Shown here in pieces: positions 1 through 45,263 of a stretch of 45,263 nt of DNA (position 1 is its first letter; each line of letters starts with the position of its first letter). A program made the position numbers and the translations under genes. Source of the stretch: Gemmatimonadota bacterium (lineage in GTDB: Bacteria; Gemmatimonadota; Gemmatimonadetes; Gemmatimonadales; GWC2-71-9); the NCBI GenBank assembly GCA_020351775.1, contig CP070666.1, positions 2,671,047 to 2,716,309 of the forward strand, in the 5' to 3' direction. Under the pieces are notes generated by a model. The model saw only the letters and a program-made list of their open reading frames with translations, had not been told where the DNA came from and did no database searches.

Positions 1-85
1 ATGTCGTATCCTGACTTGGGGCCGAGTGTGAGTACTCCTAGAACCGTGTAGCGTGTGCGGCTTTGTCTTGGCATTATCGCTCGAC

Positions 86-113
86 TTGCGATCTTATATC
101 TAAAAGATATATT
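86..113 (+). promoter_or_regulatory. Putative promoter overlapping a palindromic operator
   Basis: A sigma70-like arrangement is visible: TTGCGA at 86-91, 16 bp, then TATATT at 108-113. Overlapping the -10 is a near-perfect AT-rich inverted repeat, TATATCT-aaa-AGATATA, at 95-111 (7-bp arms, 3-bp centre). It lies about 90 bp upstream of the export operon that starts at 201, in otherwise GC-rich DNA. The position suggests a repressor site, and PadR-type regulators commonly control such ABC exporters, but no regulator gene is in the window. Promoter and operator are inferences from pattern only. Confidence 0.45.
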
Positions 114-200
114 ACTGACAGATAGCATGCAAGGTTGGTTGCTCTCTCCAGCCACCGCCCGTGGAGATCAGCAGCCCCGCAAACTGTATGTGGCGATCGC

Positions 201-1433
201 ATGACCGAACCGAATCACGATCTGTCGAGACTCAAGATCCGGCGCGATGAGCCGTCGCGATCCGCCCGACGAGCATTGAAGATGACGGCCTGGCTCGCGG
301 GGTTCGCCGTCGTCTTCATCGTGGTGGTACTGGTCGTGTTTGGCCGAACGGGTGGCACCGAAGTCACGGTGGGCCTGGCCCAGGTCGTTGGGGGCCGAGC
401 CGGCAGCGCGCTGGGGATCACCGCGAACGGTTACGTGGTCGCTCGCACCCAAGCATCGGTTTCTTCCAAGATCTCGGGACGCCTGGCCTATCTCGGCGTA
501 GAGGAAGGCTCAGTGGTGCGGCGCGGTGAGGTCATTGCCAGCCTGGAGAATGACGACTACCGGGCCATGGTGGCGCAGGCAGAGGCCGAAGTCACACGGT
601 CCCAGGCCACGCTGGCTGAGGGAGAAGCGCAGCGCGACCAACTGCGGCGTGACCTGCGGCGTGCCAGAGAACTCTTAAGCGACAGCCTGATCTCGCAGCA
701 GGAGGTCGAGGACCTCACCGCTCGGCTCGACGCCGCGGATGCCCGCGTGGGTGCTCAGCAGGCACAGGTCCAAGTGGCCAACGCAGCGCTCGGTGTGGCC
801 CGGGCCAACTTGGAGAACACCTACATACGCGCCGCATTCGACGGTACCGTGTTGCGCAAAGATGCGGAGGTGGGTGAGGTCGTGGCACCCGTGGCTACTG
901 GCGGAGGACTGACTCGTGGTGCCGTTGTGACTATGGCCGATCTCGAGACGCTCGAGGTCGAGGTCGATGTGAACGAGGCATACATCGCACAGATTGAGGG
1001 TGGGCAGCCGACGCTGATCACTCTCGACGCCTATCCCGATACGACATACCGCGGCGCAGTGCGCCAGATTGTCCCCACGGCCGACAGACAACGAGCGACC
1101 GTGCTGGTAAAGGTGAGCATCCTTGATCGCGATCCGCGCATCCTGCCTGAAATGGGTGCTCGCGTCGATTTCTTGCAGGTGGCAGAAACGGGGATTGCGG
1201 AGCCGCCGCAGTCACGTGTCTTCATACCTGCCGCCGCCGTGCGTGACGAGCAGGGACAGCCAGTAGTGTGGGTGGTGCGGGATGGACGCGTCTGGCGAGT
1301 ACCGGTCTCGGCGGGGCCTGTCTCTGGGGGACGTAGGGAGATCCGCTCGGGGCTGATTGGGGGCGAGCAGGTGGTAGTCGCCGGCCCTGCGGTTTTGGAC
1401 CACGGCGCCACGGTTCGCGTCGTGCCGCAATAG
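201..1433 (+). CDS. Efflux periplasmic adaptor (HlyD/MFP family)
   Basis: Membrane-fusion adaptor subunit of an ABC exporter, expected to bridge the inner-membrane transporter to the periplasm or outer membrane. The chosen start at 201 gives 410 residues. A short charged cytoplasmic tail is followed by one membrane helix (about residues 28-47), a barrel-sandwich/lipoyl half (VSSKISGRL region), a long alpha-helical hairpin rich in Ala, Gln, Glu and Arg (about 110-195), the second lipoyl half (TYIRAAFDGTVLRKDAEVGE) and a beta-barrel/membrane-proximal domain. An in-frame ATG at 135 would add 22 residues that do not look like family sequence. The ATPase and two permeases follow directly, so all four are probably co-transcribed. 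Substrate unknown; the gene set resembles MacAB and DevBCA exporters. Confidence 0.9.
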   Translation: MTEPNHDLSRLKIRRDEPSRSARRALKMTAWLAGFAVVFIVVVLVVFGRTGGTEVTVGLAQVVGGRAGSALGITANGYVVARTQASVSSKISGRLAYLGVEEGSVVRRGEVIASLENDDYRAMVAQAEAEVTRSQATLAEGEAQRDQLRRDLRRARELLSDSLISQQEVEDLTARLDAADARVGAQQAQVQVANAALGVARANLENTYIRAAFDGTVLRKDAEVGEVVAPVATGGGLTRGAVVTMADLETLEVEVDVNEAYIAQIEGGQPTLITLDAYPDTTYRGAVRQIVPTADRQRATVLVKVSILDRDPRILPEMGARVDFLQVAETGIAEPPQSRVFIPAAAVRDEQGQPVVWVVRDGRVWRVPVSAGPVSGGRREIRSGLIGGEQVVVAGPAVLDHGATVRVVPQ

Positions 1434-1451
1434 ACAGGAGGAATGCAGCAG

Positions 1452-2123
1452 ATGCCACTCGTAGAGATCAAGGACCTCGCTAAGGTCTTCTATCGAGATT
1501 CACAGCGAATACCCGTGTTTGACGGGGTGAACCTCGAGATGGAACAGGGCGAATTCCTTTCGCTGATGGGGCCGTCGGGTAGCGGCAAGAGTACGCTGCT
1601 TCATCTCCTTGCCGGACTGGACAAGCCGACGGCAGGCCGGATAGTTGTGGGTGGCGCCGATGTGACCGGGATGAAGCGCAGGCAACTTGCTGCATGGCGC
1701 GCACACCACATTGGGTTCGTGTTTCAGTTCTACAACCTGTTGCCCGTCCTGAACGCATATCAGAACGTTGAATTGCCGCTGCTACTGACGGAGTTGACAG
1801 GTCGCGAGCGACGAGAGCATGTGATGACCGCACTGGGCGTGGTCGGGCTGAGTGATCGCGCGGAGCACTACCCGCGCCAGTTGTCAGGTGGTCAGGAGCA
1901 GCGGGTGGGGATTGCCAGAGCCATCGTGAGTGACCCCACGATCTTACTCGCAGACGAGCCGACCGGCGATCTCGACGCCAAGTCGGCTGACGAGATCCTT
2001 ACTCTGCTGCAGCGGCTGAATGAGGAATTCAACAAGACGATACTTATGGTAACGCACGACGCACATGCCGCCGAACGAGCCCATGCCGTTATGCATCTCG
2101 ACAAGGGAGTACTGTCGCGATGA
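1452..2123 (+). CDS. ABC transporter ATP-binding protein (MacB/LolD type)
   Basis: ATPase subunit (223 aa) that powers the two FtsX-type permeases encoded downstream. All core motifs are present: Walker A GPSGSGKST, Q-loop in FVFQFYNLLP, signature LSGGQEQR, Walker B ILLADEPTGDLD and the H-loop MVTHD. The length fits the MacB/LolD/FtsE group. Two starts are possible, ATG 1443 and ATG 1452. AGGAGG at 1436-1441 leaves only 1 nt before 1443 but 10 nt before 1452, so the latter is chosen. The stop overlaps the ATG of the next gene (ATGA at 2120-2123), indicating translational coupling. Confidence 0.95.
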   Translation: MPLVEIKDLAKVFYRDSQRIPVFDGVNLEMEQGEFLSLMGPSGSGKSTLLHLLAGLDKPTAGRIVVGGADVTGMKRRQLAAWRAHHIGFVFQFYNLLPVLNAYQNVELPLLLTELTGRERREHVMTALGVVGLSDRAEHYPRQLSGGQEQRVGIARAIVSDPTILLADEPTGDLDAKSADEILTLLQRLNEEFNKTILMVTHDAHAAERAHAVMHLDKGVLSR

Positions 2124-3259
2124 AGTTCATGCGCCTGATTTGGGTCAACTTGCTGCGGAACAAACGGCGCACTGTTCTGACCGCCCTCAGCGTCACGGTG
2201 GCGCTGTTCCTGTTCGCGACGCTGCGGTCCGTGGTGACAGCCCTTGATGCGGTGAGTGAGGTGGGCAGTGAAACGCGCTTGATCACACGGAGTGCTACGG
2301 GAATCACGTTTGCGCTGCCTCAATCGTACTTCGAGCGGTTACGGGCACAAGAAGGCGTGAGAAGCGTATCATGGGCCAACTGGTTTGGTGGAGTATACAT
2401 CGACGCGAGCAACTTCTTTGCCCAGTTTGCGGTCGATCAGGAGTCATACTTGGCGATGTATCCTGAGATGGCGATACCAGAAGACCAGAAGCAAGCCTTC
2501 TTTAGGGAGCGGACCGCGGCCTTGGTGGGAAGTGGGCTGATGGAGCGATTCGGTTGGTCGCTAGGGCAGAACATCACCCTGCAGGGCACGATCTTCCCGG
2601 GCGATTGGGAGTTCAGCATACGTGCCGTCTACGTTCCTGAAGACCCCAGTTTCGGCGATCAGATGTTCTTCTTCCACTACGACAACCTGTATGAGGGTGT
2701 GAACGGCAACATCATGCCGGGCTGGTACGTGGTGCAGCTCGAGGATCCTGCGGCAGCGCCAACGGTGATCAATCAGATCGACCGCATGTTCGAGAACTCG
2801 AGCAACCCCACCAAAACCGAGACTGAGAGGGCCTTCAATGCGGGATTCGTGACCATGTGGGGCAATATCGGGTTCCTGGTCCGGGCAATCGGAACCGCCG
2901 TCTTCTTCGCCATCCTGCTGGTCGCAGCAAACACGATGATGATGGCCGGCCGCGAGCGGATCGGTGAGAACGCCGTGCTGAAGGTGCTGGGCTTTCAAGA
3001 CGGTCTGCTGTTCCGGCTGGTCCTGGTTGAATCGGTCCTGATAACTGTGCTGGGTGGAGCACTCGGCGTTTTCGGGTCCAAATTGTTGTTTGGACCGAAC
3101 AACTTCGTGAACGCATTCATACCCGGCTTCGAGGTCGAATGGAGTACCGTGCTTCTCGGCCTGGCGATGGCAGTCACTCTGGGGGTGGTCAGCGGCATCG
3201 TGCCTGCCTGGCAGGCAATGCGACTACCGGTCATTCAGGCTCTGCGGCGAGTGGCATAG
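2120..3259 (+). CDS. ABC transporter permease (FtsX/MacB family), first copy
   Basis: Integral membrane permease of 379 aa. An N-terminal helix (about residues 15-37) is followed by a large extracytoplasmic domain of about 200 residues and then three C-terminal helices (about 250-275, 300-322, 345-370). This is the four-helix FtsX/MacB topology. The segment after the second helix (AGRERIGENAVLKVLGF) is the usual coupling region of this family. It overlaps the ATPase stop by 4 nt and is followed 9 bp later by a second permease. The pair therefore probably forms a heterodimeric channel rather than the homodimer seen in MacB. Substrate not readable from sequence. Confidence 0.92.
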   Translation: MKFMRLIWVNLLRNKRRTVLTALSVTVALFLFATLRSVVTALDAVSEVGSETRLITRSATGITFALPQSYFERLRAQEGVRSVSWANWFGGVYIDASNFFAQFAVDQESYLAMYPEMAIPEDQKQAFFRERTAALVGSGLMERFGWSLGQNITLQGTIFPGDWEFSIRAVYVPEDPSFGDQMFFFHYDNLYEGVNGNIMPGWYVVQLEDPAAAPTVINQIDRMFENSSNPTKTETERAFNAGFVTMWGNIGFLVRAIGTAVFFAILLVAANTMMMAGRERIGENAVLKVLGFQDGLLFRLVLVESVLITVLGGALGVFGSKLLFGPNNFVNAFIPGFEVEWSTVLLGLAMAVTLGVVSGIVPAWQAMRLPVIQALRRVA

Positions 3260-3268
3260 GAGGCCGGC

Positions 3269-4432
3269 GTGAAGATCCCGATCATATACAATATTCGCAG
3301 CTTGAAAGAGCGTCCCGTCTCCACGTTGACAACTGCAGCCGGGATGTCACTGGTGGTCGCTGTGTTCGTGGCTATGATGGCATTGGCGAGCGGATTCCAC
3401 GCCGCCTTGGTGAAATCGGGCTCGCCCGACAACGTGCTGGTTCTGCGCAAGGGCGCCAACGCGGAGATGTACAGCGGTATCACACGCAGCACTGCAAACA
3501 CCATTGCAGGCATGCCCTTCGTCGCCCGCGGGGCGGATAATCAACCGCTTACCAGTCCCGAGGTCTTCGTCGTCATTGGCTTGAATCGGTTGACAGGTGG
3601 GCTCGCCAACCTGGTGGTGCGCGGTGTCAGTCCCCGTGCAATGCAGGTGCGCCGGGGAATCGAAATCATCGACGGCCGCGAGCTGCGACCAGGTGCCTCA
3701 GAAATACTAGTGGGAGAGAAGATCATAGATCGGTTTGCCAATACAGGGATTGGCGAGACATTGTCTTTCGGCGGCCGTGATTGGACGGTGGTTGGTCACT
3801 TCTCGGCGGGTGGCTCCGCGTTTGAATCCGAGATCTGGGCCGAGAACGAGCAGGTGATGCCGGTGTTCCGGGGCGAAGTGTTCCAGTCCGTCACCTTCCG
3901 CATGGCCGATCCGAGTTCGTTTGACGGGATCAAACAGACGCTGGAAGACGATCCGAGGCTGTTTCTCGATGTGTTCCGAGAAAGCGAGTTCTATCAGAAT
4001 CAGTCTGTAATACTGACTCAGATCCTCAACTTCATCGCAGTCTTCATCGCCGGGGTCATGGCGATAGGTGCCGTGTTCGGTGCCATAAACACGATGTATG
4101 CAGCGGTCGCGTCGCGGGCACCCGAGATTGCAGTTCTGTTGACCCTGGGCTTCAAGCCCGGACACGTTCGCAGCTCCTTTCTGATCGAGGCTGTCTTCAT
4201 CGCTCTGCTGGGAGGTATCCTGGGGTGCATCCTCGCTCTGCCGATCAACGGACTGGTGACCAGCACCACGAACTGGAATTCGTTCAGTGAAGTCGCATTC
4301 GCGTTTCGCGTGACCCCCAACCTCTTGGTGAGTGGCTTGGTGTTCGCTGTGGCAATGGGGTTCATAGGAGGTTTCTTCCCGGCTCTCAAGGCATCGCGCC
4401 AGCCGGTGGTGGTGGCATTGAGGGAGGCGTAG
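3269..4432 (+). CDS. ABC transporter permease (FtsX/MacB family), second copy
   Basis: Second permease of the exporter, 387 aa, starting with GTG after AGGAGG at 3258-3263, which overlaps the preceding stop. It repeats the same layout: N-terminal helix (about 18-42), periplasmic domain, then three C-terminal helices (about 255-280, 300-325, 350-375). The coupling segment SRAPEIAVLLTLGF is typical of FtsX-type permeases. It is clearly paralogous to the first permease but diverged, consistent with a heterodimer. It ends 34 bp before a DinB-like gene that may or may not belong to the same transcript. Confidence 0.92.
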   Translation: MKIPIIYNIRSLKERPVSTLTTAAGMSLVVAVFVAMMALASGFHAALVKSGSPDNVLVLRKGANAEMYSGITRSTANTIAGMPFVARGADNQPLTSPEVFVVIGLNRLTGGLANLVVRGVSPRAMQVRRGIEIIDGRELRPGASEILVGEKIIDRFANTGIGETLSFGGRDWTVVGHFSAGGSAFESEIWAENEQVMPVFRGEVFQSVTFRMADPSSFDGIKQTLEDDPRLFLDVFRESEFYQNQSVILTQILNFIAVFIAGVMAIGAVFGAINTMYAAVASRAPEIAVLLTLGFKPGHVRSSFLIEAVFIALLGGILGCILALPINGLVTSTTNWNSFSEVAFAFRVTPNLLVSGLVFAVAMGFIGGFFPALKASRQPVVVALREA

Positions 4433-4466
4433 GGGCGAGAGTCTGAACTAAGAACGGAACGATGAC

Positions 4467-4979
4467 ATGACACATCTCGCATCATTCCTTGAAGAGACTC
4501 TGGAGGCGTGGCTCGACGTCCGACAGGGCATTCTCGACGAGGTCGGTAACATCCCAGCCCGGAAGTTCGACTTCCGGCCCACCCCGGAGACCAAAAGCGT
4601 GCGCGAACTGGTGCAGCACATCCTCGAAGTGTCGATGCTGATGACCGGCGAGCTTACGCGGCCAGACACCAACCTGAAGCGGCTGCCGTGGCATAAGATG
4701 CTCAAGAAGCACGCTACGGCAGCACATCGGGCCAAATCGAAGCGGGAGCTACTAGTGCTACTCGGAGCACAGATGCGAGATGCCGAGAAGCGCTTCCGCA
4801 AGGTCGGTGACATTGCGATGTGGCAGCTCATCGAGCGGTTCGACGGCAAACAGGGCACCAAGATCCAGTGGCTGCACCACGGCATCGCCCAGGAGATGTA
4901 CCACCGGGGACAGCTGGCAACCTACGCGCGGCTGCTGGGGCTCGAGCCGGCGCTGACGCAGAAGATCCGGGGAGCTTAG
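4467..4979 (+). CDS. DinB-like / YfiT-type metal-binding four-helix protein
   Basis: 170-residue all-helical protein. It has the DinB-superfamily metal-site pattern: a first His near residue 51 (VRELVQHILEV), and a later His pair in the fourth helix, His137/138 and His146 (LHHGIAQEMYHRGQL), followed by the typical YARLLGLEP ending. Members bind divalent metal and many act as thiol-dependent transferases, but the specific reaction cannot be read here. An out-of-frame ATG lies at 4462; the 4467 start fits the family N-terminus. It lies 34 bp behind the export operon on the same strand. Confidence 0.85.
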   Translation: MTHLASFLEETLEAWLDVRQGILDEVGNIPARKFDFRPTPETKSVRELVQHILEVSMLMTGELTRPDTNLKRLPWHKMLKKHATAAHRAKSKRELLVLLGAQMRDAEKRFRKVGDIAMWQLIERFDGKQGTKIQWLHHGIAQEMYHRGQLATYARLLGLEPALTQKIRGA

Positions 4980-5029
4980 CGGACCCGGACGACAGCCCCG
5001 GCGGTCAGAGTCCGGCCGTATCCGGCGGT

Positions 5030-5182
5030 CGTCCACCGGTCTCCCGGTATCTCGGTTCCCAGGATTCCCGGGACACGAGTCCGCTCAACGCTTCCTGCAC
5101 TCTACTCCCTGTACTCCGCTTCCCGCTCCCGGCTCCCTGTACTCTGTACTCTATCATCTGTACGCTGTACACTCCGTATCAT
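5030..5182 (-). repeat. Intergenic A-B composite repeat, copy 1
   Basis: Read on the minus strand, 5180-5093 is module A: period-7 units such as GTACAGA, GGGAGCC and GGGAGTA, with TGTACTC repeats on the plus strand. 5075-5036 is module B: 8-bp units CCGGGAAT, CCTGGGAA, CCGAGATA, CCGGGAGA. This copy points away from the downstream hydrolase gene, unlike most others. It fills the gap between the DinB-like and hydrolase genes. Confidence 0.7.
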
Positions 5183-5201
5183 CTCAGCCCGGAGGCTATC
5201 C

Positions 5202-6668
5202 ATGCTTTACCGATCCGCTTGTGTGACCGCGGTTTTCACGCTGGTGCTGACGATCGCCGCTTGCAGTCAGGACCGCCCACCTCCGGTCGACTGGCTCGAA
5301 CGCTGTGAGCTGGAGCGGATCGATGCAACCGCTTGGTGCGGTCAGTACTCGGTATTCGAGGATCGTGATGCGATGAGCGGACGCAAGATCAATCTCAAAG
5401 TGGTAGTGATTGCGGCTGCGTCGACCGATCCGGAGCCGGATCCGGTGTTCTACTTCGTGGGAGGCCCCGGTGCGGCTGCGACTGAATCGGCGGGCGGTGC
5501 CATGTTCGTCCTGCGGGACGTGCGGGACACCAGGGATATCGTGCTCGTCGACCAACGGGGAACCGGAAGCTCCAATCCGCTCGACTGCGACGGTGTCGTG
5601 ACAGACACGACATTGCAGCGCTTCTTCAGACAATTTCTGGAGCAGGATTTCGTCGAGGCCTGCCTGGACAAGCTGCGTCCTATTGCCAACGTGGCATTGT
5701 ACACCACGCCCGTCGCCATGGACGACGTCGATGAGATCCGTGAGGCACTGGGCTACGAGCGGATAAACGTGTATGGCGGCTCGTACGGGACCAGAGCCGC
5801 ACTGGTCTATCTGCGGCGCCACACGGACCATGTTCGGACGGCGGTGCTCAAGGGAGTTGCTCCAACGAACATGAAAAACCCGCTGCCCTTTGCGCGGGCG
5901 GCTGAGCGTGGGCTCCAGGGCGTGTTCCACGCGTGCGCCGTTGATCGAGAATGTCATGCGGCGTTTCCCGATCTCGAGGGCAATTGGCGCAAAGTGCTGC
6001 AGCAGTTCGAACCGGGATCGGTTGTGGCTCAGGTGACGCATCCAGAGACCGGTACAACCGAAACGGTTACGATTCCCCGCGGCGTGTTCATGGATGGGAT
6101 CCGTCACCTGCTGTACACGATGGGGCAGTCACGGCACGTACCCCGCATAATACATGCTGCGTCGCAAGGTGATTTCTCGCTATTCGCCCAGCATGAGATC
6201 GATCAGTCAATTGGGTTCGATAACATGCTGAGTGACGGGATGTTCATGACGGTGACCTGTTCGGAGGACTTGCGGTTCATCGACGAGCAGGAGATCCCAG
6301 CGGCGACGCAGGGGACGTATTTGGGCGATTATCGCGTGCGGCGTCAGCTGTCAGCATGTAGGTACTGGGATGCAGGAGAGGTGACTGAGAGTTACACGGA
6401 ACCCGTGCGGGTGGACACGCCGGTGCTACTCCTGTCAGGCGTGTATGACACGGCGACACCGTATGAGGGCGGCGATTGGGTGGCGCGGTACATGCCCAAC
6501 AGCCTGCACACCGTTGCACCGAACCAGAGTCACTCGTTTGCCAATCCGCCGTGCGAGCTGGCCCTCATTGCACGGTTCATCAGGAGCGGAACGGCTGCAG
6601 AGCTCGACGCGTCGTGTGTGCTGGAGACGAAGCGACCGCCGTTTGTGATCGGCGATGCCGTCCCTTGA
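5202..6668 (+). CDS. Secreted alpha/beta hydrolase, TAP-like (peptidase S33 type) lipoprotein
   Basis: 488-residue exported hydrolase resembling tripeptidyl/prolyl aminopeptidases of family S33. The N-terminus is a lipoprotein signal ending TIAAC, with Cys21 as the predicted lipid anchor. The oxyanion-hole motif is GGPG (87-90), followed by VDQRGTGSS. The nucleophile elbow is YGGSYG with Ser194, the acid is probably Asp416 in SGVYDTATP, and the base His444 in NQSHSF; the C-terminal part matches the TAP-like domain. GGAGG at 5191-5195 sits 6 nt before the ATG. Probable role is release of N-terminal residues from peptides in the envelope; actual substrate unknown. Confidence 0.9.
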   Translation: MLYRSACVTAVFTLVLTIAACSQDRPPPVDWLERCELERIDATAWCGQYSVFEDRDAMSGRKINLKVVVIAAASTDPEPDPVFYFVGGPGAAATESAGGAMFVLRDVRDTRDIVLVDQRGTGSSNPLDCDGVVTDTTLQRFFRQFLEQDFVEACLDKLRPIANVALYTTPVAMDDVDEIREALGYERINVYGGSYGTRAALVYLRRHTDHVRTAVLKGVAPTNMKNPLPFARAAERGLQGVFHACAVDRECHAAFPDLEGNWRKVLQQFEPGSVVAQVTHPETGTTETVTIPRGVFMDGIRHLLYTMGQSRHVPRIIHAASQGDFSLFAQHEIDQSIGFDNMLSDGMFMTVTCSEDLRFIDEQEIPAATQGTYLGDYRVRRQLSACRYWDAGEVTESYTEPVRVDTPVLLLSGVYDTATPYEGGDWVARYMPNSLHTVAPNQSHSFANPPCELALIARFIRSGTAAELDASCVLETKRPPFVIGDAVP

Positions 6669-6710
6669 GGCCGAGCAGCTCGTGTTGACCAGCCCGATGG
6701 TGAGGTCCCG

Positions 6711-7688
6711 ATGAGAGCCGTGGTCGTCTCACGGCCTGGTCCTCCGTCAGTGCTCGAGGTCAGAGACGTCGCCACGCCTGTGCCGGGACCGGAAGAGCTG
6801 AGGGTCAGGGTTCACGCTTTTGGCGTCAATCGAGCGGACTTGCTACAGCGGCGCGGCATGTATCCGGCTCCGCCCGGCTCACCGCAGGAGATTCCCGGCC
6901 TCGAGCACGCCGGCGTAGTGGATGCGGTTGGTCCCGCTGTGGAGGGTATGGCGTCCGGTGACCGAGTGATGGGAATCGTCGGTGGCGGTGCTTACGCTGA
7001 GTATCTGGTGACGCGCGCCGACCAGCTTGTGCGAATTCCGCAAGGGATCGCATTCTGCGATGCTGCCGCGATTCCCGAAGTTTTCGTCACGGCGCACGAT
7101 GCCTTGGAGCGTCTCGCGGTTGTGCGCGGTGAATGGGTACTGGTACATGCAGTCGGGAGCGGGGTGGGTACGGCAGCAGTCCAGCTGATTGCCGCCCGTG
7201 GGGCGAAGTGCATAGGCACGAGCCGTACCGATGCCAAGCTGGCACGGGCGCGGGAACTCGGTATGGAGGCCGGAGTCAACACCGCCGGCGGTGATTTCGC
7301 CGATGCTGTGTTGCAGTTGGCTCGTGGAGGTGTCGCTGCCGCGGTCGACTTACTGGGCGGCCCGTTCCTGCAACAGACCATCGAGTGCATGGCTCGGCGC
7401 GGTCGGATCATCCTCGTGGGTTTATCTGCAGGTAGAAGGGCCGATATCGACCTCGGCACGATTCTGCGGCAACGGTTGAGAATCGAGGGAACCGTGCTGC
7501 GCTCGCGGGACGATGAGGAGAAGGCTGCCGCGGTGTCATCTTTCGGCATCTCGGTTATGCCACTGATAGAGTCCGGCAGCATCCGTAGCGTGATCGACAG
7601 GGTATTCGAGTTCGAGCAAGTGGCCGCAGCGCATGAATATCTCGAGTCTAACGCCAGCTTCGGAAAGGTGGTGGTGCAGGTTGTCTAG
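6711..7688 (+). CDS. NAD(P)H:quinone oxidoreductase, PIG3-type (zinc-free MDR)
   Basis: 325-residue medium-chain dehydrogenase/reductase. An N-terminal GroES-like domain carries NRADLLQRRGMYP and IPGLEHAG, both typical of the TP53I3/PIG3-type quinone oxidoreductases. A Rossmann domain follows with the nucleotide loop HAVGSGVGTAAVQL (about 146-159) and the signature IPEVFVTAHDAL. No cluster of structural-zinc cysteines is present, as expected for this subgroup. It should reduce quinones or other electrophilic carbonyls with NADPH in the cytoplasm. It lies 42 bp after the hydrolase, and its 3' end overlaps the next gene's proposed start, suggesting co-transcription with the metallophosphoesterase. 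Confidence 0.9.
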   Translation: MRAVVVSRPGPPSVLEVRDVATPVPGPEELRVRVHAFGVNRADLLQRRGMYPAPPGSPQEIPGLEHAGVVDAVGPAVEGMASGDRVMGIVGGGAYAEYLVTRADQLVRIPQGIAFCDAAAIPEVFVTAHDALERLAVVRGEWVLVHAVGSGVGTAAVQLIAARGAKCIGTSRTDAKLARARELGMEAGVNTAGGDFADAVLQLARGGVAAAVDLLGGPFLQQTIECMARRGRIILVGLSAGRRADIDLGTILRQRLRIEGTVLRSRDDEEKAAAVSSFGISVMPLIESGSIRSVIDRVFEFEQVAAAHEYLESNASFGKVVVQVV

Positions 7689-8643
7689 CATTGTGCAGCG
7701 TTATGTCACGGTCATTGGACTGTGCGCCACACTGGCTCCGCGTGGGTTCCAGGCCCAAGAGGCGCAGCCGGACAGCGCGTCGCGCGCCTTAGCCGTGCTG
7801 GTCGGTGCGGGTGACGTAGCACGGTGTGAATCCGACGGCGATGAGGTGACGGCTGCGTTGTTGGACAGCATCGTCGGCGAGGCGGCTGTCCCGACCGTCG
7901 TGTTCACCCTGGGAGACAACGCATACGGACGGGGAACCGAGGAGAAATTCAGGGAGTGCTACGAGCCGAGCTGGGGGCGCTTCAAATCGATCACCCGCCC
8001 GGTCCCCGGGAATCACGACTACAAGAATGGCTTCATGTGGTTTGTCCTGGGAGGACACGCCGGCCCGTACTTCGACCATTTCAACGCGTTCCGTGGCCAG
8101 GCCGGCGACCGCGGTGACGGGTGGTACCACTACCAGCACGGTGGCTGGGACGTGTACGCACTGAACACCAACGAGGGCAGGCGTGTGGAACCGGCATCGC
8201 GGCAGTGGGAGTGGCTACAGAGCGAACTGGCGCACCGGACCAATCGGTGTTCTGTCGCGTACATGCATCATCCGCGATTCAGTACCAGCAGACACGGTGA
8301 CAACGACAGGATGCGGGATGTATGGGAACTGCTCGCCCAACACGGCATCGATATTTTCATCGCCGGACACGACCACAACTACCAGCGTTTCGATCCGCAG
8401 GATCCCGACGGCAGGCCGAGTGAGATCGGGATCCGGCAGTTCGTGGTCGGGACGGGCGGGACGTACTTGGTCACTAGGAACCAAGGCACCTCGGGGGTTC
8501 TGGCCCGCTGGACAGCTGTGCATCACGGCGTGCTGAAACTGACGCTGCGAGCCGATGCCTACGACTGGGAGTTCATAGTCGAGAACGGCGCCGTGTGGGA
8601 TTCGGGCTCGAGCGTTTGTCAAAACACACGGCACTCTTTCTGA
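7681..8643 (+). CDS. Secreted calcineurin-like metallophosphoesterase
   Basis: Exported phosphoesterase with a two-metal active site. Motifs in order are GDVARCES, TLGDNAY, PGNHDY, MHHPRFS and AGHDHNYQRF, the full calcineurin-like ligand series with a purple-acid-phosphatase flavour. The start is uncertain. An in-frame upstream ATG at 7633 lies well inside the preceding gene, whereas TTG 7681 or GTG 7693 gives a clean signal peptide cleaved after QAQ. The TTG overlaps the oxidoreductase stop and is preceded by a purine-rich AGGTGG stretch. Likely hydrolyses phosphate esters in the periplasm or outside the cell; substrate unknown. Length (320 aa) is normal for a single-domain enzyme. Confidence 0.88.
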   Translation: MSSIVQRYVTVIGLCATLAPRGFQAQEAQPDSASRALAVLVGAGDVARCESDGDEVTAALLDSIVGEAAVPTVVFTLGDNAYGRGTEEKFRECYEPSWGRFKSITRPVPGNHDYKNGFMWFVLGGHAGPYFDHFNAFRGQAGDRGDGWYHYQHGGWDVYALNTNEGRRVEPASRQWEWLQSELAHRTNRCSVAYMHHPRFSTSRHGDNDRMRDVWELLAQHGIDIFIAGHDHNYQRFDPQDPDGRPSEIGIRQFVVGTGGTYLVTRNQGTSGVLARWTAVHHGVLKLTLRADAYDWEFIVENGAVWDSGSSVCQNTRHSF

Positions 8644-8750
8644 GCACTGAGTACGGGGTGCAGGGTGGTGTGCGGGGAGCGGAGAATGACCGACCTGACC
8701 GCCGAGCACACGGGACCGCCGGGGCACCGGGACAACGGCATGCCGGGCCT
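8644..8750 (+). repeat. Intergenic A-B composite repeat, copy 2
   Basis: Module A is at about 8648-8684 (GAGTACG/GGGTGCA/GGGAGCG-type 7-bp units). Module B is at about 8710-8748 with 8-bp units CCGGGGCA, CCGGGACA, ACGGCATG, CCGGGCCT. Its orientation points toward the PP2C gene that starts at 8826. Confidence 0.65.
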
Positions 8751-8755
8751 CGCCA

Positions 8756-8786
8756 TTGACGTCACTCCGTCTGCCGATTTTGTTAA
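8756..8786 (+). promoter_or_regulatory. Possible promoter of the PP2C-kinase operon
   Basis: TTGACG at 8756-8761 and an AT-rich TGTTAA at 8781-8786 are separated by 19 bp, 40 bp before the PP2C start. The spacing is longer than ideal for sigma70, so this is only a candidate. It lies immediately after the repeat element. Confidence 0.3.
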
Positions 8787-8825
8787 CAGCCGACCAGGAC
8801 AGTTCGGACCATCACCGGAGCAGCA

Positions 8826-9668
8826 ATGGAACTAGACGAACGTGGGCCGCTGGATCAGGAACTCGACGTGTTCGGGATGACCGACGTAGGCAAGGTGCGC
8901 AAGCGGAACGAGGACCATTTTCTGATTTGCTCGCTGCACAAGCTCATGCAAGTGCACAGCACCAGCCTGCCTAACCTCGACCAGCTGCCGTTGAGTGGCG
9001 AGCAGATGGCGTTTCTTGCCTTGGTTGCTGACGGTGTCGGTGGTCATGCGGGCGGCGATGTGGCCAGCCGCATGGCAACTGAGTCGGTCGCACGCTACAT
9101 CACGCGCAGCATGCAGTGCTATTACACGCGCGACCCCAATGAAGACGAATTCGTCGACCAACTGCACGATACGGTAATGCAATGTCATGTCGACCTGCTC
9201 GCCGAGGCGGCGAAGCGTCCGAAGCAAGGTGGCATGGCAACCACGCTCACCCTGTTCTTGGGCATCTGGCCGAGGGCGTTCATAGTCCAGGTCGGCGACA
9301 GCCGCTGCTATCAACTGCGCGGCGACAAGCTGAATCAGATAACTCGGGATCAGACGTTGTCCCAGGATCTGATCGATAGAGGTGTGCTCACCCCATCCAA
9401 GGCCGGAGCCTACGATCACGTGCTCTCGAGCGCCGTCGGTGGGTCGACTGCGGAACCGGTGATCTACAAGATGACTCTTGAGCGGGATGATGTGGTACTG
9501 CTCTGCAGTGACGGCCTCACAACTCACGTTACCGACGAGCAGATCCGCGACGGGCTGATTGCAATGGAGTCGTCCGAACAAGTATGCCGCAAGTTGGTCT
9601 CGATGGCGCTCGATCGGGGTGGGCGTGACAACATAACGGTTGTAATAGGACGCGCGAAGGCAACGTGA
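8826..9668 (+). CDS. PP2C-family Ser/Thr protein phosphatase
   Basis: 280-residue cytoplasmic, metal-dependent protein phosphatase (PPM/PP2C, Stp/PrpC-like). Conserved motifs are GKVRKRNEDHF near the N-terminus, ADGVGGHAGGDVAS (first metal Asp), QVGDSRCYQLR, RDQTLSQDLIDRG, LLCSDGLTTHVTD and GGRDNITVVI (C-terminal metal Asp and Asn). GGAG at 8817-8820 supports the ATG at 8826. Its stop overlaps the GTG of a membrane Ser/Thr kinase, so the two form a phosphatase-kinase pair that would oppose each other on shared substrates. The phosphatase looks intact although its partner kinase is interrupted. Confidence 0.95.
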   Translation: MELDERGPLDQELDVFGMTDVGKVRKRNEDHFLICSLHKLMQVHSTSLPNLDQLPLSGEQMAFLALVADGVGGHAGGDVASRMATESVARYITRSMQCYYTRDPNEDEFVDQLHDTVMQCHVDLLAEAAKRPKQGGMATTLTLFLGIWPRAFIVQVGDSRCYQLRGDKLNQITRDQTLSQDLIDRGVLTPSKAGAYDHVLSSAVGGSTAEPVIYKMTLERDDVVLLCSDGLTTHVTDEQIRDGLIAMESSEQVCRKLVSMALDRGGRDNITVVIGRAKAT

Positions 9669-11245
9669 ACCGCATGGCAGACCCAATCTCACTGCGGCCG
9701 CGAACCGAAGACGCGATTAGCCTGACCACTTCGCAGGCGGGTACGCGCCCGCGTCTGCCGGTGGATCTGCTCGATGCGGTGTCGCATCGATTGCAGTTCC
9801 TGTGCGTGATGCTGGCAGTCGCGATGGTGGCGGGCTCGGTCGTGACGGAATTGACGGACTTTGTCGAGAACAGGTTGGTGTACTACAGCACCGATGTGGG
9901 GGTGCTGCTCTGCTGCGCAACCGTATTCTACTTGGCGCGGAGTGGTAAGGTCTCGGCGACGCGGCTGCTCGACGTCGGATTGGGATTCGAAGTCATCGTA
10001 GCTGCTGCCATAGCGGTTTCCTTCGTGCCAGCGACGTACTTCGAGTCGACCAGGCCAGGTTTTGCCTGGTCCCCGGTCGCGGTATGGGTGGTGATATACC
10101 CAATCATAGTTCCCAACACGACGAAGCATACGCTGATCGCATCCGTAGCCGCATCCGCGACGGAACCGATAACGGTGCTGCTGATGTCAGAGGCAGGGTT
10201 TGGGGCGTTGCCGGCACTCAACGTGTTCCTGCGACAGGTCTGGCCCAACGTCGTGGCGATCGGCTTCGCCGTCATGATCTCCCGTGTCGTCTACGGCTTG
10301 GGCGAGAAGTTGCGCCAGGCGCGGGCGATGGGCAGCTACCAACTGGTCGAGTCGTTGGGCCATGGAGGCATGGGCGAGGTGTGGAGGGCGACCCACCGGA
10401 TGCTGGCTCGCGACGCCGCAGTAAAGCTGATTCATCCCGAGGTGCTCGGCGAGGTGGACGAAGACGGCGTGAGAATCATGCTACAGCGCTTCGAGCGCGA
10501 GGCGCAGGCAACAGCCGCATTGCGTTCGCCTCATACGATCGAACTGTATGACTTCGGGATTGCGCGAGACGGAACGTTTTACTACGTGATGTAGTTGTTG
10601 GGTGGGCTCGACCTGCAGACGATGGTGTACGACCACGGACCGCAGCCGCCCGAGCGGGTGGTGAAGCTGTTGCGGCAAGTGTGTCACTCACTCTTCGAGG
10701 CGCACCGCGGCGGGCTCGTGCACCGCGACATCAAACCCGCCAATATCTTCGTGTGCCGCTACGGAGTCGATCTCGATTTCGTCAAGGTGCTCGATTTCGG
10801 GATCGTGAAGCGGGCAGAGATCAAAGGCGTGAGCGATGCCCAGCTGACGCAGATGGGTGCGATTTCGGGCACACCTGCCTACATGGCGCCCGAGATGGCG
10901 TTGGGTGAAGGCAAGGTCGACGGTCGGGCCGACATCTATGCCTTGGGTTGCGTGGCCTACTGGATGTTGACCGCTCAGACGGTATTCGAGAAACCGAGCG
11001 CTCTGGGAATGATCGTGGCTCACACCCACGAGAAACCCATGCCGATATCCGAGCGCACTCAGCAGCCGGTACCGGAACCGCTGGAACGGATCGTCATGCA
11101 GTGCCTGGCCAAGCAGCCGGATGAGCGACCCGAGAACACACAGGAACTATCGCGCATGCTGAAGGAACTCGGCATCGAATCGGACTGGACCCTGGAGAGA
11201 GCCGGGCAGTGGTGGAGCGAGTACGAATCGAGAAACGCCGGCTGA
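9665..11245 (+). pseudogene. Membrane Ser/Thr protein kinase interrupted by an amber codon
   Basis: One kinase frame runs from GTG 9665 (overlapping the PP2C stop; GAAGG 5 nt upstream) to 11245, broken only by TAG at 10592-10594. N-terminal part (309 aa): about six membrane helices between residues 45 and 210, then the kinase N-lobe with a glycine loop LGHGGMGEVW (231-240) and the ATP-binding Lys254. C-terminal part: HRDIKPANIF, LDFGIVKR, GTPAYMAPE, and a normal C-lobe ending near 11245. The stop falls in the hinge, where the family reads YYVMELL; GAG to TAG is a single-base change. No frameshift is needed. Other genes here end in TAG, so it is not a sense codon. It is either a fresh pseudogene, a readthrough gene or a sequencing error. 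The kinase domain follows the membrane domain, the reverse of PknB. Confidence 0.88.
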
Positions 11246-11342
11246 TCGAGGCTCAGCATCCGCCGGGTCTTCTGCGCATCCGGGGTGAATTCAACTGACC
11301 GACGAATGTCGACCTACTATCACTGTCCCTCTTGGGGGTAAC

Positions 11343-11972
11343 ATGATTCACAGAATCGTGGGTTTGCTGGCGCTGTCCTTGGCGGTCTGCTGGTCGAATG
11401 CGCTGGCGCAGAGGTGGGAAATTGCGGCCAACGCCGGCTACATGTTCGGCGGCAATTTCAAGGGCGTTCAATACACGGTGGGGGACGATGCCTTCATCGA
11501 GGATCTCAAGCTCAAGGCGGCGCCGGCCTTCGGCGCCCTAGTCGACTTCTCGTTTACGGAGAACGTACAACTCGAAGGCCTGGCTCGGCTTCAGCCAACA
11601 GAACTTCAGGTCAAAAGCAGTGGTGAGAAACTCGAGTCTCTGTGGATCAACTACTATCACGCTGGCTTCCTGTTCAAGATCCCGTCGCACTGGAACCCGT
11701 TCGCCGCGATCACTGGCGGCGCCACGCATTTTTTGCCCAAAGGCGATGTTGAGAGTGAGCTGCGAGGCTCGTTGGGCGTCGCCTTTGGCGCCAAGACGTT
11801 CTTCAACGAGATCTGGGGCGTTCGGCTGGAGGGCCGCTTCTGGGGGACCTATATCAAGGACAGTGACTCCATCTACTGTTCCCCTCCCGGTTCGGACAAC
11901 TGCTATGCCTATACCAGCTCGATCTTCATGAATCAGATCGACCTGACGGCTGGTGTCGTAGCCAGGTTCTGA
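11343..11972 (+). CDS. Small outer-membrane beta-barrel protein
   Basis: 209-residue protein with a signal peptide cleaved after NALAQ and a body of alternating hydrophobic/polar beta strands. It ends in a terminal Phe (LTAGVVARF), the usual last-strand signal for BAM-dependent insertion. The layout resembles the OmpW/OmpA-like eight-stranded porin-family barrels. A GGGGG purine run sits about 4 nt before the ATG. A strong hairpin terminator follows at 12001-12027. It is probably a single-gene unit, 97 bp after the broken kinase. Function unknown beyond being an envelope protein. Confidence 0.8.
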   Translation: MIHRIVGLLALSLAVCWSNALAQRWEIAANAGYMFGGNFKGVQYTVGDDAFIEDLKLKAAPAFGALVDFSFTENVQLEGLARLQPTELQVKSSGEKLESLWINYYHAGFLFKIPSHWNPFAAITGGATHFLPKGDVESELRGSLGVAFGAKTFFNEIWGVRLEGRFWGTYIKDSDSIYCSPPGSDNCYAYTSSIFMNQIDLTAGVVARF

Positions 11973-12000
11973 CCGTTGTCGCTGTTCAATGTGAGCTGGG

Positions 12001-12027
12001 GGTGCCGTCGGTGACGGCACCTTCTTC
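12001..12027 (+). terminator. Rho-independent terminator
   Basis: A 9-bp perfect stem, GGTGCCGTC (12001-12009) with GACGGCACC (12013-12021), closes a 3-nt loop and is followed by TTCTTC. It lies 28 bp after the beta-barrel gene. Confidence 0.8.
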
Positions 12028-12101
12028 ATCCCCGCCCGACAGGGGTAGTCGCATCGCTTGGCTGCGGTAGATTAACCCTGTCTCTTTTCCACGATGCTGC
12101 A

Positions 12102-13262
12102 ATGAGCTACACGACACGATTCATCCTGTGTGCGATGAGCATCACATCCAGTGCGTGCCTCAGAGTCCCGCAGCAGACGGGCTTTCTGGCCGCGGCGCGC
12201 AACGTTGACCGGCCGGTCTCCGAGGTTCGTCTAATCGGATTCGAGTTCGGGCGTCGATTCTCCACGGTGGTCGAGCAGGCGGCCGACAGCATCAGAGAGC
12301 TCTCGATCGACCCGTCCGTACGCTACAACGCAATTGCCTGGAAGGCCTATGCCATACCGGCGGCCCAGGAGGCGGTGCTGCAATTCGATCCCTTGGTTGG
12401 TTTGGTGGATGCATGGGTGTTCAGTCATCAGATGAGGGATTTCTTCGCAACGGGCAGGGGCAGTAATTGGTTTGGACCACACCAACAGATTGCGATCGAT
12501 GCGAGTATCATGCTGGAGCGGGAGGCATACGCCAGATCGGAGGATCTGACCGACGGCCGACTTGCCGACTCCACGGTACTGATGATCGATTCGTTGGCTA
12601 GGGAAGAACCGATCGGGAACAACACATTCTCCCGGGCTTCGGTGTCACTCGAGTGGACTGACCTCGTGGGAGCCTCGCCCACCGGACTGGCAGGCACGGC
12701 GGCCAACATGGAGCGTCAGTTAGATGAGGTCACCAACCGGCTGGCATATTACAACGAGTACCTGTTCAAGCAGGCGCGCTGGCAGAGCGAGCTGATGATC
12801 GGCCAGGTGACAAATGTGCAGCAGGTCGACTCGACGCTGACCTCGCTGAGGCAGTCCCTGGCGATCTACGCGGAGCTGGCGGGAAGTGTGCCGGAGCTAG
12901 TAGCATCTGAGAGGACTGCGCTCGTAGACGCAATCGAACGCGAGCGCATAAGTGTTGTCGAGGCGATCGACCTGCAGCGCATCGAGACCGTAGGGGCGTT
13001 GGAAGGACAAGTCGATTTGCTGCTGCGCTCTATCGGGGCTGAGCGGGCGCTGATCCTGGCGGCCGTGAACGCCGAGCGGATTGCCACCTTGGCGTCGCTG
13101 GATTCAATCCTGGCTGAGAGAATCGACCAGACCAAGGAAGTGGTCGATCGACTCGTCTGGCGGCTGGCTCAGTTGGTCGCGGTGCTTGGATTGGTGCTGC
13201 TACTCGTGGGTGTGGGCCTGTACCGGCTGCTACGCGGTGGGCGGCGGCCGGCGGCCGCTTAG
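12102..13262 (+). CDS. Lipoprotein with hendecad coiled coil and C-terminal membrane helix
   Basis: 386-residue protein of no family I can name. The N-terminus is a lipoprotein signal (TSSAC, Cys19). Residues about 30-190 form a globular region with KAYAIPAAQEAVLQFDPL and NWFGPHQQIAIDAS motifs. Residues about 265-345 consist of 11-residue units (SERTALVDAIE, RERISVVEAID, LQRIETVGALE, AERIATLASLD), the spacing of a hendecad coiled coil. A single helix follows (about 357-378) with a basic tail, so the C-terminus should sit in the inner membrane with a cytoplasmic tail. An N-terminal lipid plus a C-terminal transmembrane helix is unusual. It could tether or sense envelope components, but that is speculation. 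Confidence 0.8.
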   Translation: MSYTTRFILCAMSITSSACLRVPQQTGFLAAARNVDRPVSEVRLIGFEFGRRFSTVVEQAADSIRELSIDPSVRYNAIAWKAYAIPAAQEAVLQFDPLVGLVDAWVFSHQMRDFFATGRGSNWFGPHQQIAIDASIMLEREAYARSEDLTDGRLADSTVLMIDSLAREEPIGNNTFSRASVSLEWTDLVGASPTGLAGTAANMERQLDEVTNRLAYYNEYLFKQARWQSELMIGQVTNVQQVDSTLTSLRQSLAIYAELAGSVPELVASERTALVDAIERERISVVEAIDLQRIETVGALEGQVDLLLRSIGAERALILAAVNAERIATLASLDSILAERIDQTKEVVDRLVWRLAQLVAVLGLVLLLVGVGLYRLLRGGRRPAAA

Positions 13263-13345
13263 GATGCAGGAGGCAGGGAGCGGAGCGCCGGTAGGCCGAG
13301 GAGCCGGGATTCCGAGACACCGGTGACCGACCGCTGGGGTTCCGG
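13263..13345 (+). repeat. Intergenic A-B composite repeat, copy 3
   Basis: Module A (GCAGGAG, GCAGGGA, GCGGAGC) is followed by five 8-bp B units: CCGGTAGG, CCGAGGAG, CCGGGATT, CCGAGACA, CCGGTGAC. It lies directly after the coiled-coil lipoprotein gene and points toward the DUF4136 gene. The remaining gap to 13663 holds no convincing gene. A TTGACT (13407-13412) and TAGTGT (13429-13434) pair 16 bp apart is a weak promoter candidate. Confidence 0.65.
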
Positions 13346-13663
13346 TCGTGGGGATCTCCACCGTGTCTGCCGTGTAACCTCCGGGGTCCGAGCCCGCCGC
13401 TGCAACTTGACTTTGAGGGCAAAGTGGCTAGTGTGCGGGTTCCGCTGGAACCGTGAAGGGTGTCGGGCAGTAGTCCACTTAGGATGAGTGGCGTCTGTGA
13501 GGGCATGGGTGCATCCGGGCTCGAGCAGCCGGCCGGATGCTCATGTGCTGCTGGAGAAGTACGAGCCGGTGGTGCTCTGGGACCCCCCCGGGCAGCGGCT
13601 GATGAACCACAAGGCACGTTTTCAACAGAATCGCGTGTCTAGTCAAGTAAGGAGGAGGAGTAG

Positions 13664-14365
13664 ATGAGCGTTTCGCCTCGTAAGCTAGTCCAGGGAATCG
13701 CCCTGGCAGGGGCGGCATTGGGTCTGGGGTTGGGAGCGGCCTGCTATCCCGGCTCGATTGAGGGTGTTCAGGAGATGGACGTGGTCGTAACTGTCCGTGA
13801 CACTTCAGCGAACTTTGCCAACTTCCTGCTGTACGCCATGCCCGATACCGTGGTGCAGCTCAATGACACTGCCGAGGGCTCGGTGGAACTGTCGCACGAG
13901 TATGATAGCCTAATGATTGCGACGGTCGAGCAGAACATGGCAGCGCGCGGTTACGTGAGGGTCAACATCCCGGACGAACCCGATGATCTGCCGCAGGACA
14001 GCGTGCCCGATCTCCTTGTCCTGGTCACAATGGTCGGAGTGGAAAACTCGTACTACGTATGGTATCCGGGGTGGGGCTACTGGGGTTGGTGGCCCGGCTG
14101 GGGCTATTGGCCTGGCTACGGACCGGGTTGGGGATGGGGGTATCCCGGTTACGTCGGCAGGGCGACCTATGAGACCGGTACCGTATTCGTTGACCTTATC
14201 GACCCCAACGACCCCAGCCTTGGTGTAGAGCCACCGGAAATTCCTGTAGTTTGGACCGGAGCCCTGCGGGGGATCCTGTCGGGTGGTGCGGCCACGACCC
14301 AGACCCGCATAGTGGACGGCCTCAATCAGGCGTTCGACCAATCGCCGTACTTGCGGCGCAACTGA
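13664..14365 (+). CDS. DUF4136-domain lipoprotein
   Basis: 233-residue predicted lipoprotein (signal ending GAAC, Cys27) with the DUF4136 fold. It starts at an extended strand (MDVVVTVRDTS) and has the Asp-rich turn before DLLVLVTMVGVENS. A Trp/Gly/Tyr-rich loop spans about residues 125-165, followed by GTVFVDLIDPND and the VVWTGALRGIL strand typical of the family. The family is widespread in envelopes but has no assigned biochemical role. A strong AAGGAGGAGGAG precedes the ATG. The next gene, a beta-barrel, starts 14 bp after the stop, so the two are very likely co-transcribed. A second DUF4136/beta-barrel pair occurs at 17296-18769. Confidence 0.85.
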   Translation: MSVSPRKLVQGIALAGAALGLGLGAACYPGSIEGVQEMDVVVTVRDTSANFANFLLYAMPDTVVQLNDTAEGSVELSHEYDSLMIATVEQNMAARGYVRVNIPDEPDDLPQDSVPDLLVLVTMVGVENSYYVWYPGWGYWGWWPGWGYWPGYGPGWGWGYPGYVGRATYETGTVFVDLIDPNDPSLGVEPPEIPVVWTGALRGILSGGAATTQTRIVDGLNQAFDQSPYLRRN

Positions 14366-14379
14366 GGGAGATGACAGCC

Positions 14380-14976
14380 ATGGGAAAGACACTGAGAGTA
14401 ATTGCGGCGGCGCTGTTACTCACTCTGGTGCTGAGCGCTGAAGGCCGCGCCCAGGATTGGTTCTGGGGCGTCGAGTACATGGTGTCATCCTCAACTGGGG
14501 ACACCAGGGACTTCGTAAAGGATTTCAGCTTTCGCAACTTCGCCGTTGAAGGCCGTAACATGGTCAAGGACAACGTGTCGGTCGGCTTGTATCTCGGGTG
14601 GAACGTATTCGCCGAGAAGACCGACAGCCTCATCGAGTTCAACGAGGCCACAACTGTAAGCGGGGTACAATTCCGCTACGTCAATGCGTTCCCGATAATG
14701 GCCACGGCGCACTACTACTTTGGCCAACGTCGCGGTATCCGGCCTTATGTAGGGACCGGGTTGGGAACCTACTATGCCGAGAATCGACTGGAGATTGGAA
14801 CGGTAGCTTTTCAAGACAAGAACTGGCATCTCGGCGTGGCGCCGGAGGTAGGCGTCGTCATCCCGATCAGCTGGAACGCCCGGGCCATCCTCAACGCGCG
14901 CTACAATTACGGGCTCAAATCCGGCGGCACCAAGTTGAGCTACTTCACGTTTGGAGTGGGGATCGGTTGGTTGTAG
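14380..14976 (+). CDS. Outer-membrane beta-barrel protein
   Basis: 198-residue barrel with a signal peptide (cleavage near GRAQD) and repeated amphipathic strands, including VGLYLGWNVF, MATAHYYFGQ, RGIRPYVGTGLGTYYAE, LGVAPEVGVVIPI and a C-terminal FTFGVGIGWL. The features match the OmpW/outer-membrane-beta-barrel-domain group. In-frame ATGs lie at 14371 and 14380. The GAGGGAG run ends at 14370, leaving no spacer before 14371 but 9 nt before 14380, so the latter is preferred. It forms a tight pair with the DUF4136 lipoprotein, suggesting a shared envelope role, and is followed by a strong terminator. Confidence 0.85.
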   Translation: MGKTLRVIAAALLLTLVLSAEGRAQDWFWGVEYMVSSSTGDTRDFVKDFSFRNFAVEGRNMVKDNVSVGLYLGWNVFAEKTDSLIEFNEATTVSGVQFRYVNAFPIMATAHYYFGQRRGIRPYVGTGLGTYYAENRLEIGTVAFQDKNWHLGVAPEVGVVIPISWNARAILNARYNYGLKSGGTKLSYFTFGVGIGWL

Positions 14977-15038
14977 GACCCGGTGTCGCAGTAGCCCGGG
15001 TGACTTGGGATACCGGCCACACACCACCTCAGACCTAG

Positions 15039-15067
15039 AAAAGCCCGGCCTTCGAGCCGGGCTTTTT
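15039..15067 (+). terminator. Rho-independent terminator
   Basis: An 11-bp stem, AAAAGCCCGGC (15039-15049) with GCCGGGCTTTT (15056-15066), carries a 6-nt loop and runs into a T tract. It ends the DUF4136/beta-barrel unit and could also serve the convergent minus-strand gene because the A/T flanks are symmetrical. Confidence 0.9.
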
Positions 15068-15146
15068 GCGATAGGGCGGGCCCGATTGCCCGACGGCCAA
15101 GGTCTTCGTCACCAATGCGGCCGCCGGATCCTCGGGACCGTCGGGT

Positions 15147-16607
15147 CTAGATCGAGAACGCGAATATCAACCGCAACGATCTGAAGAGCATCGTCACTGT
15201 CTCAGGTAGCTGGTCGGTGATGAAATCGTCTTCAAGTGTGTCGCGAACACGAACTGGCAGTGTCGATTTGCCCCAGCCGTAACCGAGGCCCAGTGTGATA
15301 TCGGCTATTGGTATTCTGAGCGCGGTGCCGGCGGTGACGAAGTAGAGATTGAGAGGGGCTGATACAGAGACTTCTGCATGTTCTCGATCTACCGATGAGA
15401 AATCAGTGCGGAAACTGGCGTATCCCGTCACTTGGCCGTTGAGCTCATGTCTGAAGCCCACGCCGAAATTGATGACGTCGTTCTGTTGATCGGTCAGTGT
15501 GAGCGAGAGCGTGTCACCAGTACTCTGACCGACGAATCTGCCGCCGTCCATTATTACGAATTCTCTGTTCTTGCTGAAGTATTCCGCACTGAAGTGCACC
15601 CTTGACTTGCCGAAGCCGTATGCTGCTCCGAGTCCGAGCGACCATGGCGATTGGTAGTTCGCGTCCAGCCCTTCTTGGTATGCGGCGACGAAAACCGGGT
15701 CTCTGACGTCACCAACCGTGTCCTGTCCCGCTGCAGAGAGATAGACCAGTGCCCGTCCTTGGCCGAGTAATGAGAGGCCCGGCGTGGTTGCGGTGAGACC
15801 CCAACTAACCCCTTCCCATTCCCACGAGAGCCCCAGCTTCCATAGTAGGCGAGCGTTCCAGTAGCTGAATGCCGTTTCTGCGTTGGACGCTGAAGCCGCT
15901 GGAACGGCTGCGCTGTGAATGCTGCCGCCGGCGAGTCGGGTGCTCCTCTGACTCCTGTAAGCCAGAAACTGACTGACCCCAAGTCCGAATTTGCCCAAGG
16001 GGGCGGACCAAGACAGCCCAACCCAGGTTTCGCTGAGGTCACGTGACAGTAGAAGCTGTGAGAAAGCATCTTCATTGCCGGGGAACGTGCCGAATAGCTC
16101 TCGGTGCCAGACATTTATCGCGTCCATCCTGAGCTTTTGCCGGTACCGGGTGAACACCGAGTAAGCCAGTACATGGTTCTCGAGGAACTTGAACGGCATC
16201 GTACCGCCGAAAAAACCCGGTGCCTGATCGGCTCGTAGATCGTTGAGCTCAAGCGACCGGTCCTCCCAACCCTGCGCTGAGTAGTCGATCAGCTCGAACA
16301 CCTTCGACGTGAGGAGAAGCTCCGGCTCCGGTATCAGAGCCAGCACACCGGGATTGTAGTACACCGCACTGATGTCCTCCACACTGCCTATGACCAGGCC
16401 ACCCAGCAAGTTGGCCCGGGTGCCGTATTGGTAGGTCCAGTAGTGTGAATCCTGGGAGCTGGCGAGCGAAGGAACCGTTAGGCCCCACGCTGCAAGCACG
16501 AAGGCGGCAAATAGCGGGCGGACACGATAGCCCGGCGGGCACGCCGGACCGGCACGTAATATATGCGAATCCGTGATCCCATCTGCGGCGATTGGGTTAC
16601 TTGTCAT
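15147..16607 (-). CDS. FadL/OMPP1-like outer-membrane transport protein
   Basis: 486-residue outer-membrane protein with an exported N-terminus (signal helix RPLFAAFVLAAWGLTVPS, cleavage near SLASSQ). The segment GSVEDISAVYYNPGVLALI closely matches the hatch-region consensus of FadL/TodX-type channels (the NPAxLA pattern). The rest is a long series of amphipathic strands (VGLSWSAPLGKFGLGVSQF, NFGVGFRHELNG, ITLGLGYGWGKS) ending in Phe-Ser-Ile. It is likely a channel for hydrophobic molecules, but the ligand is unknown. Starts at GTG 16616 and ATG 16607 are both possible. The start lies only tens of bases from the divergent start of the four-helix-bundle gene. Confidence 0.75.
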   Translation of the reverse strand: MTSNPIAADGITDSHILRAGPACPPGYRVRPLFAAFVLAAWGLTVPSLASSQDSHYWTYQYGTRANLLGGLVIGSVEDISAVYYNPGVLALIPEPELLLTSKVFELIDYSAQGWEDRSLELNDLRADQAPGFFGGTMPFKFLENHVLAYSVFTRYRQKLRMDAINVWHRELFGTFPGNEDAFSQLLLSRDLSETWVGLSWSAPLGKFGLGVSQFLAYRSQRSTRLAGGSIHSAAVPAASASNAETAFSYWNARLLWKLGLSWEWEGVSWGLTATTPGLSLLGQGRALVYLSAAGQDTVGDVRDPVFVAAYQEGLDANYQSPWSLGLGAAYGFGKSRVHFSAEYFSKNREFVIMDGGRFVGQSTGDTLSLTLTDQQNDVINFGVGFRHELNGQVTGYASFRTDFSSVDREHAEVSVSAPLNLYFVTAGTALRIPIADITLGLGYGWGKSTLPVRVRDTLEDDFITDQLPETVTMLFRSLRLIFAFSI

Positions 16608-16632
16608 TGAGCTCACTCAACTAGTGTTGACC

Positions 16633-16959
16633 GTGGTTCCTTACGAGAGATTCGATGCCTGGAAAAGATGTCATGAGTTGGCGCTGTCCGTCTACCAGGT
16701 GACGAAGCTGTTCCCACCAGATGAGCGGTACGGCCTCAGAGCACGAGCCAGACGAGCCGCTGTGTCGGCTCCTGCCAACATCGCTGAAGGTGCCTCGGAA
16801 CGTGGTCGCCGCGAGTTCGCCCGCCACCTCGACATCGCCCTCGGCTCGCTTGGGGAACTCACCTATGTCCTTGAGTTAAGCAGAGACATCGGGCTGATCG
16901 AATTTGATGACTGGGAACGACTTGACGAGATGAGAGAGCGAGCATCGATAGTCACGTAG
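16633..16959 (+). CDS. Four-helix-bundle protein (23S rRNA IVP family)
   Basis: About 108 residues matching the four-helix-bundle family first named for proteins encoded in 23S rRNA intervening sequences. Diagnostic segments are YERFDAWKRCHELALSVYQVT at the start (first helix), the basic middle RARRAAVSAPANIAEGASERG, and FARHLDIALGSLGELTYVLELSRDIG. The family start lies just before this Tyr, so GTG 16633 (or GTG 16624) is chosen over an upstream ATG at 16573 that would run antisense through the neighbouring gene. Here it is free-standing, not inside an rRNA. Members form pentamers in known structures; cellular function is unsettled. Confidence 0.8.
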   Translation: MVPYERFDAWKRCHELALSVYQVTKLFPPDERYGLRARARRAAVSAPANIAEGASERGRREFARHLDIALGSLGELTYVLELSRDIGLIEFDDWERLDEMRERASIVT

Positions 16960-16989
16960 CGTCTCTACAAGAAGATGCGAAACGGCTGA

Positions 16990-17155
16990 TTCCCCCCAGT
17001 CCCGGAATCGTCCGCCGTGACAGCCGGGTATCGGACCGCCGGGCGACATTCAACCTGGCCGACCGCGTAGATATTGCCGCCGGGAAATGTCCGTCGGGGC
17101 CGCCGGGCACGCGGGCCCGTCGGGAATTGACATCCCCCGGCCACCAGACGAGGTT
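16990..17155. repeat. Degenerate B-type (8-bp period) intergenic repeat
   Basis: A GC-rich stretch with decayed 8-bp units, best seen at 17082-17145: CCGGGAAA, TGTCCGTC, GGGGCCGC, CGGGCACG, CGGGCCCG, TCGGGAAT. No A module is evident. It occupies most of the roughly 330-bp gap before the second DUF4136 gene, and nothing else convincing is seen there. Confidence 0.4.
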
Positions 17156-17295
17156 CCTGCCTGACAAATCGGCTTCCCAGGCTGTTGGATCAACTGATCA
17201 TTGCCCGGGTACCATCGGCCTGAGTATGCTGCGGCGACCCAGGGCCGCTTTTAGACTCTAGAATGACTCGAAAGCCCGAGCGAGGTGGAACGCAA

Positions 17296-17871
17296 ATGAA
17301 GACACTGTTCAATCTTGGCGCCGCGGCCGTGGCCGTGTCGCTGGCCGGCTGCTCCGGCGGCCTGAACATCCAGACCGACTACAACCCGGGCGCGGTAACC
17401 GAAATGCGGGCTTACCGGACCTACAACTGGCTGCCCGAGCCCGCGGAGGGTCGGGGATCTGACGCGCGTGTCAACAACCCGATCACGATCCAGCGGATCG
17501 TTACCGCGATCGAGACGGCGCTCGAGGCCAAGGGGTTCCAGAAGGTGACCTCAGACGCTGACTTCAAGGTCGGCTGGCATGGCGCGATCAACAGCCAGAC
17601 CAACTACGTCACCTACAACGACTACTACGGCTATGGCTGGGGTGGTTGGGGCTACGGCGGCTGGGGCACCACGACTTCCCGCACCTCGGCGTACACCATC
17701 GATCAGGGTACTCTGATCATCGACATCGTGGATGCCGCGTCCAACGAGCTAGTATGGCGCGGCATGGCACAGGCCGAGGTCGGCCAGCCCTCGCGTGACC
17801 CGGAGGAGCGACAGCAACAGCTCAATGGTGTATGCGAGCGGGTGCTGGCCAGCTTCCCGCCGCGGGGGTGA
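17296..17871 (+). CDS. DUF4136-domain lipoprotein, second copy
   Basis: 191-residue lipoprotein with a clear lipobox (SLAGC, Cys19) and a complete DUF4136 domain. Residues after the anchor read IQTDYNPGA...YRTYNW, the classic family opening. TAIETALEAKGFQKV and DADFKVGWHGAI follow, then a Tyr/Gly/Trp-rich loop (about 110-128), GTLIIDIVDAASNELVWRG and a C-terminal helix ending in FPPRG. AGGTGG at 17283-17288 lies 7 nt before ATG 17296, favoured over an upstream ATG at 17263. A beta-barrel gene follows 148 bp downstream, repeating the arrangement seen at 13664-14976. The family has no proven function. Confidence 0.9.
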   Translation: MKTLFNLGAAAVAVSLAGCSGGLNIQTDYNPGAVTEMRAYRTYNWLPEPAEGRGSDARVNNPITIQRIVTAIETALEAKGFQKVTSDADFKVGWHGAINSQTNYVTYNDYYGYGWGGWGYGGWGTTTSRTSAYTIDQGTLIIDIVDAASNELVWRGMAQAEVGQPSRDPEERQQQLNGVCERVLASFPPRG

Positions 17872-18019
17872 ACGGCGCAGAATCGGTATCCGCCGACCGG
17901 GCAATTACGGTTAGCGCTGCACTGGCTGCGGAGCAGTTGGCCCCGATGGTCAGCCCGGCACTTCGAGGTCCGGCTGCCGACTGGCAGCCGGCGCGACAGA
18001 TGACAAATAGGAGATCCAG

Positions 18020-18769
18020 ATGAACGGTGTCGCCTGCCGCACGACGATGCTGGCACTGCTCTGCACGAACTTGCTTGCACCGCCCGTGCAGGCCCAGGTC
18101 AAGATCCCGTACCAGGACGACAACTGGCATCTCAACATCACCCCCTTTGCCATGCTCAACGGGATCGACGGTGTGGTGAAGGCGGGTGGGGAGACAGTAG
18201 ACCTCAGCTCGACGAGCCTGAGCGAAGTTCAGTTCGGGTTACACCTCGCGGTGCTCAAGAAAGCTTGGATCATCCAGGCGGAAGGCAGCTATCTGAAGTA
18301 CAGCTTGCAGGGCGGGACCTCGGACGGGACTCCGGCTCGGCTGGACTTGACCCAGTCGATGGGAGACGCTGCGGTAGGCTATTCTTTCGGCACCAATCAA
18401 AGGTCGTTTGCCGTCCTGGGTGGAGTTCGCTACCTGAACATCAAGGGCGAGACCACGGTCCAGGGCCAGCAACCCGAGTCGGGAAGCCAGGACATATGGG
18501 ACCCCTACTTGGGGCTGCGGTTCTTTTGGGGCGTGTACGACAGGGTGCCGGTCGTTCTCCGAGCCGACGTAGGGGGATTCCAGATAAGTGACGTTGACCT
18601 GTCATGGCGCGTGACAGTCGGAGCGGCGTACCAGTTTTCCGACCGCCTGGCGGTCGATGGCGGCTGGCGCTGGTTCGACATCGAGTACAAGACCAGCTCC
18701 ACTGCCGATCAGGCGATTTACGACGTCAGGCAAAACGGACCGTACTTGGCGTTGACGTTCGGGATATGA
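18020..18769 (+). CDS. Outer-membrane beta-barrel protein, unknown function
   Basis: 249-residue exported protein: signal peptide cleaved after VQAQ, then amphipathic strands such as WHLNITPFAMLNGIDG, WIIQAEGSYLKYSL, RSFAVLGGVRYLNI, DPYLGLRFFWG, RVTVGAAYQFS and a final YLALTFGI. The Gly-and-aromatic strand pattern and the internal repeats of VGGxRY type are those of small porin-like barrels. An AGGAG motif (18009-18013) sits 6 nt before the ATG. It follows the second DUF4136 lipoprotein on the same strand with a 148-bp gap. That gap contains no obvious gene or terminator. Confidence 0.8.
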   Translation: MNGVACRTTMLALLCTNLLAPPVQAQVKIPYQDDNWHLNITPFAMLNGIDGVVKAGGETVDLSSTSLSEVQFGLHLAVLKKAWIIQAEGSYLKYSLQGGTSDGTPARLDLTQSMGDAAVGYSFGTNQRSFAVLGGVRYLNIKGETTVQGQQPESGSQDIWDPYLGLRFFWGVYDRVPVVLRADVGGFQISDVDLSWRVTVGAAYQFSDRLAVDGGWRWFDIEYKTSSTADQAIYDVRQNGPYLALTFGI

Positions 18770-18771
18770 TG

Positions 18772-18890
18772 CCGGTCTCCCGGCGCCCCGGTGGTCCGGC
18801 AGCTCGGATTCCGGTATCTAGAACACTCGAGTCTTTCACTGCGCAAGGTTGCCGGGATGCCGGGAAGCTGGGATACGGGGACGCCATAGC
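18772..18890. repeat. Inverted pair of B-type repeats, copy 5
   Basis: 18782-18825 carries B units in reverse orientation (read on the minus strand CCGAGCTG, CCGGACCA, CCGGGGCG, CCGGGAGA). 18850-18886 carries them forward (CCGGGATG, CCGGGAAG, CTGGGATA, CGGGGACG). The two arms flank about 25 bp, so the transcript could fold into a long imperfect hairpin between the beta-barrel and J-domain genes. Confidence 0.6.
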
Positions 18891-18901
18891 CTCGGACTAG
18901 C

Positions 18902-19354
18902 ATGGATCTCTCCCGGGCATACAAGGTGCTGGGCCTCTATCCGGGTGCCTCCAAGGACGAGCTGAAGCGTGCCTACCGTGACCTGGCGTTGGTGTGGCAT
19001 CCGGACCGGTTCGAGCACAATGAGCGTCTGGCCCAAAAGGCCGAGAGGAACCTGAAGCGGATCAACGAGGCGTTCGCGCTGCTCAAAGACTACGATCCGT
19101 CCCCTGACGACCCGATCCCGAGCCGTCTCGCTCAGACCTTCAGCGCGGTCCTGGACCTCGGTGACGTGCTCGCGACCAAGATCCCGGGCCTGGCCGCTCG
19201 CCCTCGACCGGGCCAGCCGCATGTGGTGCTGGGGCTGGGAGCGATCGAGCGGACCGGGGTGCCGCGCCACCGCAGGAGACGCTCCCGGCGCTGGATCTTC
19301 TGGGTTGTGGCTGCCGTAGTGGTTATCGTAGGCCTTGTGGTGGCGCTGATCTGA
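18902..19354 (+). CDS. J-domain protein with C-terminal membrane helix
   Basis: 150-residue DnaJ-like co-chaperone. The J domain occupies residues 3-65 with the HPD motif in VWHPDRFEHN (about 35-37), preceded by AYKVLGLYPGASKDELKRAYRDLA and followed by the helix ending INEAFALLKDY. A Pro/Arg-rich linker leads to a basic stretch (RHRRRRSRR) and one C-terminal helix (about 128-148). The J domain should therefore be cytoplasmic and anchored to the inner membrane by its tail. It would stimulate DnaK near the membrane. No Gly/Phe-rich or zinc domain is present, so it is not a canonical DnaJ. No clear Shine-Dalgarno is seen; the upstream sequence is a repeat element. Confidence 0.9.
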   Translation: MDLSRAYKVLGLYPGASKDELKRAYRDLALVWHPDRFEHNERLAQKAERNLKRINEAFALLKDYDPSPDDPIPSRLAQTFSAVLDLGDVLATKIPGLAARPRPGQPHVVLGLGAIERTGVPRHRRRRSRRWIFWVVAAVVVIVGLVVALI

Positions 19355-19359
19355 ATCGA

Positions 19360-19490
19360 CGCAGGGTGTGGGGAGTCGGGGGTAGGGAGTAGGGAGCGGG
19401 GAGCGGTGGCCGGGACGGCGGGATCCCAGGACACCAACATGCCGGGAGGCCCAGACACCGACCGCCGCAACCTCCGGGAAACCGTGAAAC
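19360..19490 (+). repeat. Intergenic A-B composite repeat, copy 6
   Basis: Module A is at 19369-19407 (GGGAGTC, GGGGGTA, GGGAGTA, GGGAGCG, GGGAGCG). Module B is at 19410-19470 with 8-bp units CCGGGACG, GCGGGATC, CCAGGACA, CCAACATG, CCGGGAGG, CCCAGACA. It points toward, and nearly reaches, the ATG at 19494; the GGGAAACC of the last unit lies where a ribosome-binding site would be expected. Confidence 0.75.
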
Positions 19491-19493
19491 GGT

Positions 19494-19823
19494 ATGAAGA
19501 AAGTCCTCAAGCTACTGATCGTCTTGCTGGCACTGGCCACCGTCGTGACCCTGGTCAAGTACCGCACTCTGAGCCCCTGCGGCATGCTCAAGAAGGAGTG
19601 GGTGGAGCGGGCGAGGCAACAGGTGGAGGTGGCCAGTGCTCGGGCGCGGGATGTGGCCGAAGACCTGGGGGGCAGTGCCGAGCGCATCGCCGCCGACGTC
19701 GGCGAGTCACTGGAAGAGACGGCTAAGGAGATAGCGGAAACGGTGGCTGAAACCGCTGCCGACGAGAAGTCGTTGGGTGAGTGTGTGGTGGAGCTGTGGG
19801 ACATGAAGGTGGGCAAGCGGTGA
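19494..19823 (+). CDS. Small single-helix membrane protein with amphipathic helical tail
   Basis: 109 residues, no recognised family. One N-terminal membrane helix (about residues 4-21, KVLKLLIVLLALATVVTLV) is followed by a short Cys-containing loop. A long Ala/Glu/Arg-rich helical segment follows (about 35-90, with EETAKEIAETVAETAAD), probably a coiled coil on the periplasmic side. A second Cys (GECVVELW) near the end could pair with the first. It lies between a membrane J-domain gene and a DUF4097 gene, all on the same strand with gaps of 100-140 bp. The ATG is preceded by the B-type repeat rather than a standard ribosome-binding site. Confidence 0.65.
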   Translation: MKKVLKLLIVLLALATVVTLVKYRTLSPCGMLKKEWVERARQQVEVASARARDVAEDLGGSAERIAADVGESLEETAKEIAETVAETAADEKSLGECVVELWDMKVGKR

Positions 19824-19880
19824 CGGGACCGGGGTACCGCGATCCCGGGACGCCCGGGGTTACACCATTTGGCGTTTTGC

Positions 19881-19890
19881 GGTATCTAAT
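19881..19890 (+). promoter_or_regulatory. Possible -10 box (GGTATCTAAT)
   Basis: An AT-rich box in GC-rich DNA 36 bp before the DUF4097 start. Similar GTATCYT boxes precede the genes at 33679, 34580 and 38602. No convincing -35 is visible, so this is only a candidate extended -10 element. Confidence 0.3.
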
Positions 19891-19925
19891 CTAGGAGACG
19901 ACACTCCAACTCGGAGCGACCCGAA

Positions 19926-20765
19926 ATGAGTCCTAAGTTCTATATCATCCCGTTGGCGATCGTGGGATTGGGTGTGTGGTTGCTGCTGAAGCCGGAGCCC
20001 CAGAAACATGAGCACGTGACTGTGAGCATCGCACATTCGCCGGATGCAGCCGATGAGTGGTGTTATGAGGGCTCACGTAATAGGCAGAACTGGCATTGCG
20101 AAGTCCGGGAGTTCACCGTGCCGGCTGGCTCGTTCGAAGGAGTCTCGAGCGCCAACGGTAACATCCAGGTCGAAGGATGGGACAAGAGCGATGTGTTCGT
20201 CCGGGCCAAGATCGAAGGGCGGGCCGGGAGTTACGATGCCGCCCGCGAATTGGTATCGGCAGTCACTCTGACGACGACCGAGGACATGCTGAAGGCCAGC
20301 GGTCCGAGGCAGGGACGCGGTTCGAACTGGTCGGTCAGCTACAGGGCCATGGTCCCCGCGAAGTCGGATCTCACGGTATCGGCAACCAACGGGAATGTGA
20401 CGGTGACTGAGGTGATGGGCGATCTGAATGCCAGGTCCACGAACGGCAACGTGCAGCTGCGTCAAGTCGGCGGCGACGTCAGTGGTGGCACCACCAACGG
20501 CAACGTGAAGATCGAGCTGGCGGGAGATGCCTGGGTTGGGGAGGGTGTCGATGTGCGAACCACCAACGGTTCCATAGAATTGAACATTCCGGCGGACTAC
20601 AACGGGGTGCTCGAGGCCGCCACGGTCAATGGCAGCATAAACGTCGATTTCCCGGTCACTGTTACCGGTAAGATCAGCAAAAAGCTGCACGCCGTACTGG
20701 GTGATGGTGGTGCCGTGATCAAGGCCGCGACTACGAATGGTTCGGTGAGGATCAGGAAGCAGTGA
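19926..20765 (+). CDS. DUF4097-family beta-helix protein, membrane anchored
   Basis: 279-residue protein with one N-terminal membrane helix (about 5-22) and a body of short parallel beta repeats. The units share Asn-Gly turns: SSANGNIQVEGW, SATNGNVTVTEV, RSTNGNVQLRQV, GTTNGNVKIELA, RTTNGSIELNIP, ATVNGSINVDFP, ATTNGSVRIRKQ. This is the DUF4097/DUF4098 putative-adhesin pattern, a stacked beta-helix-like sheet found in many envelope and anti-sigma-associated proteins. Role unknown; the anchored beta sheet should face the periplasm. It ends 88 bp before the convergent MFS gene, with a hairpin between. Confidence 0.9.
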   Translation: MSPKFYIIPLAIVGLGVWLLLKPEPQKHEHVTVSIAHSPDAADEWCYEGSRNRQNWHCEVREFTVPAGSFEGVSSANGNIQVEGWDKSDVFVRAKIEGRAGSYDAARELVSAVTLTTTEDMLKASGPRQGRGSNWSVSYRAMVPAKSDLTVSATNGNVTVTEVMGDLNARSTNGNVQLRQVGGDVSGGTTNGNVKIELAGDAWVGEGVDVRTTNGSIELNIPADYNGVLEAATVNGSINVDFPVTVTGKISKKLHAVLGDGGAVIKAATTNGSVRIRKQ

Positions 20766-20835
20766 TAGCACTGTAACCCGGGTGCCGGTTCGCTCGGTAC
20801 CTGGGCGTGCTTTCAAATCGCTCGCAGCCGTTCGA

Positions 20836-20864
20836 GAGACCCCTGGCTTGCCGTCAGGGGTCTC
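20836..20864. terminator. Hairpin between convergent genes (possible bidirectional terminator)
   Basis: A perfect 10-bp stem, GAGACCCCTG (20836-20845) with CAGGGGTCTC (20855-20864), has a 9-nt loop. It overlaps the stop codon of the minus-strand MFS gene and lies 70 bp after the DUF4097 stop. There is no T tract on either side, so intrinsic termination is uncertain. Confidence 0.5.
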
Positions 20865-22068
20865 GTGTCGAAGGCGGAGACGACGACCCGGTGGGCACAA
20901 CCGCATCCGGTTTGCCTGGCGCCCGCAGTAGGATGAGCCACCCTACCACCATTACTCCCGCCGCTGCCAGGAACGCGGCCGTCGGTGACGCCAGGTCGAA
21001 CAGCTCACCGAAGACGAATGGGCCCGACAGCCGGCCCAATGACGATAGCGCCTGGGCTGCTCCTAGCATCGCCCCCTGTTCGGTTGCACTCGCCAGGGTG
21101 GAGATCATTCCCATGAGTCCGGGACTCAGTATGCTGTTGGCGAATGCGATGGCAAAGCCCAGCACGTAGAGCCAAATCGCGGCCGGGACGAACGAGGTGA
21201 GGGCCATGGGGACGGCCATGCCGATGGTTCCAATGACGATCAACTTCCTGTCACCGAAACGGCGCGACAGCTTGCCGAACACGTAACCCTGTACTGACGC
21301 TGCCACCAGACCGACGAGCGTGAAGTACTTCGCCAGCTCGATCTCGTCCCAGCCGAACTCTGCACCGGCGTACAAGGGGAACGAGACGATGAACCCGGAG
21401 AACGCAAACGGTATCAAGCCGAACACCGCGAACAGCCGACCGAGCAGTGGGTCTCTCAGCCCTTGCACGATGTGCTCGATATCGAGTAACGCGCGTTTGG
21501 CACGATGCTCCTGGTGCAATGACTCTTTGAGCAGCAGGAAAGCCGAGAAGAAGTTCAAGAGGCACAGTCCGGCAGCTGCCAGGCCGGCACCGGCGGGGCC
21601 TCCGTAGTGACCTGCAACTCCGCCGAGCGCGGGCCCCACAATGAAGCCGAGCCCAAACGCCGCCCCGATCAACCCCATGCCGCGGGACCGCTCGCTCGGC
21701 GCGGTGATGTCTGCCATGTAGGCCTGGGCGACGGAGATGTTGCCGGCGGCGAATCCCGACACCATCCGGGCGAGGAACAGTACGGCGTAGGACTGTGCGG
21801 CTGCGAACGCTAGGTAGCCGAGCGCGGCGAAGAAGATCGTGCCGAGCAGTACGGGCCGACGCCCGATGCGGTCCGATAGTCGTCCCAGCAGCATCGTGGC
21901 GCTGAACTGCAACAGTGAGAAGATGCCGATCAGTGCGCCGTATCCGAAGCCACCGGCCCCGAACTCCTGGGCGTAGTAGGGGATCACCGGCAGGATGATC
22001 CCGAAACCCGCAAAGTCGATGAAGACCGTCAGGAAAATGACGCCGAAGCGGGAGCGGGTGTATGGCAT
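20854..22068 (-). CDS. MFS drug-type exporter (TetA-like, 12 TM)
   Basis: 404-residue major facilitator with about 12 membrane helices. The family A motif is GRLSDRIGRRPVLL after helix 2. The antiporter motif C region lies in helix 5 (GAAFGLGFIVGPALGG), and the DHA1 opening is FGIILPVIPYYAQEFGA. These place it in the DHA1 group that includes TetA and MdtG-type proton-driven exporters; the actual drug or metabolite cannot be predicted. The start at 22068 (MPYTRSRFG) is chosen because residues from the upstream in-frame ATG at 22128 translate the intergenic repeat. The downstream end overlaps a hairpin shared with the convergent DUF4097 gene. Confidence 0.93.
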   Translation of the reverse strand: MPYTRSRFGVIFLTVFIDFAGFGIILPVIPYYAQEFGAGGFGYGALIGIFSLLQFSATMLLGRLSDRIGRRPVLLGTIFFAALGYLAFAAAQSYAVLFLARMVSGFAAGNISVAQAYMADITAPSERSRGMGLIGAAFGLGFIVGPALGGVAGHYGGPAGAGLAAAGLCLLNFFSAFLLLKESLHQEHRAKRALLDIEHIVQGLRDPLLGRLFAVFGLIPFAFSGFIVSFPLYAGAEFGWDEIELAKYFTLVGLVAASVQGYVFGKLSRRFGDRKLIVIGTIGMAVPMALTSFVPAAIWLYVLGFAIAFANSILSPGLMGMISTLASATEQGAMLGAAQALSSLGRLSGPFVFGELFDLASPTAAFLAAAGVMVVGWLILLRAPGKPDAVVPTGSSSPPSTRDP

Positions 22069-22080
22069 GGAAAGGGAATC

Positions 22081-22195
22081 TACGGCGGGGAGCGGGGAGC
22101 GGGGAACGGTGCGAGCTATCCAGGCCACGGTGGAGGTGCACGTGTTGCCAGATTCGTCCGCCCCCGCTCCCTGCTTCCCGATTTCTGCTATCTGG
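22081..22195. repeat. Inverted A-type repeats, copy 7
   Basis: A forward A module (GGGAGCG, GGGAGCG, GGGAACG) at 22084-22111 and a reverse A module at 22168-22188 flank about 57 bp. The arms are complementary enough to form a long imperfect stem. No clear B module is present. It separates the MFS gene from the upstream minus-strand gene. Confidence 0.55.
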
Positions 22196-23494
22196 TCAGA
22201 AGTGTCTGCGCCCCCTACCGATGTCCATTCTCGGATTCACGATGTTGGCGAACTTTGAGCCGAAGCGGTAGCTGAAGCCCAAGCCCACATCGATCCTGTA
22301 ATCGGTCTCGCGTTGGCGCCGCTCTGTGAGAATGTCCTGGTCCGACAGGCCTTCAGCGGAGAGGAAGAACTGGTCCTTGATGCGAGAGAAGGAACCGAAC
22401 AGATCGAGGTTGAATCCGCGGAATAGCCTGTACTCCAAGTTCAGGAACGTGTTGATGCGATGGGCCTCCAGATCGTGCAAGTATTGGATGCCTTCCACGG
22501 AACCGAAGATCTCACCCCAGGGTTGCTGCAGCGCCGCTGCAACGAGTAGCGCGTGACGCGGGAGTACTTCCTCCGTTTCGCCCTCGACTGTCTCCAGCTC
22601 GTAGTTGAAAGCTGCGATCTCCACGGAGTAGCGGAACGTGATCGCCCGTCGTGTGGATTCGTTGTATGGAAAGATGTTGAATTCGACGGTGGGACCGCCG
22701 GATATCGCCAAGTCATGATTCAGATAGGTTGACCTGTTTGCGCCTACCCTACCACCTGCCGACCAGTGGTCACTCAGGCTCCAGACTACCAGCAGATTGG
22801 CGGAGTAGTCCTCCGAGGTACTGGTGTAGGATTCCCCCTCTTCGAGCTCGTCGTACTCCTCCAGTTCGTACTCGCCACGCAGCCCGAAGTTGATCTTGAG
22901 ATCCTCGCTGACGCGATCGGCGCTGGCAGATCCACTGATTGAGTACGCCCGTTCCTGCGACTCTGCATCAAAGGACCCGTCGGCGCCGACTCGGAACACC
23001 CACAGGTTCCAGGGATCGTGCTCCTCGCGCTGAACCAGTCCGACCTTCGGCTCCTCGTACACCACCCGCAGGCGGGGTGCGACTGGAGTCGTATCCACGA
23101 AGTGCACGAGACCCAGTGTGATGGTTCGCGTCAGGCCTTCTCGAATCTCCGTGTCTGTGTCATCCGGATCCGAGACGTAGGACAGTGACTTCGTTGCTCC
23201 ATCAAGCTCCCTCAAGCCTAGGTAGTCGAGCGTGTAGTGCCAACCACCACCGCCGGTCCGCTGTGCGGTTACGAGCAGGTGCACGTCAGCATCCTGCCGG
23301 TCACGCACCCAGTTCACCCACGTGATCTCACGCCGGAAGTGATCGAAATCGCAGTTGGGGGCGTTGCAGTCCTCGAATACGTACAGAGCCTCCTCTGCTG
23401 TGTCCGCGGCGGGCTCCTGGGCGCCGACTTCGGTCCACGGGAGCAGCGTGCATAACGCGACGGCGGCAGTCAGTCTCAACGGATGTAGATTCAT
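22196..23494 (-). CDS. Putative outer-membrane beta-barrel protein of unknown family
   Basis: 432-residue exported protein. The signal peptide ends near VGAQEP. A first domain (about 30-150) carries YVFEDCNAPNCDFDHFRREITWVNWVRDRQDADVHLLV split around a CNAPNCD motif and looks like a small ligand or cap domain. The C-terminal two thirds (about 160-425) are amphipathic strands with acidic turns (YELEEYDELEEGES, NLLVVWSLSDHWSAGGRVGANRS, GFSYRFGSKFANIVNPR), as in outer-membrane barrels. Genes with this N-terminal motif recur in related bacteria by recollection, but I know no function. It lies 81 bp downstream of a response regulator on the same strand. Confidence 0.7.
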   Translation of the reverse strand: MNLHPLRLTAAVALCTLLPWTEVGAQEPAADTAEEALYVFEDCNAPNCDFDHFRREITWVNWVRDRQDADVHLLVTAQRTGGGGWHYTLDYLGLRELDGATKSLSYVSDPDDTDTEIREGLTRTITLGLVHFVDTTPVAPRLRVVYEEPKVGLVQREEHDPWNLWVFRVGADGSFDAESQERAYSISGSASADRVSEDLKINFGLRGEYELEEYDELEEGESYTSTSEDYSANLLVVWSLSDHWSAGGRVGANRSTYLNHDLAISGGPTVEFNIFPYNESTRRAITFRYSVEIAAFNYELETVEGETEEVLPRHALLVAAALQQPWGEIFGSVEGIQYLHDLEAHRINTFLNLEYRLFRGFNLDLFGSFSRIKDQFFLSAEGLSDQDILTERRQRETDYRIDVGLGFSYRFGSKFANIVNPRMDIGRGRRHF

Positions 23495-23575
23495 TCTGAG
23501 TATCTCCGAGGCCGTACGGCCGGTGGTACGCTTGGGTTGACCGCGGCCGATTTGCCGCTGCGGTAGCGTGGTGAA

Positions 23576-24268
23576 TCATGCATGAAGTCGGTACCCCACC
23601 TTGCGCACCGTGAGTATGTGTTTCGGTTTGGCGGGGTCCTGCTCGAGCTTGCGCCGCAACTCGGCGACATGCATGTCGACGGTTCTCGTCATTACATCGG
23701 CTTCGTACTTCCAGACTTCCCTCAGGAGCTCATCGCGAGTCGCGACTGCTCCCCTGCGTTCAATCAGTGCAAGGAGTAGATCGTACTCTTTGGGTGTGAG
23801 CGACACCGTGATCCCCTTGCGGAGCACGATGTGTGACGCTGTGTCGACCTGCACGTCGCCGAACTGCTCGGTCGTAGTGGAGCGCACCGTACCGTTCTCA
23901 CCGACTGGCACGCGGCGCAGTAGCGCTCTGACTCGGGCGAGCAGTTCCAGGGTGCCGAACGGCTTGGTGACATAGTCGTCGGCGCCCCAGTCCAGTCCCA
24001 GCACTTTGTCCGCCTCTTCTGCTCGAGCGGTGAGTATCAGTACCGGTATCTCCAGTCCGGTGCGCCGTGCCTCCCGCAGGAGAGCATAGCCGTCCAGCTC
24101 AGGGAGCATCAGGTCGAGCACTACCAGATCCGGATCAAACTCCTGGGCGCGCTTGAGTCCCGTACGACCGTCATATGCCACGTCGACCTCGTATCCCTCG
24201 GTCTCGAGCGTCTTCTGCAGGCCGAAGGCGAGGTCGGTGTTGTCCTCCACCACCAGTATCTTCGTCAT
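23576..24268 (-). CDS. OmpR/PhoB-family response regulator
   Basis: 230-residue transcription factor. The receiver domain has acidic residues VVEDN (8-9), the phospho-acceptor Asp52 in LDLMLPELDG, Thr80 and Lys102 (VTKPFG). A winged-helix DNA-binding domain follows from about 130 with VSLTPKEYDLL, RDELLREVW and RTVDMHVAELRRKLE. It ends with the typical RKVGYRLHA. Its ATG overlaps the stop of the upstream histidine kinase (ATGA at 24265-24268), so the two are translationally coupled and surely cognate partners. The adjacent beta-barrel-like gene 81 bp downstream is a plausible target or operon member. Confidence 0.96.
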   Translation of the reverse strand: MTKILVVEDNTDLAFGLQKTLETEGYEVDVAYDGRTGLKRAQEFDPDLVVLDLMLPELDGYALLREARRTGLEIPVLILTARAEEADKVLGLDWGADDYVTKPFGTLELLARVRALLRRVPVGENGTVRSTTTEQFGDVQVDTASHIVLRKGITVSLTPKEYDLLLALIERRGAVATRDELLREVWKYEADVMTRTVDMHVAELRRKLEQDPAKPKHILTVRKVGYRLHA

Positions 24269-25941
24269 GCCGTTGCCTCAGGCCGGGCCGGAGCTTCGGT
24301 GACGGACGTCTCGGCACCGGGCAATTCCAGCGTGAATCTCGCGCCACCGCCTGCAGCATCCTCGACCCAGACCTTGCCATCGTGCAGCGCAACGAGTTCG
24401 TCGACTACTGCCAACCCGATTCCGGTCCCGGCAACGTTCTGCTTCGTATTGTGGGTCAACCGCTTGTACGGTTGCCAGATGCGCTGCCGCTCGTGCACAG
24501 GGATGCCCGGTCCCTGATCCTGCACCGAGATCTGCAGTTGTTGTCCCTTGCGGGTGGCATTGACCGTTATGGTCTGGCCCCTGGGTCCATACTTGACCGC
24601 GTTATCCAGCAGGTTCAGCAGCATCTGACTCACTGCGCCGCGATCTGCTCGAACGGTCAGTCCGTCTTCAACGCGTGCATCGATCGATACTTCCTGCGAC
24701 ACGGCTAGTGGCCCGAACGCTTCGATCACTTCGCGTACGGTCTTGTCGACGTCCAACCGCTCGATCCTGAGTCCTGCACTCATCCGTCCCGAGCGTGAGA
24801 ACCGCAGGATGTTCTCGACTAGGTGCGTCAGGCGTCGCGCCTCGCGGTTGATCACTCCCATGGAGCGAACACGTTCCGATTCGGACTGCAGCCTCCCACC
24901 ATCCAGTAACTCAGCGAACATGCGGATTTGCGCCAGCGGCGTGCGCAACTCGTGTGAGACTCCCGACACGAAGTCCTCACGCAGACGGGCCAGTTGATGC
25001 TCCCTCCGTAGCTGATACAGTGCCGCCGCACCGACCCCCAGTGTCAGCAACAGCAGCGCGAAGATCAGAGGAAGCCGCGAGCGAGGTAGGCCACCGATGA
25101 TGAGGTGATTGGCAACATCAGGCCTGACGGAGGCCTCCACGAACAGCCCCGCGTAGTCGCTGCCGATCGAGTCTCGCACTACATAGGTCGTCGGATACGC
25201 GACACTCGACTCGAACGCCGGCGTTTCGTCATGCGTGCGAACGGCCATGAAGAGCAGTGAATCGTTGGTCCCTTCACCGGCGATAGCGGGCGGCAGCAGC
25301 GGTCTCTCATTGAACCACCGCCCGAAGAGCTCTTCGTAGGCGCTCACTGTCGTGATGAAACCGAATATCGCGCGGGCAGTGCCGCTGCGATCGTAGACGA
25401 CGGAGTACGCTGTCAGCACCGGGGATTCAGAATAATCACCCGGTGGCACCGAGATGACCCCGAAGCGTACGTCACCTGATGACCGTTGGTGCGATACCAG
25501 GGCATCGGTGACGGGTTTGAGCCGGCTCGCACCGATTGGATCGGGCAGCGTAACAACGCTGCCGTCCGCGAGGTTCACTCTGAAATAGGCCAGCGGATCT
25601 CTCAGTTCACTGCACCTACAACGGAGATTCCTGACGGTATGCTGGAGCTGCGGTGCGATTACCGCCGGGGAGGGTAGCTCTCTGCTGCGTGTCCCGCGAG
25701 GAACGTCGTCAAACGCACGCCACAGCAGTCGGTCGAGGTTCTCGCGAGCAGTACGTGAGAACTCCCAGGCCGCCATGCTCGAGTAGTTGCGGAGGGCGCC
25801 GTCAACAGTCTCGCTATGCGAGCGCGCGGTGGCAATCGCGTGATATCCCAAGCCCAACGCCAACCCCAGGATCACGAGCAGAAACACCAGCATCAGCGAT
25901 CGCGATGAGGGGCGACGACGGTGTCTGGGAGCAACTCGCAT
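24265..25941 (-). CDS. Sensor histidine kinase, membrane bound
   Basis: 558-residue sensor kinase. There are two membrane helices (about 17-37 and 290-310) around a periplasmic sensor domain of about 250 residues with a Cys pair (RCRCSELRDP) at 108-110. The second helix leads straight, without a HAMP domain, into the dimerization helix with His330 (SGVSHELRTPLAQIR). The ATPase domain has an N box LLNLLDNAVKYG (441-452), a G1 box DQGPGIP and a G2 box GTGIGLAVV. It autophosphorylates on His330 and should pass phosphate to the overlapping downstream regulator. The signal is unknown. Confidence 0.95.
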   Translation of the reverse strand: MRVAPRHRRRPSSRSLMLVFLLVILGLALGLGYHAIATARSHSETVDGALRNYSSMAAWEFSRTARENLDRLLWRAFDDVPRGTRSRELPSPAVIAPQLQHTVRNLRCRCSELRDPLAYFRVNLADGSVVTLPDPIGASRLKPVTDALVSHQRSSGDVRFGVISVPPGDYSESPVLTAYSVVYDRSGTARAIFGFITTVSAYEELFGRWFNERPLLPPAIAGEGTNDSLLFMAVRTHDETPAFESSVAYPTTYVVRDSIGSDYAGLFVEASVRPDVANHLIIGGLPRSRLPLIFALLLLTLGVGAAALYQLRREHQLARLREDFVSGVSHELRTPLAQIRMFAELLDGGRLQSESERVRSMGVINREARRLTHLVENILRFSRSGRMSAGLRIERLDVDKTVREVIEAFGPLAVSQEVSIDARVEDGLTVRADRGAVSQMLLNLLDNAVKYGPRGQTITVNATRKGQQLQISVQDQGPGIPVHERQRIWQPYKRLTHNTKQNVAGTGIGLAVVDELVALHDGKVWVEDAAGGGARFTLELPGAETSVTEAPARPEATA

Positions 25942-26079
25942 TCGATAATCCGGGCAACGGGATCGATGCTATCACTGAAAGCCGCAAATGGCGGTTAATC
26001 ACCCTAACCATTACCCTGATTGCAGGCAACGAGTTTTTGTAGGAGTTGAGTCGGAGTCAAGTAAGGATCCTGTAAAGGC

Positions 26080-26172
26080 CGGTGGTCCCAACTAGCCGGC
26101 AGTCCCGCCGGTCATCCTTCGCTCCCCGCTCCCTGCTTCCCTCTCCTCGTAGATTGCACCCTGTACTCTTCC
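26080..26172 (-). repeat. Intergenic A-B composite repeat, copy 8
   Basis: Read on the minus strand, module A (GGGTGCA, GGGAAGC, AGGGAGC, GGGGAGC) runs from about 26165 to 26118. A weak B module follows at about 26110-26082. It points toward the histidine kinase start. The rest of the 240-bp gap (25942-26079) shows an AT-richer stretch around 25985-26040 that may hold the kinase promoter. Confidence 0.55.
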
Positions 26173-26181
26173 CCTATTCAA

Positions 26182-27180
26182 CTATTCAACCCACCGCGTC
26201 TCTCCGTGGGCCATGATCCAGAGCCGTTCCCGTGGCAATCCCCGCTCGAGCCAGGTAGCCTGGGCACGCTCGGGCGGTTCGGTCATGGGCTCGAACGTCA
26301 GTTTGAACGTGCCCCAATGCATCGCGACCATCGAACAGCGCTGACCCGAACCGGCTGACAATTCGACGAAACTGTCGACGGCTTCTTCAGGATTGAGGTG
26401 TACCGGTGCCATGGCCCAGCGAGGATCGTAGGATCCGATCGGCATCAAAACGAGATCGAACGGGCCCAGCCGGGAACCGATAGTGCCAAAGTCGGGGTGC
26501 CGCCCGGTGTCGCCCACGAAGTAGCAGCGGCGTTCCTCAAAGGCCGCCAGCCAGCCGCACCAGAGGCTCCGATTGCGGCGCATACCACGAGCCGAGAAAT
26601 GCTGTGCCGGTACGCAACCCAGGCGCAGTCCATCCACGTGCGTTTCGGCCCACCAATCGAGTTCAGCGATGTAACGGGCACCCAGCTGGCTCACGAACGA
26701 GGCAAGTCCCAGGGGCACTAGCCAGCGTGCCTCAGGGTGGGCAGCGACGATGCGTCGCACCGTGCGCGCATCCAAATGGTCGTAGTGGTCGTGCGAGAGC
26801 AGCACCAGGTCCACCGGAGGTAAATCGCTGAACGGGATGCCCGGTGGCATGTAGCGCCGCGGGCCCGCGAACGGCACTGGCGAGCAACGGTTGCTCCACA
26901 CTGGATCGGTGAGCACGTTCTTGCCGCCAATCTGAAGCAGAAAGGTTGCGTGACCCACCCAAGTCAGCGACACCTCGTTCGGTCTTGCCCGCGGCGCGCC
27001 GAAAGCGGGTCGCATTCTCGGGAACGAGCCGCGCGGCGTGCGGCGGATCCGAGGTCCGACGGTCCGGGTCACCACCCAGCGCAACAGCCCGGTGAAGACC
27101 CGCTGTGGAGCCAGGGGCCAGGGATTGCGGAATCCCCCCTCGGGGTCGTGATGATCAGGCGGGTTGACGGTGTCGGTCAT
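26182..27180 (-). CDS. MBL-fold hydrolase (NAPE-PLD/UlaG-like)
   Basis: 332-residue metallo-beta-lactamase-fold enzyme of the NAPE-PLD/RomA-like group. Metal-site motifs are SHDHYDHLD (His130, His132, Asp134, His135), a downstream PAQHFSARG His near 198, VGDTG near 225 and a C-terminal MHWGTFKL His. The extended basic N-terminus (RIRRTPRGSFPRMRPAFGAPR) and VGHATFLLQ strand are usual for the family. Relatives hydrolyse phosphodiester bonds in lipids or other small molecules; the substrate here is unknown. The ATG is directly preceded by a B-type repeat, with no clear ribosome-binding site. Confidence 0.92.
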   Translation of the reverse strand: MTDTVNPPDHHDPEGGFRNPWPLAPQRVFTGLLRWVVTRTVGPRIRRTPRGSFPRMRPAFGAPRARPNEVSLTWVGHATFLLQIGGKNVLTDPVWSNRCSPVPFAGPRRYMPPGIPFSDLPPVDLVLLSHDHYDHLDARTVRRIVAAHPEARWLVPLGLASFVSQLGARYIAELDWWAETHVDGLRLGCVPAQHFSARGMRRNRSLWCGWLAAFEERRCYFVGDTGRHPDFGTIGSRLGPFDLVLMPIGSYDPRWAMAPVHLNPEEAVDSFVELSAGSGQRCSMVAMHWGTFKLTFEPMTEPPERAQATWLERGLPRERLWIMAHGETRWVE

Positions 27181-27181
27181 G

Positions 27182-27365
27182 TGGCGAGCCCGGCTTGCCG
27201 GTTACCCAATCTCCCAAAGGACACGTCTTCCCGACGGGCGCGGCAGCCGATGCCCTGGCTTCCCGGCGGTCAGACCTGGAGGTCCCGTCTTCATGGCGGC
27301 CGCGTCGTCACATTCCGCTCCCTGCTCGCCGCTCACCGCACTCCACCCACACTACAAGCCCGCCT
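27182..27365 (-). repeat. Intergenic A-B composite repeat, copy 9
   Basis: Read on the minus strand, an A-like module (GAGTGCG, GTGAGCG, GCGAGCA, GGGAGCG) at about 27345-27315 precedes a long B module down to 27185 with units CCGCCATG, CCGGGAAG, CCAGGGCA and TCGGGAAG. The B end (CCGGCAAG, CCGGGCTC) abuts the ATG of the MBL-fold hydrolase at 27180. Confidence 0.6.
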
Positions 27366-27416
27366 CATGCATTGGGGCGGGCCGGATGCCGTCGCATCGT
27401 CACGATCGATGATCTC

Positions 27417-28058
27417 TCAGGCCCCAGAAACCGTCTCCAGATAGAGCACGATGCGCGAGTACTGTTCCGGCGTGAGGGTCCTGCCCTGGATCTCCTGCAT
27501 ATGGTCCATCATACGCCGCACCACGGCAACCCAGTCTTCGGACGAATGCACGGCCGGGTCCGGTAGCTCGTGGCACGAACTGCACGTAGCCGCGAAGAAG
27601 TCACGGCCGGGTGCGGCCGGAAGTGAGGCCGTGACTCGGAGTGCGTTGTCGACCAAGTACTGCAGCATGACCTGTCGCTCGCCGGCGCTGGGCAGCGGTA
27701 GCTGAAAGGAATCTTGGAGCCGCTCCAGGCGGAGCCACATCCTGCGGATGTAGCGCGGCCAATCAGTGGCCGAATGCGACCCAGGCGATGCCAGGCTGTG
27801 GCAGGCTACGCAATATTGAGTCACCAGCCGCGCGCCCTCGGAGCCGGGCTCGGGCAGATCCGCAGGCGTGAGACCAGCCGGCGGCAGCGCCACCTTGACA
27901 GAGGCTAGCAGCAGGGCATCGCCCGGGGGGAGCTCACCGAGCTGCTCACCACCCTGTGCTGCCGGCGCAGGCTCCTGGCACCCTAGCAGCAAACCCATGG
28001 CGACGGGCACAAGTAGTAGCGTGGATTTCCTGAGCGACGACACTGGAACGTATGCCAT
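27417..28058 (-). CDS. Diheme cytochrome c lipoprotein
   Basis: 213-residue exported electron carrier. The lipoprotein signal ends LLLGC (Cys27), followed by a Pro/Ala-rich linker. Two c-type heme sites are present: CVACH (residues 83-87) and CSSCH (159-163). Each is in a small helical domain, with RRMWLRL and RRMMDHMQ segments likely supplying axial Met ligands. Starting at ATG 28058 gives a proper signal; the longer frame to 28295 merely translates repeat DNA. It would sit in the periplasm or on the outer membrane as an electron shuttle. No oxidase or dehydrogenase partner is nearby. Confidence 0.9.
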   Translation of the reverse strand: MAYVPVSSLRKSTLLLVPVAMGLLLGCQEPAPAAQGGEQLGELPPGDALLLASVKVALPPAGLTPADLPEPGSEGARLVTQYCVACHSLASPGSHSATDWPRYIRRMWLRLERLQDSFQLPLPSAGERQVMLQYLVDNALRVTASLPAAPGRDFFAATCSSCHELPDPAVHSSEDWVAVVRRMMDHMQEIQGRTLTPEQYSRIVLYLETVSGA

Positions 28059-28139
28059 TCGTATCTCTGAGTTTGCGACGGGTTCAGGGCTGAAGTGGTC
28101 CCTAAGAAACGGCCTACTCTGGGCGAATGTCAAGTGTGA

Positions 28140-28275
28140 AAGTACAGTGCGAAATGAGTCGCAGCGGCCACGGCTTCCCGGCGGTCGCGCCGTTCTGGTG
28201 GACCCGTCAGTCGACCTCCGCTCCCGGTCCTCAGCACTCTGCACTCTGCACTCCGCTCCCCGCTCCCCCCATATC
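28140..28275 (-). repeat. Intergenic A-B composite repeat, copy 10
   Basis: Read on the minus strand, module A (GGGAGCG, GGGAGCG, GAGTGCA, GAGTGCA, GAGTGCT) runs from about 28268 to 28228. A B module (GACGGGTC, CACCAGAA, CGGCGCGA, CCGCCGGG, AAGCCGTG) runs down to about 28160. It points toward the cytochrome c start at 28058. Confidence 0.65.
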
Positions 28276-28366
28276 CCGAAAGTGACGTAACACACTGAAT
28301 GCCATTGCCTTCACCGGCTATTTGACAGGTACCGCAGGAACGTTCCACGATATCAGGGAGCTGGTC

Positions 28367-29095
28367 ATGGATAAGCTCGGCGCTGTTGTGGGTGGTGCTG
28401 TAGCCGGCACAATTGGTGCGCTCATCTGGGCGGGTATCGCCTACTTCACGGGTTACGAGTTGGGCTGGATCGCTTGGGCGGTCGGTGGAATGGTCGGGTT
28501 CGGCGTGCTGGTGGGCAGTGCAAGAGAGAGGACAAACTCTGCTGGCGTTATCGCAGTAGTGGTTGCCATGGCAGCGCTACTTGGCGGCAAATACATGACC
28601 GTTCATCTGCTGCTTGGCGACGACTCACAGATCACTGAGGCGTTCGTCTCGGGGCTCCAAGACGATGAGTTGGTCATATCGTACCTCGCCGACGATGTGG
28701 CTGCCCAGTTCGCTGACGAGGGGAAGCCCGTCGACTGGCCGGTTGGTGTCGATCCATCGCAGGCTACCACTCAGGTCGAGTACCCGCCCGATGTCTGGGC
28801 CGTGGCTCAGGGACGCTGGGATGCCATGTCGCATACGGAGCGCGAGCAGTTCCGGGCCGAACTGGAGACGATGGTCAGCGCCAACGTGACCGAGGCCATG
28901 GAGGCGATCCGTGGTGAACTCACCCAGGTCGGCTTCATAGGGAGTTTCGGCGCCCTGGACTTGATCTTCTTTGGGCTGGCGGTTGTGACGGCCTACAAGG
29001 TGGCTGCCGGTTCTGCTCCGGAACGGCGAGAGGAGCAGGCAGAGTTGGCAGGGGCGACGGCGCCAGAGGCCAGGGCTCGCGGAAAAGTCGCTTAG
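28367..29095 (+). CDS. Polytopic membrane protein of unknown function
   Basis: 242 residues, no recognised family. Three N-terminal membrane helices (about 5-27, 32-50 and 58-80) are glycine rich (AVVGGAVAGTIGALIWAG). A soluble, acidic helical region follows (about 85-190, including EREQFRAELETMVSANVTEAMEAI), then one C-terminal helix (about 193-213) and a charged Ala/Glu tail. GGGAG at 28356-28360 lies 6 nt before ATG 28367, which is why the upstream in-frame ATG at 28322 was not used. Its stop overlaps the GTG of the following small membrane protein (TAGTG), so the two are coupled and may form a complex. Confidence 0.75.
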   Translation: MDKLGAVVGGAVAGTIGALIWAGIAYFTGYELGWIAWAVGGMVGFGVLVGSARERTNSAGVIAVVVAMAALLGGKYMTVHLLLGDDSQITEAFVSGLQDDELVISYLADDVAAQFADEGKPVDWPVGVDPSQATTQVEYPPDVWAVAQGRWDAMSHTEREQFRAELETMVSANVTEAMEAIRGELTQVGFIGSFGALDLIFFGLAVVTAYKVAAGSAPERREEQAELAGATAPEARARGKVA

Positions 29096-29331
29096 TGACA
29101 GTCAAGCTGTTGCGCTGGTTTGCCGAAGCCTGGGTGCTGGCGTTCCTGGCACTATTGCTGCTTTCAGCCGGTCGCCAGGTATTCTTCGTCGCTCCCAGCG
29201 TAGGGCAGGGATTGAGCGACGTGCAGTCGTGGTTCGATCCGTACAGCGTGTGGACCTACGTGACGCCTCTGGTTGCAGTGTCGCCGGCCATCGCCGCGTT
29301 CTACATGGCGCACCGCGTGAGCCGCAGATGA
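29095..29331 (+). CDS. Small two-helix membrane protein
   Basis: 78 residues with two membrane helices (about 10-30 and 52-72) joined by a short extracytoplasmic loop with SVGQGLSDVQSWFDPYS, and a basic C-terminus (HRVSRR). It starts at GTG 29095, overlapping the previous stop by one base, which strongly supports it as a real, coupled gene despite its size. No family is recognised. It probably works with the polytopic protein upstream. Confidence 0.7.
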   Translation: MTVKLLRWFAEAWVLAFLALLLLSAGRQVFFVAPSVGQGLSDVQSWFDPYSVWTYVTPLVAVSPAIAAFYMAHRVSRR

Positions 29332-29334
29332 CGG

Positions 29335-29475
29335 TGACGGGAGCGGATCAACGCAGATAGGTTGACCCGCTCCGCTCCCCGCTGCCTGCTCCCCATTGTC
29401 CGCTCCCCGCTCCTCACAGACTGCACTGCAACCCGCGCTCTGCAACCGTCAATCTGCAATCAGCAATCGGTGCTC
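29335..29475 (-). repeat. A-type intergenic repeat, copy 11
   Basis: Read on the minus strand, it is almost entirely module A, with 7-bp units drifting from AGATTGC and GAGTGCA types to GGGAGCG and GGGAGCA types. No clear B module is present. It is oriented opposite to the plus-strand genes around it. Confidence 0.55.
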
Positions 29476-29552
29476 TGTCGCTATCTTTATTCCCGAGCAG
29501 AAGTCTCAACTGAACACGAGGTCTTTCTTGCATCTGTGAGGTGGGAGGATCG

Positions 29553-29858
29553 ATGCCGGTCAAGCCGAGTCAACAGGAAGAGGAATACTACGCGCGCTTG
29601 GAGTTCGAGAGACGCAAGAAGCTCGAAGCAGAGCGACAGGCGAAGCTGGAGGCGGAGGAACGCGACAGACTGAAGCAATTGCATTACATGCACTGCCCCA
29701 AGTGTGGCATGGAGCTGATTGCGATCGACTATCGGGGGGTCGAGGTCGACAAGTGCTCGGCATGTGAGGGCGTTTGGCTGGATGCTGGGGAGCTCGAGCA
29801 GATAGCTGGCATGGAGAAGGGCAGCCTGGACAAGTGGTTCATCGTGTTCAGGCGGTAG
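29553..29858 (+). CDS. TFIIB-type zinc-finger small protein
   Basis: 101-residue cytoplasmic protein. A highly charged helical N-terminus (about 5-45, FERRKKLEAERQAKLEAEE) precedes a four-cysteine zinc ribbon of the zf-TFIIB type: CPKCGMEL, then CSACEGVWLDAGELEQI (about residues 49-82). GGAGG at 29544-29548 lies 4 nt before ATG 29553, better than the GTG at 29541. The domain is common in small bacterial proteins; binding partner unknown. Confidence 0.85.
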   Translation: MPVKPSQQEEEYYARLEFERRKKLEAERQAKLEAEERDRLKQLHYMHCPKCGMELIAIDYRGVEVDKCSACEGVWLDAGELEQIAGMEKGSLDKWFIVFRR

Positions 29859-30064
29859 CACCGATCTCGATGGTGCCGGTCCTATACAAATGAAAGTCCG
29901 CAACGTTAACGAGCGCACCGTGAACGCTCCGGCAGCACCTGCTGCAGGATTGTCTGGAAAGCTTGGCTTCGCCGCACGACCGCCGTGGTGTTCGTCCGGG
30001 GAAACGGAGCCGTCGCGCTTGAGGCGCGAGCCCCGAGGGCCAACCGGACGAGCTGGACCCAGCC
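29859..30064. other. Gap between convergent genes, nothing convincing
   Basis: The 206-bp gap between the zinc-finger gene and the convergent pyruvate-kinase-like gene shows only a small hairpin (TCGCGC at 30013-30018 with GCGCGA at 30024-30029). There is no T-rich terminator and no repeat module. A plus-strand frame from 29890 runs antisense into the next gene and is not supported. Confidence 0.5.
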
Positions 30065-31969
30065 CTATTGGCGTTTCTTGGTTGACTTACCTTTGGCCGG
30101 AATGGGCCAGGTATAGCTGAACTTGGTCCAATCCTCCGTGAGATCGAGTGAGGGCAGAGCCGGGGCCTTGTCCTCCTGATATGGCTCCATGGACCTCATG
30201 ATCTCATCGAGAAAACGGATCGTCTCGAGAATGTGCGGCCCCTTGTTGAGCATCACGCAGTCCGCGCTTTCGGCCATCATGAGATCGGTGATCTCGGCCC
30301 TGGAGGGCATACCCTTCTTCGCCAAGGTCTCCAACACCTGGGTGGCCCAGACCAGCGGAATGTGTGCGGCCTGGCAGATGCGCATGATCTCGTGTTGCAC
30401 CTGAGCCAGCCGCTTCCAACCCGCCTCCACGGCCAGGTCGCCGCGCGCCAGCATGACCCCGATGGGAAAACACTTCATGGCACGCAAAAGGATCTCGGGC
30501 AGACGGTGGAAGCCGCCCATCGTCTCGATCTTTAGGATTATGCCGATCTCTTCTGCGCCCAACCTTTCCAGCTCGGACAACAGGTCGTCAACATCCTCCG
30601 GCCGGTTTACGAACGAGAAGTTCACGATGTCGGCGTGCTGTGCCACGAACTCCAGATCCCGTTTGTCCTTCTGAGTCAGACCACTGATGGCTAGTGAGGT
30701 GCGTGGCAGGTTGATTCCCTTGTCGGACCGTATCTTGGCAGCGCCACCGCGTGCGTAAGTGATGCGGATCGTGAGCTGGTCGTCACCCACTGTCTCCACG
30801 ACACCGTCGATGCGCCCATCATCGAATGAGATCGGGTCACCGACGGCGACCTGGCTCAGCACTTCTGGCAGAGTGCACGAGATGAAGGCGGGTTTGACCA
30901 GGCTACCCTGCGCGTCCAGCTCGGCCGGCGCCCCGGGTTGCGTGTCACTGGTCAGAATCAGTGTGTCTCCTTCACTCACCACGATTGCCTCTGCAACCGC
31001 CGTGAGGCTCCCCACCACCGCGTGGCCGTCGTCCGGCGTGAGTCCATCGTCCTGGATCCGCAACGATGTCCCGGTGGTGACATAAGCCGACGTGTCGCAC
31101 ATCGCCCAGGCCCCGTCGCGCTCCATGGCACTCACCGTGAGCTCGCAGTTCTTGTGGCGGGCGTCGCGCAACGATATGACGCTTCCTACCTGCAACCGCT
31201 GGCACCATTCCTGGGGAACCGGCAGGAAGCTGTGTCCATCTGCGAGCCCTGCGTGCGGGTCGCTTGGCCCCAACCATACCTTGGGGTAGCGAACGATGCG
31301 GCCCAGTAGATCGCGATCAGGCCGCAGCCGGGTGACCTTGGGTCCCGGCTGCAGTGCTCCGGTCCGGATCTTGGGGCCGCCCAGGTCCATGGCAACGCGG
31401 CAGTTGCGGCCCGTCTTCGTTCTGGCCCGTCCGATATTCTCGATCATCTGCGCCCAAACCTGCGGTCCATCGTGGGCACAGTTGATCCGCGCGGCGTTCA
31501 TTCCCGCCGTCACCAACTGATACACGAACTCACTGTCGGCTGCCGCTTCCGTTGGCATGGTCACCATTATCCGGATGGCCGCACCCTTCATCTTCTTGCC
31601 GAGCAGCCGCGTCGTGTTCTTCTTGACCTGCTTCTCACCCTTCTTGATGGAGACGACCGCCTTGCGGCTCCGCGCCGGTTTGCCGCTGAGTGCCCTGAGG
31701 ATGGCTCGCACCGCCAACAGGCTGGCTTGAACGTGACCCTCTATGCCTTCCAGCCGCGACACACCCAACATGCCCAGTCGGCGCTGCAGCTCGCGGATGT
31801 CGTGACTCCTGAGCGCTAGGTAGTGCACCAGGTTGGCTGCGGCTTTCCTGTTCTTGGGATGCGCTTGCTCGAGGAACGGCCGGTATTGCTCCTCCAGCTC
31901 GTCGGCACTGGAACGTATCCGGTCGAGTTCCGCGATCAGCTCCTGGAGTTCCGTATTGGAGAGTTTCAT
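30065..31969 (-). CDS. Divergent pyruvate-kinase-like enzyme with N-terminal helical extension
   Basis: 634 residues. The first 110 or so are helical and basic, unrelated to ordinary pyruvate kinase. The barrel then follows with MPTEAAADSEFVYQLVTAGMNAARINC halves at the first strand, MDLGGPKIRTG (metal/ADP region), KGINLPRTSLAISGLTQKD, ILKIETMGGF (catalytic Lys and Glu), MLARGDLAVE and WATQVLETLAKKGMPSRAEITD. These match the PK active site closely, but the usual SGETA is replaced by NKGPH. The B region is about 200 residues, much larger than usual. The C-terminal regulatory domain is missing: the protein ends soon after the barrel. It may transfer phosphate between PEP and ADP or another acceptor. 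Start ATG 31969 is preferred over the upstream 32038. Confidence 0.85.
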   Translation of the reverse strand: MKLSNTELQELIAELDRIRSSADELEEQYRPFLEQAHPKNRKAAANLVHYLALRSHDIRELQRRLGMLGVSRLEGIEGHVQASLLAVRAILRALSGKPARSRKAVVSIKKGEKQVKKNTTRLLGKKMKGAAIRIMVTMPTEAAADSEFVYQLVTAGMNAARINCAHDGPQVWAQMIENIGRARTKTGRNCRVAMDLGGPKIRTGALQPGPKVTRLRPDRDLLGRIVRYPKVWLGPSDPHAGLADGHSFLPVPQEWCQRLQVGSVISLRDARHKNCELTVSAMERDGAWAMCDTSAYVTTGTSLRIQDDGLTPDDGHAVVGSLTAVAEAIVVSEGDTLILTSDTQPGAPAELDAQGSLVKPAFISCTLPEVLSQVAVGDPISFDDGRIDGVVETVGDDQLTIRITYARGGAAKIRSDKGINLPRTSLAISGLTQKDKRDLEFVAQHADIVNFSFVNRPEDVDDLLSELERLGAEEIGIILKIETMGGFHRLPEILLRAMKCFPIGVMLARGDLAVEAGWKRLAQVQHEIMRICQAAHIPLVWATQVLETLAKKGMPSRAEITDLMMAESADCVMLNKGPHILETIRFLDEIMRSMEPYQEDKAPALPSLDLTEDWTKFSYTWPIPAKGKSTKKRQ

Positions 31970-32068
31970 GTGCCTGCAACTCCGGGTGCTCCCTACCGGC
32001 TGGTCCCACTCGGGATCGATTCCGCGCCGCAAGACCAATCCGGGGGCCGCACCCCCTTCGCCGGCGGA

Positions 32069-32371
32069 CTAACTCTTCTTGCGCGCCCGCTTGGTAGTCT
32101 TCTTGGCCGTCTTCTTCTTGGTCTTACCAGTAGTCGCGGCCTTCTTGACCGAAGCCTTGCCTGATGCCGCCCGCTTGGCGGTGGTCCTGCCGGCAGATCG
32201 CTTCGCTGACTTGCGCTCGACCTTAGCCGCCGCGACCTCGAGTCCGGAGATTCCTCCGCTGACTGTCGATTCGGCTTCCAGCCAGTTTTGCAGGGCCCGA
32301 TCGGGCGGCCGTCCTTCACGCTCCCAGATGTAGTATGCCAGCTGGCGGATCATCTCGATTTTCTCGTTCAT
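32069..32371 (-). CDS. DUF2934 protein with histone-H1-like basic tail
   Basis: 100 residues. The N-terminus (1-35) is a DUF2934 domain: helix MIRQLAYYIWEREGRPPD then QNWLEAES. The C-terminal half is a Lys/Ala/Thr/Arg-rich low-complexity tail (KKAATTGKTKKKTAKKTTKR), as in bacterial H1-like proteins, suited to nucleic acid or polyanion binding. DUF2934 proteins often have such tails; function unknown. Start ATG 32371 is preceded by GTAGGAGG. It sits 99 bp upstream of the pyruvate-kinase-like gene on the same strand and may share its transcript. Confidence 0.85.
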   Translation of the reverse strand: MNEKIEMIRQLAYYIWEREGRPPDRALQNWLEAESTVSGGISGLEVAAAKVERKSAKRSAGRTTAKRAASGKASVKKAATTGKTKKKTAKKTTKRARKKS

Positions 32372-32658
32372 GGTGCTACCTCCTACAGGCGAAGAATACT
32401 GACCGGGGGCGGCGCATCCGACTGCTGTTGCCCCGTCCATGCAAAGATAAGCGCGGCAATCTGCCGCCGCATCATGACGAGGCGGTCACGGCCGGGTATA
32501 GCCTTGGTCACGAGCCTTATTGTGACACCCGGTGGCTGCAATGGTTCCGTCTGCGGCATCGCCGCGCTAGGGCGTCGGTCAGGGGCTGGCCGAACGGCAG
32601 CGCCGGTCGGTAGGTTTGAATTAGGCCGACGAGCCTCGCCCCAGGATGCCCCAGGAAG

Positions 32659-32913
32659 ATGATGCGCATCCCAACCACCCTGTGCCTGAATTGCGGTAAG
32701 GAATACGCCAGTGATGCTCCGGCGTGTCCCTACTGTGAGTTTGTTCCCTGGCGCGGGCGGCCCAAGCCGCTTCGCAGAAGGCTGTTCGTGGCGCTCGGGG
32801 TCGTCGTGTCGGGGCTGCTCGGCCTCTGGATCGATCCCATCGTCTTTGCGCTGTGTCTCATAGGCACTATGGTGCTGGCCAACAAGATCTGGGGTGGCGG
32901 CCGCGAAGTGTAA
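32659..32913 (+). CDS. Small zinc-ribbon membrane protein
   Basis: 84 residues. A four-cysteine ribbon (CLNCGKEYASDAPACPYC, residues 9-26) is followed by a basic stretch and two closely spaced membrane helices (about 42-58 and 60-76). Two ATGs, 32659 and 32662, overlap the AGGAAG purine stretch, so the exact start is uncertain. It may sense metal or redox state at the membrane, or stabilise a partner; no family is named with confidence. Confidence 0.7.
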   Translation: MMRIPTTLCLNCGKEYASDAPACPYCEFVPWRGRPKPLRRRLFVALGVVVSGLLGLWIDPIVFALCLIGTMVLANKIWGGGREV

Positions 32914-32935
32914 CGTTGGGTGGGGCACCTGGCGG

Positions 32936-32967
32936 TTGACGTTTTCCTGACACAGCCGGACTACAAT
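32936..32967 (+). promoter_or_regulatory. Possible promoter
   Basis: TTGACG at 32936-32941 and TACAAT at 32962-32967 are 20 bp apart and lie 29 bp before the next start codon. Both hexamers are good matches but the spacing is longer than the sigma70 optimum. The TTGACG plus long spacer also appears before the PP2C gene. Confidence 0.4.
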
Positions 32968-32995
32968 GACGGCGCAGCTCCGCAAGGAGGCAATC

Positions 32996-33589
32996 ATGCG
33001 CGCCGCCATCACGATGCTCCTCGTTCTGAAGTTGCTGACACCCACAGCAGAAGTCTGGTGCCAACTACCAAACGCGCTGGGTCCAGGGGATCAGGTGAAG
33101 CTCTACCGCAGCGGCGTGCAACGGAACCTCTGGGATTGGCACGGACCCGATGTGAGGGGAACGGTCTTGGCCGTGACCTCGGATTCCTTAGCGCTGTTGA
33201 CGACCGCCGGCTCCACCGTGGTTGTGCCGCTCAGCACCATCGGCGGTGTCGCCATTAAAAGGGGACCGCGATCCAACTGGCGTAAGGGCGTGGCCGCTGG
33301 AGTCGTAATCGGAGCGGGTGCCGGTCTCGTCGCCGGGCTGATCGGCAACCTCGAGACGGACGGCTGCCAAACCGGATTGCTGCTGGAACCATCGCGAGAT
33401 TGCCAGGACACATGGGTTCCTGTGCTGGGAATGATGGGTCTCGGGGCACTCGGCGGTGGACTTCTGGGCACGGCCATTGGCTCGTTGATCAAGACCGACA
33501 GCTGGGAGGAGGTGTCACTCGAGCATCGTCCGGTGAGGTTCATTGCCGATCGCGGCCATCTCGCAGTCGCCGCGTCGGTCAACTTCTGA
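32996..33589 (+). CDS. Exported glycine-zipper-like protein, unknown function
   Basis: 197 residues. The signal peptide ends near EVWCQLP. A small beta domain (about 25-85) has PGDQVKLYRSG and VRGTVLAVTSDSLALLT, reminiscent of Sm-like or SH3-like strands. Two glycine-rich hydrophobic segments follow (GVAAGVVIGAGAGLVAGLIG and GMMGLGALGGGLLGTAIGSLI, about 97-116 and 145-165) in glycine-zipper style. Such segments can insert in or lie on a membrane. AAGGAGG at 32984-32990 is a strong ribosome-binding site, 5 nt before ATG 32996. No named family; a cell-envelope location is likely. Confidence 0.8.
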   Translation: MRAAITMLLVLKLLTPTAEVWCQLPNALGPGDQVKLYRSGVQRNLWDWHGPDVRGTVLAVTSDSLALLTTAGSTVVVPLSTIGGVAIKRGPRSNWRKGVAAGVVIGAGAGLVAGLIGNLETDGCQTGLLLEPSRDCQDTWVPVLGMMGLGALGGGLLGTAIGSLIKTDSWEEVSLEHRPVRFIADRGHLAVAASVNF

Positions 33590-33678
33590 GCAAACGATCG
33601 CAGGCCTGAGGGGGAGGTTGCGACGGAGTCGGATTGACCCTAAGGTTTCGGGTATCTTCGAACCACTGGGGCAACACG

Positions 33679-34014
33679 ATGAGACGTGAAGATCTGCGGA
33701 AGGGCGTAGATCAGATCCGCAAGGCACTGGACGCATTCGACGCGGGTCTGGGTGACCGCCCCGCCGAGGGAGTCCGGGACCTCGGTCTTGCGGTAGACGA
33801 CCTGCGCCGCAGCGTGTGGGCTGTGCTCACGACGCGCCACTCCGGCAACTACGAGGATTTCCTGGCGAGGATAAGGGTGCGCCGGGCGACCGAGTGTTGC
33901 GAGGAGGTGTTGGCGGATCTCCACGCCGAGACCGTAACGCGCGACACACTTGGACTGCCGGTGTTTCACGCTACGCTGCGTGAGCTCGTCAAACTTGGCG
34001 GAGGTCGGCAATGA
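33679..34014 (+). CDS. Small helical protein, first of a paralogous pair
   Basis: 111 residues, all predicted helical, no signal and no known motif. It aligns through its length with the protein encoded next: LRKALDAFDAGL against LRKALDDVEAQL, VDDLRRSVWAVL against LDGIRTNVIAFV, RVRRATECCEEVLADL against RLLRATQICQNVLTGL, FHATLRELVKLG against FQATISDVLERLG. The pair arose by duplication and is kept in overlapping order (ATGA at 34011-34014), suggesting a heteromeric complex. A Cys pair (ECCEE) lies in the central helix. The ATG at 33679 is preferred to TTG 33634, which would add an unlikely N-terminus. Confidence 0.8.
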   Translation: MRREDLRKGVDQIRKALDAFDAGLGDRPAEGVRDLGLAVDDLRRSVWAVLTTRHSGNYEDFLARIRVRRATECCEEVLADLHAETVTRDTLGLPVFHATLRELVKLGGGRQ

Positions 34015-34340
34015 GTGACCTCGCAAAAGTGACGGCGAGCCTGCGTAAAGCGCTCGACGACGTCGAGGCCCAGCTTACCAAGGGAGATCCTCCGGCAGGC
34101 GCGTTGGAGGATTTCAAGTCTGTGCTGGATGGCATCCGCACCAATGTCATCGCCTTCGTCAAGGCGGCGGACTCCGCCGACTACTTCGGGACTGTGAACT
34201 CGTTTCGCCTGCTGCGGGCCACTCAGATCTGCCAGAACGTGCTGACGGGTCTCGTGGACGGTACCATCAGTGCGAAAACACCCGGGTTCGAGAAGTTCCA
34301 GGCGACCATTTCCGATGTGTTGGAGCGCCTGGGGAAGTGA
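34011..34340 (+). CDS. Small helical protein, second of a paralogous pair
   Basis: 109 residues, helical, soluble. It shares the whole architecture of the upstream neighbour (see matching segments there), including the invariant RAT motif (LLRATQICQNVL) and an equivalent Cys in the central helix. The start overlaps the preceding stop by 4 nt. No family recognised; a four-helix bundle is plausible from the spacing of hydrophobic residues. Confidence 0.8.
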   Translation: MSDLAKVTASLRKALDDVEAQLTKGDPPAGALEDFKSVLDGIRTNVIAFVKAADSADYFGTVNSFRLLRATQICQNVLTGLVDGTISAKTPGFEKFQATISDVLERLGK

Positions 34341-34579
34341 GCGCAGAGTAGCACGGATCCTGAGGGCGTAGCGCTCCAGCGGAAGGCCGTGCTGTGTTGC
34401 ACATGCGCTACTCTTGCTACCTGCCGTACCACAGTGCAGCTTCACCCGCTATCGAACCAACGGGTCGTTTCCGCCCGCTGCCGGGTTAGCTGTTCCCCAC
34501 CAGATCACTGGCCCAGACCACGGCACGTATCCTGTATGAGATGGAGGAGACTGTGGCATTCATGCGTAGGGATATCGCC

Positions 34580-36661
34580 ATGTCTAGAACAGCCGGCCGT
34601 TTGGGCCTGATCACTCCGGTAGCTCTGCTCGGGATAGTGTTGGTGATCAGCTGCCTTGGTGATCCGTCGAGTCCCCGTCCCCGGACCGCGCATCTGGCGC
34701 TTGCCCCCGGCTTTGCCAGCGGCACCGCCGGCGTCGTCGAGATCGACTACGTGCGCGTGGTGTTTCAGCGCACCGTCGATTCCAGCGTCGTGCTCGATAC
34801 CACGGTGCAATTGCAGCCCAGCGACAGCATAGTAGATGTCACTCTCTCGGTCCCCCTCGAGGGGGAGCAAGAGACCTTCTGGGTTACCATCGAGTGCTAT
34901 TCGCCCACTGATGATCTCGTCTTCGTGGGTGGCCCGCTGGAGGTGACGGCCACCGCGTCGACCGATGTGGAGCCCGCCACTGTCCCTATCGAGATAGAGT
35001 ACGTCGGTGTCGGCTCGAACGCGGTGGCAGTGCGGATAATCGACCCAGAAGCAACGGTGCTCTTCGGCGACACTATCACGCTCACCGCGACGGCGCTAGA
35101 TGGTTGGGGCAGGTCGATAGCTGGCACGCCAATCAAGTGGGGTTCGCTCACCCCAGAAATCTCGCAGGTACCCGACGAGGCGGTAGGACTAGTGATCGCT
35201 GGCTCGCAGCGGGGGGTCGCGCAGATCGAGGCGCGGCTGTTCACGGGTCAAGCCGACACCGGGTTCGTGTTGGTGCAGCCGGCACCGAGTGAGGTGGTAG
35301 TCGTGTCGGGTGACAGTCAGAACGGTATCGTGGGTATGGCGCTATCCGAGCCGATCGTGGCGCGGGTGCTCGGGCAGGACGGTCTCCCGTATTCCGGAGT
35401 GACCGTCTTCTTCATGACGAGCGACGGGGGATCGTTCTCGCAGGAGTCAGCCGTGACGGACACGGAGGGCTTGGTATCGACAACCTGGATACTGGGTTCG
35501 CCTCAAGGAGAGCAGACGGCCGTTGCTACCCTAGCCGGCGTCGGCAGCCCACAGACCACGTTCACGGCCACGGCAGGCCTGCCGATTCTGGCGCCGGTGT
35601 CGGGAGACAATCAATTGGGCATTGCAGGCGAGCCCCTGGCCCAGCCGCTGGTGGTTGGGGTGACGATGGCTGACGGGGCTGGTATCCCGGGCCTGAGGGT
35701 CGACTTCAGCACGCCCGACGGCGGCTCGTTCGGGCAGCCGGCGGCGATCACCGACGCCGTGGGCCACGCATCGACCACCTGGACGCTAGGCCCGTCCTGG
35801 GGAGTCCAGACCGCAACGGCCACCCTCGCGGGTTTCGGCAATCCTCAGGTCAGCTTCGCGGCCACGGCCGATTCCGGCAGGGTTGCGACCGGCAACGTGC
35901 TAGTGCTGTCCAACCGCAATCTGGGAGGTGTCATGGACTACTTCCCAGAGTACATGCCGGGGTTCACGTTCGACTCGATGAACGTCTTGTCCCAGACTCC
36001 CACCCTGGCGTTTCTCAACCAGTTCCCTGTGGTGTTGCTGTTCGAGGACGGTTTGTTCGCCAACGCGACTAACGTGGGTGACTCGGTCGCGGCCTACGTC
36101 CAGGCGGGTGGTAACCTGGTGCTCGGGACCTTCTACTGGCAGGATCGCAGCGACAACCCGCGGTACAACAACGAGAACGGTTGGGGCGCGCTGGAACAGA
36201 TCGATCCGTTCACCGCGCCCTACGGCTCGGAATACCGCTACGACAGTCTGGACGTCAGCTCGATAGTGGCCCACCCGCTTACGCAAGGGGTGAACTCGTT
36301 GTGGGTGAACAGTTACCATGGCGGGGTCGACGCCAAGCCCGGTACTACGGTGCTGGCGCGGTGGTCCGACTACTGTACCGGGTGCGACCCCGCTGCAGGC
36401 ACACCGCTCATCGGTTACCGGATCGAGGCCAACGGCCAGCGGATTGTGGGCGTCACGGTCTACCCGGCATATCCCTACTATGGTGGTTTCGGCGGCGATT
36501 TCTATCGGCTGTGGGAGAACGCTCTCGGTTGGGCGATTGCCGCCAACCCGGAAGCAGCATCCGCATCGCTGACCCAGCCCCTGCTGCGCTCGCACCCGGC
36601 ACCGGCGGATACGACGGCGGCTAACCCGCGGGGCGGGACCGGGCAGCCCGGGGGAATGTGA
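34580..36661 (+). CDS. Large surface lipoprotein with Ig-like repeats and a C-terminal amidotransferase-like fold
   Basis: 693 residues from ATG 34580 (AGGGA 7 nt upstream); in-frame ATGs at 34541 and 34562 are alternatives. The lipobox is LVISC (Cys25). An N-terminal beta domain reaches about 140, followed by a Big_2-like unit (about 150-230). Two tandem Big_1-like Ig domains follow (about 235-335 and 335-440). Each opens with the VVVSGDSQNGIVG/APVSGDNQLGIAG pattern and ends in TATLAGxGxPQxxFxATA. The last 240 residues (GNVLVLSNRN...) resemble a ThuA/class-I glutamine-amidotransferase-like Rossmann region with GGNLVLGTFYW and a Tyr-rich C-terminus. Likely exposed on the cell surface in adhesion or polysaccharide binding; not proven. 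Confidence 0.8.
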   Translation: MSRTAGRLGLITPVALLGIVLVISCLGDPSSPRPRTAHLALAPGFASGTAGVVEIDYVRVVFQRTVDSSVVLDTTVQLQPSDSIVDVTLSVPLEGEQETFWVTIECYSPTDDLVFVGGPLEVTATASTDVEPATVPIEIEYVGVGSNAVAVRIIDPEATVLFGDTITLTATALDGWGRSIAGTPIKWGSLTPEISQVPDEAVGLVIAGSQRGVAQIEARLFTGQADTGFVLVQPAPSEVVVVSGDSQNGIVGMALSEPIVARVLGQDGLPYSGVTVFFMTSDGGSFSQESAVTDTEGLVSTTWILGSPQGEQTAVATLAGVGSPQTTFTATAGLPILAPVSGDNQLGIAGEPLAQPLVVGVTMADGAGIPGLRVDFSTPDGGSFGQPAAITDAVGHASTTWTLGPSWGVQTATATLAGFGNPQVSFAATADSGRVATGNVLVLSNRNLGGVMDYFPEYMPGFTFDSMNVLSQTPTLAFLNQFPVVLLFEDGLFANATNVGDSVAAYVQAGGNLVLGTFYWQDRSDNPRYNNENGWGALEQIDPFTAPYGSEYRYDSLDVSSIVAHPLTQGVNSLWVNSYHGGVDAKPGTTVLARWSDYCTGCDPAAGTPLIGYRIEANGQRIVGVTVYPAYPYYGGFGGDFYRLWENALGWAIAANPEAASASLTQPLLRSHPAPADTTAANPRGGTGQPGGM

Positions 36662-36742
36662 GGGACCGGCGAGCCGGGGCGGGGAGCGCGGAGCAGGACG
36701 CGGTGGTCGGGATACCGGGAAGCCGGGACACCGGGAAACCGA
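36662..36742 (+). repeat. Intergenic A-B composite repeat, copy 12
   Basis: A short A module (GGGGAGC, GCGGAGC) at 36680-36700 is followed by the cleanest B module of the window at 36711-36742: CGGGATAC phase, i.e. 8-bp units CCGGGAAG, CCGGGACA, CCGGGAAA, CCG. It runs to within 4 bp of the ATG at 36746. Confidence 0.8.
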
Positions 36743-36745
36743 GCA

Positions 36746-37009
36746 ATGATCGACGTGCAGAGAATCGATAGCGCCGAGTTCGAGGTCACTGTGGTGAAGC
36801 GGGTTACCACGCGGCACCAGGTCACCTTGAATCCTTCCTACTACAACAGGCTCACGAAGGGTGAGGTCCCCGAGGAAATGCTGGTACGCAAGTCGCTCGA
36901 GTTCCTGCTCGAGCGCGAGCCGAACACCAGCATCTTGCGGCGCTTCGATCTGTCGGTGATCGGTGACTACTTCCCCGAGTACGAGCGGCGCATCCGACAG
37001 ATGCTGTGA
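36746..37009 (+). CDS. Small conserved-looking protein of unknown function
   Basis: 87 residues with alternating strand and helix (VTVVKRVTTRHQVTLNPSYYNRL, then LVRKSLEFLLERE, then SVIGDYFPEYERRI). No signal or membrane segment. The ATG follows the repeat directly; its only purine run is the GGGAAACCG of the last B unit, so initiation may use that or be leaderless. The frame and amino acid composition look like a genuine protein, but the family cannot be named. Confidence 0.7.
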   Translation: MIDVQRIDSAEFEVTVVKRVTTRHQVTLNPSYYNRLTKGEVPEEMLVRKSLEFLLEREPNTSILRRFDLSVIGDYFPEYERRIRQML

Positions 37010-37173
37010 CGGCGGTGGGAGGTATTGGACGCGACCGCCCCAGTGGATCCTCGTTCCACTTGCGGCGGCGTCCAAATCGTGCTAATCTCTCCCGCCCTTC
37101 GCCCTGTGCTGCGGCACGAAACTTGATCCGTTGGTTTGGGCGAAGCCCCAAAAACCTTGTCCAAGTTGGTGGC

Positions 37174-37365
37174 ATGCCTGAACCGTCACAGATGGTCCGG
37201 TGCAGACAATGTGAGATGCTGACAGCCACGCCACGGCACGGGCTGTGTATTTCCTGCTATGAGAACAGCTTGGTGTTCAGGGCGATCCGGTCGACCATAA
37301 AGAGGGCGAAACCCGCTGTCTGGCGCGAGCGGGCGACTCCCGATACCGCACAAGCCAACGACTGA
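37174..37365 (+). CDS. Very small four-cysteine zinc-ribbon-like protein
   Basis: 63 residues starting at ATG 37174. Two CxxC pairs (CRQCEM and CISCYEN, 13 residues apart) form a plausible treble-clef or ribbon site, followed by a basic helix (RSTIKRAKPAVWRERA). A longer frame opens at 37006, but its N-terminus is Arg/Pro-rich and without protein character. GGTGG lies just upstream. Supported mainly by the cysteine pattern; could be spurious. Confidence 0.5.
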   Translation: MPEPSQMVRCRQCEMLTATPRHGLCISCYENSLVFRAIRSTIKRAKPAVWRERATPDTAQAND

Positions 37366-37419
37366 TCAGCAGCATCCCACAACACTGTTGCGCTGGCGTC
37401 ACTGCTGAGATCCGGTGCG

Positions 37420-37436
37420 CCCGCCGTAACGGCGGG
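37420..37436. terminator. GC-rich hairpin after the zinc-ribbon gene
   Basis: CCCGCCGT (37420-37427) and ACGGCGGG (37429-37436) form a tight palindrome, effectively a 6-bp GC stem with a 5-nt loop. It lies in the 250-bp gap before the next small gene. There is no T tract, so the terminator role is weakly supported. Confidence 0.35.
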
Positions 37437-37615
37437 TGACACGGACCTGCGTCGGACTCCCGTCCTCCCCTTGCCAACTCGGATCAAACAGCTCAATTAG
37501 CCCTCGCAGCGACATCCGGCTCCGATGATATTCCGGGTCGCAGCGGCGTGATGCCGTGACGGCAATCATCGGCGCCAGGAACGGAATCGAACATTCCCCA
37601 TCCCGGGAGTTGCCA

Positions 37616-37843
37616 ATGGAGTCACTCGTTTCGCATATCGTAGTCGGATTCGTTGGTGCCGCCGTCGTGTGGTTCCTCGACCGACCCGTGCGGCGTCAGT
37701 TCCGCCTACTGATGGAAGCAATCGACGAAGGGAAACAGGAAGGCAAGGACTGGCGTTTCGTGCGCGATACCGCGGGCCGACCTAGGGGGATCCGCATCAT
37801 GTACGGCGCATCGGCACCGACGGATAAACCCGGATCGGTTTAG
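37616..37843 (+). CDS. Small single-helix membrane protein
   Basis: 75 residues from ATG 37616, with GGGAG (37605-37609) 6 nt upstream. One membrane helix (about 5-22, HIVVGFVGAAVVWFL) is followed by a basic cytoplasmic tail (RPVRRQFRLLMEAIDEGKQEGKDWRF split over two helices). No family recognised. An upstream in-frame ATG at 37556 lacks a ribosome-binding site. Confidence 0.65.
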   Translation: MESLVSHIVVGFVGAAVVWFLDRPVRRQFRLLMEAIDEGKQEGKDWRFVRDTAGRPRGIRIMYGASAPTDKPGSV

Positions 37844-37849
37844 AGTCCG

Positions 37850-37950
37850 TAGTGTGGGGGAGTAGGGAGCGGGGAGCGGAAGAATTCCGCCGGGCGAACG
37901 CGACTGCCGGGATACCGGGACACCTGGATTCCGGGATTCCGGGCCACCGT
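37850..37950 (+). repeat. Intergenic A-B composite repeat, copy 13
   Basis: Module A at 37856-37880 (GGGGGAG, TAGGGAG, CGGGGAG phase; i.e. GGGAGTA and GGGAGCG units) precedes a clean B module at 37910-37950: CCGGGATA, CCGGGACA, CCTGGATT, CCGGGATT, CCGGGCCA. It points toward the gene starting at 37970. Confidence 0.8.
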
Positions 37951-37969
37951 CCCAACGAGGAGTGCCGAC

Positions 37970-38464
37970 ATGCCTGAAAGCGACGAGGGCTCGGGACCGC
38001 CGCTGCTACAGCCCGTCGACGTCGACCGCTGGAAATCGCACGTGCGGGGCAAGACGCTGCGGGAGTTCATTCGCTACAAAATGTCGCGGCAGACCGCGGC
38101 CGACCGCGAGGTCGCCCTGCACGGCATGCTGGAGGAACTGCCGGCGGAATCGCGGGTGGATCTGATCGCTCAGGCCGAGACCCTGAAGCTGCTCGCCCAT
38201 ACACGGGATTTCTGGGAGCGAGATTGTGCCGATTTCTATGAGTCAATCGTGCACGAGGTGGAACCCAGAATGACAGAGCGGGGGATCGCTCCCGACGAAG
38301 AGGACCTGTTCAACGCGTTCGAGTTCATCTGCCTGGCGCTGTCGCGCTCCGTAGACACGAACCCCGGCATAAGAGGGGCGGCTCGTATCATCCATGTCGT
38401 TCGACTGGGGTGGCTCGTTGTCGCCGCCATCGTCGTGGTCATCCTGTTCCTGATTCTCGTGTAG
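37970..38464 (+). CDS. Tail-anchored membrane protein of unknown function
   Basis: 164 residues. A soluble, charged helical body (about 1-135, with LREFIRYKMSRQTAADREVAL and FWERDCADFYESIVHEVE) is followed by one C-terminal membrane helix (about 143-163, GWLVVAAIVVVILFLILV) that ends the protein. The soluble part should therefore face the cytoplasm. GAGGAG lies upstream of the ATG. No family recognised, but the protein character is clear. Confidence 0.75.
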   Translation: MPESDEGSGPPLLQPVDVDRWKSHVRGKTLREFIRYKMSRQTAADREVALHGMLEELPAESRVDLIAQAETLKLLAHTRDFWERDCADFYESIVHEVEPRMTERGIAPDEEDLFNAFEFICLALSRSVDTNPGIRGAARIIHVVRLGWLVVAAIVVVILFLILV

Positions 38465-38561
38465 CGCCGCTATCTACTTTCAGCCACGGGCACCCTTCGT
38501 TCAGGCAAACTCGGACCTCACCAAGCGGGCCGCACCCCAGCTAGCTCGGCGCGTCCCAAGA

Positions 38562-38570
38562 ACGTATCCT
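38562..38570 (+). promoter_or_regulatory. Possible -10 box ACGTATCCT
   Basis: The same nonamer ACGTATCCT occurs here, 32 bp before the kinase start, and at 34525-34533 before the Ig-repeat lipoprotein. It resembles an extended -10 element. No matching -35 is clear. Confidence 0.3.
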
Positions 38571-38601
38571 AGGTACATCTCCAATAGAGGAATGCGGCGC
38601 A

Positions 38602-40878
38602 GTGTCCGACCCCCTCGAGCAGCTCAAGGCGGCACTCTCCGAGCGCTACGCGATCGAGCGCGAATTGGGTCGCGGCGGGATGGCGGTCGTGTACCTGGCA
38701 GAAGATCGCAAACACGATCGCCCGATCGCGCTCAAGGTCCTTCGTCCCGAGCTGGCTGCTTCGCTGGGAGTCGACCGGTTCCTGCGGGAGATCCAGATCG
38801 TGGCCAGGCTCAACCATCCGAACATCCTGCCGTTGTATGACTCGGGAGCGGCGGAGGGCCTCCTCTACTATGTCATGCCGTTCGTAACCGGCGAATCTCT
38901 CCGCGCGCGACTGAACCGCGAGAGACAGCTCGCCATCGCGGACGCACTGCAGATCACTGGCGAGATATCCGATGCCCTGGACTATGCGCACTCTCTCGGC
39001 ATTGTGCATCGCGACATCAAACCGGAGAACGTGCTGTTCCAGGCCGGGCATGCCGTGGTTTCCGACTTCGGGATTGCGCGGGCGGTGTCGGCGGCCGGAG
39101 GCGAGCGGCTTACCCAGACCGGCCTGGCCATCGGCACGCCCGCCTACATGTCTCCCGAACAGGCTACCGGCGATCGTGACATCGATGGCAGGAGCGATAT
39201 CTACAGCCTTGGCTGTTTGCTGTACGAAATGCTGGCTGGCGATCCCCCGTTCGCCGCGTCTACGGCGCAGGCCATGCTGGTGCGCAAGGCGGTCGACCGT
39301 CCGCCGGCGATCTCGACCGTGCGCGATACGGTCCCCCGCCACGTGGAAGCGGCGCTCGCCACAGCGTTGGCCCGAGTGCCGGGAGATCGATTCGCCACCG
39401 CCCTCGACTTCGCGGCAGCCCTCTCGCAGCCGAGCGATGCCGCGATGCCGGGCGCCGACAGGTCCGCCATTGCCGTGCTCCCGTTCGCCAATATGAGTGC
39501 CGATCCTGAGAACGAGTACTTCAGTGACGGAATCACGGAGGAGGTGATCAACGCCGTCGCCGGGATTCCAGACGTGCGAGTCACGGCGCGGACTTCGGCA
39601 TTCCAGTTCAAGGGCAAGGAGTACGACGTCAGGGAAATCGGTCGCCAGCTGAACGTGGGGTCCGTACTGGAGGGGAGTGTGAGGAAGGCGGGCAACAAGG
39701 TTCGCGTGACAGCCCAGCTCATCGATGTCGCCGACGGATATCGCCTTTGGTCCGAACGGTTCGACCGCGATCTGGAGGACGTGTTCGCTATTCAAGACGA
39801 GATCTCGCTGGCAATCGCCGAACGGCTGAAGCGCGAGTTCGTTCCGAGCGGGCCACCTGCTGCAACGGTTCCGGCGGCACGCCGGCCCAATCCCGCGGCC
39901 TACGACGCCTACCTGCGGGGCCGCTATCACCGGCGACAGATGTTCGGAGGTGGCGCGGCTGCGGGAGAGGCGTCTGCCAGCTACCGCGAAGCGATAGCAC
40001 TCGATCCGAACTTTGCCCTGGCACACAGCGCGCTGGCTGAGTTGCACATCGTGCTGGCCCTTGGTTTTGCGATCCAGCCGAGTCGTGGGTTGATGCCCAA
40101 GGCCAAGGAGGCGGCTGCCACAGCCCTGTCGCTGGACCCAAACCTGGCCGAGGCGCAGTTGGCACAGGCGCTCGTGGCCATGTACTACGACTGGGACTAT
40201 CAGACTGCCAAGGCCGGGATCGATCGCGCCCTTGAGATCAACCCGAACTTCGTCGACGCCCATTTCTGGGCCGAGTTCTACTATACCTACGTGGAACGGG
40301 ACTTCGAGCAAGCAGTAGCCGCAAACCGACGCGCGAATGAACTCGATCCGCTCGACCTCAACATCACGTCTCGTCTGGGCCAGGTCCTGCTGCTGTTCGA
40401 TCGGGTGGACGAGGCCATCGTGCAGCTCGAGAAGATCCTGCAGACCGATCCCGATCACATGGTGGCACACTTGGAGCTGGCGGATGCCCTACGCCACAAA
40501 GGTGACTTCCAAGATGCCACGGCTGAGGCCGAACGCGCCATAGAATTGTCAGGAGGCATGATGGCACCGCTCGGAGTCTCAGTCATCATGTTTGTGACGG
40601 CAGGGCAGATGGCTAGGGCGCGGGAGGTCGTCCAGCAGCTAGACGAGCGGGCGCAGTGCGACTACGTGTATCCCTTCTGGCTTGCAGTGGCGCATGCGGC
40701 TGTGGGCGAGATGGATCGCGCCTTCGAGCATCTCGCCGAGGCGCAGCGAGATCGCGATCCCAATCTGCTGTACCTTTCAGCGGTGCCGCGGGTGATCGGA
40801 TGGCAGGCTGATGAGCGATTCAAACGCGTGCTCTGGGAGATCGGTTTGGGCCACCTGGAGGGTCAGTTGCGGGGCTAA
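38602..40878 (+). CDS. Ser/Thr protein kinase with FlgO/TolB-like and TPR domains
   Basis: 758 residues, GTG start. The kinase domain (1-270) is complete: GRGGMAVVYLA loop, Lys45, HRDIKPEN (Asp138), SDFGIAR (Asp155) and GTPAYMSPEQATG. Residues about 287-410 form a FlgO/TolB-amino-terminal-like domain (AVLPFANMSADPENEYFSDG, SVLEGSVRKAGNKVRVTAQL, LWSERFDRDLEDVFAIQDEI). The remainder carries about seven TPR units (ALDPNFALAHSALAEL, SLDPNLAEAQLAQALV and others). No membrane helix separates kinase and FlgO parts, whereas many relatives have one, so this copy appears cytosolic. Likely a signalling kinase whose TPR region recruits substrates; targets unknown. This architecture is very common in Gemmatimonadota. 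Confidence 0.95.
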   Translation: MSDPLEQLKAALSERYAIERELGRGGMAVVYLAEDRKHDRPIALKVLRPELAASLGVDRFLREIQIVARLNHPNILPLYDSGAAEGLLYYVMPFVTGESLRARLNRERQLAIADALQITGEISDALDYAHSLGIVHRDIKPENVLFQAGHAVVSDFGIARAVSAAGGERLTQTGLAIGTPAYMSPEQATGDRDIDGRSDIYSLGCLLYEMLAGDPPFAASTAQAMLVRKAVDRPPAISTVRDTVPRHVEAALATALARVPGDRFATALDFAAALSQPSDAAMPGADRSAIAVLPFANMSADPENEYFSDGITEEVINAVAGIPDVRVTARTSAFQFKGKEYDVREIGRQLNVGSVLEGSVRKAGNKVRVTAQLIDVADGYRLWSERFDRDLEDVFAIQDEISLAIAERLKREFVPSGPPAATVPAARRPNPAAYDAYLRGRYHRRQMFGGGAAAGEASASYREAIALDPNFALAHSALAELHIVLALGFAIQPSRGLMPKAKEAAATALSLDPNLAEAQLAQALVAMYYDWDYQTAKAGIDRALEINPNFVDAHFWAEFYYTYVERDFEQAVAANRRANELDPLDLNITSRLGQVLLLFDRVDEAIVQLEKILQTDPDHMVAHLELADALRHKGDFQDATAEAERAIELSGGMMAPLGVSVIMFVTAGQMARAREVVQQLDERAQCDYVYPFWLAVAHAAVGEMDRAFEHLAEAQRDRDPNLLYLSAVPRVIGWQADERFKRVLWEIGLGHLEGQLRG

Positions 40879-40973
40879 CGCGCGCCATCACGTCACAAAA
40901 GTCCCAGGGGCGGTACTGTGCCGCGGCTGCTACCGTCGCTCCTACCAGACCATCTGACATCTGTGAGTGGCCC

Positions 40974-41411
40974 CTATACGGATGCCGCCTCGTACCCTTG
41001 AGCCGCGTACACCGCGCAGCGATCGAAGAAGGCGCTGGTGCGATCGTTCAGTTCCAACGCCTGGTTGAGGTCGAGCGCCGTATCCAACAGGCCTTCCGAC
41101 TCGACCTTGGCCCACAGCACTTGTCTGGTGATGAGCAGGGCTTCGAGCAGCTCCGAGATCTTGAACCCTTCCTTGTGGCGCTGTCTCCCGAGGTCCGTGT
41201 AGATGGTCTTGACTTCTTCGCTCGTGCTTGCCGCGGATAGCCATTTGCCGAGTTGGCTGTAGACGCTGAAAGCGCGGTCGTACAGCTTGTCCTCATCGTA
41301 GGTGTGGTAGGTCGGCGTATTCTCGTGCGTCCGGACGATATCCAGCCACCGCCTCGTCAGTTGATCGGCGTTGCGCTCGATGAGTGCCACGAGCTTGTTC
41401 GAGAGGACCAT
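40974..41411 (-). CDS. RsbRD N-terminal-domain protein without STAS domain
   Basis: 145 residues from ATG 41411, preceded by AAGGGAG at 8-nt spacing. It matches the RsbRD N-terminal sensory fold: VALIERNADQLTRRWLDIVR, then TLGRQRHKEGF-like (here DLGRQRHKEGFKISELLEAL), RQVLWAKVE and a final helix FFDRCAVYAAQGYEA. In stressosome proteins this domain precedes a STAS domain, but here the protein ends after it. It may act as a lone sensor or decoy in a partner-switching circuit. It is divergent from the creatininase-type gene, and a kinase gene lies next to it on the other strand. Confidence 0.85.
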   Translation of the reverse strand: MVLSNKLVALIERNADQLTRRWLDIVRTHENTPTYHTYDEDKLYDRAFSVYSQLGKWLSAASTSEEVKTIYTDLGRQRHKEGFKISELLEALLITRQVLWAKVESEGLLDTALDLNQALELNDRTSAFFDRCAVYAAQGYEAASV

Positions 41412-41714
41412 TATCTCAGCTCCCTTGTGACTCGGTTCAGCCCCGCATCGGCCAGCCAAGGACCCGATATACGCGGTGACTAATAATGGCACCACTTCAC
41501 TCGCGCCGCACCCATGGCGGCAACTCGCACGTTCCCCGCTAGCCAGCGCGCGCACCGCTTTGCATACTAGTATTTGCCGGCGCGGCCGCGGCCGAGCGAG
41601 CAGCCCCGCACGTCTCGAGACGACGGGGCTCGTCACGGCTGTACACTTCACCGTGTCGTAGGGCTCGTAACAGGGTCCGCAGTGCGGCACTGGACTACGA
41701 TCCGAGGGGTTGCG
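41412..41714. other. Divergent intergenic region with palindrome
   Basis: A 303-bp gap between divergent genes, with room for both promoters. It contains ATACTAGTAT (41564-41573), a perfect 10-bp palindrome in GC-rich DNA, and an AT-richer GACTAATAATGG near 41480. No A or B repeat module is seen. No gene is supported. Confidence 0.4.
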
Positions 41715-42494
41715 ATGAAACAGCCGACGAGGCGTGACTACGTGCTGAACGAGGTGGCGTGGCACACGGTTCGGTCCGCCTCCTACGAAGTGGCAGTGTT
41801 GCCCTGGGGTGCCACGGAAGCGCACAATCTGCACCTGCCGTACGGTACCGATTCGCTCGAGTCAACCCACATCGCCGCGGAGGCAGCTCGCTTGGCAACC
41901 GAGGGTGGAGCCGCCGTTGTGGTGTTGCCCACCATACCGATCGGAGCGAACGCCCAGCAGCTCGAAATTCCGCTCACGCTCAACCTCCATGCATCCACGC
42001 AGGCCGTAATACTGAGAGATGTGGTGCAGAGCCTGGAGCAGAGCGGCGTGCGCAAGCTGGTTGTATTGAACGGCCACGGCGGTAACGACTTCAAGGCCAT
42101 GATCAGGGAGCTGGAAATCGATACGTCCCTGTTTCTGTGCACGTTGAACTGGTACGATATCGTGGATCTAGCACCCTTCTTCACCGAGCCGGGTGATCAT
42201 GCCGGTGAGATGGAGACGAGCCTCATGCTGTACCTGGAGCCAAATCTGGTGTTGCCGCTCGAGCTGGCGGGCGACGGAAAAGCTCGGTCGTTCCGCGTCG
42301 CAGCTCTGCGCGAGCACTGGGCCTGGGCTCCGCGGCAGTGGACCAAGGTTACCGACGATACGGGTGTGGGAAACCCCGCGCATGCCACGGCGGACAAGGG
42401 CAAGGAGTATTTCGCCACGGTGACAGCGAAGATTGCGGACTTTCTGATCGAGCTGTCGGCCACGCCGATCGAGCACATGTACGCGTCGGACTGA
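41715..42494 (+). CDS. Creatininase-family amidohydrolase
   Basis: 259 residues, matching creatininase/MftE-type enzymes. Metal-site segments are LPWGATEAHNLHLPYGTD (Glu35, His37, Asp46), LNGHGGND (His121) and EPGDHAGEMETS (His162, Glu165, Glu167). Two-metal amide hydrolysis is expected, but substrates in this family range from creatinine to formylated intermediates and peptides, so the true one is unknown. GAGGGG lies 5 nt before ATG 41715. It is followed 72 bp later by the tricorn protease gene in the same direction, a plausible shared role in breaking down peptides or amides. Confidence 0.9.
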   Translation: MKQPTRRDYVLNEVAWHTVRSASYEVAVLPWGATEAHNLHLPYGTDSLESTHIAAEAARLATEGGAAVVVLPTIPIGANAQQLEIPLTLNLHASTQAVILRDVVQSLEQSGVRKLVVLNGHGGNDFKAMIRELEIDTSLFLCTLNWYDIVDLAPFFTEPGDHAGEMETSLMLYLEPNLVLPLELAGDGKARSFRVAALREHWAWAPRQWTKVTDDTGVGNPAHATADKGKEYFATVTAKIADFLIELSATPIEHMYASD

Positions 42495-42566
42495 CTGTTA
42501 CATTTCAGACTCTTGTTCCCGTTTCACCATTGTTTCACTTCGACTTCGCCCCACGGAGGCCCGCAC

Positions 42567-45263
42567 ATGCCCGCTCGACCCCGACCATTACACGCGACAC
42601 TCGTTGTGTTACTGCCCTTGCTACTGGGACTCGGCGTCGGCGCTGCCCAGCAGGCGGTGGCGCAAGGCACCCGGATGCTGCGCGATCCCGATGTCGGTCC
42701 CAATCACATCGTCTTCGTTCACGCCAACGACCTGTGGCTGGTGGGTAGGGACGGTGGTGACGCGCTGCGCCTGACCAGTTCCGAGGGGGCAGAGACCGAC
42801 CCGGTCTTCTCGCCCGACGGCCGCTCGATCGCCTTCACCGGCCAGTACGGCGGCAACACCGACGTATTCCTGATTCCGGCAACCGGCGGAGAGCCGCGGC
42901 GCCTCACCTGGCATCCCGGGGCCGACGTAGTGCAGGGCTGGACCCCCAACGGCGACATCCTGTTCCGATCGTCTCGTGCGGGACAACCGACCAGGCTGTG
43001 GCAGTTCTACACCGTGGGAGTCGAAGGCGGCTTCCCCCAGGCGCTGGCTTTGCCCCAGGCCTATCACGGCGAGATGAGCGCCGACGGTGACTGGCTCGCC
43101 TACCAGGAGATCGGCTACTGGGATCCCGAGTGGCGCAACTACCGTGGCGGCCAGGCCCAGCCAGTGAGTGTCGTGTCCACCAGCAGCTGGGATCGCAGCA
43201 CACCGCCGTGGGAAGGCGAGCGGCAGATGGCCCCCGTATGGCTGGACGGCGTGGTCTACTACATGTCGGAGCGTGACTGGGCCAGCAACGTGTGGTCGTG
43301 GAACCCGCGCACCAATCAGGAGACCCAACTCACCTTCCACGCCGACTTCGACGTGAAGAGCCTCGGCGCGGGATATGGTGTTGTGGTGTACGAGCAGGGC
43401 GGTTATCTGGACGAGTTGAATCCGGCGACCGGTGCCACCCGCCAACTGGAAATCAACGTGGCCCGCGATCTCAACTGGGCGCGGCCGCGCTGGGAAGACG
43501 TACCTGCCACCGGACTGCGTGGCGCTCGTCTTTCCCCCACCGGCAAGCGCGCGCTGTTCGAGTATCGCGGTGACCTGTTCACCGCGCCCGCAGAAGAGGG
43601 CAGTTGGCGAAACATCACGCGCAGCCCCGGTGTGGCCGACCGCCACGCGGTGTGGTCGCCCCAAGGTGACAAGATCGCGTGGTTCAACGACGAAGGTGGC
43701 GAGTACGGCTTGATGATCGCAGACCAGGACGGTAATAACGCGCGCCGCATCGACATCCCCGATCCGACGTTCTTCTTCGTGCCCACCTGGTCGCCCGACG
43801 GGACGCGGCTGGTGTTCACCGATACCGACTACCGCGTGCTGATCGTCGACCTGGCTTCGGGCGAACTCAGCCACATCGACACGGACCGGTACGCGCACCC
43901 GCAGCGCACCATGAACCCGGTGTGGTCGCCCGACTCGCGCTGGATCGCATACTCGCGCCGGCTGGACAACCAACTGCGCGCGATCTTCGTGCACGACACC
44001 GAGAGCGGCGTCACGCGCCAGCTCACCGACGGGATGGCCGATGCGATAACACCTGTATGGGACGCTGGCGGCAAGTACCACTACTTCTTGGCGTCGACCG
44101 ACTTCGGGCTCAACACCGGCTGGCTCGACATGACCTCGTACGACCGCCCGGTGACGCGGGCCCTGTACGTGGCGCTGCTGAACGAGGGAGAGGCGTCGCC
44201 GTTCTTGCCGAAGAGCGACGAGGAGGACGAGGCCGAACCGGAGGAAGAGGAAGGCGAAGAAGAGGGAGAGCGCCCGTCTCGCGGCGGCCGGGGCTCGGCA
44301 GCGGCCGAGGTAACTGAGGTGACCATCGATTTCGATGGCCTTGCCCGGCGCATCGTCGACGCACCCGACCTACCGCTGCGCAACTATCAGGGTTTGATCG
44401 AGGGGCCCGAAGGCCGTGTGTTTGTATCCGAAGCGATCCCCAACACACGGGGCTTGAAGCTGCACCGCTACACCATAGAGGATGGGGAGGCCGAGGATTT
44501 CTTGGAGGGTGTTCTGGCGGCTACCGTATCGCACGACAGGCAGAAGTTGCTGTACCGCGCTGGCAGCAATTGGACGATCGTGAACACCGGTGGATCCGGG
44601 CCGCGTGGCAACGACGGCCGGCTGTCGTTGGGCGGCATGCGCATCCATGTCGAGCCGCGCGCCGAGTGGGCTCAGATGCTGCGTGACGGCTGGCGCTTCA
44701 TGCGCGACTTCCTCTACGTGGACAACGTACACGGTGCGCCGTGGGACGAGGTGTGGCAGTGGTACAGTGAATGGCTGCCGCAGGTGAACCACCGCTCTGA
44801 CTTCAACCACCTGCTCGACATGCTCTCGGGGGAAGTGGCGGTGGGACACTCCTATGTGCGCGGCGGTGACTATCCCGACCTCACGAGCCCGCGCACGGGG
44901 CTACTCGGCGTGGATCTCGAGGAAAACAACGGGTTCTATCGTATCGCCCGCATCTACACCGGCGAGGACTGGACACCCAATCTGCACGGTCCCCTAGCAA
45001 TGCCCGGCATGGACGTGAGCGCAGGCGACTACCTCGTCGCCATCGACGGTCGCGAGCTCAGGGCGCCCACCAATCCTTTCATGTTGCTCGAGGGCACTGC
45101 CGGACGCACCATCACGGTGAGCGTGAACGACAGAGCAACGATGGACGGCGCTCGGGATGTACTGGTCGAGCCCGTATCGAGCGAAGGCCAGCTGCGGACC
45201 TGGGCCTGGGTGGAGCAGAACCGCCAGAAGGTGTACGACATGAGCGACGGGCAACTGGCCTAC
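42567..45263 (+). CDS. Tricorn-like protease, N-terminal 899 codons (3' end beyond window)
   Basis: Open frame from ATG 42567 (GGAGG 7 nt upstream) to the last base of the window. The signal peptide (LVVLLPLLLGLGVGAAQQAVAQ halves) predicts export, unlike archaeal tricorn. Two beta-propellers of PD40/WD40-like blades follow (VFSPDGRSIAFTG, AVWSPQGDKIAWF, VWSPDSRWIAYS). An acidic linker (EEDEAEPEEEEGEEEGE) lies inside the second propeller. The C1 domain has the expected His in GEVAVGHSYVRGGDYPDL, then a PDZ-like domain (AGDYLVAIDGRELRAP). The S41 catalytic Ser domain lies past the edge. It should cut peptides into short pieces in the periplasm. Confidence 0.92.
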   Translation, partial: MPARPRPLHATLVVLLPLLLGLGVGAAQQAVAQGTRMLRDPDVGPNHIVFVHANDLWLVGRDGGDALRLTSSEGAETDPVFSPDGRSIAFTGQYGGNTDVFLIPATGGEPRRLTWHPGADVVQGWTPNGDILFRSSRAGQPTRLWQFYTVGVEGGFPQALALPQAYHGEMSADGDWLAYQEIGYWDPEWRNYRGGQAQPVSVVSTSSWDRSTPPWEGERQMAPVWLDGVVYYMSERDWASNVWSWNPRTNQETQLTFHADFDVKSLGAGYGVVVYEQGGYLDELNPATGATRQLEINVARDLNWARPRWEDVPATGLRGARLSPTGKRALFEYRGDLFTAPAEEGSWRNITRSPGVADRHAVWSPQGDKIAWFNDEGGEYGLMIADQDGNNARRIDIPDPTFFFVPTWSPDGTRLVFTDTDYRVLIVDLASGELSHIDTDRYAHPQRTMNPVWSPDSRWIAYSRRLDNQLRAIFVHDTESGVTRQLTDGMADAITPVWDAGGKYHYFLASTDFGLNTGWLDMTSYDRPVTRALYVALLNEGEASPFLPKSDEEDEAEPEEEEGEEEGERPSRGGRGSAAAEVTEVTIDFDGLARRIVDAPDLPLRNYQGLIEGPEGRVFVSEAIPNTRGLKLHRYTIEDGEAEDFLEGVLAATVSHDRQKLLYRAGSNWTIVNTGGSGPRGNDGRLSLGGMRIHVEPRAEWAQMLRDGWRFMRDFLYVDNVHGAPWDEVWQWYSEWLPQVNHRSDFNHLLDMLSGEVAVGHSYVRGGDYPDLTSPRTGLLGVDLEENNGFYRIARIYTGEDWTPNLHGPLAMPGMDVSAGDYLVAIDGRELRAPTNPFMLLEGTAGRTITVSVNDRATMDGARDVLVEPVSSEGQLRTWAWVEQNRQKVYDMSDGQLAY

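Follow-up and report, generated by a model that had tools for sequence, protein, structure and literature searches.

Organization of the interrupted kinase gene

The window, a 45,263-nucleotide stretch of DNA, is part of a single record of 5.51 Mb with a completeness of 93.5%. It carries a gene for a membrane Ser/Thr kinase that is interrupted by one in-frame TAG and lies directly behind a gene for a PP2C-type phosphatase. The features are as follows.

8826..9668, + strand: PP2C-type phosphatase gene, intact (Pfam PP2C_2, E 2.1e-13; same-genus orthologue in the same place, 75% identical)
9665..11245, + strand: membrane Ser/Thr kinase gene broken by the TAG, 526 codons with the stop included
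9665..10591, + strand: readable product, the membrane part, hydrophobic over about residues 35-214, and the kinase N-lobe (hydropathy, motif positions, Pfam match 225-298)
10592..10594, + strand: in-frame TAG where the hinge Glu is expected (frame reading, orthologue codon, family alignment, PknB alignment)
10595..11245, + strand: remainder beyond the stop, the kinase C-lobe with HRD (10721-10744), DFG (10790-10804) and APE (10883-10897) (Pfam, motif positions)

The kinase frame opens with a GTG at 9665 and runs for 309 codons up to the TAG, then for another 216 from there to the TGA that ends at 11245. Its N-terminal part contains several hydrophobic stretches, located by hydropathy at about residues 35-214. 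With the stop read as X, the Pfam Pkinase profile (PF00069) matches residues 225-494 over profile positions 1-257 of 263 (E 1.3e-37) and scores 130.1 bits against a curated cut-off of 31.7, as a full domain should, whereas the readable N-terminal part alone reaches 22.4 bits and falls below that cut-off. Taken separately, the two halves cover profile positions 1-67 and 84-257 of 263, the C-terminal half with E 9.3e-27. Both the frame reading and the Pfam match across the stop thus bear out the claim of an earlier note on this DNA, that a TAG at 10592-10594 cuts a continuous membrane kinase frame of 526 codons.

The same note placed the stop at the Glu of the kinase hinge, and the alignment agrees: residue 310, the stop, falls on the Glu of the VME motif of PknB, which we take to be the hinge between the two lobes. 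Its statement that the catalytic residues all lie beyond the stop is wrong, as the glycine loop (residues 231-239), the invariant catalytic Lys 254 and the alphaC Glu 279 precede it, and of the catalytic motifs only HRD, DFG and APE follow. The DNA holds the full set of catalytic Lys, alphaC Glu, HRD, DFG and APE, split by the TAG.

The PP2C frame is complete, as had been noted, and overlaps the start of the kinase by GTGA. We also examined the loci of kinase homologues for such a neighbour, using this PP2C as query. After removal of four duplicates and three paralogues from the same genome, 105 loci were considered, of which 14 in minus orientation and 11 with too little upstream sequence could not be evaluated. 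A PP2C homologue at most 600 bases upstream was found in one of the 80 evaluable loci (L006), and PP2C pairing was rejected as a general mark of this group of kinases.

The interrupted codon in relatives

The best orthologue of the kinase, 79% identical, is found in CP070792.1, a Gemmatimonadota metagenome-assembled genome (MAG) of the same genus, and the matching sequence is contained in a locus of the same-genus genome G001. It aligns with the window kinase without gaps over 428 codons, after which an assembly gap follows, and it has GAG at the position of the stop codon. The TAG therefore differs by one base from the codon of the orthologue, as proposed earlier from the window alone. With the frame open on both sides of the stop and gapless against the orthologue, a frameshift or a wrongly chosen frame was rejected.

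Among 112 homologous loci (108 distinct sequences, as there are four duplicate pairs), this codon encodes Glu in 107 (72 GAG, 35 GAA), Ala in two, Pro in two and Gly in one, and is a stop in none. Premature stops do occur elsewhere in the genes of relatives: locus L065 has two (likewise its duplicate, L107), L061 has one, and L071 has one near the end. In L065, a kinase homologue of a Gemmatimonadetes MAG (PLCA01000015.1, 5001-6539), the tblastn alignment appears to be frame-shifted between the two internal stops.

Constraint on both sides of the stop

We compared the window with its orthologue using our own script for the NG86 method; as synonymous sites are saturated (pS 0.63-0.75), the resulting dN/dS values are rough. 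They are 0.076 for the membrane part of the kinase, 0.034 for the N-lobe and 0.10 for the sequence after the stop, where the comparison with the sole known close orthologue spans 117 codons owing to its assembly gap at codon 428. Rough values for neighbouring genes are 0.077 (PP2C), 0.111 (dehydrogenase) and 0.118 (metallophosphoesterase), and for the gene at 5202 dS lies beyond correction. Either early relaxation or normal variation among domains could account for the higher value past the stop.

The proteins of window and orthologue differ at 89 positions over 427 codons; at 36 of these the residue of the window suits the family profile less well, and at 53 better. By region the numbers are small: seven worse and six better in the N-lobe, 12 worse and 10 better after the stop. 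At columns of the kinase domain that are more than 90% conserved, the window deviates once (437), within the region hidden by the gap in the orthologue. The profile comparison thus gives no sign of decay in the sequence, with the small numbers kept in mind. A search of the kinase frame for a second lesion found none on either side of the stop, and neither dN/dS against the orthologue nor the family profile revealed the relaxed constraint or further lesions that would mark a pseudogene. With no second lesion and no drift, an old pseudogene was rejected. From the lack of decay on both sides it follows that the stop arose very recently, is polymorphic or is an error of the consensus.

Kinase repertoire and the assembly

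The genome to which the window belongs has 103 Pkinase matches in 5.5 Mb, two of which contain an internal stop. The second (L208, G000:C1:1282352-1283119) has a lone TAA just upstream of its alphaC Glu, in the stretch ERFH*EI; paralogues that are 92% and 91% identical to it carry CAA at this position, one base away. This is sporadic nonsense and not recoding. The kinases of this genome include closely related paralogues that share 84-92% identity, and the second interrupted kinase is among them. None of 47 ABC_tran matches in the same genome contains a stop; the difference between 2/103 and 0/47 is too small to mean anything. No stop was seen among the matches listed for G001 and G015 (166 Pkinase matches together), and G002 has one internal TAG among the matches listed in a related search of 21 genomes. 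A literature search on CP070792, or on Gemmatimonadota protein kinases and pseudogenes, found no paper.

Runs of exactly 100 N are frequent both in this genome (73 in 720 kb sampled) and in G001, likewise a single record (65 in 392 kb sampled), which indicates that the two are gap-joined assemblies and that, with so many runs, gene order across the joins is unreliable in either. The window itself contains no N. We infer that the genome of the window is also a MAG.

Recoding of the stop

Release factor 1 (RF1) is encoded in the genome (491.5 bits, above the cut-off). A tRNA search found 34 loci above its threshold, and relaxing the threshold added three weaker hits. None of the 34, whose anticodons were read with ARAGORN, has a CTA anticodon, and PylS had no match in the genome; given the gaps in the assembly, neither absence is absolute. 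tRNA-Glu and tRNA-Trp are also missing from the 34 loci, and a tRNA-Glu pattern matched nothing; perhaps both were lost in assembly gaps.

We further scanned 765 kb of the genome (the window and 36 other stretches) for in-frame stops with 80 or more open codons to each side, and ranked them by codon composition. The scan returned 729 stops, among which the kinase TAG ranked second by coding score. Pfam was then run on 20 of the top 22 sites, that is, on the kinase TAG and 19 others, with all three types of stop represented. The kinase TAG is the only one of these 20 seen to break a Pfam domain, which with its rank makes it more than a chance occurrence; at none of the other 19 was one domain seen to extend across the stop, though four of them (L153, L165, L170, L184) matched no family. 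TAG within many genes, as amber recoding would produce, was thus not seen at these 20 sites from 765 kb. On the presence of RF1, the lack of a CTA tRNA among the 34 loci and of a PylS match, and the negative scan of 20 sites, a change of genetic code or a suppressor tRNA was rejected.

Explanations for the stop

The explanation that we hold with high confidence is a recent single-base change that put a nonsense codon at the hinge of a PknB-like membrane kinase paired with a PP2C, be it a fixed null allele, a variant in part of the population or an error of the consensus. A change from GAG to TAG would have struck the hinge codon of one of about 100 redundant kinases. Translated as written, the gene would yield a membrane stub with the N-lobe only and, because the catalytic loop and the DFG motif are lost, this stub would be catalytically dead and incapable of phosphotransfer. 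As the TAG precedes HRD and DFG, it constitutes an inactivating lesion of the kind expected in a pseudogene, with loss of activity predicted.

Within this explanation, we give somewhat less than an even chance to a true and fixed young pseudogene of the strain, which would leave the phosphatase without its kinase. The stop is confirmed in the assembly, kinase redundancy in the genome is high and another kinase is likewise broken by a single stop; against this, the frame has no second lesion. A consensus error, or a minority strain variant taken up by the assembly, is also plausible at just under even probability. It is consistent with a single-base change and no decay, with a gap-joined assembly (and a same-genus genome that is a MAG), and with the second interrupted kinase, whose close paralogues could have been mixed in assembly. 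However, the window has no N, and the ABC-transporter domain matches, none of which has a stop, argue that stops are not widely scattered in the genome. As reads are needed to choose between the fixed pseudogene and the strain or assembly variant, the two are inseparable on the assembly. Both had been put forward in the earlier note and stand; its third option, programmed readthrough, is unsupported, as nothing specific in the sequence speaks in its favour.

Some full-length kinase would be supplied if readthrough were programmed or tolerated, or if the stop were naturally suppressed. Frame and constraint carry on beyond the stop, and conserved sequence there is equally expected under tolerated readthrough; moreover, a survey of bacterial in-frame stops (PMC7918605) argues that in many of them dN/dS stays below 1 and that these are not pseudogenes. 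However, the stop is conserved in no relative, RF1 is present without a CTA tRNA or PylS, and the other interrupted kinase has a different stop, TAA; we consider this reading very unlikely. Even less probable, in our view, is a leaky hinge TAG that the cell tolerates and that would reduce the amount of membrane kinase against that of the coupled PP2C phosphatase, most of the product being a membrane-anchored N-lobe stub and a little of it full-length kinase. Least probable of all is a two-piece kinase, in which translation would restart after the stop and the C-lobe, made on its own, would pair with the N-lobe at the membrane: TTG codons directly follow the stop and an ATG lies at 10622, but no clear ribosome-binding site was seen by eye before these starts, and none of the 112 homologous loci shares the stop.

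We regard the kinase TAG as one young or doubtful nonsense allele, of little importance alone. It shows that a kinase-rich Gemmatimonadota genome can hold single-stop kinases, and that reads must back up such sites of gap-joined assemblies before they are called pseudogenes or recoding.

Comparison with known systems

The window kinase resembles PknB-like Hanks-type kinases (PF00069), as its residues 219-496 align to PknB (E 2.3e-48) and every motif is present once the stop is counted as a residue. It differs in that the gene is broken at the hinge codon, and also in layout: in PknB the membrane part follows the kinase domain, whereas here it precedes it. The kinase TAG also resembles the sporadic in-frame stops of bacteria in the survey cited above (PMC7918605), being a lone stop that a one-base change separates from the sense codon in the relative, within a gene under purifying selection; the stops kept in that survey, however, are common to at least two species, whereas the kinase TAG is seen in one genome only.
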